Shown here: positions 1 through 64,000 of the stretch, piece after piece | How positions within the stretch are numbered: position 1 is the stretch's first letter | Layout: each line of letters opens with the position of its first letter | Origin: an uncultured Bradyrhizobium sp. | Lineage (GTDB): Bacteria; Pseudomonadota; Alphaproteobacteria; Rhizobiales; Xanthobacteraceae | DNA length: 64,000 nucleotides | Assembly (NCBI RefSeq): GCF_936928535.1 | Contig: NZ_CAKZHY010000099.1 | Span: forward strand, 62,001 to 126,000 | Direction: 5' to 3' | Position numbers and translations under genes: made by a program | Notes under the pieces: generated by a model | Told to the model about the DNA's origin: nothing | What the model saw: only the letters and a program-made list of their open reading frames with translations | The model's database searches: none

Positions 1-815
1 ATCACCTCGTCGGTGAGCGTCGTGGCCTGCGCAACGATGCGACCATTGGGATCGACGATGCAGGAGCCGCCGATCAGCCCGGAGCCATCCTCCTCGCCGG
101 CTTTCGCCACCGAGATCGCCCAGGTCGCGTTCATGTAGGCGTTGGCCTGCGTCACCAGCGTCGAATGGAAGGTGCGCAACGAGGCGTCCTCCGTGGTGCC
201 GCCATTGGGATCATAGGCCGCCGAGTTGTAGCCAATGCAGACCAGCTCGACGCCTTGCAGGCCCAGCACGCGCCAGGATTCCGGCCAGCGGCGATCGTTG
301 CAGATCATCATGCCCATGATGGCATGCGCCCAGGCAGAGCCGGCGCGGAAGGCGGGGAAGCCGAGATCGCCATATTCGAAATAGCGCTTCTCGAGCTGCT
401 GGTAGCGCGCGCCCTCGCGCGGCTCGACCGATCCAGGCAGATGCACCTTGCGATAACGGCCAAGAATCTCGCCGTCGCGATCGACCAGGATGGCGCAATT
501 ATAGCGGCGGCCTTCCGGGGTCAGTTCGGCATAGCCGACATAGAAGCCGACGCGCAGGGCCCGTGCACGATCAAACAGCCCGGCCACGGCCGGGTTCGGC
601 ATGCCGTGCTCAAAGTACTGGTCGAGCGCTTCGCCCTCGAGCAGCCAGCGCGGAAAGAACGTGGTGAAGGCAAGCTCCGGAAACACGACGAGGCTGGCGC
701 CGCGGCTCGCGGCCTCCTCGAGCATGTCGAGCATCCTTTTCAGCGTATGCTCGCGCCGATCGGCTTTTTGCGTCGGCCCCATCTGGGCGGCGGCCGCGCG
801 AAGGACACGAACCAA
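1..815 (-). CDS. N-carbamoyl-D-amino-acid hydrolase (partial, C-terminus beyond window)
   Basis: A carbon-nitrogen hydrolase (nitrilase superfamily) that would hydrolyse N-carbamoyl-D-amino acids to the D-amino acid, CO2 and ammonia, the second step of hydantoin use. About 271 codons are visible and the stop lies left of base 1. The reverse-strand translation shows the full Glu-Lys-Cys triad in context: VVFPELAFTTFFP (Glu), RKVHLPG (Lys) and MMICNDRRWPE (Cys). The PELA.TTFFPRW and EKRYFE.GDLGFP stretches match the Agrobacterium D-carbamoylase as I remember it. I chose a TTG start at 815 because GGAGG (reverse of 821-825) lies 5 nt upstream and the family-like N-terminus begins there; no ATG fits. 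The gene diverges from a LysR gene, suggesting regulation by it. The substrate is inferred from family resemblance. Confidence 0.85.
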   Translation of the reverse strand, partial: MVRVLRAAAAQMGPTQKADRREHTLKRMLDMLEEAASRGASLVVFPELAFTTFFPRWLLEGEALDQYFEHGMPNPAVAGLFDRARALRVGFYVGYAELTPEGRRYNCAILVDRDGEILGRYRKVHLPGSVEPREGARYQQLEKRYFEYGDLGFPAFRAGSAWAHAIMGMMICNDRRWPESWRVLGLQGVELVCIGYNSAAYDPNGGTTEDASLRTFHSTLVTQANAYMNATWAISVAKAGEEDGSGLIGGSCIVDPNGRIVAQATTLTDEV

Positions 816-845
816 GATTGCCTCCAATCTGTGCGCGTGCTGCCT

Positions 846-867
846 CAATGGGCGAATGAACCCATTG
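846..867. promoter_or_regulatory. Inverted repeat, candidate operator between carbamoylase and LysR genes
   Basis: A perfect 7-bp inverted repeat, CAATGGG at 846-852 and CCCATTG at 861-867, with an 8-nt spacer. It lies in the divergent intergenic region, 31 bp from the TTG of the hydrolase and about 98 bp from the LysR start. Divergent LysR/target pairs normally carry the regulator's dyad site here, so this is the best operator candidate. It does not contain a clean T-N11-A core. Confidence 0.45.
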
Positions 868-965
868 ATCCGACGCGCAAATCCGAAGGCATTAGGCGCA
901 AGCGGGGCTGCAAAAGCAATTCATCGTGCTATGATCTTTTGGCCCTAAGTATAAATGGCAGTGAT

Positions 966-1913
966 ATGAACCTGCGCCAGCTCGAGATCCTGCGTGCCGT
1001 CATCCGCCACCGCACCACGGTGGCGGCGGCCGACGAACTGGCATTGTCGCAGCCGGCGGTCAGCAACGCGCTGAAGACGATGGAAGCGCAGGCCGGCTTT
1101 GCCTTGTTCGAGCGCGTCAACAACCGGCTGTTTCCGACCGCGGAGGCGATGGCGCTCTACAAGGAGAGCGAGGCGATCTTCGCGCTGCATGCCAAGCTCG
1201 AGAACCGCGTGCGCGATCTGCGCGAGAACCGCTCCGGTCACCTCGCCATCGTGGCGACGCCGCCGCTCGCCTACAGCATCATCCCGACTGCACTGTCCGG
1301 CTTCCTGCGCCGCCGTCCGGAGACGCACGTGTTCTTCGACGTACGTCGCTATGAGGGCATCATCGAAGGCGTGCTCAGCCATGTCGCCGAGCTCGGCTTC
1401 GCGCTCGGGCTCACGCATCACCCCGGCATCGCGCATGAGGTGGTGCACACCGGCGAGATGGTCTGCGTGCTGCCGCCGCGGCATCCGCTTGCAGGCAAGT
1501 CCGTGATCTCGGCCTCGGACCTGTCCGGCATGCCCTTCATCGGGCTCGAACGCGGCACACGGCTCGGCGAAGCCGTGCGCGACAGCTTTGCGCGCGCCGG
1601 CGCGCCGTTCCAGCCGAGCGTCGAGGTACGCTATTGCAATACGGCCTGCGTCCTCGCGGCAGCCGGCGTCGGCGCCGCCGTGGTCGATCCCTTCTCGCCG
1701 CGGCAGAACGGCGGCCACGGCCTCGTGGTCCGGCCGTTCACACCGACGACGCGCGCGGTCGCGTATATGCTATGGTCGGAAGCCGAACCGCTGTCGCGCC
1801 TGGCAAAGGCCTTTCTCGGCGAGATCCGTAAGGAGAGCGCGCTGCTGGAGCGCACAGCGCCACACCAGCAAGATGGGCCAAGAAGCAACCAGGCTTCGCA
1901 ACGGCTGACCTGA
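966..1913 (+). CDS. LysR-family transcriptional regulator
   Basis: A 315-aa LysR-type regulator. Residues 1-60 form the winged helix-turn-helix: MNLRQLEILRAVIRH, then LSQPAVSNALKTME for the recognition helix and LFERVNNRLFPT for the wing. Residues 90-300 form the periplasmic-binding-like co-inducer domain. I start at ATG 966 because the LysR fold begins exactly there; upstream in-frame sequence overlaps the antisense of the hydrolase and is not coding. No clear Shine-Dalgarno is seen and a TATAAA at 950-955 lies very close, so a short or absent leader is possible. It probably controls the divergent carbamoylase gene and perhaps the amidotransferase-like gene that follows 7 bp downstream. The ligand is unknown. 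Confidence 0.93.
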   Translation: MNLRQLEILRAVIRHRTTVAAADELALSQPAVSNALKTMEAQAGFALFERVNNRLFPTAEAMALYKESEAIFALHAKLENRVRDLRENRSGHLAIVATPPLAYSIIPTALSGFLRRRPETHVFFDVRRYEGIIEGVLSHVAELGFALGLTHHPGIAHEVVHTGEMVCVLPPRHPLAGKSVISASDLSGMPFIGLERGTRLGEAVRDSFARAGAPFQPSVEVRYCNTACVLAAAGVGAAVVDPFSPRQNGGHGLVVRPFTPTTRAVAYMLWSEAEPLSRLAKAFLGEIRKESALLERTAPHQQDGPRSNQASQRLT

Positions 1914-1920
1914 GGGGCAT

Positions 1921-2628
1921 ATGGCACGTATCACGATCATCGAGACCGGGCAGGTCCCGCCAAAATATCGCGGGCAGCATGGCTCCTTTCCGGACATGTT
2001 CGAGCGCATGGTCCGCGCCGAGGATCCGACCGCCGAAGTCGACGTGGTCAGCATCCCGAATGGCGATGCGCTGCCGGATCCGGGCAAGCTCGAGGCCGTG
2101 CTGATCACCGGCGCTGCGGCCGGCGTCTATGACGGGCTCGACTGGATCGCGCCGCTGGAAGATTTCGTGCGCAAAGCCTACGTCAACAAGACGCCGATGG
2201 TCGGCGTGTGCTTCGGCCATCAGCTGATCGCGCAGGCGCTTGGCGGCACCGTGCGCAAGTCGGACAAGGGGTGGGGCATCGGCCGGCATGTCTATCAGGT
2301 GCTGCCGGAGAACGGCGTCATCGACGGCAGCGAAGTCGCGATCGCCTGCTCGCATCAGGACCAGGTGATCGAAGCGCCAAATGATGCAATGACCATCCTC
2401 TCGTCGGAATTCACCCCACATGCCGGCCTGCTCTACGCCAACGGCGCGACGCTGACGGTGCAGCCGCATCCGGAGTTCGACATCGAATTCGCCCAGATCT
2501 GCTGCGAGCTGCGCGACGGCAAGGCGCCTGAAGATGTCGTGGCGACGGCAATGGACTCGCTGGCGCAGCCGCTGGATAGCGCGAAGCTGGGTGGTGCGAT
2601 TACGAGATTTCTGGCAAGGCGCACCTAG
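1921..2628 (+). CDS. Class I glutamine amidotransferase-like protein
   Basis: A 235-aa GATase1-fold protein of the GMP-synthase-like type, without a synthase domain. The nucleophile elbow is GVCFGHQLIAQALGG with Cys97, and the His-Glu pair is in VQPHPEFD (His183, Glu185), so the triad is intact. Such stand-alone proteins release ammonia from glutamine or gamma-glutamyl compounds; the acceptor cannot be read from sequence. It starts 7 bp after the LysR stop and is probably co-transcribed, which hints at a role in nitrogen scavenging alongside the carbamoylase. A palindromic repeat follows the stop. Confidence 0.85.
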   Translation: MARITIIETGQVPPKYRGQHGSFPDMFERMVRAEDPTAEVDVVSIPNGDALPDPGKLEAVLITGAAAGVYDGLDWIAPLEDFVRKAYVNKTPMVGVCFGHQLIAQALGGTVRKSDKGWGIGRHVYQVLPENGVIDGSEVAIACSHQDQVIEAPNDAMTILSSEFTPHAGLLYANGATLTVQPHPEFDIEFAQICCELRDGKAPEDVVATAMDSLAQPLDSAKLGGAITRFLARRT

Positions 2629-2655
2629 CGACCGAAATCAGAACGCGCCGCTCTT

Positions 2656-2800
2656 CCCTTCTCCCCTTGTGGGAGAAGGTGGCGCGAAGCGCCGGATGAG
2701 GGGTTGTCTCCTCGAATACTAATGAGAGTCGGACTCGCGGAGAGAACCCCTCACCCGGCTTCGCTTTCGCGAAGCCACCCTCTCCCACAAGGGGAGAGGG
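2656..2800. repeat. Palindromic intergenic repeat, family A copy 1
   Basis: An imperfect inverted repeat of about 145 bp. The left arm has CTTCTCCCCTTGTGGGAGAAG then GGCGCGAAGCGCC. The right arm has ACCCCTCACCCGGCTTCGC and ends in CTCTCCCACAAGGGGAGAG. Each end is itself a hairpin. It fills the junction between the convergent amidotransferase and DUF1348 genes. Close copies occur at 16111-16257 and 49193-49338. Confidence 0.9.
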
Positions 2801-2826
2801 TGAAGCAGCGCCGCTCGTGAGAAATT

Positions 2827-3294
2827 TCAGAACGGATCCGTCCCCAACCCCGGCACATCCGCCGGCCGCGGGCCCGGCGCGGCCCAGTGAAACCGGCGGT
2901 CCTTCTCCGCAATCATGATGTCGTTGATCGAGGCCTCGCGCCGCCGCATCAGGCCGTGCTCGTCGAACTCCCACTGCTCGTTGCCGTAGGAGCGATACCA
3001 CTGACCTTTTCCATCGTGCCATTCGTACTGGAAGCGCACCGCGATGCGGTTCTCGTCGAAGGCCCAGAGGTCCTTGATCAGGCGGTAGTCCTGCTCCTTC
3101 TCCCATTTGCGGGTGAGGAATGCGACAATCGCCTCGCGGCCCTGGAAAACCTCGGATCGATTGCGCCAGCGGCTGTCCTCGGTATAGGCGAGCGAGACCC
3201 GCACCGGATCGCGCGAATTCCAGGCGTCCTCGGCCATGCGCGCCTTCTGCGCGGCGGTCTCTCGGGTGAAGGGCGGAAGCGGCGGGCGCGACAT
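2827..3294 (-). CDS. DUF1348 (NTF2-like) family protein
   Basis: A 155-aa protein of the SnoaL/NTF2-like fold family once called DUF1348. Typical stretches are [45 protein letters not shown] and the C-terminal REASINDI motif followed by DRRFHW. The function of the family is unsettled. I start at ATG 3294 (MSRPPLPPF) because GAGG lies about 7 nt upstream; a longer in-frame form from 3324 is less likely. The gene is last in a minus-strand run after the thioesterase, with about 90 bp between them, and converges with the amidotransferase gene. Confidence 0.85.
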
Positions 3295-3387
3295 GGGAGC
3301 CTCATCTGTTGGTCGAGGCCGCAATCTATCGCCGCGATTGGTGGAGTCGATAGGCCGCGACCGATCGGCCGATCACTTATCGGGCGA

Positions 3388-3837
3388 TCAGGAAATCAAA
3401 TCGGCCTTCATCAGCTTGCGGATCGATTTGGGGATCGGTTGTGCGCGACCACCGCTGATGAAGGCGACGCGCACCTCCGCCTTGACCAGCACGTCCTCGC
3501 CGCGCCGCACCTCTTGCGCGAGCATGATGGAGGCGCCCTTCACCGCGACCGGCCAGGTCACGACGTCGAGCACGTCGTCCATCCGCGCAGGTTTCAGGAA
3601 ATCCAGGTGCATCGAGCGCACCACGAAGGCGAAGCCGGCACCTTCCGTCTCGACCTGATCGAACAGCGCCTGCTGCTCCGCGCCCATCAATCGCAGATGG
3701 TTGGTCCGCCCCCGTTCCATGTAGCGCAGATAATTGGCGTGATAGACGATGCCCGAAAAGTCCGTGTCCTCGTAGTAGACGCGGACCTGCATGTGATGGC
3801 GGCCGTCGCGGATCTCGCCGTCGAGATGAGCTGTCAC
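3388..3837 (-). CDS. ybgC: YbgC/FadM-family acyl-CoA thioesterase
   Basis: A 149-aa hot-dog-fold 4-hydroxybenzoyl-CoA thioesterase-type protein. The active-site signature is visible as VYYEDTDFSGIVYHANYLRYMERGR, with the catalytic Asp in EDTDFSG. I chose the GTG start at 3837: GAGG precedes it at 8 nt and the family begins just before HHMQVRVYYEDTD. In proteobacteria ybgC often heads the tol-pal cluster and follows ruvCAB. Here it follows ruvB with one metallophosphoesterase gene between, and no tolQ follows, so only half of that synteny is kept. Likely hydrolyses short or medium acyl-CoA or acyl-ACP in envelope lipid metabolism. Confidence 0.87.
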   Translation of the reverse strand: MTAHLDGEIRDGRHHMQVRVYYEDTDFSGIVYHANYLRYMERGRTNHLRLMGAEQQALFDQVETEGAGFAFVVRSMHLDFLKPARMDDVLDVVTWPVAVKGASIMLAQEVRRGEDVLVKAEVRVAFISGGRAQPIPKSIRKLMKADLIS

Positions 3838-3905
3838 GTCGCGAGCCTCTTCACTTGTCGCTGCAGCTCCGTTTTGCGCAAAAACGGCCGCCGGCGCAAG
3901 CTTGG

Positions 3906-4829
3906 CTAGGACAGGATTGGCATTGGCGCCCGTCCCAGCGTCACCTCGACGATCTCCGGCGGTACGCCGACACGAACAGGCACGATGCTGCAACCGAGGC
4001 CGCCGGAGATGACGACGTCGCACTTCAATCGCATATGGCCATAGATGAGCGGAACGCCATGCTGCCGCGGAAGCGCCGGCGACCAGCCCAACAGGCGGAT
4101 CTGGCCGCCATGGGTGTGACCGGACAGTTGCAGCGCGACACGCGCGGGAACACGCGTCGCGATATAAGGCTCATGCGCGAGAAGAATGACCGGCGCATCG
4201 TCGGTGATTTTTGCGAGCGTCGCGTTGAGATCGTCGGCACCGAAACTCCTCGTGTGGCCATAGCGCGGCCCCGGAGCATAAGCGAGCTGATCACCGAGGC
4301 CGGCGAGCCAGAACGAGCGGCCGTCTTTCGTGAGACGCGCAACATCGTTCTCGTAAACGGGAATGCCGGTCGCCTCCAGCGCGCGATGGGCGACCGTCGG
4401 CCCGTGCCCGGCCCGCTGCACGACCTTGTCGTCCCAATAGTCATGATTGCCCATGACGGCATGAACGCCGAACGGCGCCTTCAGGCCAGCCAGCACCCTC
4501 GCCCACTCTCCGGCCGGAATGATGCGCGTGACGTGGTGGTGGCCGGCAACATAGTCGCCGAGCAGGACGATGAGGTCGGGCTTGAGCGCGTTGGTCTGGT
4601 CGACGATCGCCTCGATGCGCTCCAGCGACATCCAGGGGTCGCAAGCGTGGATATCGGCGATCACGGCGATCTTCAGCCGCAAGTCTGCAGGCCATTGCCG
4701 CGGCGTTGGATGATAGCGGGTGATGCGCGGCCGCAGTTCCGGCTCGACGCCGACACCATAGGCGGCCGTTGAGATGCCGAGCGCGGAAAGGCCGCCAACT
4801 GAACGAATGAGATGACGCCGGGAGATCAT
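3906..4829 (-). CDS. Tat-exported metallophosphoesterase (YaeI/YkuE-like)
   Basis: A 307-aa calcineurin-like phosphoesterase. The metal-binding motifs come in order: VIADIHACDPW, LLGDYVAGHH, VMGNHDYWDD and LSGHTHGGQIRLLG. The N-terminus MISRRHLIRSVGGLSALGIS resembles a twin-arginine signal, so export folded to the periplasm or membrane face is likely. Relatives are phosphodiesterases, some acting on lipid A precursors or phospholipids; the substrate here is not evident. It sits between ruvB and the thioesterase gene on the same strand, with 68 bp to the latter and 129 bp from ruvB. Confidence 0.88.
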   Translation of the reverse strand: MISRRHLIRSVGGLSALGISTAAYGVGVEPELRPRITRYHPTPRQWPADLRLKIAVIADIHACDPWMSLERIEAIVDQTNALKPDLIVLLGDYVAGHHHVTRIIPAGEWARVLAGLKAPFGVHAVMGNHDYWDDKVVQRAGHGPTVAHRALEATGIPVYENDVARLTKDGRSFWLAGLGDQLAYAPGPRYGHTRSFGADDLNATLAKITDDAPVILLAHEPYIATRVPARVALQLSGHTHGGQIRLLGWSPALPRQHGVPLIYGHMRLKCDVVISGGLGCSIVPVRVGVPPEIVEVTLGRAPMPILS

Positions 4830-4958
4830 GCAAGCCTGCTTGTGATGCGCTTCCGTGATGCGGCTTGAATGGAGCGAAATTGGGGTGCGCTCGTGCAGAT
4901 CATTTGCACAGAGATTACCGAAAGTTCATGACATCAGGAGCAAGGCGCGTGACCGCAA

Positions 4959-6017
4959 TTACTCGTCGCTCTCGTCCGTGCCGAACAGGCCGAACTGGGC
5001 CGCGGCATCGCGCGACGGCTCGGCGATGCCGAGATGGCGGAAGGCGTGCGATGTGAGCAGCCGGCCGCGCGGGGTGCGCTGCAGATAGCCGCACTGGATC
5101 AGATAGGGCTCGATGATGTCCTCGATCGCATCGCGCGGCTCGGACAGCGCCGCTGCCATCGTCTCCACGCCGACCGGACCGCCACCGTAGTTCGTAGCGA
5201 TGGTCGTGAGGTAGCGGCGGTCCATGGCATCGAGGCCGGCAGCGTCGACCTCGAGCGCGCTGAGCGCATGATCGGCGATCTTGCGGTCGATCTTGTCGGC
5301 GTTGGCGGCTGAGGCGAAATCGCGCACGCGCCGTAGCAGGCGGCCGGCGATGCGCGGCGTGCCGCGGGCGCGGCGCGCGATCTCGTTGGCGCCGTCAGCG
5401 CTCATGCCGACATTGAGCACGCGCGCACCGCGGCTGACGATGCTCTCGAGTTCCTCGATCGTATAGAAGTTGAGCCGGATCGGAATGCCGAAGCGATCGC
5501 GCAGGGGATTGGTGAGCAGGCCTGCGCGCGTGGTGGCGCCGACGAGGGTGAATTTCGACAGCTCGATCTTGACCGAGCGCGCCGCCGGCCCCTCGCCGAT
5601 GATGAGGTCGAGCTGAAAGTCCTCCATCGCGGGATAGAGCACCTCTTCCACCGCGGGGCTGAGCCGATGGATCTCGTCGATGAAGAGCACGTCGCGCTCT
5701 TCGAGATTGGTCAGCAGCGCGGCGAGATCGCCAGCCTTGGCGATGACAGGCCCTGACGTAGCGCGAAAGCCGACGCCGAGTTCCTTGGCCACGATCTGCG
5801 CCAGCGTGGTCTTGCCGAGGCCGGGTGGGCCGACGAACAGCACGTGATCCAGTGCCTCGCCGCGCTTCCGCGCCGCTTCGATGAAGATCGAGAGATTCTT
5901 GCGCGCCTGCTGCTGGCCGACGAAATCGGACAGCGATTGCGGACGCAGCGCAGTGTCGCCGACATCGTCACTGCGGCGCTCGGGCGAGACCATGCGGTCG
6001 GCCTTGGGATCGCTCAC
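4959..6017 (-). CDS. ruvB: Holliday junction branch migration DNA helicase RuvB
   Basis: A 352-aa AAA+ motor that drives branch migration of Holliday junctions with RuvA. Walker A is GPPGLGKTT (residues 63-71), Walker B is [10 protein letters not shown], sensor 1 is VGATTRAG, and the arginine-finger region is PLRDRFGI. The C-terminal winged helix contains [11 protein letters not shown] and ends near the usual PRGR motif. The length matches the family. The start overlaps the ruvA stop (ATGA-type overlap at 6014-6017), which shows translational coupling. No LexA-type direct repeat (GTTC-N7-GTTC) was seen ahead of the operon. Confidence 0.98.
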
Positions 6018-6631
6018 TTCGAGAGCTCCTTCAAGCCGAGACGAATGAGCTGCGCCGTTTCAGCTCCCTCACCTGCGCTGCGCGAAGCCGATGCGATCGC
6101 CGCGGCCGCTTGCGGCTGGCCGTAACCGAGATTGACCAGCGCGGAGATCGCGTCCGCAACGGGACGCGGCGCGCGCTGATCGTCGACGGCGCCGGCCAGA
6201 TGCACGACGGCCGGATCGACATTGGCGAAAGCCGGCGCCTTGTCCTTCAGCTCGGTGACGATGCGCTCGGCGACCTTGGGGCCAACACCGGGCGTGCGCG
6301 CCACCGCCGCCTTGTCGCGCAGAGCAATCGCATTGGCGAGATCGGCCGGCGCCAGCGTGCCGAGCACGGCGAGTGCGACCTTGGCGCCGACGCCCTGCAC
6401 GGTCTGGAGCAGGCGAAACCATTCGCGCTCCTGATCGGTGCGGAAGCCGAACAGCTTGATTTGGTCCTCCCGGACGTAGGTCTCGATCGACAAAACGGCC
6501 GCTTCACCTGGCGACGGCAAATGCTGCAGGGTGCGAGACGAGCAATGCACCTGATAGCCGACGCCGCCGACGTCGAGGATGACAAAATCCTCGCCGTAGG
6601 AATCGATCAGGCCCTTGAGCTTGCCGATCAT
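6014..6631 (-). CDS. ruvA: Holliday junction branch migration protein RuvA
   Basis: A 205-aa Holliday-junction-binding subunit. The N-terminal OB fold begins [26 protein letters not shown]. Two helix-hairpin-helix elements follow, with [18 protein letters not shown] and [15 protein letters not shown], and the C-terminal domain III that contacts RuvB includes [16 protein letters not shown]. It overlaps ruvC upstream and ruvB downstream by 4 bp each, so the three genes form one tightly coupled operon. Confidence 0.98.
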
Positions 6632-7155
6632 AGTCCCGCCACCTTCAGCCGCAGCGCCGTGCTCTGGCGGTGGTGGGCGTGGGTGATGGCGATGGCGAGC
6701 GCATCGGCGGCGTCCGCCGACGGCGGCTCGGCCTTGGGCAACAGGATCTTCAGCATCATCGCGATTTGCTGCTTGTCGGCATGGCCGGCGCCGACCACCG
6801 TCTTCTTCACCTGGTTCGGCGCGTACTCGGCGACGGAGATGCCGAACATTGCGGGCGCCAGCATGGCGACGCCGCGGGCCTGGCCTAGTTTCAGCGTCGC
6901 GACGCCATCCTTGTTCACGAAGGTCTGCTCGACCGCCGCTTCCATGGGCTGGTGGCTGGAGAGAATGGCCGCGAGGCCCTCGTGGATCGCGAGCAGCCGG
7001 CTCGACAATGGCAAATCGTCCGGCGGTTCCACCGAACCGCAGGCGACGTAGATCAGGCGGTTGCCCTCAGCCTCGATCACGCCCCAACCGGTGCGGCGCA
7101 GGCCGGGGTCGATGCCGATGATGCGAACGGGTTGGCGAATCGGGAGTGCGGTCAT
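6628..7155 (-). CDS. ruvC: Crossover junction endodeoxyribonuclease RuvC
   Basis: A 175-aa RNase-H-fold resolvase that cuts Holliday junctions symmetrically. Acidic catalytic residues are visible in [15 protein letters not shown] (first Asp near residue 16), AAVEQTFVN (Glu) and [17 protein letters not shown] (final Asp pair). It is first of ruvC-ruvA-ruvB and lies about 75 bp downstream of yebC in the same direction, the common alphaproteobacterial order. Confidence 0.97.
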
Positions 7156-7231
7156 GGGCCAGTGATAGCGGTTGGCCCATGATAGCGAAACAGAAACAGA
7201 ACAGAAGTCCCCTGGGGAAAGGCGGCCAGGC

Positions 7232-7978
7232 CTAGCCGCCCATCTTCGCCATCAGCGCGTCCGACACCTCGAAATTGGCGTAGACGTGCTGGACGTCGTC
7301 GTGCTCGTTGAGCAGGTCCATCAGCTTGATCAGCTTCTCGCCGGTCTCGTCATCCACGGCGACCGTGTTCTGCGGCTTCCAGATCAGCGCGGCCTTGCGC
7401 GGCTCGCCGAACTTGGCTTCCAGCGCTTTGGCGACGTCGCGATAGCCTTCGGTCGAGGCGTAGATTTCGTGGCCGCCCTCCCCCGAGACGACGTCGTCGG
7501 CGCCGGCCTCGATCGCGGCATCCAGCACCGCGTCGTCATCGGCGACGCTGCGGTCATATTCGATGATCCCGGTGCGGTCGAACATGAACGAGACCGAGCC
7601 GGTTTCGCCGAGATTGCCGCCTGACTTGGTGAAGAAGGAGCGGATGTCGGAGGCCGCGCGGTTGCGGTTGTCGGTCAGGGCTTCGACGATGACGGCGACG
7701 CCGCCGGGGCCGTAGCCCTCGTAGCGGATCTCGTCATAGTTCTCGCCCTCGTTACCGAGCGCCTTCTTGACCGCGCGCTCGATATTGTCCTTCGGCATGT
7801 TCTCCTGGCGAGCCGCGATGATCGCCGCGCGCAGGCGGGGATTCATGTTGGGATCGGGCGTGCCGAGCTTGGCGGCGACGGTGATTTCCCGCGCCAGCTT
7901 GCCGAACAGCTTCGACTTCTGGGCATCCTGCCGCCCCTTGCGGTGCATGATGTTCTTGAATTGGGAATGTCCGGCCAT
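7232..7978 (-). CDS. yebC: YebC/PmpR-family (TACO1-like) translation or transcription factor
   Basis: A 248-aa YebC protein with the family N-terminus [19 protein letters not shown], the PMNPRLR-type segment [10 protein letters not shown], and [29 protein letters not shown] and YANFEV near the end. Family members bind DNA in some species, and recent work on relatives points to relief of ribosome stalling. The ATG at 7978 is the conserved start; a longer in-frame form from 8074 has no family support. It lies directly upstream of ruvCAB and diverges from the first chemoreceptor gene. Confidence 0.95.
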
Positions 7979-8093
7979 GCGTGATCTTCTTCTGGGGAAT
8001 CGTGCGTCAAAGGTGAGCGTGGGGAAGCGCGGCCTTATAGGCCGCCAACCCACCGGAATGAAAGAGCCTCTCATACTTTAAGGTAATAACGTA

Positions 8094-9902
8094 GTGGCTC
8101 ACGCCCAGAAGTCAGGCACCGTTAACCCTGATTTCATTCCGACTTGCGAAAATAGCGTCCGCCCATCGCCCGACAAGAGTAGACCCAATGGCGTTCGCAT
8201 TTTTCCGGAAGCGCGTACGGCGGCGCCGGCGGCCCATTCGGCGCCCGCTCCGGCCGCTGATGCCGATTCGGCCCGGGAGATCCTGGAACTGCTGGAACTC
8301 GAGCTCGGCGCCATGATCCGCCAGCTCGAGCGTGCCGCCAATTCGGTGGCCGGCGGCGCCGAGGCGACGGCGGCGACGCTTGCCGATATCCGCGAGCGGA
8401 CCGACGCGCTGACCGGACGGACCAATGCGGCGCAGTCCAACGCCTCGAGCTTTGCCCATGCCGCCGACAAATTCACCCAATCCGCGCAAGGGATCGGCGC
8501 ACAGGTCCGCGAGGCCGGCAAGCTCGCCGATCAGGCCAGCGCAGCGGCGCAGGAGGCGCGCGCCAATGTCGACCGCCTGCGCGAATCCTCCGCCGCCATC
8601 GGCAACGTCGTCAACCTGATCGCCCAGATCGCGCGGCAGACCACGCTGCTCGCGCTCAACTCCACCATCGAGGCTGCGCGCGCCGGCGCGGCGGGCAAAG
8701 GTTTTGCGGTCGTCGCCACCGAGGTGAAGGCGCTGGCGGTGCAGACCCAGAGCGCGACGGAGGAGATCTCCAAGAAGATCGACGCGCTCCAGCGCGACGC
8801 CGCTGGCTCCGCCGACGCGGTGCATCGGATCTCGCAGGCGATCGAGGCGATCCGCCCGGTGTTCGACACCGTCAACGGCGCGGTGGCCGAGCAGAACGCC
8901 ACCACCAGCGAGGTCTCCGGCAACGCGTCGAGCGCCTCGCAATTCATCATCGCGGTCGGCGAGAGCGCGGCCGAGATCGACGCCGCGACCAAGGCCGCCG
9001 AGACCCACGGCGAGAATGTCGCCAGCGCCGGCAAGGCCGTCACCACCTTCGCCCAGAAGCTGAAATCGCGTTGCGCGGTGCTGCTCAAGCAGAGCGAGCA
9101 CGACGACCGCCGCAAGACCGAGCGGCTGCCCTGCCATCTCAAATTCGAGACCGCGCGCGGCGTGTTGCCGGTCTACGAGATCGCGATGGACGGCGCCTTG
9201 CTCGGCGGCGCGGAAGCAGGCCGGCTCGCGCCGCAGGCCATAGTCGATGGCACGCTCGAAGATATCGGCGCCTGCCGTCTGCGCGTGATCGAGCAATCCA
9301 AGGCCGGCGCCCGTACACAATTCGTCAGCCCCAATGCGGAGCTGCGCGAAAAGATCGAAGACAAGCTCTGGTCGATCCACGAGGAGAACACCGAGTTCGT
9401 CACCCGCGCGATGGAGGCCGGCGGCGCGCTGACAAAGATCTTCGAGCAGGCCGTCGCGCGCGGCGAGGTCAAGATGGATGACCTCTTCGATACGGATTAC
9501 GCCGAGATATCAGGCACCAATCCGCAGCAATATCGCACAAGATATCTCGACTGGGCCGACCGCGCGCTGCCGCCGTTCCAGGAAGCCTTTCTCGCCAAGG
9601 AACCGCGCATGGCGTTCTGCGCCATGGTCGACCGCAACGGCTTCCTGCCGGTTCACAACAAGATTTATTCGCATCCGCAACGGCCGGGCGATGCCGCCTG
9701 GAACACGGCCAATTGCCGCAACCGCCGCATCTTCAACGATCCGGCGGGGCTCGCCGCCGCGCACAACCAGCGCTCGTACCTGATCCAGAGCTATGCGCGC
9801 GACATGGGGAACGGCAACACGGTGATGATGCGCGAGATCGACGTTCCGATCCGCGTGCAGGGCCGGCACTGGGGCGGATTTCGCACCGCATACAAGCTCT
9901 AG
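8094..9902 (+). CDS. Cytoplasmic methyl-accepting chemotaxis protein with degenerate PilZ-like segment and C-terminal sensor-like domain
   Basis: A 602-aa transducer with no transmembrane segment. Residues 60-330 are the long coiled-coil signalling domain, whose hairpin tip reads [20 protein letters not shown]. Residues 337-400 look PilZ-like: R340KTER fits RxxxR, but the following EIAMDG lacks the usual D-x-S-x-x-G. Residues 410-602 form a domain shared with the next gene, including [22 protein letters not shown] and [10 protein letters not shown]. The signalling domain thus precedes the putative input domain. The start is uncertain: this form uses a GTG with AAGG about 10 nt upstream, while a nearby ATG at 8188 in another frame reads MAFAFFRKR. 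Signals through CheA/CheW by family; the ligand is unknown. Confidence 0.85.
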
Positions 9903-10020
9903 GGCGCCTCTCGTGCGCTCTCGGGCAAGACGGGGCGTACGAATCATCCTCTAAGCTTTAAGCTGGAATGGGAATGCCGCGGAGGGCCGGCGAACGGCTC
10001 CGATTGGAGAAAGCCCGTAA

Positions 10021-11445
10021 ATGTCCCTTGCACAAGTTGCAGTGCTCGACACCGGATCGAACCGGACGCTCGCCGAACGGCTGATCGACCAGCTCGCCGA
10101 CCGCATCGGCGGCCTCGGCGTCGAGCTTGCCGACATCGCCGGCAACGTCCAGGAGGTCGCCAACCGCGTCGCCAACCAGTCGGAGCGGTTCCACCATTTG
10201 CAGAAGACGGCCGAGACCATGGTCTCGGCAAACCACGACATCGCCAACGCCTCACAGGCGGTGCAATCGACCACATCGGCCGCGGTCGGCGAGATCGCGC
10301 AGTCGCGCAGCGCAGTCGATACCGCGGTCAGCCACATCTCCGAGCTCGTCGCGGCGGTGGAGCGGATCGAGGCGCGCCTCGCCGCCGTCGGATCCGCGCT
10401 GGCGCAGGTGGCAAAAGTCTCGGGCTCGATCGAGGCGATCGCCAAGCAAACCAACCTGCTCGCGCTCAACGCCACCATCGAAGCCGCGCGGGCCGGGAGT
10501 GCCGGACGCGGATTCGCCGTGGTCGCAAGCGAGGTCAAGAACCTCGCGGAGGCGACCCGCCAGGCGACGCACCAGATCTCCGACACCGTGCGCGATCTCG
10601 ACGGCCAGATCGAAGGCCTGATCGGCGAGAGCAGTGACGCCTCCCTGCGCGCCAAGACCGCGGGCGAAGGCGCGCAAGCGATCTCCGGCATCATCTCGCG
10701 CGTCCAGCAGGGCTTTGCCTCAGTGGAAGCCGAGATCGGCAGCGTCACGCGCGCGGCGACCTCCAACCTCGGCCATTGCGATACCGTGATCGCCGAGCTC
10801 AACGAACTCGCCAGAGGCGTCGACCTGTCCTCACGCGATCTGAAGAGCGCCGACCAGCGGGTGACAAAGCTGCTCGACACCTCCGAGGGCCTGATCGCGC
10901 TGATCGCCGACAGCGGCGTCGAGACGTCGGATGCACCGCTGATCCGGGTCGTGGTCGAGACCGCCACGCGGATCTCGGCCGAGTTCGAGGCCGCGATCGG
11001 CCGCGGCGAGATCACGCTCGACCAGCTCATGGACGAGAACTACCGGGAAATATCGGGCACCGATCCCAAGCAGTACACCACCGCCTATGTCGACTTCACC
11101 GATCGGCTGCTGCCCGCGATCCAGGACCCGATCCAGAAGTCGGATCCGCGCATCGTGTTCTGCGTCGCCTGGGCCAAGGGCGGGTACCTGCCGACGCACA
11201 ATCCGAACTACCGCCTGCCGCAGGGCAAGGACCCGGTCTGGAACAACGCCAATTGCCGCAACCGCCGCCTGTTCTCCGATCGCGCAGTGAAGAAGGTCGC
11301 GGCCAACACAAAGCCGTTCCTGCTGCAGACCTATCGCCGCGACATGGGCGGCGGACAGTTCGTGCTGATGAAGGACCTGTCTTCGCCGATTGTCGTCCGC
11401 GGCAAGCACTGGGGCGCCTTCCGGATGGGATTCCGGCAGAGCTGA
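10021..11445 (+). CDS. Cytoplasmic methyl-accepting chemotaxis protein with C-terminal sensor-like domain
   Basis: A 474-aa soluble transducer, paralogous to the gene 118 bp upstream but without the PilZ-like insert. Residues 20-290 are the coiled-coil signalling domain with tip [20 protein letters not shown]. Residues 300-474 repeat the C-terminal domain: [33 protein letters not shown] and [16 protein letters not shown], ending HWGAFRMGF. No membrane span or signal peptide is seen. The pair looks like a tandem duplication with gain or loss of the PilZ-like segment. The start ATG 10021 gives a clean N-terminus. Possibly a sensor of internal metabolic or redox state; that is inference. Confidence 0.9.
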
Positions 11446-11644
11446 CGACCGCTTCGGATCAAAACTCGAAAACAACCCCATGCACAGTAGCCGGGACGTG
11501 GGGAAGCAACGGCGTGCGTCGGCAGGCCGCAATGCCGCTTGATGCGTCGGGCAAAACAGGGGTATATTGCTAATATTCCGAAATTTTCATCGCTGCCCAG
11601 TGCTTGTTGCAAGCCGACGTCCTGGCAGTGGCCTGAGCAAGCGC

Positions 11645-11777
11645 CTCGTCCTTCGAGATGACAGCTTCGCAGTCTCCTCAGGATGAGGCTGAGCAGCGGC
11701 GGCGCCCTCTAAGATTGTGGCCTCGCACTCCGCCCTCATCCTGAGGGCCCGCCGCAGGCGGGCGTCTCGAAGGATGG
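11645..11777. repeat. Palindromic intergenic repeat, family B copy 1
   Basis: An inverted repeat of about 133 bp. The left arm contains CTCGTCCTTCGAGATGAC and CTCCTCAGGATGAGGCTGAG. The right arm contains CCCTCATCCTGAGGGC, GCCGCAGGCGGGCGTCTCG and AAGGATG. A second copy in the same style is at 29235-29370. Confidence 0.85.
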
Positions 11778-11813
11778 CTGCAGGCGAGCTACCCACCGCC
11801 ACCCATTTCCCAA

Positions 11814-11856
11814 TCGCACGAATTTCGTCATCGCACGATTTTGCGCGTTCGCACGA
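11814..11856. repeat. Three direct repeats of TCGCACGA
   Basis: Exact octamer copies at 11814-11821, 11831-11838 and 11849-11856, spaced 17 and 18 bp start to start. The array lies about 250 bp upstream of the molybdenum hydroxylase operon and just after the family B repeat. The spacing resembles an iteron-like protein-binding array, but no binding protein can be named. Confidence 0.6.
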
Positions 11857-12108
11857 TCATCTGCGTCGCTCGACGATGCGGATGACGAAAATGCGTCAAA
11901 ACATGACGCTTATCATATCAATTAGCCTAAAACCGCAGCAACAATCGCCGCACAAATTCGTGAACGTCATGGCCTGACGCGTCGCTCGTGCAGATATGCA
12001 TTGCTGCGAATTTGGAAGCTTCATCGTGTCGTATCGTTATGATTATGGTCGCGCGCAAATTTCGCCGACCCGATCGCCGCACGCGATCCGGCGAGCAAGG
12101 GGATCCAT

Positions 12109-12573
12109 ATGGCAACAACTCTCACCATCAACGGCGAAACCAAATCGTTCGACGCGCCGGCTGACATGCCGCTGCTGTGCGTGCTGCGCGACATCCTCGG
12201 AATGACCGGCACCAAGTTCGGCTGCGGCATCGCGCAATGCGGCGCCTGCACGGTGCATGTCGACGGCAAGGCAGTGCGCTCCTGCGTGCTGCCGATCAGC
12301 ACCGTCGCGAACCGCGCCATCACCACCATCGAGCATGTCGGCAGCACGCCTGCAGGCGCGAAGGTGCAGAAGGCGTGGCTGGATGCCGAAGTGATCCAGT
12401 GCGGTTATTGCCAGTCCGGCCAGATCATGTCGGCCGCGGCGCTGCTGGCGGCAACGCCGAACCCTGACGATGCCGACATCGATGCGGCGATGGCCGGCAA
12501 CATCTGCCGCTGCGGCACCTATGTGCGCATCCGCGAGGCCATCAAGCTCGCCGCCTCCGGCCGTCAGTCGTGA
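12109..12573 (+). CDS. iorA: (2Fe-2S) small subunit of a molybdenum hydroxylase, isoquinoline 1-oxidoreductase alpha type
   Basis: A 154-aa protein carrying two [2Fe-2S] clusters that pass electrons from the molybdenum subunit. The plant-ferredoxin-type cluster uses Cys39, Cys44, Cys47 and Cys59 ([16 protein letters not shown]). The second, four-helix-bundle cluster uses Cys98, Cys101, Cys133 and Cys135 (QCGYCQSGQ and NICRCGTY). It lacks a signal peptide and would ride out with the Tat-exported large subunit. It ends 8 bp before the iorB-like gene. The gene name follows the subunit type; the natural substrate may be an aldehyde or N-heterocycle. Confidence 0.88.
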
Positions 12574-12581
12574 GATCAGCC

Positions 12582-14747
12582 ATGAATGCACACAACAACG
12601 TTTCCCGCCGTAGGCTTCTGACCGGGAGCCTCGCCGCCGGCTTCCTGCTCGCCTTCCATCTGCCGCTGCGCGCCGCGCCGAACGAACCGGTGCAGAGGGA
12701 TGTGACCGACGGCAAGTTCGCGCCCAACGCCTTCATCCGCATCGACGAGACCGGCCGCACCGTGCTGATGATGCCCCAGGTCGAGATGGGCCAGGGCACT
12801 TACACCTCGATCTCGGCCGTGATCGCCGAAGAGCTCGACGCCGACTGGAGCAAGGTCGAGGTGCAGCACGCGCCGCCCAACGACAAGCTCTACGCCAACC
12901 CGACCTTCGGCCTGCAGGTCACAGGCAATTCCAACTCGATCCGCGCCTGGTGGACGCCGCTGCGCAAGGCCGGCGCCACGGCGCGCGCGATGCTGGTGCA
13001 GGCCGCCGCCAGCCAATGGGGCGTCGAGCCTGCAAGCTGCACGGCCTCGAAGGGCGAAGTCACCCATCCCGCAAGCGGCCGCAAGCTCGGCTATGGCGAA
13101 TTGGCGATGGCCGCGCAAGGCCAGACGCCGCCCAAGGACGTCGCGATCAAGGACCCCAAGGATTTTGTCCTGATCGGCCAGCCGCTAAAGCGGCTCGATA
13201 CACCTGATAAGGTCAACGGCAAGGCGCTCTACGGCATCGACGCGATCTTGCCCGATATGAAGATTGCAGTGATTGCCAATTGCCCAGTGTTCGGCGGCAA
13301 GGTCGGCAAGGTCGACGACAGCGCGGCGATGAAAATCGCCGGCGTGCGCAAGGTCGTCGTGCTCGATGACGCCGTCGCTGTGATCGGCGATCACATGTGG
13401 GCGGCGAAGAAAGGTCTCGAAGCGCTCGAGATCGAATGGAACGAAGGCCCGAACGCTAGGATCAGCAGCAAGGACGTCTGGGACGATTTGCGCAAGGCCA
13501 GCGAGAAGGACGGTGCAGTCGCGAAATCCACCGGCGACATCGCCAAGGCGCTCGCGTCCGGTGACAAGTTCGAGGCGGCTTACGAGCTGCCGTTCCTGGC
13601 GCATGCCTCGATGGAGCCTGTTAACGCCACCGTGCGGATCACGAAGGACTCCTGCGAGATCTGGACCGGCACGCAGATCATGACGCGCGTGCAGTCGGAG
13701 GCGGCAAAGGCTGCCGGCGTTTCCGTCGACAAGGTGATCGTCAACCAGCATCTGCTCGGCGGCGGCTTTGGCCGCAAGCTCGAGCCTGACATGGTGGTCG
13801 CCGCGGTCAGAATCGCAAAGCAGGTCGACTATCCCGTCAAGGTGATCTGGACCCGCGAGGAAGACATCCAGCACGACGTCTACCGCCCTGTCTATCGCGA
13901 CCAGATCACGGCCTCGCTGGTCGACGGCAAGGTCGCCGCCTGGAAGTACAAGGTCGCGGGTTCTGCGATCCTGGCGCGCTGGCTGCCGCCGGCGTTCCAG
14001 AAGGGCATCGACATCGACGCGATCGATGCGGCCGTGGACGCGCCCTACGACTTCGCCAATTTCCACGTCGAATATGTCCGCGCCGAACCGCTGTCGATAC
14101 CGACCGGCTTCTGGCGCGGCGTCGGCCCGAACAACAACGTGTTCGCGGTCGAATGCGCCATGGACGAGCTCGCGCGCAAGGCCGGCAAGGATCCGATCGA
14201 ATTCCGCCGGTCCATGCTGACCAAGAACCCGCGCATGCTCGCGGTGCTCAACCAGGTCGCGGAGAAATCCGGCTGGGGCCAGCCATTGCCGCCGCGCGTC
14301 GGTCGCGGCGTCTGCGTGCAGCCGTCATTCGCGAGCTTCATCGCAACCGTGGTGGAAGCGGAGATCGACGATTTCGGCGAGATCGCGCTTCGCCGCGTCA
14401 CCTCGGTGGTCGACACCGGCATCGCGGTGAACCCCGACACGGTGAAGGCGCAGATCGAGGGCGGATTGATCTTCGGTCTCACTGCCGCGCTCTATGGCGA
14501 GATCACCATCGACAAGGGCCGCGTTCAGCAATCGAACTTTCACGACTACCGCATGATGCGCATCAACGAGACCCCGAAGATCGAGGTCACCGTCGTCAAG
14601 AGCGGCGAAGCGCCCGGCGGCATCGGCGAGGCCGGCGTCAATGCCGGACCGCCGGCGTTGCGCAACGCAATCTACGCAGCATCTGGCGTGGCACTGCGGC
14701 GTCTACCGATCGATCGGAAACTGCTGGCTGCGGGGAAGAAAGCATGA
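12582..14747 (+). CDS. iorB: Molybdopterin-binding large subunit of a periplasmic molybdenum hydroxylase, isoquinoline 1-oxidoreductase beta type
   Basis: A 721-aa molybdenum-cofactor subunit of the xanthine-dehydrogenase superfamily, with the domain swap typical of IorB. The N-terminus MNAHNNVSRRRLLTGSLAAG is a Tat signal (SRRRLL), so the enzyme works in the periplasm. Cofactor-contact motifs include QVEMGQGTYTSI, HLLGGGFGRKLE and FWRGVGPNNNVFA, and the catalytic Glu lies in APGGIGEAGVNAGPPA near the C-terminus. I prefer ATG 12582 over GTG 12570, which overlaps iorA. The stop overlaps the cytochrome start (ATGA). Substrate is not evident: isoquinoline-type heterocycles or aldehydes are the known options. 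Confidence 0.9.
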   Translation: MNAHNNVSRRRLLTGSLAAGFLLAFHLPLRAAPNEPVQRDVTDGKFAPNAFIRIDETGRTVLMMPQVEMGQGTYTSISAVIAEELDADWSKVEVQHAPPNDKLYANPTFGLQVTGNSNSIRAWWTPLRKAGATARAMLVQAAASQWGVEPASCTASKGEVTHPASGRKLGYGELAMAAQGQTPPKDVAIKDPKDFVLIGQPLKRLDTPDKVNGKALYGIDAILPDMKIAVIANCPVFGGKVGKVDDSAAMKIAGVRKVVVLDDAVAVIGDHMWAAKKGLEALEIEWNEGPNARISSKDVWDDLRKASEKDGAVAKSTGDIAKALASGDKFEAAYELPFLAHASMEPVNATVRITKDSCEIWTGTQIMTRVQSEAAKAAGVSVDKVIVNQHLLGGGFGRKLEPDMVVAAVRIAKQVDYPVKVIWTREEDIQHDVYRPVYRDQITASLVDGKVAAWKYKVAGSAILARWLPPAFQKGIDIDAIDAAVDAPYDFANFHVEYVRAEPLSIPTGFWRGVGPNNNVFAVECAMDELARKAGKDPIEFRRSMLTKNPRMLAVLNQVAEKSGWGQPLPPRVGRGVCVQPSFASFIATVVEAEIDDFGEIALRRVTSVVDTGIAVNPDTVKAQIEGGLIFGLTAALYGEITIDKGRVQQSNFHDYRMMRINETPKIEVTVVKSGEAPGGIGEAGVNAGPPALRNAIYAASGVALRRLPIDRKLLAAGKKA

Positions 14748-16087
14748 GCAGGACAATGCGTATCCTTGCTGGCATCGTCGTGATCGCCATCGTCGCGGTG
14801 GTTGCAGGCGTCTTCATCATCCGCGGCCCCGGTCCGCTGGATTTCGCCGGCGGCACCAAGGTGGCGCTCGCGGATTACCGCGCCGGCAAGCCCACCGGCG
14901 TGCCGGCCAAGCTCGAGAAGGCCAGCCTTGTCGAGCGCGGCGAATATCTCGCCAAGGCCGCCGACTGCATGGTCTGCCACACCAAGCCCGGAGAGACGGA
15001 GTATTCCGGCGGGCTCGCTTTCAAGCTGCCGTTCGGCACGCTGTATTCCACCAACATCACGCCGGACAAGGACACCGGCATCGGCAATTACAGCGACCAG
15101 GATTTTCTCAACGCGGTCCAGCGCGGCAAGCGGCATGACGGCGCCCGGCTCTATCCGGCGATGCCCTACACGTCCTACACCTATATGAGCGACGAGGACG
15201 TGCTGGCAGTGAAAGCCTATCTGTTCAGCCTGCCGGCGGTGCGCGCCACCGCGCCCGACAACACGCTGTCGTTCCCGTTCAACCAGCGCTGGGCCATGAT
15301 CTTCTGGTCGGCGGTGTTCAATCCCGACACGCGCTTTGCGCCTGATACGTCGAAGAGCCCGGAATGGAATCGCGGCGCGTATCTAGCCGAAGCGCTAGCG
15401 CATTGCGGCGAGTGCCACACGCCGCGCAATCTCGGCTTCGCGCTGGACAACCGCAAGAAGTTCGCCGGTGCCATCACCGCGGGCTGGCACGCCTTCAATA
15501 TCTCTTCGGACAAGGCCACCGGCCTCGGCAATTGGAGCGATGCCGATCTGATCTCGTATCTCTCGCTCGGTCACGCGCCGGGTCACGGCTCGGCCTCGGG
15601 CCCGATGGGTGAAGCGGTCGACCACAGCTTCAGCCAGTTCGCGCCTGAAGACATCAAGAGCATCGTTGCTTATTTGCGCAGCGTGCCGCCGGTGTCCTCG
15701 CCTGACCTCCTCGCCACCACGGCGCCGGTCGCGCCCGCCTCGCACAAGGACGGCGTGACGGCAGACGCGCGCGGCAAGAAAGTGTTCGCCAGCGCCTGCG
15801 CCAGCTGTCATGGCTGGAGCGGCGAGAGCCCGGTGTCGCCGATGGCGACGCTCACCGGCACCTGGGCCGTCAACGACCCCGCCGCCACCAACGTCGCGCA
15901 GATCGTGATCTCAGGCACCAAACGCCACACGCCCGACGGTGCGCTGTCGATGCCCTCGTTCGGCAATGCGTATACGGACGACGAGATCGCGGCGGTGGCG
16001 AATTACGTCACGGCAAGGTTCGGTGCGAAGGGCTCGAAGCTGACGGCGAAGGATGTGGCGCAGCTACGGGAGCAGACGGCGGAGTAG
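14744..16087 (+). CDS. Tri-heme membrane-anchored cytochrome c, electron acceptor of the molybdenum hydroxylase
   Basis: A 447-aa c-type cytochrome with three CXXCH heme sites: CMVCH (residues 75-79), CGECH (220-224) and CASCH (351-355). Residues 7-26 form an uncleaved-looking membrane anchor (ILAGIVVIAIVAVVAGVFII). The layout matches the cytochrome subunit of alcohol and aldehyde dehydrogenases of acetic acid bacteria. The start overlaps the iorB stop by 4 bp, so the three genes form one unit: the molybdenum subunit oxidises substrate, the Fe-S subunit relays electrons, and this protein hands them to quinone or the respiratory chain. Confidence 0.9.
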   Translation: MSRTMRILAGIVVIAIVAVVAGVFIIRGPGPLDFAGGTKVALADYRAGKPTGVPAKLEKASLVERGEYLAKAADCMVCHTKPGETEYSGGLAFKLPFGTLYSTNITPDKDTGIGNYSDQDFLNAVQRGKRHDGARLYPAMPYTSYTYMSDEDVLAVKAYLFSLPAVRATAPDNTLSFPFNQRWAMIFWSAVFNPDTRFAPDTSKSPEWNRGAYLAEALAHCGECHTPRNLGFALDNRKKFAGAITAGWHAFNISSDKATGLGNWSDADLISYLSLGHAPGHGSASGPMGEAVDHSFSQFAPEDIKSIVAYLRSVPPVSSPDLLATTAPVAPASHKDGVTADARGKKVFASACASCHGWSGESPVSPMATLTGTWAVNDPAATNVAQIVISGTKRHTPDGALSMPSFGNAYTDDEIAAVANYVTARFGAKGSKLTAKDVAQLREQTAE

Positions 16088-16110
16088 CTATCGCGGCGAC
16101 GAACGCTGCA

Positions 16111-16257
16111 CCCTCTCCCCTTGTGGGAGAGGGTGGCTTCGCGGAACGCGAAGCCGGGTGAGGGGTTCTCTCCACGAGTCCCATTCTCGATTGAGTGCGC
16201 GGAGAGAACCCCTCATCCGGCGCTTCGCGCCACCTTCTCCCACAAGGGGAGAAGGGG
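16111..16257. repeat. Palindromic intergenic repeat, family A copy 2
   Basis: About 147 bp, the reverse orientation of copy 1. It begins CCCTCTCCCCTTGTGGGAG and GGCTTCGCGGAACGCGAAGCC and ends CGGCGCTTCGCGCC then CTTCTCCCACAAGGGGAGAAG. It is the first of three different palindromes packed between the convergent cytochrome and YmdB-like genes. Confidence 0.9.
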
Positions 16258-16322
16258 CAGCGGCGATTGCCGCGCCGCTCAATCAGCCGGAGATTGATGC
16301 ACGATCGCCGTCAATCTCCGCT

Positions 16323-16429
16323 GTCGTCCCGGACGAGCGCGCCCAAAGCGCGCGTTGATCCGGGACCCATACGCCGCAGCAACAACTGCTGCTGCGGCGT
16401 ATGGGTCCCGGCCTTCGCCGGGACGACAC
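16323..16429. repeat. Palindromic intergenic repeat, family C copy 1
   Basis: A strong inverted repeat. GTCGTCCCGGACGAGCGCG and GGGACCCATACGCCGCAGC are mirrored by GCTGCGGCGTATGGGTCCC and GGCCTTCGCCGGGACGAC. The inner 19-bp arms are complementary around AACAACTGCT. Related copies lie at 58871-58993 and 60698-60850. Confidence 0.9.
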
Positions 16430-16456
16430 TTAGTGTGTGGCGCCGCTGCTCAGTCT

Positions 16457-16548
16457 CGTAGGGTGGGCAAAGCGAAGCGTGCCCACCACCTCTAACGATC
16501 CAGAAAGATCGTGGGCACGGCGCAAGTGCGCCTTTGCCCACCCTACGA
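16457..16548. repeat. Palindromic intergenic repeat, family E copy 1
   Basis: About 92 bp: GTAGGGTGGGCAAAGCGAAG and CGTGCCCACCACC on the left, GTGGGCACGGCGCAAGTGCG and CCTTTGCCCACCCTAC on the right. A near-identical copy lies at 63358-63448. Confidence 0.9.
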
Positions 16549-16572
16549 CACCGAGGGTGACGCCAAGAGCTA

Positions 16573-17397
16573 CTAACTCAACCAGAACTTCGGCGTCGCC
16601 GGCTCCAGCCTACCCCCCACACGCACTGGCGCAATCTTCAGCGCGAGCCCTGTAGCATCATCCGTCTCGACCGCAACACCGCTGAGCGTCGCCGCCCCCG
16701 CGGCCGGCTCGAACCGGCCCGACGGAATCCCCGACGTGAAACGCCGCAGCGGCTCTTCCTTCTGCATGCCGATGATGGAGTCGTAGTCGCCGGTCATGCC
16801 GGCGTCGGTCATGTAGGCGGTGCCGCCTGAGAGGATCTGGTGATCGGCGGTCGGCACATGGGTGTGCGTGCCGACGACGAGGCTGGCGCGGCCGTCGCAG
16901 AAGAAGCCGACGCCCTGCTTCTCGCTTGAAGCCTCGCAATGGAAGTCGACGACGATGGCATCGGCGGCAACGCCGAGCGGACAGGCCCCGAGCTCGCGCT
17001 CGAGCGCGGCAAAGGGATCGTCGAACGGGGTCATGAAGACGCGCCCGAGCGCATTGACCACGAGCGCGTGCTTGCCGTTCTTGGTCTCGACCAGGGCGGC
17101 GCCGCGGCCGGGCGTGCCGCGCGGATAGTTCGCAGGCCGCACCAGGCGGTCGGCGCGCTCGATGAACACGAGGGCTTCGCGCTGGTCCCAGGAGTGATTG
17201 CCTAATGTCACCGCATCGGCGCCGGCCTCGAGAAACTCCTGATAGATCGTTTCGGTGATGCCGAAGCCGCCGGCCGAGTTCTCGCCGTTGACGACGACGA
17301 AATCGAGCGACCAGTCCTTGACCATGCCGGGCAGATATTCGGCGACGGCATCGCGCCCGCTGCGGCCGACGACATCACCCACGAAGAGAATGCGCAA
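16573..17397 (-). CDS. YmdB-family metallophosphoesterase (TIGR00282)
   Basis: A 274-aa metallophosphoesterase of the TIGR00282/YmdB family. Visible metal-site motifs are RILFVGDVVGRSGR at the N-terminus, FVVVNGENSAGGFGIT, VTLGNHSWDQRE, VVDFHCEASSEK and VVGTHTHVPTADH, and YMTDAGMTGDYDS is typical. Bacillus YmdB hydrolyses cyclic nucleotides and affects biofilm and sporulation decisions; the role in alphaproteobacteria is unsettled. Its start overlaps the end of fau by 23 bp, so the two are almost certainly co-transcribed from the 6S RNA side. Confidence 0.93.
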   Translation of the reverse strand: MRILFVGDVVGRSGRDAVAEYLPGMVKDWSLDFVVVNGENSAGGFGITETIYQEFLEAGADAVTLGNHSWDQREALVFIERADRLVRPANYPRGTPGRGAALVETKNGKHALVVNALGRVFMTPFDDPFAALERELGACPLGVAADAIVVDFHCEASSEKQGVGFFCDGRASLVVGTHTHVPTADHQILSGGTAYMTDAGMTGDYDSIIGMQKEEPLRRFTSGIPSGRFEPAAGAATLSGVAVETDDATGLALKIAPVRVGGRLEPATPKFWLS

Positions 17398-17971
17398 CTT
17401 CAGAACTCCGGAAATCGAAAACGTCCGATTCCGTTAGCACATAATCCAGCGCCACGTCGTGGGCCAATGCGGGAACCGCCTTGATCTCCTGCGCTGCGAA
17501 AGCGAGCCCAATGCCGACGATGTTCTTGGCCTTTCGCAAGTGAGCGAAGGTGAAATCGTAATGCCCCGCACCATAGCCGATGCGATGGCCGAGACGGTCG
17601 AAGGCCGCGAGCGGCGTCAGCATGACATCGGGGATGACCTCGGCGGCCGCGGGCGAGGGCTCGGGAATGCCGAGCGGGCCGAGCATCAGGCGGTCGTTCG
17701 GATGGAAGATGCGGAAGATCAGCGACTGGCCGCGTGCGGTGACGCAGGGCAGCGCCAGCCTAGCGCCCTCTTCGGCGAGCTTTTTCATGAGCGGCATCGG
17801 ATCGATCTCGCTGCGGATCGGCGAATAGCCGGAGACGATGCTGCCCGGGAGCAGGTTGAACGGCAGCCCCCGCTTGGCAAGTTTTGCGGCGGCGGCGGCG
17901 CGCTTCTTCTCGCTCAACGCGTCGCGCGCCGCGAGAGCCTTGGCGCGGAGTTCAGATTTTGTGTTGGTCAT
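17375..17971 (-). CDS. fau: 5-formyltetrahydrofolate cyclo-ligase
   Basis: A 198-aa MTHFS-family enzyme that converts 5-formyl-THF to 5,10-methenyl-THF with ATP. Motifs: a basic N-terminal helix (KSELRAKALAARDALS), ISGYSPIRSEIDP (written VSGYSPIRSEIDP here), PLAAFDRLGHRIGYGAGHYD (the ATP/substrate loop) and IGLAFAAQE. I use ATG 17971 (MTNTKSEL); longer forms from 17992 or 17995 are possible. It lies directly downstream of the 6S RNA gene and overlaps the YmdB-like gene. The zapA, 6S RNA, fau order is the same as zapA-ssrS-ygfA in enterobacteria. Confidence 0.95.
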   Translation of the reverse strand: MTNTKSELRAKALAARDALSEKKRAAAAAKLAKRGLPFNLLPGSIVSGYSPIRSEIDPMPLMKKLAEEGARLALPCVTARGQSLIFRIFHPNDRLMLGPLGIPEPSPAAAEVIPDVMLTPLAAFDRLGHRIGYGAGHYDFTFAHLRKAKNIVGIGLAFAAQEIKAVPALAHDVALDYVLTESDVFDFRSSEVAHSLRG

Positions 17972-17985
17972 GCGCTTGGGTCCCC

Positions 17986-18104
17986 ACGTCATCACCCGCG
18001 GATGCGGGTGATCCAGTATTCCAGAGGCGGTGGTGATTCACACAAGGGCCGCGGCGTACTGGATTCCCCGCTCCAGTGCGCAATTGCGCACAAGGCGGGG
18101 AATG
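17986..18104. repeat. Palindromic intergenic repeat between fau and the 6S RNA gene
   Basis: GTCATCACCCGCGGATGCGG, GTGATCCAGTATTCCAGAG on the left pair imperfectly with TACTGGATTCCCCGC and GCGGGGAATGAC on the right; AATTGCGCA is an internal palindrome. Being between the RNA gene and fau, it may influence read-through. Confidence 0.6.
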
Positions 18105-18158
18105 ACACCTGTTGAACTGGCCGCAGTTTCGACAAGCACAAACCAAGCAAACAAAAGT

Positions 18159-18318
18159 GCGAAGCCGCGGACGCCGTTGAAGCACTCGATCCCGGAGTTC
18201 CCTACGAAAGTAGGTGGGCACCATATGTCCGGGCCCACGGGCCCGGCCAGGGACAGTTCCCTAAAGGATCGATAAGGCCCCGGGGATATATGGCTCCTGA
18301 CGCGCGTCGCAGCTTCGC
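18159..18318 (-). ncRNA. ssrS: 6S RNA
   Basis: A 160-nt span that fits 6S RNA, which mimics an open promoter and sequesters housekeeping RNA polymerase. On the minus strand the 5' end GCGAAGCTGCG-ACGC pairs with the 3' end GCGT-C-CGCGGCTTCGC over about 15 bp with one bulged C. The flanking arms include TCGATCC pairing with GGATCGA, a GC-rich apical hairpin (GGCCGGGCCC/GGGCCCGG), GCCATAT with ATATGGT, and the segments GGGAACTGTCCC and TAGGGAACTCCGGGATCG. A T-rich run (ACTTTTGTTTG) follows. Position between zapA and fau, same strand, is the classical ssrS location. A possible -10 (TACATT on minus) lies at 18325-18330. Confidence 0.9.
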
Positions 18319-18389
18319 CCGGGCAATGTAACAACGATGCTGACGAATCGCCAGTGGCGCGAAGCCCGCGCTTTGCGACGCGGATGCTG

Positions 18390-18533
18390 CCACCCTCCCC
18401 TGGAGGGGGAGGGTCGATCGCGCGTAGCGCGAGCGGGGGGGGGTGATCTTTCCACACGGGCACTGTTGGAGGTGGAGAGACCGTCGCTCCGCTGCATGCG
18501 TAGCGACCCTCCCCCTCCAGGGGAGGGTGGGCG
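18390..18533. repeat. Palindromic intergenic repeat, family A-like, between zapA and the 6S RNA gene
   Basis: CCACCCTCCCCTGGAGGGGG and GATCGCGCGTAGCGCGAGCG on the left; GTCGCTCCGCTGCATGCGTAGCGAC and CCCCCTCCAGGGGAGGGTGG on the right. The terminal arms are nearly perfect inverted copies. It touches the zapA stop codon at 18534. Confidence 0.85.
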
Positions 18534-18917
18534 CTACCCGATCGCAATCCCATTCCCGACGGTCCGGTTCAGGACCTGGGTCGACTTCTCGATGCGCTCG
18601 GCGGCGGAGTTCAGGGCGTTGACCACGGCGGTCTGGGTCAGCCGGGCGCGCTCGACGGCGGCGTTGCGGAAATCCCGGAGTTCGACCAGCTCCTGCTCCA
18701 TGGTGCGGATGCGGTTGCCGGCGTCGACCAGCTCGTCGCAGACGGTCAGCGCCGCCATCACGGTGAGGCGCGCATCGCCGATCTCGCCGAACTTTCCGCG
18801 CAGCGACTGAATCCGCGTCTCCAGGCTTTCGGCAAGCTTGAGCAGCCGTACCTCCTGGCCCTCCTCGCAGGCCATGCGGTATTGCCTTGCGTTGATGGTG
18901 ACGTTGATGTGGCTCAT
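18534..18917 (-). CDS. zapA: Cell division protein ZapA
   Basis: A 127-aa ZapA protein that bundles FtsZ filaments at the division site. The N-terminus MSHINVTINARQYRMACEEGQE is the family beta-hairpin region, followed by RLLKLAESLETRIQSLRGKF and ARLTVMAALTVCDELVD. The C-terminal half is a coiled coil. It starts 4 bp inside the end of the DUF4164 gene and is followed by a palindromic repeat and the 6S RNA gene. Confidence 0.93.
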   Translation of the reverse strand: MSHINVTINARQYRMACEEGQEVRLLKLAESLETRIQSLRGKFGEIGDARLTVMAALTVCDELVDAGNRIRTMEQELVELRDFRNAAVERARLTQTAVVNALNSAAERIEKSTQVLNRTVGNGIAIG

Positions 18918-19234
18918 CCGTCCTCTCCGGTATCGAGCACCGAGCGTATCGTGACGATCGCGGAATCCAGCCGATCGGAGATATCGCGGTTGACGCGTTC
19001 GAGCTTGCGCGCCTTCACCAGCGCGCCGTCGAGCTCGTCGGCGAGCCGCGAGCGGTCTGCACCGAGCGCCTGGATTCGCGTCGCCAGCTCGTTCTCGTCA
19101 CGATCGGCATCGCGCCGCCGCTCCACCGCGCTTTCAAGCGCGTCGAGCGCCGCCGTGAGTCTGCGGGTCGCGATCTCGATCTCGACGGCGGAGGACTCCG
19201 TCATGGCAGAGCTTTTGGATACGCGATCGTTCAT
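18914..19234 (-). CDS. DUF4164 coiled-coil protein
   Basis: A 106-aa protein almost entirely alpha-helical with heptad patterning, for example IEIATRRLTAALDALESAVE and ADRSRLADELDGALVKAR. It matches the small DUF4164 family found beside zapA in alphaproteobacteria. A role in division, comparable to a ZapB-like or ZapA partner, is inference from overlap with zapA (4 bp) and the coiled coil. The start could also be ATG 19204 (MTESSAVE); neither start has a clear ribosome site. Confidence 0.75.
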   Translation of the reverse strand: MNDRVSKSSAMTESSAVEIEIATRRLTAALDALESAVERRRDADRDENELATRIQALGADRSRLADELDGALVKARKLERVNRDISDRLDSAIVTIRSVLDTGEDG

Positions 19235-19421
19235 GCAGTCAGCGGCGGAACCTGTGGGCCTTGCCCGTGGCCTTTACCTCAGGGGCTCGCCGTCCGGCAA
19301 AAGACTCGGTTCGGCAAGCGGTTAGAAGCAGAAATTTACGTGGCAAGCTAGCCGAGCGCAACGCCGCCGCGAAACTATGCACCGATAAGCAGCTTTTCGC
19401 GCCGTCGCGCGTTTGATGACC

Positions 19422-19450
19422 TTGGACTCCCGGAACCGAGGTGCTATCCC
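19422..19450 (+). promoter_or_regulatory. Possible promoter of tkt
   Basis: TTGGAC at 19422-19427 and TATCCC at 19445-19450 with a 17-bp spacer, about 80 bp upstream of the tkt start. The -35 is good and the -10 weak. The rest of the 19235-19533 interval shows nothing else. Confidence 0.35.
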
Positions 19451-19533
19451 AGCCCCGACCTTCAGCGGCCGAAAGGCTCCTTCCCGCGCGGGCGAACTGC
19501 CGCCAAGCGCCTCATTTCAGACGGATTTCAGAC

Positions 19534-21519
19534 ATGACGCAGGTCGACCACAACCGCATGGCCAACGCGATCCGCGGCCTCTCGATGGACGCCGTCGAGA
19601 AGGCGAAGTCGGGCCATCCCGGCCTGCCGATGGGCGCTGCCGACATGGCCACGGTGCTGTTCACACAATTCCTGAAATTCGACATCGCCGCCACCGACTG
19701 GCCCGACCGCGACCGCTTCGTGCTGTCGGCCGGCCACGGCTCGATGCTGCTCTATTCGCTGCTGTATCTCACCGGCAGCTCCGAGATGACGATCGACCAG
19801 CTCAAGAATTTCCGACAGCTCGGATCCCTGACGCCCGGACATCCTGAACACGGCCACACCAAGGGCATCGAGACCACCACCGGCCCGCTCGGCCAGGGCA
19901 TCTCGACCGCGGTCGGCATGGCGCTCGCCGAGAAGATGCTCGCCGCCGAGTTCGGCAAGAAGATCGTCGACCACCACACCTATGTGCTCGCCTCCGACGG
20001 CGACCTGATGGAAGGCGTGTCGCAGGAAGCGATCGCGATGGCCGGCCACTGGAAGCTCAACAAGCTGATCGTGCTCTATGACGACAACGGCATCTCGATC
20101 GACGGCCCGACCTCGATCTCCGACTCGGTCGACCAGGTGAAGCGCTTCAAGTCGGCAGGCTGGGCCGCCGAGAAGATCGACGGCCACGACCAGGCTGCGA
20201 TCGCAGCGGCAATCACTCGCGCGCAGAAATCCAACAAGCCGACGCTGATCGCTTGCCGCACCACCATCGGCTTCGGCGCGCCACACAAGGCCGGCACCAA
20301 CAAGGTCCATGGCGAGGCGCTCGGCGCCGACGAGCTCAAGGCCGCCAAGGAAAATCTCGGCATCTCGCTCGAGCCGTTCTCGGTGCCCGATGACGTACTG
20401 AAGGCCTGGCGCGCCGCTGGTTCGCGCGGCGCTGCGGCCCGGCAGGAATGGGAAGCGCGCCTCGGCGAGCTCGGCAGCCGCAAACGCGCCGAGTTCGAGC
20501 GCCGGCTCCGTCACGAGCGGCCGCCTGCGCTTGCAAAGGCGTTCAAAGCCTACAAGAAGGAGCTGCTGGAAAAGCCAATGAATGCGGCGACCCGCAAGTC
20601 GTCGGAAGCGGTGATCGAGGTGATCGCCGGCGCGATGCCGATGGAATTCCTCGCAGGCTCGGCCGACCTCACCGGCTCCAACAACAACAAGGCGAAGTCG
20701 GCGACGGCGTTCTCCGCCAAGACGCCGAAGGGCCGCTTCATCCATTACGGCATCCGTGAGCACGGCATGGCGGCTGCGATGAACGGCATCTTCCTGCACG
20801 GCGGCTTCGCGCCGAACGGCGCGACCTTCCTGGTGTTCACCGACTACGCGCGGCCGGCGATGCGCCTCGCCGCGCTGATGGGCACCGGCGTCGTCTACGT
20901 GATGACGCATGATTCCATCGGCCTTGGCGAAGACGGCCCGACCCATCAGCCGGTCGAGCATCTCTCGGCGCTCAGAGCCATTCCGAACATGCGCGTGTTC
21001 CGTCCCTGCGACGCGATGGAAGTTGCCGAGTGCTGGGAGCTTGCGCTGAACCGCATCGATGGTCCGACCGTTCTGGCACTGACGCGCCAGAACTTGCCGC
21101 AGCTCCGCACCACTGCGCGGAACGACAACCCGTGCGAGCACGGCGCCTACGAGCTGGTCCCGGCGCAAGGGGAAGCCAAGGCGACGCTGTTCGCCTCCGG
21201 TTCCGAAGTCGAGATGGCCGTGGCTGCCCAGAAGCAGCTCGCCGAACGTGGCATTCCGACGCGGGTGGTGTCGGTGCCCTCGCTCGAGCTCTTGCTAGCG
21301 CAACCAAAGGAACGCCGCGATGCGATCATCGGTAACGCACCGGTGAAGGTCGCGATCGAGGCTGCGGTGCGCTGGGGCTGGGACGCCGTGATCGGCCAGG
21401 ATGGCGAATTCGTGGGCATGCATTCCTTCGGCGCCAGCGCGCCTCTGAACAAGATCTTTCAGCACTTCGGTATTACCGCCGAGGCCGCGGTTAACGCCGT
21501 TCTGAAGCGCGTTTCCTGA
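19534..21519 (+). CDS. tkt: Transketolase
   Basis: A 661-aa thiamine-diphosphate enzyme moving two-carbon units between sugar phosphates in the pentose phosphate pathway. N-terminal [17 protein letters not shown], the substrate loop [24 protein letters not shown], and the ThDP site [12 protein letters not shown] to [14 protein letters not shown] are intact. The pyrimidine-domain signature is [12 protein letters not shown], followed by [11 protein letters not shown] and [17 protein letters not shown] use ATG 19534 (MTQVDHNRM), where the family begins. It is first of a plus-strand run with gap, pgk and two aldolases. No RuBisCO, phosphoribulokinase or CbbR gene lies beside it, so this is the general carbon cluster rather than a Calvin-cycle operon. 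Confidence 0.97.
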
Positions 21520-21522
21520 GAG

Positions 21523-21551
21523 TTGAGCTTGCCAAAAAAAAGGACTACGTA
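21523..21551 (+). promoter_or_regulatory. Possible promoter of gap
   Basis: TTGAGC at 21523-21528 and TACGTA at 21546-21551 with a 17-bp spacer, just after the tkt stop. It would give a leader of about 130 nt containing the hairpin at 21572-21588 and two TCAnTGAAC copies near 21648 and 21662. Confidence 0.4.
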
Positions 21552-21571
21552 AGGTCTCATATGATCAAGCA

Positions 21572-21588
21572 CCGCCCGGCTGAACCGG
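21572..21588 (+). other. Hairpin in the gap leader
   Basis: GCCCGG-CTGAA-CCGGGC, a 6-bp perfect stem and 5-nt loop in the tkt-gap interval. No T-run follows, so it is not a standard terminator. It may stabilise or process the transcript. Confidence 0.5.
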
Positions 21589-21689
21589 GCGTCCGCCTCT
21601 AAAAAACCCTCGCAGGCGCGCCAAGCGCGTTGTGCGGGATGATGGGGTCATTGAACAGCCGTCACTGAACGGTCATAAGGAGACGAAAC

Positions 21690-22697
21690 ATGGCAGTCCG
21701 CGTTGGAATTAACGGTTTTGGTCGCATCGGCCGCAACGTCCTGCGGGCTATCGCCGAGTCCGGTCGCAAGGACATCGAGGTCGTCGGCATCAACGATCTC
21801 GGCCCGGTCGAAACCAATGCCCATCTCCTCCGTTACGACAGCGTCCATGGCCGCTTCCCCGGCACCGTGACCGTCGATGGCGACTCGATCAACCTCGGCG
21901 GCGGCAAGATCAAGGTGACCGCCGAGCGCGATCCCTCGAAGCTGCCCTGGAAGGATCTCGGCGTCGACATCGCGCTGGAATGCACCGGCATCTTCACCGC
22001 GAAGGACAAGGCCAGCGCGCATCTGACCGCCGGCGCCAAGCGCGTGCTGGTCTCCGCGCCCGCCGACGGTGCCGACGCCACCATCGTCTTCGGCGTCAAC
22101 CATGAGACGCTGACCAGGGATCACCTGGTCGTCTCCAACGGTTCCTGCACCACCAACTGCCTCGCGCCCGTCGCCAAGGTGCTGAACGATCTCGTCGGCA
22201 TCGAGACCGGATTCATGACCACGATCCACGCCTATACCGGCGACCAGCCGACGCTGGACACGCTGCACAAGGATCTCTATCGCGGCCGCGCGGCTGCGAT
22301 GTCGATGATCCCGACCTCGACCGGCGCGGCCAAGGCGATCGGCCTCGTGCTGCCCGAGCTGAAGGGCAAGCTCGACGGCGTCGCGATCCGCGTGCCGACC
22401 CCGAACGTCTCGGTCGTCGACCTCAAGATCGTCGCCAAGCGCGCTACCGACGTCAAGGAAATCAACGCGGCGATGAAGCGCGCGAGCGAGCAGCAGCTCA
22501 AGGGCGTGCTCGGCTACACCAGCGCGCCGAACGTCTCGATCGACTTCAACCACGACCCGCACTCCTCGACCTTCCACGAGGACCAGACCAAGGTGCAGAA
22601 CGGCACGCTGGTGCGCGTGATGTCCTGGTACGACAACGAGTGGGGTTTCTCGAACCGCATGGCCGACACGGCCGTGGCGATGAGCAAGGTGATCTAA
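21690..22697 (+). CDS. gap: Type I glyceraldehyde-3-phosphate dehydrogenase
   Basis: A 335-aa NAD(P)-dependent enzyme converting glyceraldehyde 3-phosphate to 1,3-bisphosphoglycerate. The Rossmann start [16 protein letters not shown], the catalytic [12 protein letters not shown] (active Cys), HAYTGDQ, and the C-terminal [13 protein letters not shown] are all present. An AGGAG ribosome site precedes ATG 21690. Located between tkt and pgk in a glycolysis/gluconeogenesis cluster. Confidence 0.98.
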
Positions 22698-22722
22698 GAA
22701 TCGGGTGCATTCCAGTTGCACC

Positions 22723-22797
22723 GTCATTCCGGGATGGTCCGAAGGACCATACCCGGAATCTCGAGATTCCGGGTTCGCTGCGCGCCCCGGAATGACC
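22723..22797. repeat. Palindromic intergenic repeat, family D copy 1
   Basis: CGTCATTCCGGGATGGTCCG, AAGGACCATACCCGGAATCTCGAG on the left and GATTCCGGGTTCG then CGCCCCGGAATGAC on the right. It is in the gap-pgk interval; related copies are at 43706-43783 and 44659-44815. Confidence 0.85.
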
Positions 22798-22828
22798 TCC
22801 TAGAGGCCCGGGACAAGAGAACGAAGAG

Positions 22829-24025
22829 ATGACCAACAAATTCCGCACTCTCGACGACGTCGACGTGAAGGGCAAGCGCGTGCTGCTGCGCGTCGATCTC
22901 AACGTTCCCATGGACAATGGCCGCGTCACCGACGCGACCCGGCTCGAGCGCGTCGCGCCGACCATCAATGAAATCGCGGACAAGGGTGGCAAGGTCATCC
23001 TGCTCGCGCATTTCGGCCGGCCGAAGGGCCGCGACCCCAAGGAGTCGCTCAAGCCCGTCGCCGAAGCGCTGTCGAAGGTCGTGAACAGGCCAGTCGCTTT
23101 CGCCGACGATTGCATCGGCGAGCCCGCGGCGAAAGCTGTTGCGGCGTTGAAGGATGGCGACATCCTGTGTCTGGAGAACACCCGCTTCCACAAAGAGGAA
23201 GAGAAGAACGATCCGGCCTTCGTCGCGGAGCTGGCAAAGCTCGGCGACATCTGGGTCAGCGACGCCTTCTCGGCGGCGCACCGCGCCCACGCCTCGACCG
23301 AAGGCCTCGGCCACAAGCTGCCGGCCTATGCCGGCCGCACCATGCAGGCCGAGCTCGTTGCGCTGGAGAAGGCGCTGGGCTCGCCGACCAAGCCCGTCAT
23401 CGCCATCATCGGCGGCGCAAAGGTCTCGACCAAGATCGACCTGTTGGAGAACCTCGTCACCAAGGTCGACGCGCTGGTGATCGGCGGCGGCATGGCCAAC
23501 ACCTTCCTGCATGCCCAGGGCGTCGGCGTCGGCAAGTCGCTGGCCGAGAAGGATCTCGCAGCCACCGCGCTGCGCATCATGGAAAAGGCGGAAGCCGCCA
23601 ACTGCGCGATCATCCTCCCCGTGGACGCCACAGTCGCCTATCATTTCGCGGCCAATGCGCCGTCGCACGCCTACGGCCTCGATGCGATCCCGGCCGACGG
23701 CATGATCCTGGACGTCGGTCCGCAGTCGATCGCGCGCGTCCACGCCGCGATCGACGACGCGGCGACGCTGGTCTGGAACGGACCGCTCGGCGCCTTCGAG
23801 ATGCAGCCGTTCGACCGCGGCACCGTCGCCGCCGCCAAGCACGCGGCCGAGCGCACCAAGGCCAAGAAGCTGGTCTCGATCGCGGGCGGCGGCGATACCG
23901 TCGCGGCCCTCAACCAGGCCCATGTGGCCGATCAGTTCACCTATGTCTCGACCGCCGGCGGCGCGTTTCTTGAATGGATGGAGGGCAAGCCGCTGCCCGG
24001 CGTCGAAGTGCTGCGCACCAAGTAA
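22829..24025 (+). CDS. pgk: Phosphoglycerate kinase
   Basis: A 398-aa enzyme catalysing phosphoryl transfer between 1,3-bisphosphoglycerate and ADP. The signature [15 protein letters not shown] near the N-terminus, [37 protein letters not shown], and the C-terminal nucleotide site with NGPLGAFE and [12 protein letters not shown] are all intact. GAACGAAGAG gives a ribosome site for ATG 22829. The fba gene starts 53 bp after the stop. Confidence 0.98.
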
Positions 24026-24078
24026 TTCAAACAGCAGGAAACAAGCGGCCTTCAAGGCCCAAACGGAGAGAGAAACAG

Positions 24079-25146
24079 ATGGCTCGGATCACGTTGCGTC
24101 AATTGCTCGACCATGCGGCTGAGAACGATTACGGCGTACCGGCCTTCAACATCAACAACATGGAACAGGCACTGGCGATCATGGACGCGGCCAACCAGGT
24201 CGACGCGCCCGTCATCATCCAGGCTTCGCGCGGCGCGCGCTCCTACGCCAACGACGTCATGCTCAAGCACATGATGGACGCGGTGACCGAGATCTACCCG
24301 CACATTCCGGTCTGCGTGCATCTCGACCACGGCAACGAGGCCGCGACCTGCATGACCGCGATCCAGGCCGGCTTCACCTCGGTCATGATGGACGGCTCGC
24401 TCAAGGCCGACGGCAAGACCCCCGGCGACTGGACCTACAATGTCGGCGTCACCAAGACCGTGACCGACATGGCCCATCTCGGCGGCATCTCGGTCGAGGG
24501 CGAGCTCGGCGTGCTCGGCTCGCTCGAGACAGGCATGGGCGACAAGGAAGACGGCCACGGCGCCGAAGGCAAACTGAGCCATGACCAGCTGCTGACCAAT
24601 CCGGACGAGGCCGTGAAATTCGTGCAGGAGACCAAGGTCGACGCGCTCGCGATCGCGATGGGCACCTCGCATGGCGCCTACAAATTCACCCGCAAGCCGG
24701 ACGGCGACATCCTCGCCATGAACGTGATCGAGGAGATCCACCGCAAGCTGCCGAACACGCATCTGGTGATGCACGGCTCCTCCTCGGTGCCGCAGGACCT
24801 GCAGGACATCATCAACGCCTATGGCGGCAAGATGAAGCCGACCTGGGGCGTGCCTGTTAGCGAGATCCAGCGCGGCATCAAGCACGGCGTGCGCAAGATC
24901 AACATCGACACCGACAACCGCATGGCCATGACCGGCCAGATCCGGAAAGTGCTCAAGGACAATCCGGAAGAGTTCGATCCGCGCAAGTACCTGAAGCCGG
25001 CCATGGAAGCCATGACCAAGCTGTGCAAGCAGCGGCTCCAGGAGTTCAACACCGCCGGCCAGGCGTCGAAGTTCAAGAAGATCCTGACCCCCGCCGACAT
25101 GGCCAAGCGCTACGCCAAGGGCGAGCTGGACCCCCGCGTCGCGTGA
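24079..25146 (+). CDS. fbaA: Class II fructose-1,6-bisphosphate aldolase
   Basis: A 355-aa zinc-dependent aldolase (CbbA/FbaA type) cleaving fructose 1,6-bisphosphate, and by family sedoheptulose 1,7-bisphosphate. [24 protein letters not shown] marks the N-terminus. CVHLDHGN carries a zinc His, SVEGELG the family Glu, [10 protein letters not shown] and [10 protein letters not shown] the phosphate/zinc residues, and [14 protein letters not shown] the C-terminal phosphate loop. ATG 24079 follows GGAGAG. A class I enzyme for the same reaction lies 310 bp downstream, separated by a repeat. Confidence 0.97.
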
Positions 25147-25193
25147 GCGATCGCCGCGTCGCGTGAGCGAACGCGCAGGTGGCGTGATGTATC

Positions 25194-25352
25194 CCTCCCT
25201 CTCCCCGTTCTTACGGGGAGAGGGTCGGGGTGAGGGGCCCTCTCCGCGAGTTGCGCCCTATCGATAGACCTGTCCCCCCTCACCCGGATCGCGCCGGACG
25301 ATGCTTCGCATCGCCGGGGGCGATCCGACCTCTCCCCGCAGGCGGGAGAGGT
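25194..25352. repeat. Palindromic intergenic repeat, family A variant, between the two aldolase genes
   Basis: CCCTCTCCCCGTTCTTACGGGGAGAGGG forms the left hairpin, then GGGGTGAGGGG. CCCCTCACCCGGATCGCGCC with GGGGGCGATCC and CCTCTCCCCGCAGGCGGGAGAGG make the right side. It occupies most of the 310-bp gap and resembles family A with different hairpin loops. Confidence 0.85.
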
Positions 25353-25456
25353 GAACATGACCTCCCCCTCCCCTGCGACCAACGTTAACTCGGCAATTGC
25401 CCGAGAACGGTCTATTTTCACAGGCAAGGGCAGAATCGTTTTGGGAGGACCTCTCG

Positions 25457-26482
25457 ATGAATCTGACTGAGCTCAACAGGATCGCGACCGCCATGGTCGC
25501 CTCGGGCAAGGGCATCCTTGCCGCCGACGAATCCTCCGGCACCATCAAGAAGCGGTTTGACGCGATTGGCGTGGAATCCACCGAAACCAACCGCCGCGAC
25601 TATCGCGAGATGCTTTTCCGGTCGAAGGAGGCGATGAGCCAGTACATCTCCGGCGTGATCCTCTATGACGAGACGATCTGGCAGGATGCCAAGGACGGCA
25701 CGCCGCTGGTGAAGCTGATCGAGCAGAGCGGCGCCATTCCGGGCATCAAGGTCGACGAGGGCACGCAGGCCCTGCCGATGTGCCCGGGTGAAACCGTCAC
25801 GGTCGGGCTGGACAAGCTCGCCGAGCGCCTGAAGAAATATTACGAGCGCGGCGCGCGCTTCGCCAAATGGCGTGCGGTGATCGATATCGCCGGCGGTATC
25901 CCCTCGATGACCGCGATCAGCGTCAACGCGCACGCGCTTGCCCGCTACGCCGCACTGTGCCAGGCCGCGCAGATCGTGCCGATCGTCGAGCCTGAGGTGC
26001 TGATGGACGGCGATCACGACATCGACCGCTGCTATGAGGTGACGAGCCGCGTGCTCAACAAGACGTTCCAGGAATTGAACGTGCAGCGCGTCGCGCTCGA
26101 GGGCATGGTGCTGAAGCCGAACATGGCGATCTCAGGCAAGAAATGCGCAAAGCAGGCCTCCGTCGAGGAGGTCGCGGAGAAGACGATCCGTCTCTTGAAG
26201 GCTTGCGTGCCCGCGGCGGTCCCCGGCATCGCCTTCCTCTCCGGCGGCCAGTCGGATGAGGAGGCAACCGCGCATCTCAATGCCATGCACAAGCACGGGT
26301 CCCTGCCCTGGGGCCTGACCTTCTCCTACGGCCGCGCGCTGCAGGCCGCGCCGCAGAAAGCCTGGTCGGGCAAGGCAGAGAATGTTACGGCCGGGCAGAA
26401 TGCATTCAGTCATCGCGCCCGCATGAACGGCCTCGCCTCCAAGGGCGAATGGCAAAGCAGCCTGGAAAAGAAGGCAGCCTAG
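25457..26482 (+). CDS. fda: Class I fructose-bisphosphate aldolase
   Basis: A 341-aa Schiff-base aldolase. GKGILAADESSGTIKKRF is the class I N-terminal signature, KVDEGTQ and RARFAKWRAV-type residues (GARFAKWRAVIDI here) carry the phosphate-site Lys/Arg, ALEGMVLKPNM carries the Schiff-base Lys, and FLSGGQSDEEATAHLNAM is typical. GGGAGG sits just before ATG 25457. Together with the class II gene upstream the organism has both mechanisms encoded side by side. Confidence 0.96.
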   Translation: MNLTELNRIATAMVASGKGILAADESSGTIKKRFDAIGVESTETNRRDYREMLFRSKEAMSQYISGVILYDETIWQDAKDGTPLVKLIEQSGAIPGIKVDEGTQALPMCPGETVTVGLDKLAERLKKYYERGARFAKWRAVIDIAGGIPSMTAISVNAHALARYAALCQAAQIVPIVEPEVLMDGDHDIDRCYEVTSRVLNKTFQELNVQRVALEGMVLKPNMAISGKKCAKQASVEEVAEKTIRLLKACVPAAVPGIAFLSGGQSDEEATAHLNAMHKHGSLPWGLTFSYGRALQAAPQKAWSGKAENVTAGQNAFSHRARMNGLASKGEWQSSLEKKAA

Positions 26483-26485
26483 ATC

Positions 26486-27154
26486 TTGTCGAACAAATCG
26501 CCTCCGCCCCGCCCGGCGCCGCGCCTTTATCTCGCGACGCTAGAGGTCGATGATCCCGCCGCGCTCCTTGGCGAGTTGCCTGATCTGCTCGCAACCGTCG
26601 ATGTCGCAGCGGTGCTGGTGCGGCTGAAGGAGACCGACCAGCGCACCATGATCTCGCGGATCAAGGCGCTGGCGCCGGTCGTGCAGAAGGCCGGCGCGGC
26701 CCTGCTCGTCGACGGCCATGCCGAGTTGGTTGCGCGCGGCGGCGCCGATGGGGCCCACCTCCCCGGCATCGCCGCGTTGAAAGAAGCGCTGCCATCGCTC
26801 AAGCCCGATCGCATCGCCGGTGTTGCCGGGCTGACGACGCGGCACCATTCCATGGAAGCTGGCGAGATGGGCGCGGATTACGTGCTGTTCGGCGAGCCCG
26901 ATGCGAAAGGCCAGCGGCCCTCGGCCGAGGCAATCGCCGAGCGGCTGGACTGGTGGGCCGAGCTGTTCGAGCCGCCCTGTGTCGGCTTCGCCACCTCGAT
27001 CGAGGAGGCCTATGATTTCGCCGCTAGCGGCGCCGATTTCGTGCTGGTCGGCGATTTCATCTGGGCCGACCCGCGCGGACCCAAGGCCGCGCTTGTTGAG
27101 GCCGACGCCGCGATCAAGAAGGCCTTCACTGCGGCTACCGTGGGCCAGGGCTAG
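26486..27154 (+). CDS. Thiamine-phosphate synthase-like (ThiE/TenI) protein
   Basis: A 222-aa TIM-barrel protein of the ThiE/TenI superfamily: VLVRLKETDQR near the front, LLVDGHAELVARGGADGAHLP in place of the usual HLGQ.D motif, GLTTRHHSMEAGEMGADYVLFG for the phosphate loop, and a C-terminus that lacks the standard GGI segment. I therefore call it ThiE-like rather than thiE. The TTG start at 26486 lies 3 nt after the aldolase stop, with GAAGG upstream inside that gene; no better ATG exists. Co-transcription with the aldolase is likely. It may be a paralogue without thiamine synthase activity. Confidence 0.8.
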   Translation: MSNKSPPPRPAPRLYLATLEVDDPAALLGELPDLLATVDVAAVLVRLKETDQRTMISRIKALAPVVQKAGAALLVDGHAELVARGGADGAHLPGIAALKEALPSLKPDRIAGVAGLTTRHHSMEAGEMGADYVLFGEPDAKGQRPSAEAIAERLDWWAELFEPPCVGFATSIEEAYDFAASGADFVLVGDFIWADPRGPKAALVEADAAIKKAFTAATVGQG

Positions 27155-27162
27155 CAGGCGAC

Positions 27163-28257
27163 ATGACGCTTTCGCGCATCCCCCTTCTGGCCACGCTGCT
27201 GCTGGCGGCGTCACTTCCTGCAACGCCTGCGGCCGCGCAGCTCCAGATCACGCCGCCGGCGACGATCCCGAGCCCTGACAGGCAGAAGGCCAAGGAGCCG
27301 CCCAAGGAAAAACCAAAGGTCGCTCCGCACACGATCACCAAGAAGGAGACGGCGCCGAAGCCGTCGGCCTCGCCGAGCCCGACGCTGCCGGCAACCGTGA
27401 TACCGGCGCCGGCTCCCGACAATCCGAACGTCGATTTGGTGTTCGGCGCCTATCAGCGCGGCCAGTACAAGACCGCCTTCGACCTCGCCACCGCGCGCGC
27501 CCAAAACGGCGACGCCAAGGCCATGACCATGCTGGGCGAGCTCTATTCCAACGCCATGGGCATCAGGCGCGACTACGCCAAGGCGGTTGAATGGTACAAG
27601 CGCGCCTCCGATGCCGGCGACCGCGAGGCGATGTTCGCGCTCGCCATGCTGCGCATCGCCGGGCGTGGTGGCCCGGTCGACAAGGGCGAGGCGGTCAAGC
27701 TGATGGCCTCCGCCGCCAAGCTCGGCGAGCCCAAGGCGGCCTATAACCTTGCTTTGCTTTATCTGGACGGACAGACCCTGCCGCAGGACGTCAAGCGTTC
27801 CGCCGAGTTGTTGCGTCAGGCGGCCGATGCCGGCCTGCCCGAGGCGCAATACGCGCTTGCGACCTTCTACAAGGAAGGCACCGGCGTGCCGAAGGACCTC
27901 GAACGGTCGGTGCGGCTGCTCCAGGCGGCTTCGCTCGCCGACAATGTCGATGCCGAGGTCGAATATGCCATTGCCCTGTTCAACGGCACCGGCACGCCCC
28001 AGAACCAGCCCGCAGCCGTCGCGTTGCTGCGCAAGGCCGCCCGCCAGGGCAGCGCGATCGCGCAGAACCGCCTCGCCTGGGTCCTGATCAACGGCATGGG
28101 CACATCCGTGGACAAGATCGAGGGGTTCAAATGGCATCTGGTGGCCAAAACATCGGGCAAGGGCGATCCGGAGCTCGATAAGCAGCTCTCCGACCTGCCC
28201 GCCGACGACCGCGCCAAGGCGGAGGCCGCCGCCAAGAAATGGCTCGGGCAGAAATGA
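27163..28257 (+). CDS. Exported Sel1-like repeat (SLR) protein
   Basis: A 364-aa protein. Residues 1-25 are a signal peptide (LLATLLLAASLPATPAAAQ), residues 30-85 a proline/lysine-rich linker, and residues 90-360 about six Sel1-type TPR repeats, for example AMTMLGELYSNAMGIRRDYAKA, EAQYALATFYKEGTGVPKDL and AQNRLAWVLINGMGTSVDK. Such proteins scaffold protein-protein contacts in the periplasm or envelope. It starts 8 bp after the ThiE-like gene and is probably in the same transcript. Confidence 0.88.
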   Translation: MTLSRIPLLATLLLAASLPATPAAAQLQITPPATIPSPDRQKAKEPPKEKPKVAPHTITKKETAPKPSASPSPTLPATVIPAPAPDNPNVDLVFGAYQRGQYKTAFDLATARAQNGDAKAMTMLGELYSNAMGIRRDYAKAVEWYKRASDAGDREAMFALAMLRIAGRGGPVDKGEAVKLMASAAKLGEPKAAYNLALLYLDGQTLPQDVKRSAELLRQAADAGLPEAQYALATFYKEGTGVPKDLERSVRLLQAASLADNVDAEVEYAIALFNGTGTPQNQPAAVALLRKAARQGSAIAQNRLAWVLINGMGTSVDKIEGFKWHLVAKTSGKGDPELDKQLSDLPADDRAKAEAAAKKWLGQK

Positions 28258-28385
28258 CCTGGCGCCAAATGACCCGCAAGCGACCTGCAAATGACTTGAA
28301 TCACTTGACCTTTGGCCCCTCGCGGGGCACCCAATCCCCTCAAATGGCGCCCTTCGCGCCCCTCCCCCGATCAAGACCAGAGCTC

Positions 28386-29171
28386 ATGCTGTATTCCGCC
28401 ACTATCAACGTCATGGTCAAAGCCGCGCGCCGCGCCGGCCGCAGCCTCAAGCGCGATCTCGGCGAGATCGAGCATCTCCAGGTCTCGCTGAAGGGGCCGG
28501 CCAATTTCGTCTCGCTCGCCGACAAGCGCGCGGAAGAGATCCTCTATCAGGACCTCGCCAAGGCCCGCCCCGGCTACGGCTTCATCGGCGAGGAAGGCGG
28601 CATGCGCGAAGGCTCCGACAAGAGCCACACCTGGATCGTCGATCCGCTCGACGGCACCACCAACTTCCTGCACGGCATCCCGCAATTCGCGATCTCGATC
28701 GGGCTTGCCCGCGAAGGCACCGTGATCGCCGGCGTGATCTACAACCCCGCCAATGACGAGCTCTACATCGCCGAGCGCGGCAAGGGCGCCTTCCTCAACG
28801 ACCAGCGCCTGCGCGTCGCCGGCCGCCGCCAGCTCAACGAATGCGTGGTGGCCTGCGGCCTGCCCCATATCGGCCGCGGCGACCACGAGGAATTCCGCCG
28901 CGAGATGACCGCGATCCAGGACCGCGTCGCAGGCCTCCGCCGCTTCGGCGCCGCCTCCCTCGACCTCGCCTTCGTTGCCGCCGGCCGCCTCGACGGCTAT
29001 TGGGAGCGCAATCTGCAATCCTGGGACATCGCCGCCGGCATGCTGATGGTGCGCGAAGCCGGCGGCACGGTGAGCGACATCAACACCCCGGGCGATGCGC
29101 TGGTCACGGGCGACGTCGTGTGCGGCAATGAGTACGTGCACGGGGAGCTGGTGAGGATCTTGCGGAAGTAG
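28386..29171 (+). CDS. suhB: Inositol monophosphatase family protein
   Basis: A 261-aa Mg-dependent phosphatase. The metal-binding residues appear in YGFIGEEGG, WIVDPLDGTTNFLHG and SWDIAAGMLMVREAGG, the complete family set. In bacteria SuhB acts on inositol phosphates and in enterobacteria also binds RNA polymerase for rRNA antitermination; which holds here cannot be told. I start at ATG 28386 (MLYSATINVM) where the family begins; the in-frame extension upstream is proline/Met-rich with no similarity. Confidence 0.92.
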   Translation: MLYSATINVMVKAARRAGRSLKRDLGEIEHLQVSLKGPANFVSLADKRAEEILYQDLAKARPGYGFIGEEGGMREGSDKSHTWIVDPLDGTTNFLHGIPQFAISIGLAREGTVIAGVIYNPANDELYIAERGKGAFLNDQRLRVAGRRQLNECVVACGLPHIGRGDHEEFRREMTAIQDRVAGLRRFGAASLDLAFVAAGRLDGYWERNLQSWDIAAGMLMVREAGGTVSDINTPGDALVTGDVVCGNEYVHGELVRILRK

Positions 29172-29569
29172 GCTTAACCTCTCCCCGCCCTTATGCGGTA
29201 GGGCCATCGCATATGGGAACGGTTTTCCTGCGGCGCATCCTTCGAGACGCCCGCCGTTGGCGGGCCCTCAGGATGAGGGCTGAGTGTGCGGTAGCTGTTT
29301 TAGCGGGCGCCGATGCCGTTTAGCCTCATCCTGAGGAGACCGCGGAGCGGTCGTCTCGAAGGACGAGGCGTGCGCGCAGGTCGCTCAATAAGCTCATATG
29401 CGATAGCCCCGCATGCCGATCGCGCGGGCCGAGCCTTCTAGTCACATCGAACCGAGGCCGTGGAGACAGCCCCTCACCCCACCCTCTCCCCGTAAGAACG
29501 GGGCGAGGGAGTGAGACGTCGTGCGCCCCTTACCGAAACCGATCTTCGCTGCGGCTCGACGCAAAGCGG
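29172..29569. other. Non-coding interval of 398 bp between convergent genes
   Basis: No gene is visible. It holds a family B palindrome (29235-29370) and, at 29463-29514, a half copy of the family A type (CCCCTCACCCCACCCTCTCC then CGTAAGAACGGGGCGAGGG). CTCTCCCCGCCCTTATGCGG at 29180-29199 looks like a degraded partner arm. CATATG near 29212 and 29396 flank the B element. Confidence 0.75.
29235..29370. repeat. Palindromic intergenic repeat, family B copy 2
   Basis: GCATCCTTCGAGACGCCCGC and GGGCCCTCAGGATGAGGGCTGAG on the left; TAGCCTCATCCTGAGGAG and TCGTCTCGAAGGACGAGGCG on the right. It is similar to 11645-11777 and lies in the convergent suhB/ATPase junction. Confidence 0.87.
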
Positions 29570-30697
29570 TTACGAGTCGTCATCGTCCAACTCCTCCTCG
29601 CGATATTCGCCGCCGAGGGTCAGGCCCTCGATCGACGTGGCGCCTTTCGCCTTCACGACGCGGCGAAGCGGGACCGAGCTCTCGCTTCGCAATGCCTCCA
29701 TCAGCTGCTCCGAATGGGTGACGATCCAGATGTCGGCGCGCTGCGACGCCTTGGCGATCAGCCGGGCCAATGGTGCCAGCAACGATGGATGCAGGCTGGC
29801 CTCGGGTTCGTTCAACGCGATGAACGGCGGCAGTCGATAGCCCATGAACACCGCGAGCAGGCAAATGTATTTCAGCGTCCCGTCGGACAGTTCGTGCGCC
29901 CTAAACGGCCGCGGCATGTCCTCGAGCTGCAGATCGAATTCGCACAATCCGCCAGCTTCCCATGCGCGGAGCTCGGCGCCCGGGAATGCGTCCTGGATTG
30001 CGTCCTGCAGGTCGGTGGCGTCTTGCCTGATCGTATAGAGTGTCGCCAGGGCCGCGGCCAGATCGCTTCCGTCGGCACTGAGCGAGGGCGTCGTGATCGC
30101 GAGGCAAGGCTTTCGTATCGGTGACGCCGGATCGGTGCGAAAATCGTGATAGAAGCGCCAGCCCAGCATCGCGTTTCTGATCAGATCGATCTCGGGGCAT
30201 TGCTTGCCGTCGTAAAATCCCGCAAGCGCCGTCTCGGACGGCAGCACCGCATCCTTGTGGCTGCTCCATGTGCCTCCGTCGTCACGGACGCTGACGAGCG
30301 AATTTTTCCGCTCCATGAGGCGAACCGTTCGCTTGCCCTGCGTCGCCTCGATGCTTTCTTCCTTGATCATCGGCTCGCCCGCAAACGCAGCCGCAAGCGG
30401 GCTGGGAAATCCGATCTCGATGGAATATCTCAGGCGATCGAATGTGGCCGACAACCGCAGTCGTCCATCTTCGCCGCGTTTGCGAATGCCGGACCAGCAG
30501 ACCGAATTCAATCCGCCTTCGTCGGCGATCCCGCGCGTGATCCGCCCCGTTGCGGCGTCGCGCAACAGTGACAATGACTTGTAGAGATTGGATTTGCCGA
30601 CCCCGTTCTCGCCGATGAATACCGACAAGGGGTGAATTGGGATCGAGAGCCGCCGGATGGAGCGATAGTTCGAGATCGCAATGTCGGTCAGACGCAT
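29570..30697 (-). CDS. Orphan AAA-type ATPase (AAA_21/RecF-like)
   Basis: A 375-aa SMC/RecF-type ATPase. IAISNYRSIRRLSIPIHPLSVFIGENGVGKSN gives the typical N-terminus and Walker A (GENGVGKSN). HELSDGTLKYICLLAV is an ABC-like signature, FIALNEPEASLHPSLLAPLARLI the Walker B and D-loop, and IWIVTHSEQLMEAL the switch His. There is no long coiled coil and no TOPRIM domain. The C-terminus is an acidic tail (EEELDDDDS). I start at ATG 30697 (MRLTDIAISNYRS). It is flanked by unrelated genes with no obvious partner nuclease. Role unknown; relatives occur in DNA repair and in phage defence. Confidence 0.85.
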   Translation of the reverse strand: MRLTDIAISNYRSIRRLSIPIHPLSVFIGENGVGKSNLYKSLSLLRDAATGRITRGIADEGGLNSVCWSGIRKRGEDGRLRLSATFDRLRYSIEIGFPSPLAAAFAGEPMIKEESIEATQGKRTVRLMERKNSLVSVRDDGGTWSSHKDAVLPSETALAGFYDGKQCPEIDLIRNAMLGWRFYHDFRTDPASPIRKPCLAITTPSLSADGSDLAAALATLYTIRQDATDLQDAIQDAFPGAELRAWEAGGLCEFDLQLEDMPRPFRAHELSDGTLKYICLLAVFMGYRLPPFIALNEPEASLHPSLLAPLARLIAKASQRADIWIVTHSEQLMEALRSESSVPLRRVVKAKGATSIEGLTLGGEYREEELDDDDS

Positions 30698-30858
30698 CAC
30701 ATGCTCACAATCGGCAGGCTGTGCGTCCTCGCGCCGGGAAGCGAATGCACGCCATTCAATCCAGAGATGTAGTCTGGATTGACCGACCCGGGAAGGCAAG
30801 CACTCCGCTCGTCATTCCCGGGCGCGCCTGTTGGCGCGAGCCCGGAATACAGTGTGCG

Positions 30859-33800
30859 TTACGGCCTCACCGGCGCAGGCGGGCCATACGCCTCGCCTTG
30901 CTTCGCGGCCTTCGGCTCCCTGTCCCCGGCCAGCACGCGCTGCACCGAGACGAAGAACACCGGCACCATCAACAGCGCCAGGATCACCACCGCGATCATG
31001 CCGCCCATCACGACGCTGCCGAGCGCCTGCTGGCTGGCGCCGCCGGCACCGTGGGCGATGGCCATCGGCAGCACGCCGCAGATGAAGGCGAGACCGGTCA
31101 TCAAGATCGGGCGGAAGCGCAGGCGGCAGGCCTCGATGGTCGCTTCGACCAGCGGCCTGCCTTCCTTTCGCAGATCCTTGGCGAACTCGATGATCAGGAT
31201 CGCGTCCTTGGCGGCAAGGCCGATGATGGTGATCAGGCCGACGGTGAAATAGACGTCGTTGGGCAGGCCGCGCAACATCGCCGCGACCACGGCGCCGACG
31301 ATGCCGAGCGGCACGGTGAGCAGCACCGCGAGCGGAATGGTCCAGCTTTCGTAGAGCGCGGCCAGACACAGGAACACCACGAACACCGAGAGCGCCAGCA
31401 GGAACGGCGCCTGCGAGCCCGACAGCTTTTCCTGGAGCGACTGACCGGTCCATTCATAGCCAAAGCCGCGCGGCAGTTTTCCGGCGAGCTTCTCCATCTC
31501 GGCGATGGCATCGCCCGAGGTAAAGCCGGGTTTTGCCTCACCCGAGATGCGCACCGCCGGATAATAGTTGAAGCCGGCGATCTGGGTCGGGCCGCGCGAC
31601 CATTCGACCGTCGCGAAGGACGAGAACGGCACCAGCTGGCCGCGGCTGTTCTTGACGTTGTAGTTGAGGATGTCTTCGGCCTTCATGCGATCGCGGCTGT
31701 CGGCCTGAACCACGACGCGCTGCATGCGGCCGCGGTTCGGGAAGTCGTTGATGTAGTTCGAGCCGAGATTGGTCGAGATGGTGTTGTTGATGTCCTCGAA
31801 GGTGACGCCGAAGGCGCCGGCCTTCTCGCGGTCGATCACGAGATTGACGACGCCCGCCTCGGGCAGACCCTCGACATAGACCTTCTGCAGCACGGGGCTG
31901 GCATTAGCCTCGGCGATCAGCTGGTCCGCGGCGCGCATCAGGGCCGGATAGCCCTTCTGGCCACGGTCCTGCAGGCGGAACGAGAAGCCCGAGGAATTGC
32001 CGAGATTGTCGATCGGCGGCGGCTGCAACGCCGAGATCTTGGCGTCGCGGATCGATGCCCCGAGATCGCGGTTGATGTCATTGACAACAGCCGCAGCCGA
32101 TTCCTTCGGTCTACGCTCCGACCAGTCCTTCAGGGTGATGAAGGCCTGTGCGGTGTTCATGCCCTGGCCGGAGAAGCTGAAGCCGGTCAGGAACGTGACG
32201 TTGTCGACACCCGGCCGCTGCGCCAGATATTTTTCCACCTTCTCGATCACGGCCTCGGTGCGGCCGTAGGAGGAGTCGGACGGCGTCTGCACGTCGGTCG
32301 TGACAAAGCCCTGGTCGTCGACGGGCAGGAAGCCGCCGGGCAGGTTGACGAAGGCCCAGGACAGGCCTGCCAGCAACGTGACATAGATCAGCATCAGGCG
32401 GCCGGTGCGCTTGAGCGAGAAGCCGACGGTACGCGAATAGCCCTGCTTGCCGCCTTCGAGCATGCGGTTGAACCAGCCGAACACACCCCTCTTGGCATGA
32501 CCGTGGCCGGCTGCGACGGGCTTGAGCAGGGTCGCGCACAGCGCCGGCGTCAGCGACAGCGCGAGGAAGGCGGAGAAGCCGATCGCCGCAACCATCGTCA
32601 CCGAGAACTGGCGATAGATGATGCCGACCGAACCCGGGAAGAACGCCATCGGCACGAACACAGCCATCAGCACCAGCGTGATGCCGATGATGGCGCCTGA
32701 TATCTGCGACATCGCCTTCCGCGTCGCTTCCTTCGGCGGCAGGCCCTCCTCGGTCATGATGCGCTCGACATTCTCGACCACGACGATGGCGTCGTCGACC
32801 AGGATGCCGACCGCCAGCACCATGCCGAACATGCTGAGCATGTTGATGGAGTAGCCGGCGAGCAGCAGCGTGGTGCAGGCGCCCAGGAGCGCCACCGGCA
32901 CGACGATGGTCGGGATGATGGTGTAGCGGATGTTCTGGAGAAACAGGAACATCACCACGAACACCAGCACTACGGCCTCGACCAGGGTCGACAGCACCTT
33001 CTTGATCGAGGCCTCGACCACGGGCGTGATGTTGTAGGGGATCTCATAGCTGATGTTGGCCGGGAAGAAGCGCGAAAGCTCCTTCATCTTTTCCTCGACC
33101 GCGCCCGCGGTCGCCAGCGCATTGCCGGTCGGCGACATCAGCACCGACAGACCGGCGGTCGGCTTGCCGTTGAGGCGCGTGTTGAACTGATAGCTGAGGC
33201 CGCCGACCTCGATGCGCGCGACGTCGCGCAGCCGCACGGTCGAGCCGTCGGCATTGGCGCGCAGGATGATGGCGCCGAATTCGTCCGGCGAGGAGAGCTG
33301 GCCCTTGACCAGCACCAGCGCGGAGGTGCGCTGGCTATCGGTCGACGGCTCGGCGCCGATGCTGCCCGAGGCGACCTGGGCATTTTGAGCCGCGATCGCC
33401 TTGTTGACGTCGTCGGCGGTCAGTCCATAGCCGACCAGCTTTGCGGGATCGACCCAGACGCGAAGGCTGCGCTCGGTCGAATAGAGCGTGGCGCGGCCGA
33501 CGCCGGGAATGCGCCTGATCTCGCCGAGCACGTTGCGGATCATGAAGTCGCCAAGGCCGACCTCATCCAGGCTGCCGTCGGTCGAGCTCAGCGTGATGAT
33601 CTGCAGCACCGCGCTGGAGGCCTCCTCGACCAGAATGCCCTGCTGCATCACCGCGCGCGGCAGCCGCGCCTCGACGCGCTTGATGCGGTTCTGCACCTCG
33701 ACCGAGGCGTCGTTGGTGTCGGTGCCCGGCTGGAAATTGGCTGTAATCTCGACTTGGCCGAGCGAGTCGCTGGTCGATTCGAAATTGAGGATGCCGGAGG

Positions 33801-34014
33801 CGCCGTTGAGCTCCTCCTCGATCAGCCGCGTGACGCTGTTGTAGAGGTTTTCCGGCGACGCGCCCGGATAGCTCGTCGAGATCGAGATCGAGGGCGGCGC
33901 GATGATCGGATATTGCGCGATAGGCAGCAGCGGGATCGAGATCGCGCCGATCAGACAGATGAACAGCGCGACGACCCAGGCGAAGATCGGCCTGTCGATG
34001 AAGAAGCTCGGCAT
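30859..34014 (-). CDS. RND multidrug efflux permease, HAE1 family (AcrB/MexB type)
   Basis: A 1051-aa inner-membrane proton/drug antiporter. MPSFFIDRPIFAWVVALFI is the classic HAE1 start. The proton-relay Asp pair is in VGILVDDAIVVVENVERIM (TM4), and the large periplasmic loops and second repeat (TVGLITIIGLAAKDAILIIEFAKD, TM10-11) are complete. It starts 6 bp after the stop of the adaptor gene. A matching outer-membrane TolC-type gene and a TetR regulator are not in the window, so the pump must use a channel encoded elsewhere. Confidence 0.96.
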   Translation of the reverse strand: MPSFFIDRPIFAWVVALFICLIGAISIPLLPIAQYPIIAPPSISISTSYPGASPENLYNSVTRLIEEELNGASGILNFESTSDSLGQVEITANFQPGTDTNDASVEVQNRIKRVEARLPRAVMQQGILVEEASSAVLQIITLSSTDGSLDEVGLGDFMIRNVLGEIRRIPGVGRATLYSTERSLRVWVDPAKLVGYGLTADDVNKAIAAQNAQVASGSIGAEPSTDSQRTSALVLVKGQLSSPDEFGAIILRANADGSTVRLRDVARIEVGGLSYQFNTRLNGKPTAGLSVLMSPTGNALATAGAVEEKMKELSRFFPANISYEIPYNITPVVEASIKKVLSTLVEAVVLVFVVMFLFLQNIRYTIIPTIVVPVALLGACTTLLLAGYSINMLSMFGMVLAVGILVDDAIVVVENVERIMTEEGLPPKEATRKAMSQISGAIIGITLVLMAVFVPMAFFPGSVGIIYRQFSVTMVAAIGFSAFLALSLTPALCATLLKPVAAGHGHAKRGVFGWFNRMLEGGKQGYSRTVGFSLKRTGRLMLIYVTLLAGLSWAFVNLPGGFLPVDDQGFVTTDVQTPSDSSYGRTEAVIEKVEKYLAQRPGVDNVTFLTGFSFSGQGMNTAQAFITLKDWSERRPKESAAAVVNDINRDLGASIRDAKISALQPPPIDNLGNSSGFSFRLQDRGQKGYPALMRAADQLIAEANASPVLQKVYVEGLPEAGVVNLVIDREKAGAFGVTFEDINNTISTNLGSNYINDFPNRGRMQRVVVQADSRDRMKAEDILNYNVKNSRGQLVPFSSFATVEWSRGPTQIAGFNYYPAVRISGEAKPGFTSGDAIAEMEKLAGKLPRGFGYEWTGQSLQEKLSGSQAPFLLALSVFVVFLCLAALYESWTIPLAVLLTVPLGIVGAVVAAMLRGLPNDVYFTVGLITIIGLAAKDAILIIEFAKDLRKEGRPLVEATIEACRLRFRPILMTGLAFICGVLPMAIAHGAGGASQQALGSVVMGGMIAVVILALLMVPVFFVSVQRVLAGDREPKAAKQGEAYGPPAPVRP

Positions 34015-34020
34015 GATCAG

Positions 34021-35214
34021 TTACTGCGTGACCTTGAGGGCGTGCCTGTTATCCGCGCTCGCCTCGGCTTCGGCCCAGGCTTGCGGCTTGACCTTGTCGC
34101 CGGCTGCAAATTTCTGGAAGCCTTCGACCACGACCTTGTCGCCGGCCTTCAGGCCCTCGGTGACGAACCAGACGCCGTCCTGCACCGAACCGGTACGAAC
34201 AGGCTGCACCACGATGCGATTGTCGTCCTTGACGACGAACACCTCGCTGCCACCACCGCCATTGCGCTGGACCGCCTGCTGCGGCACCGCGATGGCGTCG
34301 GAGTCCAAACCCTGGTCGAGGCGGACGCGGACATACATGCCCGGCAGCAGCTCGCGCTTGGGATTGCGGAACTCGCCGCGCAAGGTCACCTGACCGGTAT
34401 GGGCGTCGACCTTGGCGTCGGAGAACAGCAGCTTGCCGTCGAGCCCATAGATGGTGTTGTCGTCGAGCACGAGGCGCACCTTGACGGCATCGGACTCGAT
34501 GCGATCGAGATCGCCGCTCTCGAAGGCGCGACGGAGCTGGTTGAGCTCGGTCACCGACTGGGTGAAGTCGGCATAAACAGGATCGAGCTGCTGGACGGTT
34601 GCAAGATTGGTCTCGTTCTGCACGGCCAGCGCGCCCTCGCTGACCAGGGCCGCACCGACCACGCCGTCGATCGGCGCGCGCACGGTCGCATAGTCCAGAT
34701 TGAGCTTGGCGCGCGCGAGCTCGGCCTTGCGGCCCTCGACCTCGGCCTTGGCTTGTAGCTCCGCAGCGATGGTCTTTTCGTTCTCGGCTTCAGGCGCGGC
34801 ACGCTGGCTGGTCAGCGTCGCGATACGGCGCGCCTGCTGCTGCGCCTGCATCAACGCAGCTTCAGCCTTGGCAAGCCCGGCCTCGTTGGCCATGACCTCG
34901 ACCTCGAACGGACGCGGATCGATCCGATAGAGCGGATCGCCCGCCTTCACCTCGCTGCCCTGGCGGAACAGCCGCTCGACCACGATGCCCGACACGCGCG
35001 GGCGCACCTCGGCAACGCGCGTCGGCGAGATGCGGCCCGGCAGCTCGCGCACCACGGCGCGCGGCTGTGGCTTGACGGTGACGATGCTGACATCGGGTTC
35101 GATGGATTGGGCAACTGAGACGGCAGATGAAGATTCGTCGCAAGCAGCAAGCAGCGGCGCAAAGGCCGCGAGCATCATTGCAACGCATGCCGATCGCGCT
35201 GGAAGTCCTGACAT
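34021..35214 (-). CDS. RND efflux periplasmic adaptor lipoprotein (AcrA/MexA type)
   Basis: A 397-aa membrane fusion protein. The signal sequence ends in LLAACDES, a lipobox, so it is lipid-anchored. The order is beta-barrel, lipoyl (RVSGIVVERLFRQGSEVKAGDPLYRIDP), alpha-helical hairpin (residues about 95-165), second lipoyl half (YATVRAPIDGVVGAALVSEGALAV), then beta-barrel and proximal domain. I prefer ATG 35214 (MSGLPARSACV); a TTG at 35250 would extend it by 12 residues. Directly upstream of the permease in one operon. Confidence 0.94.
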   Translation of the reverse strand: MSGLPARSACVAMMLAAFAPLLAACDESSSAVSVAQSIEPDVSIVTVKPQPRAVVRELPGRISPTRVAEVRPRVSGIVVERLFRQGSEVKAGDPLYRIDPRPFEVEVMANEAGLAKAEAALMQAQQQARRIATLTSQRAAPEAENEKTIAAELQAKAEVEGRKAELARAKLNLDYATVRAPIDGVVGAALVSEGALAVQNETNLATVQQLDPVYADFTQSVTELNQLRRAFESGDLDRIESDAVKVRLVLDDNTIYGLDGKLLFSDAKVDAHTGQVTLRGEFRNPKRELLPGMYVRVRLDQGLDSDAIAVPQQAVQRNGGGGSEVFVVKDDNRIVVQPVRTGSVQDGVWFVTEGLKAGDKVVVEGFQKFAAGDKVKPQAWAEAEASADNRHALKVTQ

Positions 35215-35514
35215 GAAGTTAAGTGCCCCAAAAATGTTGAAACTGATCAAGCCTCGCGCAACGCCCGTGTTGGGTCGTCACCGCGACTGCTCCGACCAAA
35301 ATAGAATGGACGTGCTGCAACGCAACGCATCGCGCGGGCGGCTCAATGTCACACGCGCTATCGCGCTGAGTTCAGGCCGATTTTTTGGACTCACCGGATT
35401 GTGAGTCCGGTTCCACCCCAACCTGCTGTGACAGAACATCGCAGCGGGTTGGCGCCCCTCACTCTTGCGCGAGATCAAGGCGACTACCTTGCGGGACTGA
35501 TAAGCGGTGAATCG
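35215..35514. other. Divergent intergenic region between the efflux operon and the phosphotransacetylase-like gene
   Basis: About 300 bp without a gene. It must carry the promoter of the efflux operon on one strand and of the 35515 gene on the other. The only motif I can name is the FixK/FNR-like palindrome at 35465-35478. No TetR-like long palindrome stood out near the adaptor start. Confidence 0.6.
35465..35478. promoter_or_regulatory. Candidate FixK2/FNR-type box
   Basis: TTGC-GCGAGA-TCAA fits the TTG(A/C)-N6-(T/G)CAA consensus used by the low-oxygen regulator FixK2 in Bradyrhizobium. It lies 36 bp before ATG 35515, which is close for class II activation unless the leader is extremely short or translation begins later. 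Confidence 0.35.
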
Positions 35515-36483
35515 ATGAGCACAGCCCTTGTTGAACCCGGATATGCGCCTCACGCCAGATACGAGCGCCTGATCGTTGCGGCCAAACATGTTCCGTCCGC
35601 CGCGACCATTGTCGTCCATCCTTGCGACGAGACATCACTGGCTGGCGTCTGCGAAGCTGCGGAGATCGGGATCATCAAGCCGATTCTCGTCGGCCCGCGC
35701 GACAGGATTAGGTCCACGGCGGCCAGCCACGGCTTGGACATCGCGAGGTTCGAGATCGTGGATGCGCCGCACAGCGATGCAGCCGCTGCCAAAGGCGTCG
35801 AACTCGTGCACGAAGGCCGCGGCGAGCTCCTGATGAAAGGGAGCCTGCATACCGACGAATTGATGCGAAGCGTGACGGCAGTCGCCGGGGGGCTGCGCAC
35901 CAACCGGCGGATCAGCCACGTCTACGTGATGGACGTCCCCGGTTACGCCGAAACGCTCTTCATCACGGATGCGGCAATCAACATCTTCCCGGATCTCGAC
36001 GCCAAGCGCGACATCGTGCAAAACGCGATTGATCTGTTCATCCAGATCGGGCTGGGATCGCACCCGCGCGTCGCGCTGCTATCGGCCGTGGAGACCGTGA
36101 CGACCAAGATTCCCTCGACGATCGATGCCGCTGCGCTGTGCAAGATGGCGGACCGCGGCCAGATCACCGGCGGCATCCTGGATGGTCCGCTTGCCTTCGA
36201 CAACGCGGTCGATCTGAAAGCGGCTGAGATCAAGGGCATCAAATCGCCCGTTGCAGGCAGGGCACAGATCCTCGTCGTGCCCGATCTTGAGGCCGGCAAC
36301 ATGCTGGCGAAGAATCTCACCTTCCTTGCCAAAGCCGATGCCGCGGGCATCGTACTCGGCGCTCGCGTGCCGATCGTACTGACCTCGCGCGCTGACAGCG
36401 TGCGGGCGCGCCTGGCCTCCTGTGCGATGGCCGTGCTCGCTGCCGACGCACGTCGACGCCTCCATCCCGTTCCCCCGGTCTGA
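35515..36483 (+). CDS. Phosphate acetyl/butyryltransferase family protein
   Basis: A 322-aa PTA/PTB-family acyltransferase moving an acyl group between CoA and phosphate. Typical parts are YERLIVAAKHVPSAATIVVHP, ILVGPRDRIR, LMKGSLHTDELM, ITDAAINIFPDLDAK, VALLSAVETVTTKIPSTIDA and ITGGILDGPLAFDNAV. It corresponds to the C-terminal domain of proteins annotated as bifunctional enoyl-CoA hydratase/phosphate acetyltransferase but stands alone. GGTGA precedes ATG 35515 (MSTALVEPGY). The usual partner acetate kinase is not adjacent. It ends only 4 bp from the convergent methyltransferase stop. Confidence 0.88.
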   Translation: MSTALVEPGYAPHARYERLIVAAKHVPSAATIVVHPCDETSLAGVCEAAEIGIIKPILVGPRDRIRSTAASHGLDIARFEIVDAPHSDAAAAKGVELVHEGRGELLMKGSLHTDELMRSVTAVAGGLRTNRRISHVYVMDVPGYAETLFITDAAINIFPDLDAKRDIVQNAIDLFIQIGLGSHPRVALLSAVETVTTKIPSTIDAAALCKMADRGQITGGILDGPLAFDNAVDLKAAEIKGIKSPVAGRAQILVVPDLEAGNMLAKNLTFLAKADAAGIVLGARVPIVLTSRADSVRARLASCAMAVLAADARRRLHPVPPV

Positions 36484-36487
36484 GGGG

Positions 36488-37528
36488 CTAACAGGCCTCC
36501 CGGCCGGCCGCCTTCATCCGGTAGTGGCTGACGCCCCATTCCGTGCCGTCAGCGTAGCCGAACAGGCCTGCGGTGGCGAGGAAGAACCAGCGCCAGCGCC
36601 GCATCCACAACGCGGTGTCCTCGCCATAGACGTTGCGCAAGCAGGCTTCGATCGCGTCGCGATGCGCGTCGAAATTGGCGAGCCAGTCCATGGCCGTGCG
36701 CTGATAATGCGTGCCGCTCCAGCGCCATTCCTTCTCGACCTCGAAGATATCGGCATATTGCCTGACGAGCTGATGGCTCGGCATCACCCCGCCGGTGAAG
36801 AAATGCTGCGCGATCCAGTCCTCGCGATTGGCGCGATCGAACACGTAAGAGCCGGCGCGATGGGTGAAGATGTGCATGAAGAAGCGCCCGTCCGGCGCGA
36901 GCCATGAGCGCACGCGCGTCATCAGCTTGCGCCAGTTCATCATGTGCTCGAACATCTCGATCGAGACGATGCGGTCGAACCGGCCTTCCGGCGCGAACAC
37001 GTTCATGTCCGACGTGACGACGCGCAAGTTCAGCAGGCCGCGCTGCTGCGCGATGTCCTCGATATAGGCGCGCTGCGATTGCGAGTTCGAGACCGCGGTC
37101 ACCCGGGCATGCGGAAACTGCCGCGCGATCCACAGCGACAGCGAGCCCCAGCCGCAGCCGAGCTCGAGGATGGTCTGGCCGTCGACAAGACCGGCATGCT
37201 CGACGGTCTGGCGCAGCGATTCCTCCTCGGCTTCCTGCAGCGTCGTCGCATCCGTCTTGTAGAAGCAGGAGGAATATTTCCGGTTCGGGCCCAGCACCTG
37301 CGCGAAGAAGCTTTGCGGCACTTCGTAATGCTGGCTGTTGGCGGCGTCCGTGTGCTCGGCGATCGGCCGCAGCATCATCTTTCCTGCGAAGGCGGCATCG
37401 TCGGCTGCGCCGTGCGCGGCGAGGCGCGTTGCGGTGCGTGAGCACAGGCGCTGGATGGCGGCGCGAACCACCAGATCCGGCAACGGCACGCGTTCGGCAG
37501 TCCCGATGATCGTGGACACGACGCTCAT
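36488..37528 (-). CDS. Cyclopropane-fatty-acyl-phospholipid synthase-family methyltransferase
   Basis: A 346-aa SAM-dependent methyltransferase of the CFA synthase family. QHYEVPQSFFAQVLGPNRKYSSCFY is the family lead-in, ILELGCGWGSLSLWIARQFP the SAM motif I, and IVSIEMFEHMMNWRKLM and FFMHIFTHR follow, with the C-terminal HYQRTAMDWLANFDAH. I start at ATG 37528, which overlaps the stop of the DUF1295 gene by 4 bp. It is shorter than E. coli Cfa and lacks most of its N-terminal domain. Pairing with a DUF1295 reductase-like gene suggests modification of membrane unsaturated fatty acids; the product is not certain. Confidence 0.88.
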   Translation of the reverse strand: MSVVSTIIGTAERVPLPDLVVRAAIQRLCSRTATRLAAHGAADDAAFAGKMMLRPIAEHTDAANSQHYEVPQSFFAQVLGPNRKYSSCFYKTDATTLQEAEEESLRQTVEHAGLVDGQTILELGCGWGSLSLWIARQFPHARVTAVSNSQSQRAYIEDIAQQRGLLNLRVVTSDMNVFAPEGRFDRIVSIEMFEHMMNWRKLMTRVRSWLAPDGRFFMHIFTHRAGSYVFDRANREDWIAQHFFTGGVMPSHQLVRQYADIFEVEKEWRWSGTHYQRTAMDWLANFDAHRDAIEACLRNVYGEDTALWMRRWRWFFLATAGLFGYADGTEWGVSHYRMKAAGREAC

Positions 37529-38334
37529 GCGGCCATTCCCTCTCGCGGTGGCAACGGAAAGAACATGCTGGTTCGGGATTGGTAGGCGCGGTAGCGCTCG
37601 CCGCGCGATCGCAGCATCTGCGCTTCCAGCGGCGGGATGCCGGTGACGTGGACCAGGATCCAGTACATGAAGATGGGTGCGAGCAGGCTGGCCCAGCCCC
37701 AGGGATAGCCGGCTGCGAGACCAATCACGGGATAAGCGAGCCAGCCGAACCATTCGAAGAAATAATTGGGATGGCGCGACCAGCGCCACAGGCCGGCATC
37801 GCAGACCTTGCCATGGTTGGCGGGGTCATGCCGGAAGCGGCGCAGCTGCGCATCCGCCAACGCCTCGCCGGCGATTCCGATCAGCAGGATGACGGCTCCA
37901 AGGACGTCCTGAATCCGCAAGGCCGGTTCAGGCACATGCGCGGCGACGAAGATCGAAAACACCAGCGGCACCGAGCCCAGCGCCTGGTTTTGCAGGAAGA
38001 TGAACATCCGCCTGGGAGCATTGAGGCCCCACTCGGCGGCAAAGGCGGCATAGCGGGGGTCGTCGGTGATCCCCCTGGTGCGGATCGCGATATGGGTGCC
38101 GAGCCGGAGCGACCAGACCGCGACCAGGCCGGCCACCAGCCACTGCCTGACATTGGACCCCTCGCCTCCGAGCGGCCACAGCGCGCTGCCGGCGCCGACC
38201 AGCCCGACCGAGAAGGTCCAGATCGTATCGACCCAGCCGGAATTGCCGCTGCGCTGCTGCACAACCCAGGCGAATGCCATCAGGACCGCGAGCGAGAGCG
38301 CGATGGAAGCCAATCCCCCAAGAAACATCGCCAT
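37525..38334 (-). CDS. DUF1295 integral membrane protein (steroid 5-alpha-reductase/isoprenylcysteine methyltransferase-like)
   Basis: A 269-aa protein with about six membrane spans. The C-terminal signature is GLWRWSRHPNYFFEWFGWLAYP, then the ERYRAYQSRTSMFFPLPP end typical of DUF1295. Family relatives are NADPH-dependent reductases or methyltransferases of lipid substrates. Start ATG 38334 or 38328. It overlaps the downstream CFA-synthase-like gene (ATGA), so the two are translationally coupled and likely act on the same lipid. Confidence 0.87.
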   Translation of the reverse strand: MAMFLGGLASIALSLAVLMAFAWVVQQRSGNSGWVDTIWTFSVGLVGAGSALWPLGGEGSNVRQWLVAGLVAVWSLRLGTHIAIRTRGITDDPRYAAFAAEWGLNAPRRMFIFLQNQALGSVPLVFSIFVAAHVPEPALRIQDVLGAVILLIGIAGEALADAQLRRFRHDPANHGKVCDAGLWRWSRHPNYFFEWFGWLAYPVIGLAAGYPWGWASLLAPIFMYWILVHVTGIPPLEAQMLRSRGERYRAYQSRTSMFFPLPPREGMAA

Positions 38335-38504
38335 GCAAAAAATCCGACCTAAGCCTGTGGAATGCCGAAGTTTTGCAAAATACGTCTGTATCAAAGCGCG
38401 GTTTCAGCTTTGGGTTCCCCACCCCTTCCCGAAATCCGCACATCCGGCGCTTTTTTTGCACCCGGCCTGTGCCATAGTGCGGAGGCAAGCAAGCTTCGTA
38501 ATGG

Positions 38505-39539
38505 ATGATCCCGGCCATGCCGTCAGGCGCCTCGCCCCGTTCCGCCATCGACATCGAGTACACAAAACTGTCCTCCCCCAGCGTCTTCCTGGTGCGGATG
38601 CTGGTTTTCCTGGTGCTGTGCGCGCTGGTGGGCGTGGTGCTCTACAAACAGATCATCCAGGCCTTCTTCGCCAATCCCGGGCTGAACGCCCTGATCGGGG
38701 CCGTGCTGTTCATCGGCATCGTGCTGGCCTTCCGCCAGGTCATCCGGCTCTATCCTGAAGTCTCCTGGGTCAACAATTTCCGCATCGCCGATCCCGGCCT
38801 CGCGCCGGCCCGGCACCCCAAACTCTTGGCGCCGATGGCGATGATCCTGGGCGGCGAGCGCACCGGGCGGATGTCGATCACCCAGACCACGATGCGGCAT
38901 CTGCTCGATTCCATCGCGACGCGCCTGGATGAGGCCCGCGACATCTCCCGCTACATGACCGGCCTGCTCGTGTTCCTCGGCCTGCTCGGCACCTTCTGGG
39001 GCCTGATCGAGACGGTCGGCTCGGTCGGCAAGGTCATCGACGGGCTCAAGGTCGGGGGCGATGCCGGCGCGCTGTTCGACACGCTGAAGGAAGGCCTCGC
39101 CGCCCCGCTCGGCGGCATGGGCATCTCGTTTTCCTCATCACTGTTCGGCCTTGCCGGCTCGCTGATCCTCGGCTTTCTCGATTTGCAATCGAGCCAGGCG
39201 CAGAACCGCTTCTACACCGACCTCGAGGACTGGCTCGCCACCACCGTGCGCGAATACGGCAGCGGCGAAGTCACCGTCGCCGCTGCCGCCGGCGGCGGGG
39301 TTGCCAGCGGCGAGCTGCAGGCCGCCGTCGAGCGGCTGCGTGGCGTGCTTGAGGAAGGCAGCGCCAGCCGCGGCACCACGGCGGCGATGGCGAGCCTTGC
39401 CGAAGCCATCCAGGCGCTGGTGTCGCACATGCGGACCGAGCAGCAGATGATCCGCGAATGGGCTGACGGCCAGGGCGAGCAGAACCGCGAGATCCGTCGC
39501 CTCCTGGAGCGCATCGCGCGCCAGCCCGAGAAGAGTTAA
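38505..39539 (+). CDS. MotA/TolQ/ExbB-like proton channel protein
   Basis: A 344-aa membrane protein. The N-terminal third has two spans (VFLVRMLVFLVLCALVGVVLY and LNALIGAVLFIGIVLAF), a cytoplasmic loop, then two more (GLLVFLGLLGTFWGLIETVG and PLGGMGISFSSSLFGLAGSLILGFLD) with the small-residue pattern of proton-channel TolQ/MotA proteins. A glycine-rich linker and a cytoplasmic helical tail follow (residues 255-344). An alternative start is ATG 38517. It lies 24 bp before the OmpA/MotB-like gene; the pair resembles a stator unit, but no flagellar or tol genes are near. Confidence 0.85.
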   Translation: MIPAMPSGASPRSAIDIEYTKLSSPSVFLVRMLVFLVLCALVGVVLYKQIIQAFFANPGLNALIGAVLFIGIVLAFRQVIRLYPEVSWVNNFRIADPGLAPARHPKLLAPMAMILGGERTGRMSITQTTMRHLLDSIATRLDEARDISRYMTGLLVFLGLLGTFWGLIETVGSVGKVIDGLKVGGDAGALFDTLKEGLAAPLGGMGISFSSSLFGLAGSLILGFLDLQSSQAQNRFYTDLEDWLATTVREYGSGEVTVAAAAGGGVASGELQAAVERLRGVLEEGSASRGTTAAMASLAEAIQALVSHMRTEQQMIREWADGQGEQNREIRRLLERIARQPEKS

Positions 39540-39563
39540 GCAATCAACGTTTGAGAGGCGAGC

Positions 39564-40592
39564 ATGGCTCTAGCCCGCGGCCGCCGCAGCGAAGGCGCCT
39601 TCAACTACTGGCCCGGATTCGTCGACGCGCTGTCGACGCTGGTGCTGTCGATCGTGTTCCTGTTGTCGGTGTTCCTGGTCGTGCAGTTCTTCCTGTCGCA
39701 GGAGGTGACTGGCAAGGACAAGGCGCTGGAGCAACTCAACGCCAAGATTGCCCAGCTCACCGAGCTGTTGTCGCTGGAGAAGCTCGGCAAGCTCTCGCTC
39801 GACGATCAGGTCTCGCAACTGAAGGCGGGCCTCGCCTCGGCCGAGACCGAGCGCGACCGCATGAAGGGCCTCTATGAGGGCCTCGCCAATGCCGGCAACG
39901 ACGCGCAAGGCAAGACCGCCGAACTCGGCAAGGCGCTCGACTCCGAGAAGGCGGTGTCGGCGCGGGCGCTGGCACAGATCGAGGTGCTGAACCAGCAGAT
40001 CAGCGCGCTGCGCCGGCAATTGGCGGCACTCGAGGAAGCGCTCGATGCGTCGGAAAAGAAAGACAAGGAATCGCAGAACCGCATCGCCGATCTCGGCTCG
40101 CGCCTGAACGTTGCGCTGGCGCAGCGCGTGCAGGAATTGTCGCGCTACCGCTCGGAGTTCTTCGGGCGCCTGCGCGCCATTCTCGGCAACCGCCCCGACA
40201 TCCGCGTGGTCGGCGACCGCTTCGTGTTCCAGTCCGAAGTGTTCTTCGACACCGGACAGGCGACGCTCCTGCCCGAGGGCCGTGCCGAGCTCGACACGGT
40301 GGCCGCCGCGCTGATCGAGCTCGACAAGAAGATTCCGGCCGAGATCGCCTGGGTGCTGCGCGTCGACGGCCACACCGACGTGCGGCCGGTCAACGGCCCG
40401 AACTTCAAGTCGAACTGGGACCTGTCGTCAGCGCGCGCGATCTCGGTGGTGCAATATCTGATCTCACTCGGCGTGCCCGCCCAGCGCCTCGTCGCCGCGG
40501 GCTTTGCCGAATTCCAGCCGCTCGATCCCGGCAACACCGAAGACGCCTACAAGCGCAACCGCCGCATCGAGCTGAAGCTGACGGAGCGGTAG
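39564..40592 (+). CDS. OmpA/MotB-like peptidoglycan-binding protein with long coiled coil
   Basis: A 342-aa protein. One N-terminal membrane span contains the MotB-like Asp (NYWPGFVDALSTLVLSIVFLLSVFLVVQFF). Residues 50-190 are an almost continuous coiled coil (QLNAKIAQLTELLSLEKLGK through EEALDASEKKDKE). Residues 205-342 are the OmpA/MotB domain: DTGQATLLPEGRAELD, VDGHTDVRPVN and YKRNRRIELKL. It would couple proton flow through the MotA-like partner to a peptidoglycan-anchored process. The coiled coil is much longer than the linker of MotB. The stop overlaps the GNAT start. Confidence 0.88.
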   Translation: MALARGRRSEGAFNYWPGFVDALSTLVLSIVFLLSVFLVVQFFLSQEVTGKDKALEQLNAKIAQLTELLSLEKLGKLSLDDQVSQLKAGLASAETERDRMKGLYEGLANAGNDAQGKTAELGKALDSEKAVSARALAQIEVLNQQISALRRQLAALEEALDASEKKDKESQNRIADLGSRLNVALAQRVQELSRYRSEFFGRLRAILGNRPDIRVVGDRFVFQSEVFFDTGQATLLPEGRAELDTVAAALIELDKKIPAEIAWVLRVDGHTDVRPVNGPNFKSNWDLSSARAISVVQYLISLGVPAQRLVAAGFAEFQPLDPGNTEDAYKRNRRIELKLTER

Positions 40593-41038
40593 TGAGCGCG
40601 CTCCGCCTCCGTCCCTACGCAGACGCCGACGAAGCGGCGGCGATCGAGCTCTGGCATCGGACCTGGCAGCAGGCCTATCCGCAGATCGATTTCGCTGCGC
40701 GGCTGGACTGGTGGCGCGAACGCTGGCGCAAGGATCTGGTGCCGAAGGCCCAGATCGTCGTCTCGGAACAAGACGGCGCGCTGACGGGTTTTGTGACCAT
40801 CGACGGCGACGGTTATCTCGACCAGCTGGTGGTTGACCCCAACCACTGGGGCTCGGATGCGGCACGTCTGCTGGTGGACGAAGCCAAGCGCCTGTCGCCA
40901 TCGGGCGTGACGCTGCTGGTCAACAAGGACAACGCCCGCGCCATCCGCTTTTACGAGCGCAACGGCTTTGCCGATGCCGGCGAGGATTTGAACCCGACCT
41001 CGGGGCGGCCCGTGCTGAAGATGGCGTGGCGGCCGTGA
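40592..41038 (+). CDS. GNAT-family N-acetyltransferase
   Basis: A 148-aa acetyltransferase. RLRPYADADEAAAIELWHRTWQQAYPQID is the substrate-side helix pair, FVTIDGDGYLDQLVVDPNHWGSDAARLLVDEAKR contains the acetyl-CoA loop (degenerate Q/RxxGxG/A, here HWGSDA), and NKDNARAIRFYERNGFADAG is the C-terminal motif. GTG 40592 shares bases with the upstream TAG stop (TAGTG), so it is coupled to the OmpA-like gene. Substrate unknown. Confidence 0.87.
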   Translation: MSALRLRPYADADEAAAIELWHRTWQQAYPQIDFAARLDWWRERWRKDLVPKAQIVVSEQDGALTGFVTIDGDGYLDQLVVDPNHWGSDAARLLVDEAKRLSPSGVTLLVNKDNARAIRFYERNGFADAGEDLNPTSGRPVLKMAWRP

Positions 41039-41105
41039 TTTCTGTCACGCAATTGCGTGGCGCGGTTTGCGAGTGTGGCATCAAGCAGGCAGATGGAGAG
41101 GATCA

Positions 41106-41369
41106 ATGCGGCTGAGCAACCTGGCCAAGGGGTCTTCGGTGTTCCTCGGCGTCATCGTTGCCGGCTATGTGTCGAGCGTTTATGTCGACCAGCGCCTGGC
41201 GCCGCCAGCAAAGACAGCGAGTGAGACGACAGCGTCGCCAGCTCCGACGAGCACCCCTGCTCCGACGGAAATCCCCGCCAACGGAGGCTCGCCCTGTATC
41301 GGCGAGGGCGGAAGCTGGAAGAACTGGCCCTGGCCGAACGTGCCGATGGGCTCGCCGAAGTGCAAGTGA
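41106..41369 (+). CDS. Small membrane-anchored hypothetical protein
   Basis: An 87-aa protein: one N-terminal membrane segment or signal anchor (SVFLGVIVAGYVSSVYV), then an Ala/Pro/Thr/Ser-rich linker (residues 33-58), then a short tail with two cysteines (SPCIGEGGSWKNWPWPNVPMG, SPKCK) that could form a disulfide in the periplasm. GGAGAGG precedes ATG 41106. I do not recognise the family. It lies 67 bp after the GNAT gene and ends 16 bp from the convergent ABC transporter. Confidence 0.65.
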   Translation: MRLSNLAKGSSVFLGVIVAGYVSSVYVDQRLAPPAKTASETTASPAPTSTPAPTEIPANGGSPCIGEGGSWKNWPWPNVPMGSPKCK

Positions 41370-41385
41370 GGCGTGACGCTACGCC

Positions 41386-43212
41386 TCACGCCCCCTCGAA
41401 CTGCAACCTCGCCAGCCTCGCATAGAGCCCGTTCGCGGCAACCAGTTCGGCATGCGTGCCCTGCTCGACGATCCTGCCCTGGTCCATCACCAGGATGCGG
41501 TCGCAGGAGAGCACGGTGGCGAGGCGGTGCGCGATCACCAGCGTGGTGCGGTGGCTCATCAGCTCTTCGAGCGCGGTCTGCACCAGCGTCTCGCTTTCGG
41601 CGTCGAGCGCGGAGGTCGCTTCATCGAGCAGCAGCAGCGGCGCATCGCGCAGGATGGCGCGGGCGATCGCGATGCGCTGGCGTTGGCCGCCTGACAGCGT
41701 CACGCCGCGCTCGCCGAGCGGGGTGTCAAAGCCTTCGGGCAGGCGGCGGATGAACTCGCTGGCGTGCGCGAGATCAGCGGCACGCTCGACCTCGGCATCA
41801 CTGGCATCGGGCCGGCCGAAACGGATGTTCTCGCGGGCGCTGGCCGCGAACACGTTGGATTCCTGCGGCACCAGCGCGATGCGCGAACGGAAATCGCGCG
41901 GATCGGCGGATTTCACCGGCACGCCGTCAAGCGAGATCGCGCCGCTGCGCGGATCATAGAAGCGCAGCAAGAGATGGAAGATGGTGCTCTTGCCGGCGCC
42001 AGACGGGCCGACGATCGCGACCTTCTCGCCCGGACGCACGGTGAACGAGACGGCATCGAGCACGCTGACGTCGGGACGCGCGGGATAGGCGAAGCTGACG
42101 TGATCGAACCCGATCTCACCGCGGCCCGGCACCGGCAGCGCGCGCGGCGATGCGGGCGCCTTGATGTCGGGCTGTACGTGCAGAATCTCGAACAGACGTT
42201 CGGCGGCGCCTGACGCGGCCGACACCTCGCCCCAGACCTCGCTGAGCTGGCCGAGGCCCCCGGCGGCGAAGGCCGCATAGAGCACGAACTGGCCGAGGCG
42301 GCCCGGCGTGATCGCGCCTGTCAGCACGTCATGCGAGCCGATCCAGAGGATGCCGACCACGCTTGTGAACACGATGAAGATGACGATGGCGGTGAGAACC
42401 GCGCGCGCTTGCGTCGAGGTGCGCGCGGCATCATAGGCCTGCTCGACCTCGCCGCCAAAACGCTTCGCCGCCAGCCCTTCGCTGGTATAGGCCTGCACGG
42501 TGCGGATCGCGCCGACCAGCTCGCCGGCATAGGCGGAGGCATCGGCCAGCGTGTCCTGCGCATTGCGCGACAAGCGCCGCACCCAGCGTCCGAACGCGAC
42601 CAGCGGCAGCACGATCAGCGGGATTGCCAACAGCACGAAGCCCGAGAGACGCGGGCTGGTAATGACCATCATGGCTGCCGCGCCAAAAAACATCATCAGA
42701 TTGCGCAGCGCGATCGACACGGAGGCGCCGACCGCGGATTTGATCTGTGTCGTGTCAGCGGTAAGCCGCGACACCAGTTCGCCGCTGCGCGCGGAATCGA
42801 AGAAAGACGGCGACAGCGAGAGCAGATGTGCAAACACGTCGCGCCGGAGGTCGGCGACGATGCGCTCGCCGATCGTCATCACGAGGTAGTAGCGCGATGC
42901 GCTCGCGAGCGCGAGCACGGCGACGACGGCGATCATCACCGAGAAGTAGTTGTTGATCATCGCGATGCCTTCGGGCGTCAGCCCGAAATCGATCATCCGG
43001 CGCACTGCGACCGGCACCAGCAGCGTCGTCAGTGCCGCAACCGTCAGCGCGACGAAGGCGAGCGCCGCCCGGCCCCGATAGCGGGCGACATAAGGCGCGA
43101 GCGCCATCAGCGGCCGCAGCTTGGCCCGGTTCTTGGCGGGCTGCTCGATCAGCTCGGCTTCGATCGACGGGGCTTGTGCGGGCAGGGTTTCAAGCCGTTC
43201 AACAGCGCTCAT
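41386..43212 (-). CDS. ABC transporter, fused permease/ATPase (MsbA/ABCB-like exporter)
   Basis: A 608-aa half-transporter working as a homodimer. Residues 40-330 form six spans (ABC transmembrane type 1), with [23 protein letters not shown] typical of this exporter group. The nucleotide-binding domain has Walker [11 protein letters not shown]-loop VPQESNVF, signature [14 protein letters not shown], Walker [16 protein letters not shown] and switch HRLATV. I use ATG 43212 (MSAVERL); longer forms are possible. Substrate unknown; lipid or drug export is common in this group. Confidence 0.92.
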
Positions 43213-43413
43213 TGGAATCCGACCAAAAGAGAGACGTTCGCTCCACATAGGCCGCGGCACGGGGCGAGGCAAATCCGGGATGTACCGTAAGGAGCAGCCC
43301 GGTTCTCAAGCCCCCACAATGGCTTGTTTTGAAGGCCCCCGTGCGGTATAGACCCCTCCAAATCCGTCATTCGATAGTCACTCAAGCCGGGCGCGGGCGC
43401 CCTAGGAATTGTC

Positions 43414-43641
43414 ATGAAAGCCGAAATTCATCCGAATTATCATACGATTAAAGTCGTCATGACCGACGGAACCGAGTACCTGACCCGCTCCACCTGGGGC
43501 AAGGAAGGCGATACGCTGAACCTCGACATCGACCCGAAGTCGCATCCGGCCTGGACCGGCGGCAACGCCCAGCTGATGGATCGCGGCGGCCGCGTCTCGC
43601 GCTTCCCGAAGAAGTTTTCGGGCTTCCTCAAAAAGGATTGA
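43414..43641 (+). CDS. rpmE: 50S ribosomal protein L31
   Basis: A 75-aa L31, beginning [19 protein letters not shown] and ending [15 protein letters not shown]. It contains no cysteine, so it is the zinc-free (C-minus) form usual in alphaproteobacteria. A strong intrinsic terminator follows at 43665-43700. The gene stands alone, divergent from the ABC transporter. Confidence 0.97.
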
Positions 43642-43664
43642 TCCGGCCAAAATGGCTGGAGACG

Positions 43665-43700
43665 AAAAACGCCCCCGGAGAGCCGGGGGCGTTTTTGTTT
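43665..43700 (+). terminator. Intrinsic terminator of rpmE
   Basis: AAAAACGCCCCCGG-AGAG-CCGGGGGCGTTTTT followed by GTTT: a stem of 10 GC-rich pairs plus A-U pairs, 4-nt loop and a T-run, 24 bp after the rpmE stop. The A-rich upstream arm means it could also work on the other strand. Confidence 0.95.
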
Positions 43701-43705
43701 GAGCC

Positions 43706-43783
43706 CGTCATTCCGGGGCGGCTCGCAGAGCCGAACCGGAATCTCGAGATTCCGGGTTCGCGCTTCGCGCGCCCCGGAATGAC
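43706..43783. repeat. Palindromic intergenic repeat, family D copy 2
   Basis: GTCATTCCGGGGCGGCTCGC, AGAGCCGAACCGGAATCTCG on the left; AGATTCCGGGTTCGCGC and GCGCGCCCCGGAATGAC on the right. It lies between the rpmE terminator and the convergent DUF1465 gene. Confidence 0.87.
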
Positions 43784-43789
43784 GACGCC

Positions 43790-44299
43790 TTACCGCTCGA
43801 ACGCAGCCTTGAGCGCGTTGAGATGCGGCACCAGCGGGTTGCCGATTGCGATGTGGTCGGCCGGCGGGGTGTGGATCGAGGTGTCGAGGCGGCGGACGCG
43901 GGTCTGCAGGCTCATCGAGCGCTCGATCAGATCCTGAAGCTGCGCCGGCAGCTTCTCGATGGTGTCGACGGGGCCGGGATCGGCGGCGGTGAGCTTGACC
44001 TTGGTCTTCTCGCGGTTGGCCTGGACCAGCGTCATCTCGCCTTCCTTGACGGCGCGGTGCAGCAGCAGCCACGAGGCGAGCTGCATCAGGCGCGTGGTGA
44101 GGCGCATGCTCTCGGTCGCGTAGGTGAGGCTGACGGCGCGGTCGAGCGCCTTGGCCTCGTTGCGGCCAGCGCCGTCCAGATAGGCGGCGGTCTCTTCGAC
44201 GAGATCCATGCCCTCGCGGAACAGGACGCCGAACGCCGCAGAATTGGTGAACCGCTCGCTGAGTTGAACGAGAGCGCCGTCGGCTTGCAAACGTTCCAT
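43790..44299 (-). CDS. rcdA: RcdA-family protein (DUF1465), candidate CtrA-degradation adaptor
   Basis: A 169-aa helical protein matching DUF1465, the family of Caulobacter RcdA, which helps ClpXP degrade the cell-cycle regulator CtrA together with CpdR and PopA. Visible features are FTNSAAFGVLFREGMDLVEETAAYLDG, LDRAVSLTYATESMRLTTRLMQLASWLLLHRAV and the conserved helical core. GTTAACC directly precedes the ATG at 44299. The assignment to RcdA rests on family recall and on the cell-cycle-linked neighbourhood in alphaproteobacteria, not on a search. Confidence 0.78.
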   Translation of the reverse strand: MERLQADGALVQLSERFTNSAAFGVLFREGMDLVEETAAYLDGAGRNEAKALDRAVSLTYATESMRLTTRLMQLASWLLLHRAVKEGEMTLVQANREKTKVKLTAADPGPVDTIEKLPAQLQDLIERSMSLQTRVRRLDTSIHTPPADHIAIGNPLVPHLNALKAAFER

Positions 44300-44459
44300 G
44301 GTTAACGCCCCTTACGCAACTGTTTACCTGTCCGGCTTTGGCGCCGGCTTATGATGAACAAATCATTGCGCGGGGGGCTGGCGGAGTCCAGCGACAAGCG
44401 CGGATATGGTTTCCGCGGGTCATTCCCGGGAATTCAACCGCCGCTAGAGACGAAACCAC

Positions 44460-44575
44460 AAAAAAAGAGCCGCCGGAGACCGGCGGCTTTGAAAGTTGAT
44501 AACAGGGAGGCGTCAAACAGAGTGGACAGGAGCCACTCGGTGTCCAAACGAGGACAGTTCCAGTCATAAACTCGA
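44460..44575 (-). ncRNA. Candidate trans-acting small RNA with anti-Shine-Dalgarno loops (alpha-r14/suhB-RNA-like)
   Basis: Read on the minus strand: hairpin 1 TGTCC-TCGTTT-GGACA (44541-44556), hairpin 2 GAGTGG-CTCCTGT-CCACTC (44520-44538), a single-stranded GACGCCTCCCTG, then terminator GCCGCCGG-TCT-CCGGCGGC followed by CTCTTTTTTT (44460-44487). Three C/U-rich motifs (TCCTCG, CTCCTG, CCTCCC) sit in loops or linkers and could pair with ribosome-binding sites, the design of the alpha-r14 sRNA family in rhizobia. The 5' end is an estimate. No protein gene ends just upstream of this terminator. Confidence 0.6.
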
Positions 44576-44658
44576 AAGCTTAATGGTGCGTAAACGAACG
44601 ATTTTTTTGAAGGTTCGTTAGCCATGTCGGCCAGAGGCCGAGCCGCCCCTCTCTTCGC

Positions 44659-44815
44659 CGTCATTCCGGGGCGCGACGAAGTCGCGAGCTACGATGCGCA
44701 ATTGCGCATCTGAGAATCCATAACCACAGGGAGACGGAGTGGCCCGCCTGCCCGTTTCAACATCCTGTGGTTATGGATTCCGGGTTCGGCGCTGCGCGCC
44801 GCCCCGGAATGACGG
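44659..44815. repeat. Palindromic intergenic repeat, family D copy 3 with insertion
   Basis: GTCATTCCGGGGCGCGACG and TCGCGAGCTACGATGCGCA, then GAATCCATAACCACAGGGAG on the left. CATCCTGTGGTTATGGATTC, CGGGTTCGGCGC and CGCCCCGGAATGAC lie on the right. The inner arms TCCATAACCACAGG/CCTGTGGTTATGGA are perfect. Confidence 0.85.
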
Positions 44816-44828
44816 CGGAGAGAGAACC

Positions 44829-45020
44829 CTACGACTTGAAAAAACTGTCCGCCGCATCGCGCGAGGCTCGCTTTTTGGTGGCGGCTTCTTCCAGTCTTGC
44901 GATCTCGGTCTTGAGCAGGGCGACGCGCTCGGTCAGTTCCTCGACCGACAACAGTGAGAGATCCTGTCCGATCTCATGGGTGACCTTCTTGCGCGGACGG
45001 TCGTCGTCTTCCATCGGCAT
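44829..45020 (-). CDS. DUF1192 family small protein
   Basis: A 63-aa protein: acidic/basic N-terminus (MPMEDDDRPRKKVTHEIG), then QDLSLLSVEELTERVALLKTEIARLE, a short coiled coil, and a basic tail. This is the DUF1192 pattern of alphaproteobacteria. AGGAGG lies 8 nt before ATG 45020; a second ATG two codons later (45014) is also possible. Divergent from the quinone oxidoreductase gene. Function unknown. Confidence 0.85.
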   Translation of the reverse strand: MPMEDDDRPRKKVTHEIGQDLSLLSVEELTERVALLKTEIARLEEAATKKRASRDAADSFFKS

Positions 45021-45142
45021 CGTCGTTCCTCCTGCGTGCGCGCCCGGTACACGGCTTGTACACGGCTGAGGCGGTTGCCAGCTTGAACCGCGCTGGCTAA
45101 TCAAAGGCCTCGCTCCCTCGCACCTTTGCTCAAGGACACATC

Positions 45143-46141
45143 ATGGACAAGCTGCCCGCGCAAATGACCGTGGTCGCCATCTCCAAGCCCGGCGGACCGG
45201 AGGTGCTGCTGCCGGAACAACGCCCTGTGCCGCAGCCCGGTCCTGACGAGATCCTGGTCAAAGTGCAGGCTGCCGGCGTCAACCGGCCCGACGTGGCGCA
45301 ACGCTCCGGCGCCTATCCGCCGCCGCCCGGCGCCAGCGACCTGCCGGGCCTCGAGATCGCAGGTGAAGTGGTCGCGGTCGGCAGCAACGCCAAGCGGCAC
45401 AAGATTGGCGACAAGGTGATGTCGCTGGTCGCCGGCGGCGGCTATGCGCAGTACTGCATCGCGCAGGACGCCCAGGCCATGAGCGTGCCCCCCGCCCTGT
45501 CGATGCAGGAAGCCGGCGCGCTGCCGGAAACCCTGATGACGGTCTGGCACAATGTGTTCGAGCGTGGCGGCCTGAAGGCCGGCGAGACGCTGCTGATCCA
45601 TGGCGGCTCCTCCGGCATCGGCACCATGGCGATCCAGCTTGCCAAGGCATTCGGCGCAAAGGTGTTCGTCACCGTCGGTTCTCAGGACAAGGCCGACGCC
45701 TGCCTCAAGCTCGGGGCGGACCGCGCGATCAACTACAAGACCGAAGACTTCGTCGAAGTGATCAAGGCGGAGACGAACAAAGCGGGCGTCAACCTGATCC
45801 TCGACATGGTCGCCGGCGACTATGTCGACCGCAACTATGACGCCGCTGCCGTCGACGGCCGCATCGTGCAGATCGCGACCCTCAACGGCCCCAAGGTCAG
45901 CGTCAACATCGCCAAGGTGATGGTCAAGCGGTTGACCCATACCGGCTCGACCTTGCGTCCCCGTAGTAATGCGGACAAGGCGGCGATGGTGGCCGCGATT
46001 GAGGCGAAAGTGATGCCGCTGCTGCGCGACGGCCGGGTCAAACCATTGATGGACAGCGCTTTCCCGCTGGAAAAGGCCGCCGACGCACACCGGCGCATGG
46101 AAACCTCAGCACATATTGGCAAAATTGTGTTGGAGGTCTAG
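45143..46141 (+). CDS. NAD(P)H-quinone oxidoreductase (zeta-crystallin/PIG3-type MDR)
   Basis: A 332-aa medium-chain reductase without zinc ligands. MTVVAISKPGGPEVL, VKVQAAGVNRPDVAQRSGAYP and LPGLEIAGEVVAVG mark the GroES-like half. LLIHGGSSGIGTMAIQLAKAFGAKVFVTVGS is the NADPH-binding Rossmann motif. The C-terminus ends HIGKIVLEV. Family members reduce quinones or enones with NADPH. AAGGACA precedes ATG 45143. Confidence 0.93.
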   Translation: MDKLPAQMTVVAISKPGGPEVLLPEQRPVPQPGPDEILVKVQAAGVNRPDVAQRSGAYPPPPGASDLPGLEIAGEVVAVGSNAKRHKIGDKVMSLVAGGGYAQYCIAQDAQAMSVPPALSMQEAGALPETLMTVWHNVFERGGLKAGETLLIHGGSSGIGTMAIQLAKAFGAKVFVTVGSQDKADACLKLGADRAINYKTEDFVEVIKAETNKAGVNLILDMVAGDYVDRNYDAAAVDGRIVQIATLNGPKVSVNIAKVMVKRLTHTGSTLRPRSNADKAAMVAAIEAKVMPLLRDGRVKPLMDSAFPLEKAADAHRRMETSAHIGKIVLEV

Positions 46142-46306
46142 GCCGCTGGCCGATCAAACCGGGCGGAAACCCTTTGATTTTCTTGGCTTTCGTGCCATCT
46201 ATCGCGAAATGCCGACCACTTCCGTCCGGTCTGAAATCGTCCTTACGTGCCAGCCTTGCGTGCCGTTCTTGCACGCAGAGTTTGCGTCGAACGCGGAGAA
46301 CTGACC

Positions 46307-49183
46307 TTGCGTCTGATCAGGTGCCTCGCGCCCATCGCGCTGGGCCTCATGATTCTTGTCGCCGCGCATCCCGCGCGCGCGCTCGACGCCGTCAGCGTCC
46401 GCAGTGACGCGCCCGCGATCGACCTCACCGGCGTGCTCGAGCATCAGCGCAGCGACGCTGATCGCATCCAGGTCTCCACCGCGCCCGGCACCGACGGCAT
46501 CGTCCGCCGCATCGAGGTGCGCGCCCGCGAAGGCGGCCAGAACTGGGTGGTGTTCGCGCTCGCCAACAACACCGACGACCAGCTCGACCGCCTGATCGTC
46601 GCCCCGCATTACCGCATCGTCTCGTCGGGGCTGCTTTGGCCCGACCTCGGCCTGTCGCGCATCGCAACCATCACGCCCTCGATCGGCGACCGGCCGGAAC
46701 GGCAGGAAAGCGCGACCGCCGACGTGTTCCGCATCACGCTCGATCCCGGTGCCGTCGTCACCTTCGTCGCGGAACTGCGCACCGACAAGCTGCCGCAGCT
46801 CTATCTGTGGGAGCCGGAAGCCTACAAGGACAAGGTCAACTCGTTCACGCTCTACCAGGGCATCGTGATCGGCATCTCCGGTCTGTTGGCCCTCGTGCTC
46901 ACGATTCTGTTCGTGGTGAAGGGCAGCATCATGTTCCCGGCCGCCGCGGCGTTGGCTTGGGCGGTGCTGGTCTATATCGGCGTCGATTTCGGCTTCTGGG
47001 GCAAGGTGCTCGACATGTCGAACAACGCCGAGCGCATCTGGCGCGCGGCGGGTGAAGCGATATTGGCGGCGACGCTGCTGGTGTTCCTGTTCGCCTATCT
47101 CAACCTCAGTCGATGGCATGTGCGCTACTCGCACATCACGGTGGGCTGGCTCGCCTTCCTGGGTTCGCTGGTCGCGCTCGCACTGTTCGACCCGGCCGTC
47201 GCCTCCGGCATTGCGCGCATCTCGCTGGTGCTGATCGCCTTCGCCGGCTTCGCGCTGATCGTCTATCTCTCCACCCACGGTTTTGATCGCGCGGTGCTGC
47301 TGATCCCGACCTGGTTCCTGCTGGTGGTCTGGGTGGTCGCAGCCGGCATGACGGTGGCCGGCTCCGTTACCAACGACATCGTCGGACCTGCTTTGCTCGG
47401 CGGCCTCGTGCTGATCGTGATGCTGATCGGCTTCACCGTGATGCAGCACGCCTTTGCGGGCGGCGGCGCCACCACAGGCGTCGTGTCCGACATCGAACGC
47501 CGCGCGCTGGCGCTGGCCGGTTCCGGCGATCTGATCTGGGACTGGGACGTCTCCGCCGACAAGGTCTTTACAAGCCCCGAGACGGAAGCCCTGCTTGGGC
47601 TGAAGCGTGGCACGCTCGAAGGGCCCGCGGCCTCGTGGCTCGAGGTGCTGCATCCGCTCGACCAGGACCGCTTCCGCGCCGCGCTCGACAGCGTGCTCGA
47701 CCAGCGCCGCGGCCGCCTGGTGCAGGACTTCCGCCTGCGCACCCCCGACGGTCACTTCATGTGGTTCGCGCTGAAGGCGCGCCCGGTGGTCGGCTCCGAC
47801 GGCGAGGTCTCGCGCGTGGTGGGCACGCTCACCGACGTCACCGAGCTGCGCAACGCGGAGGAGCGCCTGCTGCACGATTCCGTGCATGACAATCTCACCG
47901 GCCTGCCCAACCGCAAGCTGTTCATGGATCGCCTGGGTGCCGTCGCACATTTCGCCAAGACGATGCCGACGCTGCGGCCGACGCTGATGGTGATCGACCT
48001 CGACCGTTTCAAGCAGGTCAATGATTCCGTCGGCATCGCGGTCGGCGATTCCATCCTGCTCACCCTCGCCCGCCGCCTCACCCGCATCCTGAAGCCGCAG
48101 GACACCCTGGCGCGGCTCGCCGGCGACCAATTCGGCCTGATCCTGTTGTCGGAGCAGGACCCGGCGCGGATCACCAACTTCGCCGAGACCATCCGCAAGA
48201 CCATCCGCGCGCCGATCGCGTTCAACGACCGCGAGATCTTCCTGACCGCGTCGATCGGCATGGCCCTGTCCGATCCGCAAACCCAGCTCACGGACGAGAT
48301 CATCAAGGACGCCGAGCTTGCGATGTATCATTCCAAGCGCATCGGCGGCGACCGCATCGACGTCTACAAGCCCGCGATGCGCGCGCGGAAGACCGACCGC
48401 CTGACGCTGGAGAGCGAGCTGCGCCGCGCCATCGAGCGGCAGGAGCTCACCATCCTGTACCAGCCGATCGTGCGGCTGGAGGATCGCTCGGTCGCCGGCT
48501 TCGAGGCGCTGGCGCGCTGGGACCATCCCAAGCTCGGCCGCATGGCGCCGTCGGAATTCATCACCATCGCGGAAGAGACCGGCCTGATCGTCGACCTCGG
48601 CATGTTCGTGCTCGACCAGACCGCCAAGCAGCTCTCGATCTGGCAGCGCGCGATGCGCTCGCGCGAGCCGATTTTCGCCTCCGTCAACGTCTCCTCGCGG
48701 CAATTGCTGCGCCACGATTTGATCCACGATATCCGCACCGTGCTGTCGCGCTCCTCGGTGGCGCGCGGCACGCTGAAGCTGGAGCTGACGGAATCGCTGG
48801 TGATGGAGAATCCGGAGCACGCCGCGCAAATGCTGACGCGGATCCGCGAGCTCGGCACTGGATTATCGCTCGACGATTTCGGCACCGGCCATTCCTCGCT
48901 GGCCTATCTGCAGCGCTTCCCGTTCGACACCATCAAGATCGACCAGTCCTTCGTCCGCACCACCAACCGCGGCACGCGGCCGGTGATCCTGAAGTCGATC
49001 ATCGCGCTCGCGCACGATCTCGGCATGGACGTGGTGGCGGAAGGCGCCGAGACCGATTCCGACGCGGTCGAGCTCTACCAACTGGGCTGCGAATACGCGC
49101 AGGGCTTTGCCTTCGGCGAGCCGATGGACGCGGATGCCGCGATGCGCCTCCTGACGGAAGTGCGGCTGGAAGCGGCGAGCTGA
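46307..49183 (+). CDS. Membrane GGDEF/EAL protein, probable cyclic-di-GMP phosphodiesterase
   Basis: A 958-aa multi-domain protein: signal peptide (1-25, ending AHPARA), periplasmic beta-rich domain (about 30-185), a bundle of seven or so membrane spans (about 195-395, 7TM-sensor-like), PAS domain (about 425-545, SGDLIWDWDVSADKVF), GGDEF domain and EAL domain. The GGDEF motif is AGDQF (605-609), so cyclase activity is doubtful. The EAL motif is intact (EAL at 733-735, GFEALARWDHP) with ELTESLVMEN and LDDFGTGHSSLAYL. I chose the TTG at 46307 because GGAG lies 8 nt upstream and the signal peptide then starts properly; a GTG at 46247 would add 20 residues. Confidence 0.9.
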   Translation: MRLIRCLAPIALGLMILVAAHPARALDAVSVRSDAPAIDLTGVLEHQRSDADRIQVSTAPGTDGIVRRIEVRAREGGQNWVVFALANNTDDQLDRLIVAPHYRIVSSGLLWPDLGLSRIATITPSIGDRPERQESATADVFRITLDPGAVVTFVAELRTDKLPQLYLWEPEAYKDKVNSFTLYQGIVIGISGLLALVLTILFVVKGSIMFPAAAALAWAVLVYIGVDFGFWGKVLDMSNNAERIWRAAGEAILAATLLVFLFAYLNLSRWHVRYSHITVGWLAFLGSLVALALFDPAVASGIARISLVLIAFAGFALIVYLSTHGFDRAVLLIPTWFLLVVWVVAAGMTVAGSVTNDIVGPALLGGLVLIVMLIGFTVMQHAFAGGGATTGVVSDIERRALALAGSGDLIWDWDVSADKVFTSPETEALLGLKRGTLEGPAASWLEVLHPLDQDRFRAALDSVLDQRRGRLVQDFRLRTPDGHFMWFALKARPVVGSDGEVSRVVGTLTDVTELRNAEERLLHDSVHDNLTGLPNRKLFMDRLGAVAHFAKTMPTLRPTLMVIDLDRFKQVNDSVGIAVGDSILLTLARRLTRILKPQDTLARLAGDQFGLILLSEQDPARITNFAETIRKTIRAPIAFNDREIFLTASIGMALSDPQTQLTDEIIKDAELAMYHSKRIGGDRIDVYKPAMRARKTDRLTLESELRRAIERQELTILYQPIVRLEDRSVAGFEALARWDHPKLGRMAPSEFITIAEETGLIVDLGMFVLDQTAKQLSIWQRAMRSREPIFASVNVSSRQLLRHDLIHDIRTVLSRSSVARGTLKLELTESLVMENPEHAAQMLTRIRELGTGLSLDDFGTGHSSLAYLQRFPFDTIKIDQSFVRTTNRGTRPVILKSIIALAHDLGMDVVAEGAETDSDAVELYQLGCEYAQGFAFGEPMDADAAMRLLTEVRLEAAS

Positions 49184-49192
49184 GCTCTTCTT

Positions 49193-49338
49193 CCCTTCTC
49201 CCCTTGTGGGAGAAGGTGGCGCGAAGCGCCGGATGTGGGGTTGTCTCTCCGAATTCCACCGCGAGAGATTCGCGCGCGGAAAGAGACCCCTCACCCGTCT
49301 CGCCGCTCCGCGGCGAGCCCTCTCCCACAAGGGGAGGG
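49193..49338. repeat. Palindromic intergenic repeat, family A copy 3
   Basis: CCCTTCTCCCCTTGTGGGAG, AAGGTGGCGCGAAGCGCCGG on the left; ACCCCTCACCCGTCTCGCCG and CCCTCTCCCACAAGGGGAGGG on the right. Same orientation as copy 1 at 2656-2800, between the convergent EAL and DUF7662-like genes. Confidence 0.9.
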
Positions 49339-49357
49339 AAAATAACGCAAACCCGCG

Positions 49358-49639
49358 CTAGCCGGGCCGCCGCCCATCCTTCTTCCGCTTCGTGAAGCGC
49401 ACGCTGGCACCATCCGGCATCCGTGTGGCGACGAACCCCGCGGCCAAACAGGCTTCGCGCTGCGGCATCTGGATGTCGGGGCTGCGCAGGCTGTCCCACC
49501 ATGACGCACGATTGGCCGCGCGCGGCAGGGCGGCGCCGATGATCTCCTCGATCTGCTCGAAGCTCAGCACGAATTCCATCTGCTTCTGTCGCAGCAGGTA
49601 ATCACGTAGCGCGTCGTAGTCGTTCACCGCCGTCCCCAT
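49358..49639 (-). CDS. Small hypothetical protein, DUF7662-like
   Basis: A 93-aa protein with YDALRDYLLRQKQMEFVLSFEQIEEIIGAALP, a tryptophan motif (ASWWDSL), QREACLAAGFVATRM and SVRFTKRKK. This pattern (LRxYL, FxEIExIIG.LP, WW, W/ACLAAG, V.F) is the small DUF7662 type found in many bacteria with unknown function. I start at ATG 49639 (MGTAVNDY). It converges on the family A repeat and diverges from the GGDEF gene. Confidence 0.75.
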   Translation of the reverse strand: MGTAVNDYDALRDYLLRQKQMEFVLSFEQIEEIIGAALPRAANRASWWDSLRSPDIQMPQREACLAAGFVATRMPDGASVRFTKRKKDGRRPG

Positions 49640-49771
49640 CCATTGTCCGCGACCCGATCTGCGCAAAAGCGATGCCCGCGGAAACCAATCCTTAACTCAT
49701 TGCTTCAGTGCCGTCGCGGCTTAAACACTACGCAAGCTTTCAGGCGCATCCACTAATATCGGGAGCAAACG

Positions 49772-51268
49772 ATGCTGTCTGGATGGCGCGAAGCCAAGGC
49801 CCGCCGGCCCTGGCGCATGTCGGCAAAGCTGTTGATCATCACGTCGGTCGTGACGGTGATCGGCTTTTCCGCCATTTGCGTCAACGTCCTGCTCGACATG
49901 CGCCGCGGCGAGGAGGCGCTGGCGCGCCAGACGCTGGAGAACCTCGCCACCTCGATCGACGCCGACATCAGCCGCAACTTCGATATCTACGACCTGTCCC
50001 TGAAGGCGGTCGTCAACAACATGCTGCTGCCCGAGCTCGCCACGGTCTCGAGGCCGGTCCGTCAACTCATCCTGTTCGATCATGCGACCACGGCACGGCA
50101 TTTCGGCGCCGTCCAGGTGTTCGATGCCGACGGCAGGCTGACCATCGATGCCTCGACACTCGATCCGGAGCCGCAGAACCGCGCCGACGAAGAGTATTTC
50201 AGGGTTCATCGCGACAATCCGAACGTCGGGCTGTTCATCAGCCATCCGATGTTGTTCCGCGGCGCGTTTTCGATCGTGCTGAGCCGGCGCATCAGCGATA
50301 GCGATGGCGGCTTCATGGGGGTCGTCGCCGGCTCCATCCGCTACACCTACTTCCACGAACTGTTCGAGCGGCTGAGCCTCGACCCCGACGATACCATCAC
50401 CGTGCTCAAGCGCGACCGCACCATCATGATGCGACGGCCTTTCGATCTCGACATCATCGGCAAAAATCTGGGAACGCAACAGAAGTGGAAACCTGACAAT
50501 CTCAAGGCCGGCGGATCCTATGCCGGAAAAGGACCGGTGGACGTGACGCCGCGCCTCTACGTGCGCAGCAGCGGCTCCGGACCGTTGTTCGTCGTGGCAG
50601 GCAAGCCGCTGAGCGCGGTGTTCTCGCTGTGGCAGAGGGAAGCGCTGCGCATCGGCGCCGTGGTGCTGATGCTTTCCCTGTTCGTGCTGGGCTCGGCGAT
50701 CGTGCTCGCCCGCGAGATCGGCCGCCGTGCAGATGCCGAAAGCAAGCTCGAGGAGATGGCGACGACCGACGCGCTGACGGGCCTGCGCAACCGCCGCAAG
50801 TTCGACCAGGTCATCGACATGGAATGGCGGCGCGCCATGCGCCAGAAGTCGCAGGTCGCGCTGCTGATGATCGATGCCGATCACTTCAAGGCCTATAACG
50901 ACACGTTCGGTCACCAGGCCGGCGACCAGGTGCTGGTCGGCATCGCCATCTGCATCTCGGACTCGGTACGCCGCGCCGGCGACTGCGCCGCGCGTTATGG
51001 CGGCGAGGAGTTCGCCGTGCTGCTGCCGAACACGTCGGCCACCGACGCGTTCAAGATCGCCGAGACCATTCGCGCCAAGGTGCTCGGCTGGTCCGACGGT
51101 GGCGCGGGATCGACCGTCTCCTGCGGCGTCGCCAGCCTCGCGCCCATGGCCGGCATGGACTGGACCGTGCTGGTCGCAGCCGCCGACAAGGCGCTCTATG
51201 CCGCAAAAGCCGGCGGGCGGAATCAATCGGTGGTGGCGAGCTTGCCGGCGCTGTCGCTGGTGGCGTGA
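49772..51268 (+). CDS. Diguanylate cyclase with dCache-type periplasmic sensor
   Basis: A 498-aa membrane protein. TM1 is LLIITSVVTVIGFSAICVNVLL (about 21-42), residues 50-285 form a periplasmic PDC/dCache sensor, TM2 is IGAVVLMLSLFVLGSAIVLA (about 292-311), and residues 325-490 are the GGDEF domain. The active motif RYGGEEFAVLLP is intact. RAGD five residues before it matches the RxxD inhibitory site, so product feedback is expected. It makes cyclic di-GMP from two GTP. It is 586 bp from the EAL gene, so opposing enzymes for the same messenger lie close together, though not in one operon. Confidence 0.93.
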   Translation: MLSGWREAKARRPWRMSAKLLIITSVVTVIGFSAICVNVLLDMRRGEEALARQTLENLATSIDADISRNFDIYDLSLKAVVNNMLLPELATVSRPVRQLILFDHATTARHFGAVQVFDADGRLTIDASTLDPEPQNRADEEYFRVHRDNPNVGLFISHPMLFRGAFSIVLSRRISDSDGGFMGVVAGSIRYTYFHELFERLSLDPDDTITVLKRDRTIMMRRPFDLDIIGKNLGTQQKWKPDNLKAGGSYAGKGPVDVTPRLYVRSSGSGPLFVVAGKPLSAVFSLWQREALRIGAVVLMLSLFVLGSAIVLAREIGRRADAESKLEEMATTDALTGLRNRRKFDQVIDMEWRRAMRQKSQVALLMIDADHFKAYNDTFGHQAGDQVLVGIAICISDSVRRAGDCAARYGGEEFAVLLPNTSATDAFKIAETIRAKVLGWSDGGAGSTVSCGVASLAPMAGMDWTVLVAAADKALYAAKAGGRNQSVVASLPALSLVA

Positions 51269-51286
51269 GGCGCGCTTTTCGCAGCC

Positions 51287-51370
51287 GTCATTGCGAGGAG
51301 CGAAGCGACGAAGCAATCCAGAGTGTTTCCGCGGAGGGATTCTGGATTGCTTCGCTTCGCTCGCAATGAC
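51287..51370. repeat. Palindromic intergenic repeat, family F
   Basis: GTCATTGCGAGGAGCGAAGC and GACGAAGCAATCCAGAGTG are mirrored by TCTGGATTGCTTCGCTTCG and CTCGCAATGAC. About 84 bp, filling the convergent junction between the diguanylate cyclase and galU genes. Confidence 0.88.
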
Positions 51371-51378
51371 GAGAGGCC

Positions 51379-52254
51379 CTACTGCCCCAGATACTTCTTC
51401 ATCTCCGCGATCAGCCCTTCACGCAGCTCCGGCCGCTTCAGCGCGTAGGCGATGTTGGCGCGGAGGAAGCCGGGCTTGGAGCCGCAGTCGTGGCGCTCGC
51501 CCTCGAACTCGACGCCGTAGAACTTCTGCGATTTGGCGAGACCGATCATCGCGTCGGTGAGCTGGATCTCGCCGCCGGCGCCGCGCTCCTGCGTCTCCAG
51601 GATCTTGAAGATCTCGGGCTGGAGGATGTAGCGGCCGGTGATCGAGAGGTTTGAGGGCGCCGTGCCCTTGGCCGGCTTCTCGACCATGCCGTCGACCTCG
51701 AACATCTTGCCGGTGCGTTTTCCCACGCCGCAGATGCCATATTGATGGGTGAGATGGTCGGGCACCGCCTCGACCGCGATCAGGTTCGACTTCTCACCGA
51801 GCTGAGCTGCCGTGTCGATCATCTGCTTGAGGCAGCCGGGCGAATTGAGCACGAGCTCGTCGGGCAGCACCACCGCGAACGGCTCGTTGCCGACGATGTC
51901 GCGCGCGCACCAGACCGCGTGGCCGAGACCGAGCGGCGCCTGCTGGCGGGTGAAGCTGACGGCGCCGGCTTCCGGCTGGTTCTCCGCCAGGATCTCCTGC
52001 TCGGCCTTCTTGCCGCGCTGGCTCAGCGTCGTGTCGAGCTCGAACATCCTGTCGAAATGATCTTCGATGACGTTCTTGTTGCGGCCGGTGACGAAGATGA
52101 AGTGCTCGATGCCGGCTTCCCGCGCCTCGTCATAGACGTACTGGATCAGGGGCTTGTCGACGATGGTGAGCATTTCTTTCGGCATCGCCTTGGTGGCGGG
52201 CAGGACGCGGGTGCCGAGGCCGGCGACGGGAAATACGGCTTTGCGGATTTTCAT
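51379..52254 (-). CDS. galU: UTP-glucose-1-phosphate uridylyltransferase
   Basis: A 291-aa nucleotidyltransferase making UDP-glucose for exopolysaccharide, glucans and lipopolysaccharide. The nucleotide loop is FPVAGLGTRVLPATKAMPKEM, followed by KPLIQYVYDEAREAGI, LGLGHAVWCAR and FAVVLPDELVL, and EKPAKGTAPSNL and GRYILQPEIF near the sugar site. Length is usual. Divergent from the lytic transglycosylase gene, with a candidate operator palindrome in between. Confidence 0.97.
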   Translation of the reverse strand: MKIRKAVFPVAGLGTRVLPATKAMPKEMLTIVDKPLIQYVYDEAREAGIEHFIFVTGRNKNVIEDHFDRMFELDTTLSQRGKKAEQEILAENQPEAGAVSFTRQQAPLGLGHAVWCARDIVGNEPFAVVLPDELVLNSPGCLKQMIDTAAQLGEKSNLIAVEAVPDHLTHQYGICGVGKRTGKMFEVDGMVEKPAKGTAPSNLSITGRYILQPEIFKILETQERGAGGEIQLTDAMIGLAKSQKFYGVEFEGERHDCGSKPGFLRANIAYALKRPELREGLIAEMKKYLGQ

Positions 52255-52367
52255 GTGATTGATCGAATACCTTGGAGCGCGCGTGAAAGAAGCAATGGGA
52301 TCTTGCTAGCCGTTTTGCAGCCGGTAACAAAGGCGGATGTTGGGCTCCGTCTTCGAGAATTTGCGAA

Positions 52368-52394
52368 AAAGGTGACCAGCAAAAATTCACCTTT
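52368..52394. promoter_or_regulatory. Inverted repeat between galU and the transglycosylase gene
   Basis: AAAGGTGA at 52368-52375 and TCACCTTT at 52387-52394, a perfect 8-bp dyad with an 11-nt spacer. It is about 70 bp upstream of the plus-strand gene and 115 bp from galU. Candidate operator; no regulator assigned. Confidence 0.4.
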
Positions 52395-52460
52395 GTTAAG
52401 ATATTGGCAACCGTAACGAGGCCTCCTGATGGCGGATTTTTGGCCGGACGGATGGGGCAT

Positions 52461-53858
52461 ATGAGGCAATCGGTGGCAGGCTTGGCAAAACGCGGCGGAT
52501 CTCTGGCAGGCACAACGATGATTGCGGCCGCGCTGCTGTTCCCTGCGTCTGCGCAGGCCCAGGGATCTCAGGGGCAAAACGGCCTGTCCAACCTGTTCGG
52601 CGGTATTTTCTCTGGCTCGAACCCGGCGCCGTCGCAAGCCCCCGGCGGCGCCCCGACGGGCGCTCAGCCCTGGAGCGGCGAGGACGGCGCCTCCGGCCAT
52701 CCCTTGATGACGGCGGCTGCGATCCGCGAGGCGGCCGGCAATTTCGACAATTGCGTTGCGGGGATGTGGCCGGATGCCGCGCGGCGCGGCATCAAGCAGG
52801 AGAATTTTCAGCGCTTCACCGCAGGGCTTTCGCCCGATCTGCGCATCATGGACCTGATGGACTCGCAGCCGGAGTTCTCGAAGTCGATCTGGGACTATCT
52901 CGACATCCTCGTGAACGACAATCGCCTCGCCAAGGGCAAGGAGATCCTCGCCAAATACAAGGCGCAGTTCGACGCGACCGAAAAGGCCTACGGCGTCGAC
53001 CGCTACATCATTGCCGCGATCTGGGGCATCGAATCCAACTATTCGACGCAGATGGGCGACCGCAGCGTGCTGCAATCGACCGCGACGCTCGCCTGCGTCG
53101 GCCGCCGCCAGGCCTATTTCAAGGACGAATTCCTCTCGGCACTGGAGATCCTCAACCGCGGCGACCTCAGGCCTGAGCAGATGCGCGGGTCATGGGCCGG
53201 CGCGTTCGGCCCGACCCAGTTCATGCCGACTGCGTTCAAGCGCTTCGCCGTCGACGGTGACGGCGACGGACGGCGCGACGTCGTCGACAACCCGACGGAC
53301 CTGATCGCCTCGACCGCCAACAATCTCAAGAAAGACGGCTGGCAGAGCGGCCAGAGCTGGGGCTTCGAGGTCGTGGTACCCGAGGGCTTCAACTACATGC
53401 TCGCCGACCGCGCCAAGATGATGACGATCGCGCAGTGGGAAAAGCTCGGGCTCAAGCGGGCCACCGGCCAGCCCTTCCCGCACCCGGCGGAGAAGGCCTA
53501 TCTGCTGGCACCCGCGGGCGCGCAGGGACCGGGCTTCCTGATGCTGCAGAATTTCCGGGTCATCATGAAATACAACCCGGCCGAGGCCTATGCGATGGCG
53601 ATCGGCCATTTCGCCGACCGCCTGCGCGGCGGCCAGCCCTTCGTGCAGCCCTGGCCGCGGCAGGAGCGGGAATTGTCCAAGAGCGAGCGGCTGGAACTGC
53701 AGCAACTGCTGGCCCAGCGCGGCTTCTACAAGGGCACCCCGGACGGCCAATTCGGCGGCCAGACCCGGGATGCGCTGCGCAACTTCCAGGTCTCGGTCGG
53801 GCTCCCCGCCGACGGGTTTGCCACCTCCGACGTGCTGGACCGGCTGCGCGGGCGGTAA
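52461..53858 (+). CDS. MltB-family lytic murein transglycosylase with peptidoglycan-binding domain
   Basis: A 465-aa exported enzyme. Signal peptide: GTTMIAAALLFPASAQAQ. Residues about 85-385 form the MltB lysozyme-like domain with the catalytic Glu in YIIAAIWGIESNYSTQMGD and the motif GSWAGAFGPTQFMPTAF. The C-terminal PG_binding_1 domain (about 400-463) includes LQQLLAQRGFYKGTPDGQFG and NFQVSVGLPADGF. It cleaves glycan strands forming 1,6-anhydro-muramyl ends. I choose ATG 52461; ATG 52452 is also in frame. Upstream of the DUF459 gene on the same strand. Confidence 0.92.
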   Translation: MRQSVAGLAKRGGSLAGTTMIAAALLFPASAQAQGSQGQNGLSNLFGGIFSGSNPAPSQAPGGAPTGAQPWSGEDGASGHPLMTAAAIREAAGNFDNCVAGMWPDAARRGIKQENFQRFTAGLSPDLRIMDLMDSQPEFSKSIWDYLDILVNDNRLAKGKEILAKYKAQFDATEKAYGVDRYIIAAIWGIESNYSTQMGDRSVLQSTATLACVGRRQAYFKDEFLSALEILNRGDLRPEQMRGSWAGAFGPTQFMPTAFKRFAVDGDGDGRRDVVDNPTDLIASTANNLKKDGWQSGQSWGFEVVVPEGFNYMLADRAKMMTIAQWEKLGLKRATGQPFPHPAEKAYLLAPAGAQGPGFLMLQNFRVIMKYNPAEAYAMAIGHFADRLRGGQPFVQPWPRQERELSKSERLELQQLLAQRGFYKGTPDGQFGGQTRDALRNFQVSVGLPADGFATSDVLDRLRGR

Positions 53859-54008
53859 AATCGCGCCGAAAGTAACCGTGATCAGGGTTTTTGGCCCGAT
53901 CGGGCCCGTTTGGCCCCAGGAATCTGCAAGAGAATTTGCCCGTTTGGCGCCCGATTCCGTTAGTATAAGGACCACCTTCCAGACCCCGTTGCGCGGCCCC
54001 GAGATCGC

Positions 54009-55718
54009 ATGTCGAAGCCCAAATCCTTTTTCAAGGCGCTGACCGAGACCGGCCCGCTGATCGCGCTGGGGACGGCGCTCGCGATCCTGGTCTCTGTCGC
54101 GGGACCGGCCTCGGCGCAATTCTTCAATTTCCCAGGCTTTGGCGGACCGCCGCAGCGGCAGGCGCCACCGCCGCGCCAAGGCGGCGGTGGATGGTTCGGC
54201 GGCGATTTCTTCGCGCCATTCCAGCAACAGCAGCAGCAGGCTCCGCGCCAGGACTTTTCGCGCGCGCCGGCGCCCGCCAAGCGCGAGACCATTCCGGACA
54301 AGAACGTGCTGGTGATCGGCGATGCCATGGCCGACTGGCTCGCCTATGGCCTGGAGGACGCCTACACCGAGCAGCCCGACATGGGCGTGATCCGCAAGCA
54401 CAGGACGACGTCGGGCCTGATCAAATATCAGCCGAAGGGCGAGCCCTCCGATTGGGCCGCCGCGGCGAAGGGCATTCTGGAAACCGAGAAGCCTGACGTC
54501 ATCGTCGTCATGCTCGGCCTCAACGACCGCATCTCGATCCGCGAACCTGTCACCGACAAGCCGGCGGACAAGGACAAAGACAAGAAGAACGACAAGGGCG
54601 CGCGCGCCAAGCCGCAAGGCAAGGGTGACGCCAAGACAAGTGATGCCAAGCCCGGCGATGCCAAGCCGGATGCCGCAGCCAAGCCGGACGACAAGCCTGT
54701 CGACACCGACCTGCCGCAGGACGACGCCGATAACGCCGACACACCCGCAGCCGCGCCCGAAAAAGCCGCGCGTAATCCAAATGGCATCTACGAATTCCGC
54801 GACGACCGCTGGGTCGAGCTCTACGGCAAGAAGATCGAGGAACTCGCGAACGTCCTGAAGGCCAAGGGCGTGCCGGTGCTCTGGGTCGGCCTGCCCGCGA
54901 TCCGCGGACCGAAGGGCACTGCGGACATGCTGTTCCTGGATTCGCTCTATCGCGAAGGCGCAGCCAAGGCCGGCATCACCTATGTCGACGTTTGGGACGG
55001 CTTTGTCGACGAGGCCGGCCGCTTCCTGCAGAAGGGCCCTGACTTCGAAGGCCAGATCCGTCAGCTGCGTAGCGGCGACGGCGTCTATTTCACCAAGCCC
55101 GGCGCGCGCAAACTCGCACACTATGTCGAACGCGAGATCACGCGTCTGCTTGCCGGCCGCTCGGGCCCGATCGCCCTGCCGAGCGAACCGGCGACGCCCG
55201 ACACCAATGCCGAGCCCGGCAAGCCGCCGCCGCGGCCGCTCGCCGGCCCGATCGTCCCGCTGGTTGCGGCCTCGATCTCGACCGATCAATTGCTGGGTGG
55301 ACCCGGCACGCGTCCCGCCTCCGTCGATGCGCTCGCAGCGCGGACGCTGGTGAAGGGCGAGCCGCTAGCCGCGCCCGCGGGTCGTGCGGATGACTATTCC
55401 TGGCCGCGCCGCGAGGTCGGCCGCGAGCAGGCCAAGGGCGATACGCCTGTTGCGGCGACGACGCCCGACGGTGCTGCCCCCGGAGCGTCCGGCATGCCCG
55501 GTGCCGCCGCTGCGATCGCACCTCCCAAGCCGCTCGCACCGAAGAGGCCGCCGCCGCAGCCGGCACAGGCAACCCCGTCCTTACGCGATTTCTTCGGCTT
55601 CGGCTCGCCGCAACCCGCGCCGCGTCAACTTGCGCCGGCGCCGCGCAACCCGAATCCGGGCCCCGCGATCCCGCGTCCGCCCGGCAATGTCGGGCGTTCG
55701 GCTGAAGTGGTTCGGTAA
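54009..55718 (+). CDS. Exported DUF459 (SGNH-fold) protein with altered catalytic residues
   Basis: A 569-aa protein: signal peptide to about residue 37 (VAGPASAQ), a glutamine/proline-rich region, then a split SGNH domain (about 98-380). Block I reads VLVIGDAMAD, with Ala106 where active enzymes have Ser. Block III is VVMLGLNDR (Asn172). Block V reads DGVYFTKPGARKLAHY, with Tyr360 where His is usual. A Lys/Asp-rich insertion (about 180-255) interrupts the domain, and residues 385-569 are a Pro/Ala-rich tail. It probably has no esterase activity, or uses other residues, and may serve in envelope polysaccharide or peptidoglycan metabolism alongside the neighbouring transglycosylase. Confidence 0.85.
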   Translation: MSKPKSFFKALTETGPLIALGTALAILVSVAGPASAQFFNFPGFGGPPQRQAPPPRQGGGGWFGGDFFAPFQQQQQQAPRQDFSRAPAPAKRETIPDKNVLVIGDAMADWLAYGLEDAYTEQPDMGVIRKHRTTSGLIKYQPKGEPSDWAAAAKGILETEKPDVIVVMLGLNDRISIREPVTDKPADKDKDKKNDKGARAKPQGKGDAKTSDAKPGDAKPDAAAKPDDKPVDTDLPQDDADNADTPAAAPEKAARNPNGIYEFRDDRWVELYGKKIEELANVLKAKGVPVLWVGLPAIRGPKGTADMLFLDSLYREGAAKAGITYVDVWDGFVDEAGRFLQKGPDFEGQIRQLRSGDGVYFTKPGARKLAHYVEREITRLLAGRSGPIALPSEPATPDTNAEPGKPPPRPLAGPIVPLVAASISTDQLLGGPGTRPASVDALAARTLVKGEPLAAPAGRADDYSWPRREVGREQAKGDTPVAATTPDGAAPGASGMPGAAAAIAPPKPLAPKRPPPQPAQATPSLRDFFGFGSPQPAPRQLAPAPRNPNPGPAIPRPPGNVGRSAEVVR

Positions 55719-55724
55719 TTCATC

Positions 55725-55790
55725 TCGAGTCCCGGACGCGGCGCATCACCTCTTGGTGATGCGGCGCAGAGCCGGGGCACGAGTGACATG
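55725..55790. repeat. Short palindromic repeat between convergent genes
   Basis: CTCGAGTCCCGGACGCGGCGCATCACC and GGTGATGCGGCGCAGAGCCGGGGCACGAG are imperfect inverted copies around TCTT. About 66 bp, between the DUF459 and CsbD genes. Confidence 0.75.
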
Positions 55791-55802
55791 ACGGCGCGGC
55801 TA

Positions 55803-56177
55803 TTAGCCGTAGTACCGCCAGCGCGGCGGCGGACGACGTGCGGGGCGCGACATCAGAAGCGCGAGCGCGAAGCCGATGCCGCCGGCAACCAGCAGCGCGC
55901 CGAGCGGATTGTCCTGCACCTTTTGCGAGATCGCCTGCGAGCCGCCGCGGATTGTGTCGCCGCTGTTCTCGTAGGCATCCTTGGCGTAGCTCGTGGCGGT
56001 GTCCGCGGCGTCTCGCACGGCATCCTTGGCCTGGCCGTAGAGATTCTGCACGGTGCCGGCGGCTTCACGTGCCTTGCCCGACGCCTGTGTCTGCGCATCG
56101 CCTGCGAGATCGCCGACGGCGCCTTCTGCGCGCCCAGCGAATTCCTTGGCTGATCCGACGATCCTGTCCTTGTCCAT
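55803..56177 (-). CDS. CsbD-family stress protein with C-terminal membrane segment
   Basis: A 124-aa protein. The CsbD signature is MDKDRIVGSAKEFAGRAEGAVGDLAGDA, followed by a second helix (AREAAGTVQNLYGQAKDAVRD). The C-terminus adds one membrane helix (LGALLVAGGIGFALALLMS) and an arginine tail (RPARRPPPRWRYYG). CsbD proteins are general-stress proteins of unknown biochemistry. AGGAGGAGC precedes the ATG, a strong ribosome site consistent with high expression under stress. Confidence 0.9.
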   Translation of the reverse strand: MDKDRIVGSAKEFAGRAEGAVGDLAGDAQTQASGKAREAAGTVQNLYGQAKDAVRDAADTATSYAKDAYENSGDTIRGGSQAISQKVQDNPLGALLVAGGIGFALALLMSRPARRPPPRWRYYG

Positions 56178-56256
56178 GATGCTCCTCCTCGGGGGTCTGC
56201 CCCAAGTAACCGATCAGGAGGAGCGCAGTTCCACGCCTTTGCGAAAGTGTAGATCG

Positions 56257-56994
56257 CTACAGGATCAACCCGCCATCGACGACCAGCGTCTGTCCAATAA
56301 TGTACGCAGACAACGGCGAGGCCAGGAACAGGGCTGCGCCCGCCATATCGGCCGGCGTGCCCAATCGCCGCAGCGGAATGCGTGACAATGCGCCTTCGAG
56401 CCGCTTGGGATTGTCGGTCGTCACCTTCGTCATCTTGGTATCGACGAGGCCGGGCGCGATGCCGTTGACGCGGATGCCGTCCTCCGCCCAGGCCTCGCCC
56501 AAAGTCCGCGTCAAGCCGACCGCGCCGGTCTTCGAGGCGTTATAGGCCGGATTGCCCATGGTGGAATGATAGGCCGCGGTGGAGGATACCATGATCAGCG
56601 CGCCCTTCGAATCCCGCAACATGGAATGAAACCGCGTCGCGCACGCCATCAAGCTCATCAGATTGACCTCAACGACCTTGCGGAAGCCCGCCATCTCGAA
56701 CTCGCCGCGGCGATAGATCACCGCGCCCTGCGCGAGCACGAGGATGTCAAGCTTGTCGAACGACGGCTTGAACGCTTCGATCGCACCCGCATTGCTGACG
56801 TCGAGCTGCGCATAAGCAAGACCGGTGAGATCGGAGCCTTCCTCCGCGCGATATTCCGTCGCGCGAGCGCGCGTGCCGCACACGGCAACAGCAGCCCCCC
56901 TCGCGCGAAAAGCTTGCGCGATGCCGTTGCCGATCCCGCTGGAACCACCGACGACCAGCGCCTGCTTGCCGGAGAAATCGAGCTCGTTCGCCAT
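56257..56994 (-). CDS. Short-chain dehydrogenase/reductase
   Basis: A 245-aa SDR. The NAD(P) motif is LVVGGSSGIGNGIAQAF, the active site MVSSTAAYHSTMGNPAYNASKTG (Ser, Tyr-x-x-x-Lys), and the end is GQTLVVDGGLIL. GGGAGG lies upstream of ATG 56994. Divergent from another SDR gene 98 bp away. Substrate unknown; 3-oxoacyl or sugar alcohol reductases look alike. Confidence 0.9.
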   Translation of the reverse strand: MANELDFSGKQALVVGGSSGIGNGIAQAFRARGAAVAVCGTRARATEYRAEEGSDLTGLAYAQLDVSNAGAIEAFKPSFDKLDILVLAQGAVIYRRGEFEMAGFRKVVEVNLMSLMACATRFHSMLRDSKGALIMVSSTAAYHSTMGNPAYNASKTGAVGLTRTLGEAWAEDGIRVNGIAPGLVDTKMTKVTTDNPKRLEGALSRIPLRRLGTPADMAGAALFLASPLSAYIIGQTLVVDGGLIL

Positions 56995-57092
56995 CGCGGC
57001 CTCCCGTTTTATCTTGCTTGTTTGACCTGCCCTCGGATCGATGCCAGCCTTGTCCATCTCATAACAAGAAACAAGAGACACGAGGAAACAGC

Positions 57093-57872
57093 ATGCCCGA
57101 GTTCAAAGAGCTCAGCCGCTCCGTGAAAGGCCTGACCGTTCTCGTCACCGGCGCCGCCAGCGGCATGGGGCGCGCCACTGCGCGGCTGTTCGCAGCCGAA
57201 GGTGCCAACGTCGCAGCCACCGATTACGACGAGCAAGGCGCACATGCGGTCGCTAAGGAGATCGCAGCGAGCGGTGGAACGGCCAAGGCATGGAAGCTCG
57301 ACGTCGCCGACGGCGCCGAGATCAAGGGCGTGGTCGGCGATGTCGCCGCGCATTTCGGTGGCCTCGACGTGATCGTCAACAACGCCGGCATTTCGGTCCG
57401 CGTCGCGATCGACGACGAGGGTTATGAAGATGCCTGGGCCAAGGGCATCGCCGTGATGCTGACGGCGCATCCACGCATCATCCGCGCCGCGCTGCCTCAC
57501 TTGCGCAAATCGAAGTGCCCGCGCATCGTCAACATCGCCTCCACCGAGGCGCTGGGCGCTACCGCATTGCACAGCCCCTATTCGGCCGCGAAGGGCGGCG
57601 TCGCGAGCCTGACGCGCTCGCTCGCGGTCGAGCTCGGCCGCGAGGGCATCACCGTCAACTGCATCTGCCCGGGTCCGATCCGGACCGCCATCACCGACCG
57701 CATCTCGGAAGAGCACAAGACCATCTATGCCAAGCGCCGCACCGCCCTCGGCCGCTACGGCGACCCCGAAGAAGTCGCGCACATGACGCTGAGCCTGTGC
57801 CTGCCAGCGGCGTCCTTCCTCACCGGCGCGGTGATCCCGGTCGACGGCGGGTTGATGGCGCGGAATGCGTAA
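57093..57872 (+). CDS. Short-chain dehydrogenase/reductase
   Basis: A 259-aa SDR with LVTGAASGMGRATARLFA, the NNAGIS motif, active-site NIASTEALGATALHSPYSAAKGG (Ser, Tyr, Lys) and ending FLTGAVIPVDGGLMARNA. CGAGGAA precedes ATG 57093. It is followed after 105 bp by a TfdA/TauD-type dioxygenase on the same strand, so a shared catabolic role is possible. Substrate unknown. Confidence 0.9.
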   Translation: MPEFKELSRSVKGLTVLVTGAASGMGRATARLFAAEGANVAATDYDEQGAHAVAKEIAASGGTAKAWKLDVADGAEIKGVVGDVAAHFGGLDVIVNNAGISVRVAIDDEGYEDAWAKGIAVMLTAHPRIIRAALPHLRKSKCPRIVNIASTEALGATALHSPYSAAKGGVASLTRSLAVELGREGITVNCICPGPIRTAITDRISEEHKTIYAKRRTALGRYGDPEEVAHMTLSLCLPAASFLTGAVIPVDGGLMARNA

Positions 57873-57977
57873 GAGCCATGCGCGCCGGCCGTTGACATCA
57901 TCAGATGCGGGAGTAGCTTTTTTGGTCATTGGTCAGCAGAGCGGGACCAACCGCTCGCGGTCCGCGGGAGAGACGCC

Positions 57978-58865
57978 ATGACGATCGCCATCCGGCAGCT
58001 TCAGACGCATTTTGTCGGCGAGGTTTCCGGCCTCGACCTGCGAAAGCCGCTCACGCCGGATGAGGCCCGCGAGATCGAGTCGGCGATGGATCGATATGCG
58101 GTGCTCGTCTTCCACGACCAGGACATCACCGACGAGCAGCAGATGGCCTTTGCGCTGAATTTCGGTCAGCGCGAGGATGCACGCGGCGGCAACATTACCA
58201 AGGCGAGCGAATACCGCCTCAGCTCCGGCTTGAACGATGTTTCGAACCTCGACAAGGATGGCAAGCCGCTCGCCAGGGACAGCCGCGCCAATCTGTTCAA
58301 TCTCGGCAACTGCCTGTGGCACTCCGACAGTTCGTTCCGCCCGATCCCGGCAAAGTTCTCGCTGCTGTCGGCGCGCGTGGTGAACCCGAAGGGCGGCAAC
58401 ACCGAGTTCGCCGACATGCGCGCGGCCTATGACGCGCTGGATGACGAGACCAAGGCCGAGATCGAGGATCTCATCTGCGAGCACTCGCTGATGTATTCGC
58501 GGGGATCGCTCGGCTTCACCGAATATACCGACGAGGAAAAGGCGATGTTCAAGCCGGTGCTGCAGCGGCTGGTGCGGACCCATCCCGTACATCGCCGCAA
58601 ATCGCTCTATCTCTCGTCGCATGCCGGCAAGATCGTCGGTATGAGCATGCCGGAAGGACGGCTGCTGCTGCGCGATCTCAACGAGCACGCGACGCAGGGC
58701 GAATTCGTCTACGTCCACAAATGGAAGCTGCATGACCTCGTGATGTGGGACAACCGCCAGACCATGCACCGCGTCCGCCGCTACGACCAGTCGCAGCCCC
58801 GCGACATGCGAAGAGCGACGGTGGCGGGGACCGAGCCGACGGTGCAGCAGCAGGCGGCGGAGTAG
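57978..58865 (+). CDS. TauD/TfdA-family Fe(II)/2-oxoglutarate-dependent dioxygenase
   Basis: A 295-aa dioxygenase. The iron ligands are in NCLWHSDSSFRP (His-x-Asp) and NRQTMHRVRRYD (distal His), with the 2-oxoglutarate Arg just after. YAVLVFHDQDITDEQQMAFALNFG and HPVHRRKSLYLSSHAGKIVGM are typical of the TfdA branch (2,4-D and related aryloxy-acids) rather than taurine dioxygenase. Whether it acts on 2,4-D, as TfdA-alpha enzymes of Bradyrhizobium do, cannot be told from one sequence; no cadABC genes are adjacent. Confidence 0.9.
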   Translation: MTIAIRQLQTHFVGEVSGLDLRKPLTPDEAREIESAMDRYAVLVFHDQDITDEQQMAFALNFGQREDARGGNITKASEYRLSSGLNDVSNLDKDGKPLARDSRANLFNLGNCLWHSDSSFRPIPAKFSLLSARVVNPKGGNTEFADMRAAYDALDDETKAEIEDLICEHSLMYSRGSLGFTEYTDEEKAMFKPVLQRLVRTHPVHRRKSLYLSSHAGKIVGMSMPEGRLLLRDLNEHATQGEFVYVHKWKLHDLVMWDNRQTMHRVRRYDQSQPRDMRRATVAGTEPTVQQQAAE

Positions 58866-58870
58866 GTTGT

Positions 58871-58993
58871 TGTCGTCCCGGCGAAGGCCGGGACCCATAG
58901 CCACATGATAGGGTTTTGCGAAGACGGGTCATTGCCAGCCCGCTTCAACAAATTCTGTCTCGGAGTATGGGTCCCGGCCTTCGCCGGGACGAC
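58871..58993. repeat. Palindromic intergenic repeat, family C copy 2
   Basis: GTCGTCCCGGCGAAGGCCG and GGGACCCATAGCC on the left mirror GTATGGGTCCCGG and CCTTCGCCGGGACGAC on the right, around a less symmetrical centre. It fills the convergent junction between the dioxygenase and YqgE-like genes. Confidence 0.9.
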
Positions 58994-59022
58994 AGTGGAG
59001 AGTGTGGCGACAGCAGATAACG

Positions 59023-59667
59023 CTACGCGTGCCCGGCCTCATTCGACAGCATGCCGGGATCGATGCCGATCTTGCGCAGGGCGCGGCCGTATTTCTCGTC
59101 GACGTCGTCGCCGAAGATCAGGTCCGCATCGGCGTCGCAATGCAGCCAGCCGTTGCTCTGGATCTCGGTCTCGAGCTGGCCAGGCCCCCAGCCGGCATAG
59201 CCCAGCGCAAGGATGGCGTGCTTGGGGCCGGAGCCATTGGCGATGGCGCGGAGGATATCGACGGTTGCGGTGAGGCAGACGCCGTCGTCGATCCGCAAGG
59301 TCGCGTTCTCGATATAGAAATCGCTGGAATGCAGCACGAAGCCGCGGCCGGTGTCGACAGGGCCGCCACGCAGCACCTTCATGCTTTCGGCATTTTCGGG
59401 CAGCTTGATGTGCTCGCCCTTCTTGACGATGCCGAGTTGCTCCAAGAGCTCCGGAAAGTCGATGCTGCCCGCGGGATGATTGACGATGATGCCCATCGCG
59501 CCCTCGGCGGAATGGGCGCAGAGATAGATCACCGAGCGCTCGAAGCGGGAGTCACCCATCACTGGCATCGCGATCAGGAGCTGGCCGTCGAGGTACACGG
59601 CGGAATTGGGAAGCCTGGGGCCTGCGCTGCGGGTGCTTTCGCCCGTCCTCTTGCCTGTGGGAGCCAT
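59023..59667 (-). CDS. YqgE/AlgH family protein
   Basis: A 214-aa protein of the YqgE/AlgH (UPF0301) family: [57 protein letters not shown] and [17 protein letters not shown] are all family hallmarks. AlgH influences alginate regulation in Pseudomonas; the biochemical role is unknown. Standalone here, divergent from the DsbD-N-like gene. Confidence 0.94.
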
Positions 59668-59809
59668 CGGTAAAGCACTCCGGTTTGAATTCCTATCCTG
59701 ATGTCGGGCCGCCCTGCTGTCAAATCAAGGCTTGCAGAGATATGATTCGAGTGCATCCATCACAAGCAATTCAATGGTTTGGCCAGGGGCGACCCTGTAA
59801 AGACGTGCC

Positions 59810-60649
59810 ATGCTGACAAGAGTTCCCCTGCATGCGGCGATTGGCGTCGCGACAACCTTGCTTGCGTCGTTGCTGGCGATAACTGCCCATGCCGACGATT
59901 CGTCGCCGTGGCAGCGCGACGGACATTCCGCGGTACGGTTGCTCGCGGGATCGCGCACGGGCAACGTCCTGCTCGGCGGTATCGCGTTCCAGATCCAGCC
60001 CGGCTGGAAGACCTACTGGCGCATGCCGGGCGACTCAGGCGTTCCGCCGCGGTTCGATTTCTCCAAATCGGACAATGTCGACGCGGTGACCGTGATGTGG
60101 CCGGCGCCGCAGAAATTCGACGACGGTGCGGGCGGCCATTCGATCGGCTATCACGACCAGATCGTGCTGCCCTTGCGCATCGTCGCCAAGGCGGCCGACA
60201 AGCCGGTGACCCTGCGCGCCGAGATCAATTACGCGGTTTGCGAAAAGCTCTGCATTCCCGTCGAGGCCAATGTCGAGCTCGGCTTCAACAACGTCGCATC
60301 GACCGAAGACGCCAATTTGCGCGCAGCGCTCGACACGGTGCCGAAGCCCGCCAATGTCGGCGACCCCAATCCGCTGACCATCCGCGACGTCAAGCGCGAC
60401 GGGCCCAAGAACGTTGTGGTCGATGTCGTTGCGCCCGAGAACAGCAAGGTCAATCTGTTCGTGGAAGGGCCGACGCCGGAGTGGTCGCTGCCCATTCCTG
60501 ATCCGGTCGAGCACAGTCCGCCCGGCGTGAAGCGATTTTCCTTCGAGCTCGACGGATTGCCGCCGGGCGTCAAGCCCGATGCCGCCGCGCTGAAATTCAC
60601 GCTGGTGGGGCCGGACAAGTCGTACGAGTTCAATACGAATTTGGAGTGA
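59810..60649 (+). CDS. Exported DsbD N-terminal-like (thiol-disulfide) domain protein
   Basis: A 279-aa protein: signal peptide (ATTLLASLLAITAHA), then a DsbD-alpha-like immunoglobulin-fold domain. INYAVCEKLCIPVEANVELGF carries a Cys-x-x-x-Cys pair typical of this domain, which receives electrons in DsbD. GIAFQIQPGWKTYWRMPGDSGVPPRFDF is the conserved entry. It lacks the membrane and thioredoxin parts of DsbD, so it may be a periplasmic electron acceptor working with a CcdA-type protein encoded elsewhere. Confidence 0.87.
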   Translation: MLTRVPLHAAIGVATTLLASLLAITAHADDSSPWQRDGHSAVRLLAGSRTGNVLLGGIAFQIQPGWKTYWRMPGDSGVPPRFDFSKSDNVDAVTVMWPAPQKFDDGAGGHSIGYHDQIVLPLRIVAKAADKPVTLRAEINYAVCEKLCIPVEANVELGFNNVASTEDANLRAALDTVPKPANVGDPNPLTIRDVKRDGPKNVVVDVVAPENSKVNLFVEGPTPEWSLPIPDPVEHSPPGVKRFSFELDGLPPGVKPDAAALKFTLVGPDKSYEFNTNLE

Positions 60650-60697
60650 GTTGCGGACGACGCGAGTGAGTTGCTCCGCCGGCGCTCCACATACAGC

Positions 60698-60850
60698 CGT
60701 CGTCCCGGACAAGCGCGCCTCAAGCGCGCGCCGATCCGGGACCCATACGCCGCAGCGATCGTCTTGCGAAGATTCGGAGTTGCCAGCCGGCGCAGCAACT
60801 TCTCCCTGGTGTTATGGGTCCCGGATCTGCGCTTACGCTTGTCCGGGACG
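60698..60850. repeat. Palindromic intergenic repeat, family C copy 3
   Basis: CGTCGTCCCGGACAAGCGCG and CCGATCCGGGACCCATACG on the left; TTATGGGTCCCGGATCTGCG and GCTTACGCTTGTCCGGGACG on the right. It is followed at once by GGGTGGCGCCACGGCGCGCC, a half copy of another type. Between two co-directional genes. Confidence 0.85.
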
Positions 60851-60923
60851 GTGGGTGGCGCCACGGCGCGCCCCACCCAACCGAATCTTAACGAATGGTT
60901 GCTAATCCCTCGCCTGCCGCAGC

Positions 60924-62315
60924 ATGCGGACGACTGGGGATCTCGACTTGGCCGTGATGGATGCAGAACCCGCAACGACCGGACAGGCCGGGCTGATCGC
61001 GCGGCTGCGCGGAAAACTGACGGGGGGCTCGCGCGAAGCATCGCTGACGCGTCGGCTCGCCGGCACCATCTTCATCATCCGTGTCATCAGCGCGGGACTC
61101 GCCTATTTCTCGCAGGTGCTGCTCGCCCGCTGGATGGGCACGTCCGACTACGGCATCTACGTCTATGTCTGGACCTGGGTGCTGCTGCTCGGCAGCATGA
61201 TGGATTTCGGCATCTCCGCGTCCGCTCAAAAGATCATTCCGGAATATCGTGCCAGCGGCGATCTTACCTTGCTGCGCGGCTTTCTCTCCGGCAGCCGCTG
61301 GCTGACCTTCGCCGTCTCGGCGCTGGTGTCGCTTGCGCTTGCGGGCATCGTCAGGCTTCTCTCGCCATGGATCGATCCGGCCGAGCAGCTGCCGCTCTAT
61401 ATCGGCTGCATGACGCTGCCCGCCTTCGTCGTCGCCAACACCCAGGACGGCATCGCGCGCTCGCATGACTGGATGCAGCTCGGCCTGATGCCGCAATTCA
61501 TCATCCGCCAGGGACTGATCATCGGCATCACCGCCGGTGCCTTTCTGCTCGGCTATCATCTCGGCGCCGTCGCGGCGATGGTGGCGAGCGCAGGCGCGGT
61601 GTGGATCGCGATGACCGGACAGATGGTCGTGCTGAACCGCCGGCTCGCCAATCACATCGCCCCGGGTCCCAAGGCCTACGACATCGGCGGCTGGCTCGCG
61701 ATCTCGCTGCCGATTCTCCTGGTCGAGAGTTTTTACCTGCTGCTCTCCTACACCGACGTGCTGGTGCTGCAGCAATTCCGTCCTTCCGACGAGGTCGGCG
61801 TCTATTTCGCTGTCGTGAAGACGCTGGCGCTGGTGTCGTTCATTCACTACGCGATGTCGGCAACGACGGCGCATCGCTTCGCCGAATACAACGCCAGCGG
61901 CGACAAGGCGCGCCTGTCGGCCTATGTCGCGCATGCCATCGTCTGGACGTTCTGGCCGTCGCTGGCGGCAACCATCGTGCTGCTTGCCCTCGGCAAGCCG
62001 CTGCTCTGGCTGTTCGGGCCGCAATTCGTTGTCGGCTACGACATCATGTTCGTCGCCGCTGTCGGCCTCGTGGTGCGCGCCGCGATCGGCCCCGTGGAGC
62101 GTCTGCTCAACATGCTGGGTGAGCAGAAGATTTGCGCGCTCGCCTACGCGCTGGCGTTCGTGATGAACGTCGTGCTCTGCATCGCGCTGGTGCCGCGCTT
62201 CGGCGGCCACGGCGCCGCGGCCGCGACCTCGATCTCGCTGACCTTCGAGACCGTTCTGCTGTTCTGGATCGTGCGCCAGCGGCTGGGGCTGCACGTGCTG
62301 GCGTTTGGTAAATAG
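60924..62315 (+). CDS. MOP-superfamily polysaccharide flippase (Wzx-like)
   Basis: A 463-aa integral membrane protein with about 12-14 spans, of the oligosaccharide-flippase branch: VLLARWMGTSDYGIYVYVWTWVLLLGSMMDFGIS is the typical N-terminal segment and LFGPQFVVGYDIMFVAAVGLVVRA a conserved late helix pair. It would flip lipid-linked sugars across the inner membrane. No glycosyltransferases or wzy are adjacent, so its glycan cannot be assigned. I keep ATG 60924 although a start further in (ATG 60957) is possible. Confidence 0.88.
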   Translation: MRTTGDLDLAVMDAEPATTGQAGLIARLRGKLTGGSREASLTRRLAGTIFIIRVISAGLAYFSQVLLARWMGTSDYGIYVYVWTWVLLLGSMMDFGISASAQKIIPEYRASGDLTLLRGFLSGSRWLTFAVSALVSLALAGIVRLLSPWIDPAEQLPLYIGCMTLPAFVVANTQDGIARSHDWMQLGLMPQFIIRQGLIIGITAGAFLLGYHLGAVAAMVASAGAVWIAMTGQMVVLNRRLANHIAPGPKAYDIGGWLAISLPILLVESFYLLLSYTDVLVLQQFRPSDEVGVYFAVVKTLALVSFIHYAMSATTAHRFAEYNASGDKARLSAYVAHAIVWTFWPSLAATIVLLALGKPLLWLFGPQFVVGYDIMFVAAVGLVVRAAIGPVERLLNMLGEQKICALAYALAFVMNVVLCIALVPRFGGHGAAAATSISLTFETVLLFWIVRQRLGLHVLAFGK

Positions 62316-62510
62316 GTACGATGCACGCCGGCCTATGCATTGTTCCGGGGACGACTGTTTCCAGATGAGCACGCGAAACAGGTAAAACGTCTCCCCACCG
62401 TGGCCCCGCAGCATAATTTTTCTTATTCTGCCCAACAGGTTGCATCACGGGGAAAGTTTATCCTACGTCATATTGCTCAACTGACGAGATGAACCTAGAT
62501 TCTGCCGACC

Positions 62511-63335
62511 ATGATTGATCCGCTTTACGTCGCTTCGGGTTTCGGCGTCGGCCTGCTTGTCGGGCTGACCGGCGTGGGAGGCGGCTCATTGATGACGCCG
62601 CTGCTGATCCTGCTGTTCGGCATCCATCCGACCACGGCCGTCGGCACCGATCTGCTGTATGCCGCCGCCACCAAGACCGGCGGCAGCGTCGTGCATGGCT
62701 TCTCGCGTAGCGTGCACTGGCCGGCAGTGCTGCGGCTGGCCTGCGGCAGCATTCCAGCGAGCGCGCTGACGCTGCTGGTGCTGTGGAAGCTCGATCTCAG
62801 AAGCGATGCCGAGCGCGACCTGGTCAATCTGGTGCTGTGCTTCGCGCTGGTCCTCACCGCAACATCGCTGATCTTCCGCAAGTCGATCATGGAACGCTAT
62901 CGCCGCCGCATGGAACAGCTCGACGAGCGCACCACGGTGATTGCGACCGTCGTCACCGGGATCGTGCTCGGCGTGCTGGTCTCGATCTCGTCGGTCGGCG
63001 CCGGCGCTGTCGGCGTGACCGTGCTGCTGTTGCTCTACCCGCGCCTGCCGATGGCGACCATCGTCGGCTCCGACATCGCGCATGCGGTGCCGCTGACGCT
63101 TGTGGCGGGCATCGGACATTGGGCGCTCGGCGACGTCGACTGGGGCCTGATGGGCGTGCTGCTGCTCGGCTCGCTGCCGGGGATCATCATCGGCAGCTAC
63201 AGCGCGACGCGCGTGCCCGAGACGGTGCTGCGCGTGGCGCTCGCCAGCGTCCTCGTCGTGGTGGCCGGCAAGATCATGTTTGCGGAGCTCAACCTGCAAT
63301 CCGCAATCGTGACGGCGCTGGCCTGGAGCCATTGA
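62511..63335 (+). CDS. TauE/SafE-family sulfite exporter-type permease
   Basis: A 274-aa membrane protein with about 7-8 spans. GLLVGLTGVGGGSLMTPLLILLFGIHPTTAVGTDLLYAAATKTGGSV is the family repeat motif (first half), and VSISSVGAGAVGVTVLLLLYP with IVGSDIAHAVPLTLVAGIGH the second. The family moves sulfite, organosulfonates or similar anions. ATG 62511 follows a 195-bp intergenic region with no clear regulator site. Confidence 0.92.
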   Translation: MIDPLYVASGFGVGLLVGLTGVGGGSLMTPLLILLFGIHPTTAVGTDLLYAAATKTGGSVVHGFSRSVHWPAVLRLACGSIPASALTLLVLWKLDLRSDAERDLVNLVLCFALVLTATSLIFRKSIMERYRRRMEQLDERTTVIATVVTGIVLGVLVSISSVGAGAVGVTVLLLLYPRLPMATIVGSDIAHAVPLTLVAGIGHWALGDVDWGLMGVLLLGSLPGIIIGSYSATRVPETVLRVALASVLVVVAGKIMFAELNLQSAIVTALAWSH

Positions 63336-63357
63336 GCGGAAGCTGTGCGACGGTCTG

Positions 63358-63448
63358 GTAGGGTGGGCAAAGCGAAGCGTGCCCACCACCTTCTACGATC
63401 GGAGAGAGATGGTGGGCACGGCGCAAATGCGCCTTTGCCCACCCTACG
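63358..63448. repeat. Palindromic intergenic repeat, family E copy 2
   Basis: Nearly identical to 16457-16548: GTAGGGTGGGCAAAGCGAAG, CGTGCCCACCACC on the left and ATGGTGGGCACGGCGCAAAT, GCCTTTGCCCACCCTAC on the right. In the convergent junction of the TauE and 3-hydroxybutyrate dehydrogenase genes. Confidence 0.92.
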
Positions 63449-63476
63449 GCTGCGTCGCCTGGAGCGACAGTCGCCG

Positions 63477-64000
63477 TTACTCCGCGGTCCAGCCGCCGTC
63501 GATCGACAGGTTGGTACCCGTGATCTGCGCGGCATCGTCGCTGCACAGGAACAACGCGAGCGCTGCAACCTGCTCGGACGTCACGAACTCCTTGGTCGGC
63601 TGCGCGTCGAGCAGCACATCGTTGATGACCTGCTCGCGGGTGAGGTTGCGGGCCTTCATCGTATCCGGGATCTGCTTCTCCACCAGCGGGGTCCAGACAT
63701 AGCCGGGGCTGATGCAGTTGCAGGTGATCTTGCTGGTTGCGACCTCAAGCGCCACGGTCTTGGTCAGGCCGGCGATGCCGTGCTTGGCCGAGACGTAAGC
63801 CGACTTGAAGGGCGAAGCGACCAGCGAGTGCGCCGAGGCCGTGTTGATGATGCGGCCCCAGCCCTTCTTCTTCATGCCGGGCACCGCGGCGCGGATGGCG
63901 TGGAAGGCCGAGGACAGGTTGATCGCGATGATCTGGTCCCACTTCTCCGGCGGGAATTCCTCGATCGGCGAGACGAACTGGATGCCTGCATTGTTGACGA
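63477..64000 (-). CDS. bdhA: 3-Hydroxybutyrate dehydrogenase (partial, N-terminus beyond window)
   Basis: About 174 C-terminal residues of an SDR resembling BdhA, which interconverts 3-hydroxybutyrate and acetoacetate in polyhydroxybutyrate turnover. The visible part starts VNNAGIQFVSPIEEFPPEKWDQIIAINLSSAFH and has active-site NTASAHSLVASPFKSAYVSAKHG (Ser, Tyr, Lys). NCISPGYVWTPLVEKQIPD and TGTNLSIDGGWTAE close it. The conserved AHSLVASPFKSAYV stretch and YVWTPLVE are specific to BdhA among SDRs. The gene runs past base 64000. Confidence 0.9.
   Translation of the reverse strand, partial: VNNAGIQFVSPIEEFPPEKWDQIIAINLSSAFHAIRAAVPGMKKKGWGRIINTASAHSLVASPFKSAYVSAKHGIAGLTKTVALEVATSKITCNCISPGYVWTPLVEKQIPDTMKARNLTREQVINDVLLDAQPTKEFVTSEQVAALALFLCSDDAAQITGTNLSIDGGWTAE

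Follow-up and report, generated by a model that had tools for sequence, protein, structure and literature searches.

A BjrC1505 small RNA beside rcdA in Bradyrhizobium, with a conserved upstream CtrA-type box and putative transporter targets

The minus strand of the window (the whole 64,000-nucleotide stretch of DNA from an uncultured Bradyrhizobium sp. that was analysed) encodes an RNA that, judging from its sequence, almost certainly belongs to the BjrC1505 family (RF02356). BjrC1505 was already known and catalogued as a family, having been named in the Bradyrhizobium/Rhodopseudomonas lineage; the copy in the window adds a new member to it, one that carried no annotation. The sequence-only reading, which had proposed an unannotated sRNA here, was correct as regards the annotation of the window but not as regards the family, which is already present in Rfam. 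Computational analysis of this family reveals selection on the structure, one stretch that hardly varies, a conserved upstream box of the CtrA type and a conserved place at the side of rcdA. On balance, the RNA appears to be a CtrA-driven, trans-acting sRNA with its own terminator that represses transporter mRNAs. As an object, the RNA is ordinary; its setting is more interesting than the sequence-only reading supposed.

Family identity, structure and conserved elements

An Rfam covariance-model scan identifies 44460-44601 (minus strand) as RF02356 with a score of 132.8 bits (E 9e-26; the curated cut-off is 50 bits), and the alignment is complete, covering model positions 1-140 of 140. The RNA is single-copy: its own genome contains one RF02356 match, as do most of the genus and family genomes listed. 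The original BjrC1505 paper (Madhugiri 2012) is said to have verified the sRNA by blot. The features of the locus are the following.

44460..44601, minus strand: match to RF02356 (BjrC1505), 132.8 bits; the 5' end takes in the putative promoter box
44460..44560, minus strand: predicted mature sRNA of about 100 nt, the start being placed by the -10-like element
44580..44594, minus strand: predicted CtrA-type box TTTACGCACCATTAA, TTAA-N7-TTAA with one mismatch (TTTA-N7-TTAA), from sequence
44563..44568, minus strand: -10-like TATGAC, 11 nt after the box, an analyst's reading of the sequence
44541..44556, minus strand: hairpin 1, with covariation at all 6 of its pairs; most of the 67 alignment rows do not conserve the loop, TCCTCG
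44520..44538, minus strand: hairpin 2, GAGTGG-CTCCTGT-CCACTC, 4 of 6 pairs covary
44500..44519, minus strand: near-invariant stretch TGTTTGACGCCTCCCTGTTA with CCTCCC, the presumed mRNA-pairing seed; mean majority identity 0.97 over 16 columns
44468..44488, minus strand: terminator stem-loop of 9 bp, from position, covariation and terminator scan
44460..44466, minus strand: terminator T run, 7 T, from sequence position
44829..45020, minus strand: DUF1192 gene, the upstream neighbour; PF06698, 92.2 bits
43790..44299, minus strand: rcdA, encoding the protease adaptor RcdA (DUF1465), the downstream neighbour, outside the RNA; NF051867, 195 bits (NCBIfam cut-off, 170); PF07323, 195.3 bits

Given that the 140-nt RF02356 model begins upstream of the CtrA-type box, the 5' third of the model probably represents the promoter.

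The terminator consists of a 9-bp stem with 8 G-C pairs and a 3-nt loop (44488->44468) followed by the seven T, so that the terminator claimed by the sequence-only reading holds, with a stem one pair longer than the 8 bp given there. Taken by itself, the terminator scan is not above chance (1 found vs a mean of 0.9 in shuffles); it is the Rfam match, the fold z-score and the covariation that set the feature above chance. The segment 44460-44563 folds with a z-score of -4.6, and none of 200 shuffles is as stable. Covariation was assessed in 67 diverse rows of a 72-row alignment (loci L097, L103, L110, L115 and L122, which were cut early by the end rule, are omitted), for a three-helix structure named by the analyst in which hairpin 1 was included by hand. 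Of its 19 pairs, 14 change on both sides and 95.7% of the cells are paired; neither value is reached in any of 500 shuffles, which do not keep the relatedness of the rows, and sliding the partners drops the pairing to 36-49%. RNAalifold unaided predicts hairpin 2 and the terminator only (12 pairs). The two small hairpins noticed from the sequence lie at 44556->44541 and 44538->44520, and in hairpin 1, 93.7% of the cells pair. The length of loop 2 varies among the rows, which disfavours a coding reading of the core.

All three anti-Shine-Dalgarno-like motifs of the sequence-only reading are present in the window (minus strand: TCCTCG, 44554->44549; CTCCTG, 44532->44527; CCTCCC, 44510->44505), but deep conservation is limited to one. 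The 67 rows retain CCTCCC in 61 cases, CTCCTG in loop 2 in 30 and CCTC in hairpin 1 in 8. The sequence-only reading was correct in seeing here an sRNA gene that carries its own terminator and an anti-Shine-Dalgarno-like element. The surrounding TGTTTGACGCCTCCCTGT is the most conserved element of the RNA (mean 0.97 over 16 columns), followed by stem 2 (0.93), stem 1 (0.85) and loop 2 (0.81). CCTCCC follows hairpin 2 and precedes the terminator; in the Rfam model as well as in the fold of the window RNA itself, it occupies the loop of a weak hairpin, whereas the consensus fold (RNAalifold) leaves the stretch unpaired. Accordingly, the original description of the motifs as lying in "loops or linkers" is fair. 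The flanks of CCTCCC can form 4 pairs (a weak 4-bp stem) in 54 of 61 rows, in 48 of which the letters are identical, so the alignment neither supports nor refutes this stem.

The sequence-only reading assigned the RNA to the suhB/alpha-r14 type and named an Rfam search as the check; the search returns RF02356 as the best family, with suhB below its cut-off. The likeness to suhB/MmgR (RF00519, alpha-r8) consists of the 3' half with CCUCCC before the terminator and the anti-Shine-Dalgarno logic, and the similarity is weak: with the cut-off at 41 bits, the score is 25.4 bits here and 23.7-35 bits in some relatives; suhB is 77 nt long. Each listed suhB match is under 41 bits, and RF02356 scores higher at the same place. 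In alpha-r14, according to the available part of PMC10746234, three hairpins each carry an unpaired CCUCCUCCC, a motif that is absent from 44460-44601. Membership in either suhB/mmgR or alpha-r14 is thus highly improbable and counts as refuted, although the RNA may share an ancestry with suhB.

Several other sRNAs resemble the window RNA in one respect or another. As far as the available text of the sources goes, NfeR1/alpha-r14 shares with it an anti-Shine-Dalgarno motif aimed at transporter mRNAs (PMC7143759, PMC10746234) but has three identical copies of CCUCCUCCC, six gene copies in S. meliloti and LsrB/NtrC control, whereas the window RNA has one conserved CCUCCC, one copy (a single RF02356 match in its own genome) and a CtrA-type box; NfeR1/alpha-r14 was rejected for these reasons. 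AbcR1/AbcR2 are alike in their two CU-rich anti-Shine-Dalgarno motifs and nutrient-uptake targets (PMC7143759, in part); they are set apart by locus, being encoded in tandem at lsrB, whereas the window RNA is one gene at rcdA/DUF1192. CcnA of Caulobacter is an sRNA with an upstream CtrA box for which activation by CtrA has been proposed, but is set apart by its description in the accessible part of PMC8959179: it is encoded at the origin of replication, is 182 nt long, has a CCCC loop and acts on ctrA and gcrA. EcpR1 and GspR of Sinorhizobium are likewise rhizobial sRNAs linked to the cell cycle. As an ortholog, EcpR1 was rejected by its divK-pleD/rpmG locus and its loop UCCGCCGCAUCU, which is absent from the window RNA with its DUF1192-rcdA locus, and GspR by its locus between SMc03844 and SMc03845 and its distribution, limited to Sinorhizobium. 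By contrast, SmelC671, for which the partial source text mentions relatives in Bradyrhizobiaceae, is for that reason a candidate S. meliloti counterpart of BjrC1505. Two loci (L098 and L121) weakly resemble SorX, at 37.4 and 28.6 bits (the cut-off is 46.6), which may point to a relationship with other alphaproteobacterial sRNAs of the CCUCC type. Elsewhere, the window contains a 6S RNA (18158-18318, minus strand; RF00013, 89.9 bits, cut-off 46.4).

Spread of the family and its place beside rcdA

RF02356 matches are found in 115 of 117 genomes of the genus, in 173 of 198 genomes and 43 of 47 genera of the family, and in 245 of 297 sampled genomes and 106 of 122 genera of the order (212 of the genomes over the cut-off). 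A class-wide sample of 289 genomes yields 30 with a match; 27 of these lie outside the order, and 14 of the 30 exceed the cut-off. In the genus, family, order and class searches, 14 well-known control genomes gave no match; with E up to 1, seven of the same 14 match RF02356, none of them over the cut-off, and Caulobacter vibrioides has no match over the cut-off. A scan of named genomes with a 19-nt core detects at least 118 stretches. Among the matches listed, all are from alphaproteobacteria or unplaced Proteobacteria, and the genera include Bradyrhizobium, Nitrobacter, Bosea, Devosia, Mesorhizobium, Phyllobacterium, Stappia and Sneathiella, the last of which lies outside Rhizobiales. Loci L089-L128 were hand-picked, mostly one or two per family, among the order matches listed, which are the stronger ones. 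One genome (G325, family f18) carries two copies of the sRNA, L161 and L177 (63.5 and 43.8 bits, the second under the cut-off); both have the CtrA-type box in exact form, and RcdA is absent from both loci. Family f24 contains diverged sRNAs (L134-L137; 33-40 bits) in which the hairpin 2 region is enlarged and the core is reduced to CTCCCTGTT; they score below the Rfam cut-off yet occupy the same locus, and the RF02356 model probably misses diverged members such as these.

The gene neighbourhood is strongly conserved. Among the first 128 loci, rcdA is located downstream in 125 and DUF1192 upstream in 111, in both cases on the strand of the RNA. Of 118 loci selected by the 19-nt core alone, 110 have RcdA directly downstream, 5 end too early and 3 differ. 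In 61 loci, the distance from the terminator to the start of the RcdA profile match is 91-344 nt, with a median of 161.

RNA and RcdA also tend to occur together. In the family, each of the 172 genomes whose RNA match exceeds the cut-off also matches the RcdA profile (E up to 0.001), whereas among the 26 genomes without it (several of them fragmentary, five identified by elimination) 20 lack an RcdA match and 6 have a weak one (G129, G134, G172, G175, G196 and G304; E 3e-25 to 7e-5). Because the two genes adjoin, one missing contig removes both, so joint loss may be an assembly gap. Well-assembled genomes without the RNA come from five genera of the family (g2, g7, g14, g19 and g41); in one genome of g14 and one of g19, the flanking genes are kept and the RNA was not found (L148, L147). 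As a separate observation, the well-assembled genomes of g2, g7 and g41 have no RcdA profile match, except for one faint match in g41 (E 6.8e-5), apparently reflecting lineage-specific loss of this CtrA protease adaptor. In the order, RcdA is detected in 238 of the 245 RNA-positive genomes and in 27 of the 52 RNA-negative ones, leaving 7 and 25 without it (Fisher p 5e-16, a value that ignores kinship and takes RNA-negative genomes by elimination); some of the 27 carry a diverged RNA copy at the locus. In the 7 RNA-positive genomes without RcdA, three of which are listed with 6-9% contamination, the RNA lies beside DUF1192 or rpmE, the box is kept and the match exceeds the cut-off in 6.

This arrangement could suggest that the RNA is a cis-acting leader or attenuator of rcdA, such that the CtrA-type box would be the rcdA promoter and the terminator would meter read-through. 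The shared strand, the short distance, the conserved adjacency and the absence of RNA and RcdA from the same family genomes are all compatible with such an arrangement. Nevertheless, it appears unlikely. The persistence of RNA and box in the 7 genomes without detectable RcdA indicates that the RNA is not simply an rcdA leader and has no obligatory cis link to rcdA; conservation peaks in a C-rich stretch suited to pairing in trans; and the consensus fold shows no alternative hairpin that would break the terminator.

The sRNA-rcdA pair is flanked by two inverted-repeat elements with GTCATTCCGGGGC ends (44660-44813 and 43707-43783). This motif occurs 6 times in the window at one mismatch or fewer, against 0.18 expected, and the elements are possibly REP-like; in B. 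japonicum, Br-REP1/2 have been described (PMC5082802, in part).

The upstream CtrA-type box

Among 71 dissimilar loci, whose upstream regions are pairwise less than 60% identical, the box is present with at most one mismatch in 67 and exactly in 30, including loci outside the order; in dinucleotide shuffles of the same regions, the respective frequencies are 11% and 0.6%. Its start lies 75-87 nt upstream of the core in 67 of the 71. This count draws on the 155 loci with a match minus 5 without a recognisable core (L107, L129, L163, L134 and L136), and therefore leans towards conserved members; three of those left out (L163, L134 and L136), when inspected separately, contain the box. Retrieval with the RF02356 model, by which most of these loci were found, favours loci that have a box, because the model itself includes one. 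In the unbiased set selected by the core, in which related species were not thinned and species are shared with the 71-locus set, the box is found with at most one mismatch in 111 of 114 loci and exactly in 54.

The CtrA consensus is given as TTAA-N7-TTAAC in the available part of PMC7200025 and as TAA-N7-TTAAC in that of PMC3616915. Because TATGAC follows the box by 11 nt, a -35 hexamer at the usual 17-nt spacing from it would fall inside the box, and a generic sigma-70 scan found no promoter here. A site for general sigma-70 or another AT-rich element, with an sRNA that still carries an anti-Shine-Dalgarno seed, would account for a window box that is one mismatch off at a locus where, in Bradyrhizobium, the CtrA site is a predicted one. 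This explanation seems improbable in view of the exact 7-nt spacing, the constant distance to the core and the share of exact boxes in both locus sets, some of them outside the order. A conserved upstream CtrA box serves as a criterion for the CtrA regulon, and its presence in nearly all loci of either set makes it likely that BjrC1505 is under CtrA control. The same conservation lends support to the earlier suggestion that the rcdA neighbour may imply a link to the cell cycle.

Between the terminator and rcdA, 16 of 61 loci carry another box with no more than one mismatch (about 4% in shuffles), so rcdA can have a box of its own, which argues further against the first box being a leader promoter. 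Both boxes are present and exact in all six loci of family f24 that were examined, two of which closely resemble a named Mesorhizobium locus. The cis-leader explanation does draw support from S. meliloti, where, in the accessible text of the two reports, a CtrA motif has been assigned to rcdA (PMC3616915) and CtrA binds upstream of rcdA by ChIP-seq (PMC4433202). According to the latter source, rcdA expression is unchanged upon CtrA depletion, which counts against the CtrA-driven reading; its available text does not contain the words sRNA or small RNA. A second transcript at the S. meliloti rcdA locus, namely the sRNA, is a possible reason for CtrA binding without an rcdA response.

The literature found, mostly open-access and available in part, includes no report that ties BjrC1505 to CtrA and, the naming paper aside, no mention of the rcdA locus, the box or the order-wide spread for this family. 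The spread across the order, the rcdA adjacency and the CtrA-type box are new here, with priority not established given that the literature was mostly open-access.

Candidate targets and the proposed mechanism

In 11 Bradyrhizobium genomes, the nine-base complement of the seed, ACAGGGAGG, is found 104 times at 3-9 nt before an ATG; read backwards, the pattern is found 6 times. A frame of 60 aa or more is opened at 88 of 102 ACAGGGAGG loci as against 23 of 43 loci with the canonical ACAAGGAGG (p 6e-5), a control pattern run in 6 of the 11 genomes; the 14 target and 20 control loci without such a frame were outside the domain scan. The largest homology cluster of target loci comprises 12 loci, and 12 target proteins match Pfam Peripla_BP_6. 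Solute-binding proteins account for about 24 of the 88 targets (the sum of the family counts 12 + 6 + 2 + 2 + 2, assuming that no protein is counted twice) and for 1-2 of the 23 controls, in which two solute-binding families have one match each, in one or two proteins. The excess has p 0.02 if the control holds one such protein and p 0.09, which is not significant, if it holds two, and orthologous targets of several genomes are not independent counts. The idea of the sequence-only reading that the RNA acts, as those sRNAs do, on transporter mRNAs thus receives support of an indirect and statistically modest kind.

In the window's own genome, the complement of the 14-nt core has no mismatch-free site besides the gene itself; with up to 2 mismatches, there are 71 matches as opposed to 43 for the backward control, and the other listed ones have 2 mismatches. 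Pairing beyond the 9-nt seed was not seen at the target candidates. In the absence of longer pairing and of a perfect 14-nt site, the candidate targets show no specificity beyond that expected of anti-Shine-Dalgarno RNAs in general, and other CCUCC-bearing sRNAs could lie behind the same ACAGGGAGG sites. Whether BjrC1505 acts on transporter targets is an evenly balanced proposition. Alternatively, the near-invariant stretch might bind a protein or a few cell-cycle mRNAs (ctrA, gcrA), the transporter signal being incidental. This appears doubtful, but the 0.97 identity of the stretch exceeds the need of a 6-8 nt anti-Shine-Dalgarno seed, and EcpR1, GspR and CcnA are precedents of alphaproteobacterial sRNAs that act on dnaA, gcrA or ctrA.

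If the BjrC1505 RNA is a CtrA-driven repressor of transporter mRNAs, phosphorylated CtrA would bind the box, which would replace the -35 element, and drive transcription of an RNA running from about 44557-44560 to the terminator. The CCUCCC motif would pair with ribosome-binding sites of the GGGAGG type and block translation, mainly of mRNAs for periplasmic solute-binding proteins of transporters. By this route, nutrient uptake would be matched to the cell cycle by CtrA, a protein that in Caulobacter and S. meliloti requires RcdA, the product of the neighbouring gene, for its destruction. More broadly, and tentatively, an ancient CtrA-driven sRNA beside rcdA, shared by the order and some sister orders, might link division to uptake through the silencing of solute-binding proteins; one S. 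meliloti CtrA box would then belong to the sRNA, which could partly account for the presence of CtrA upstream of an unresponsive rcdA. If the box works, BjrC1505 would be among the more widely kept alphaproteobacterial sRNAs and a direct output of CtrA, the published CtrA ChIP signal at rcdA would gain a second possible owner, and cell-cycle control would gain a post-transcriptional arm reaching into metabolism.
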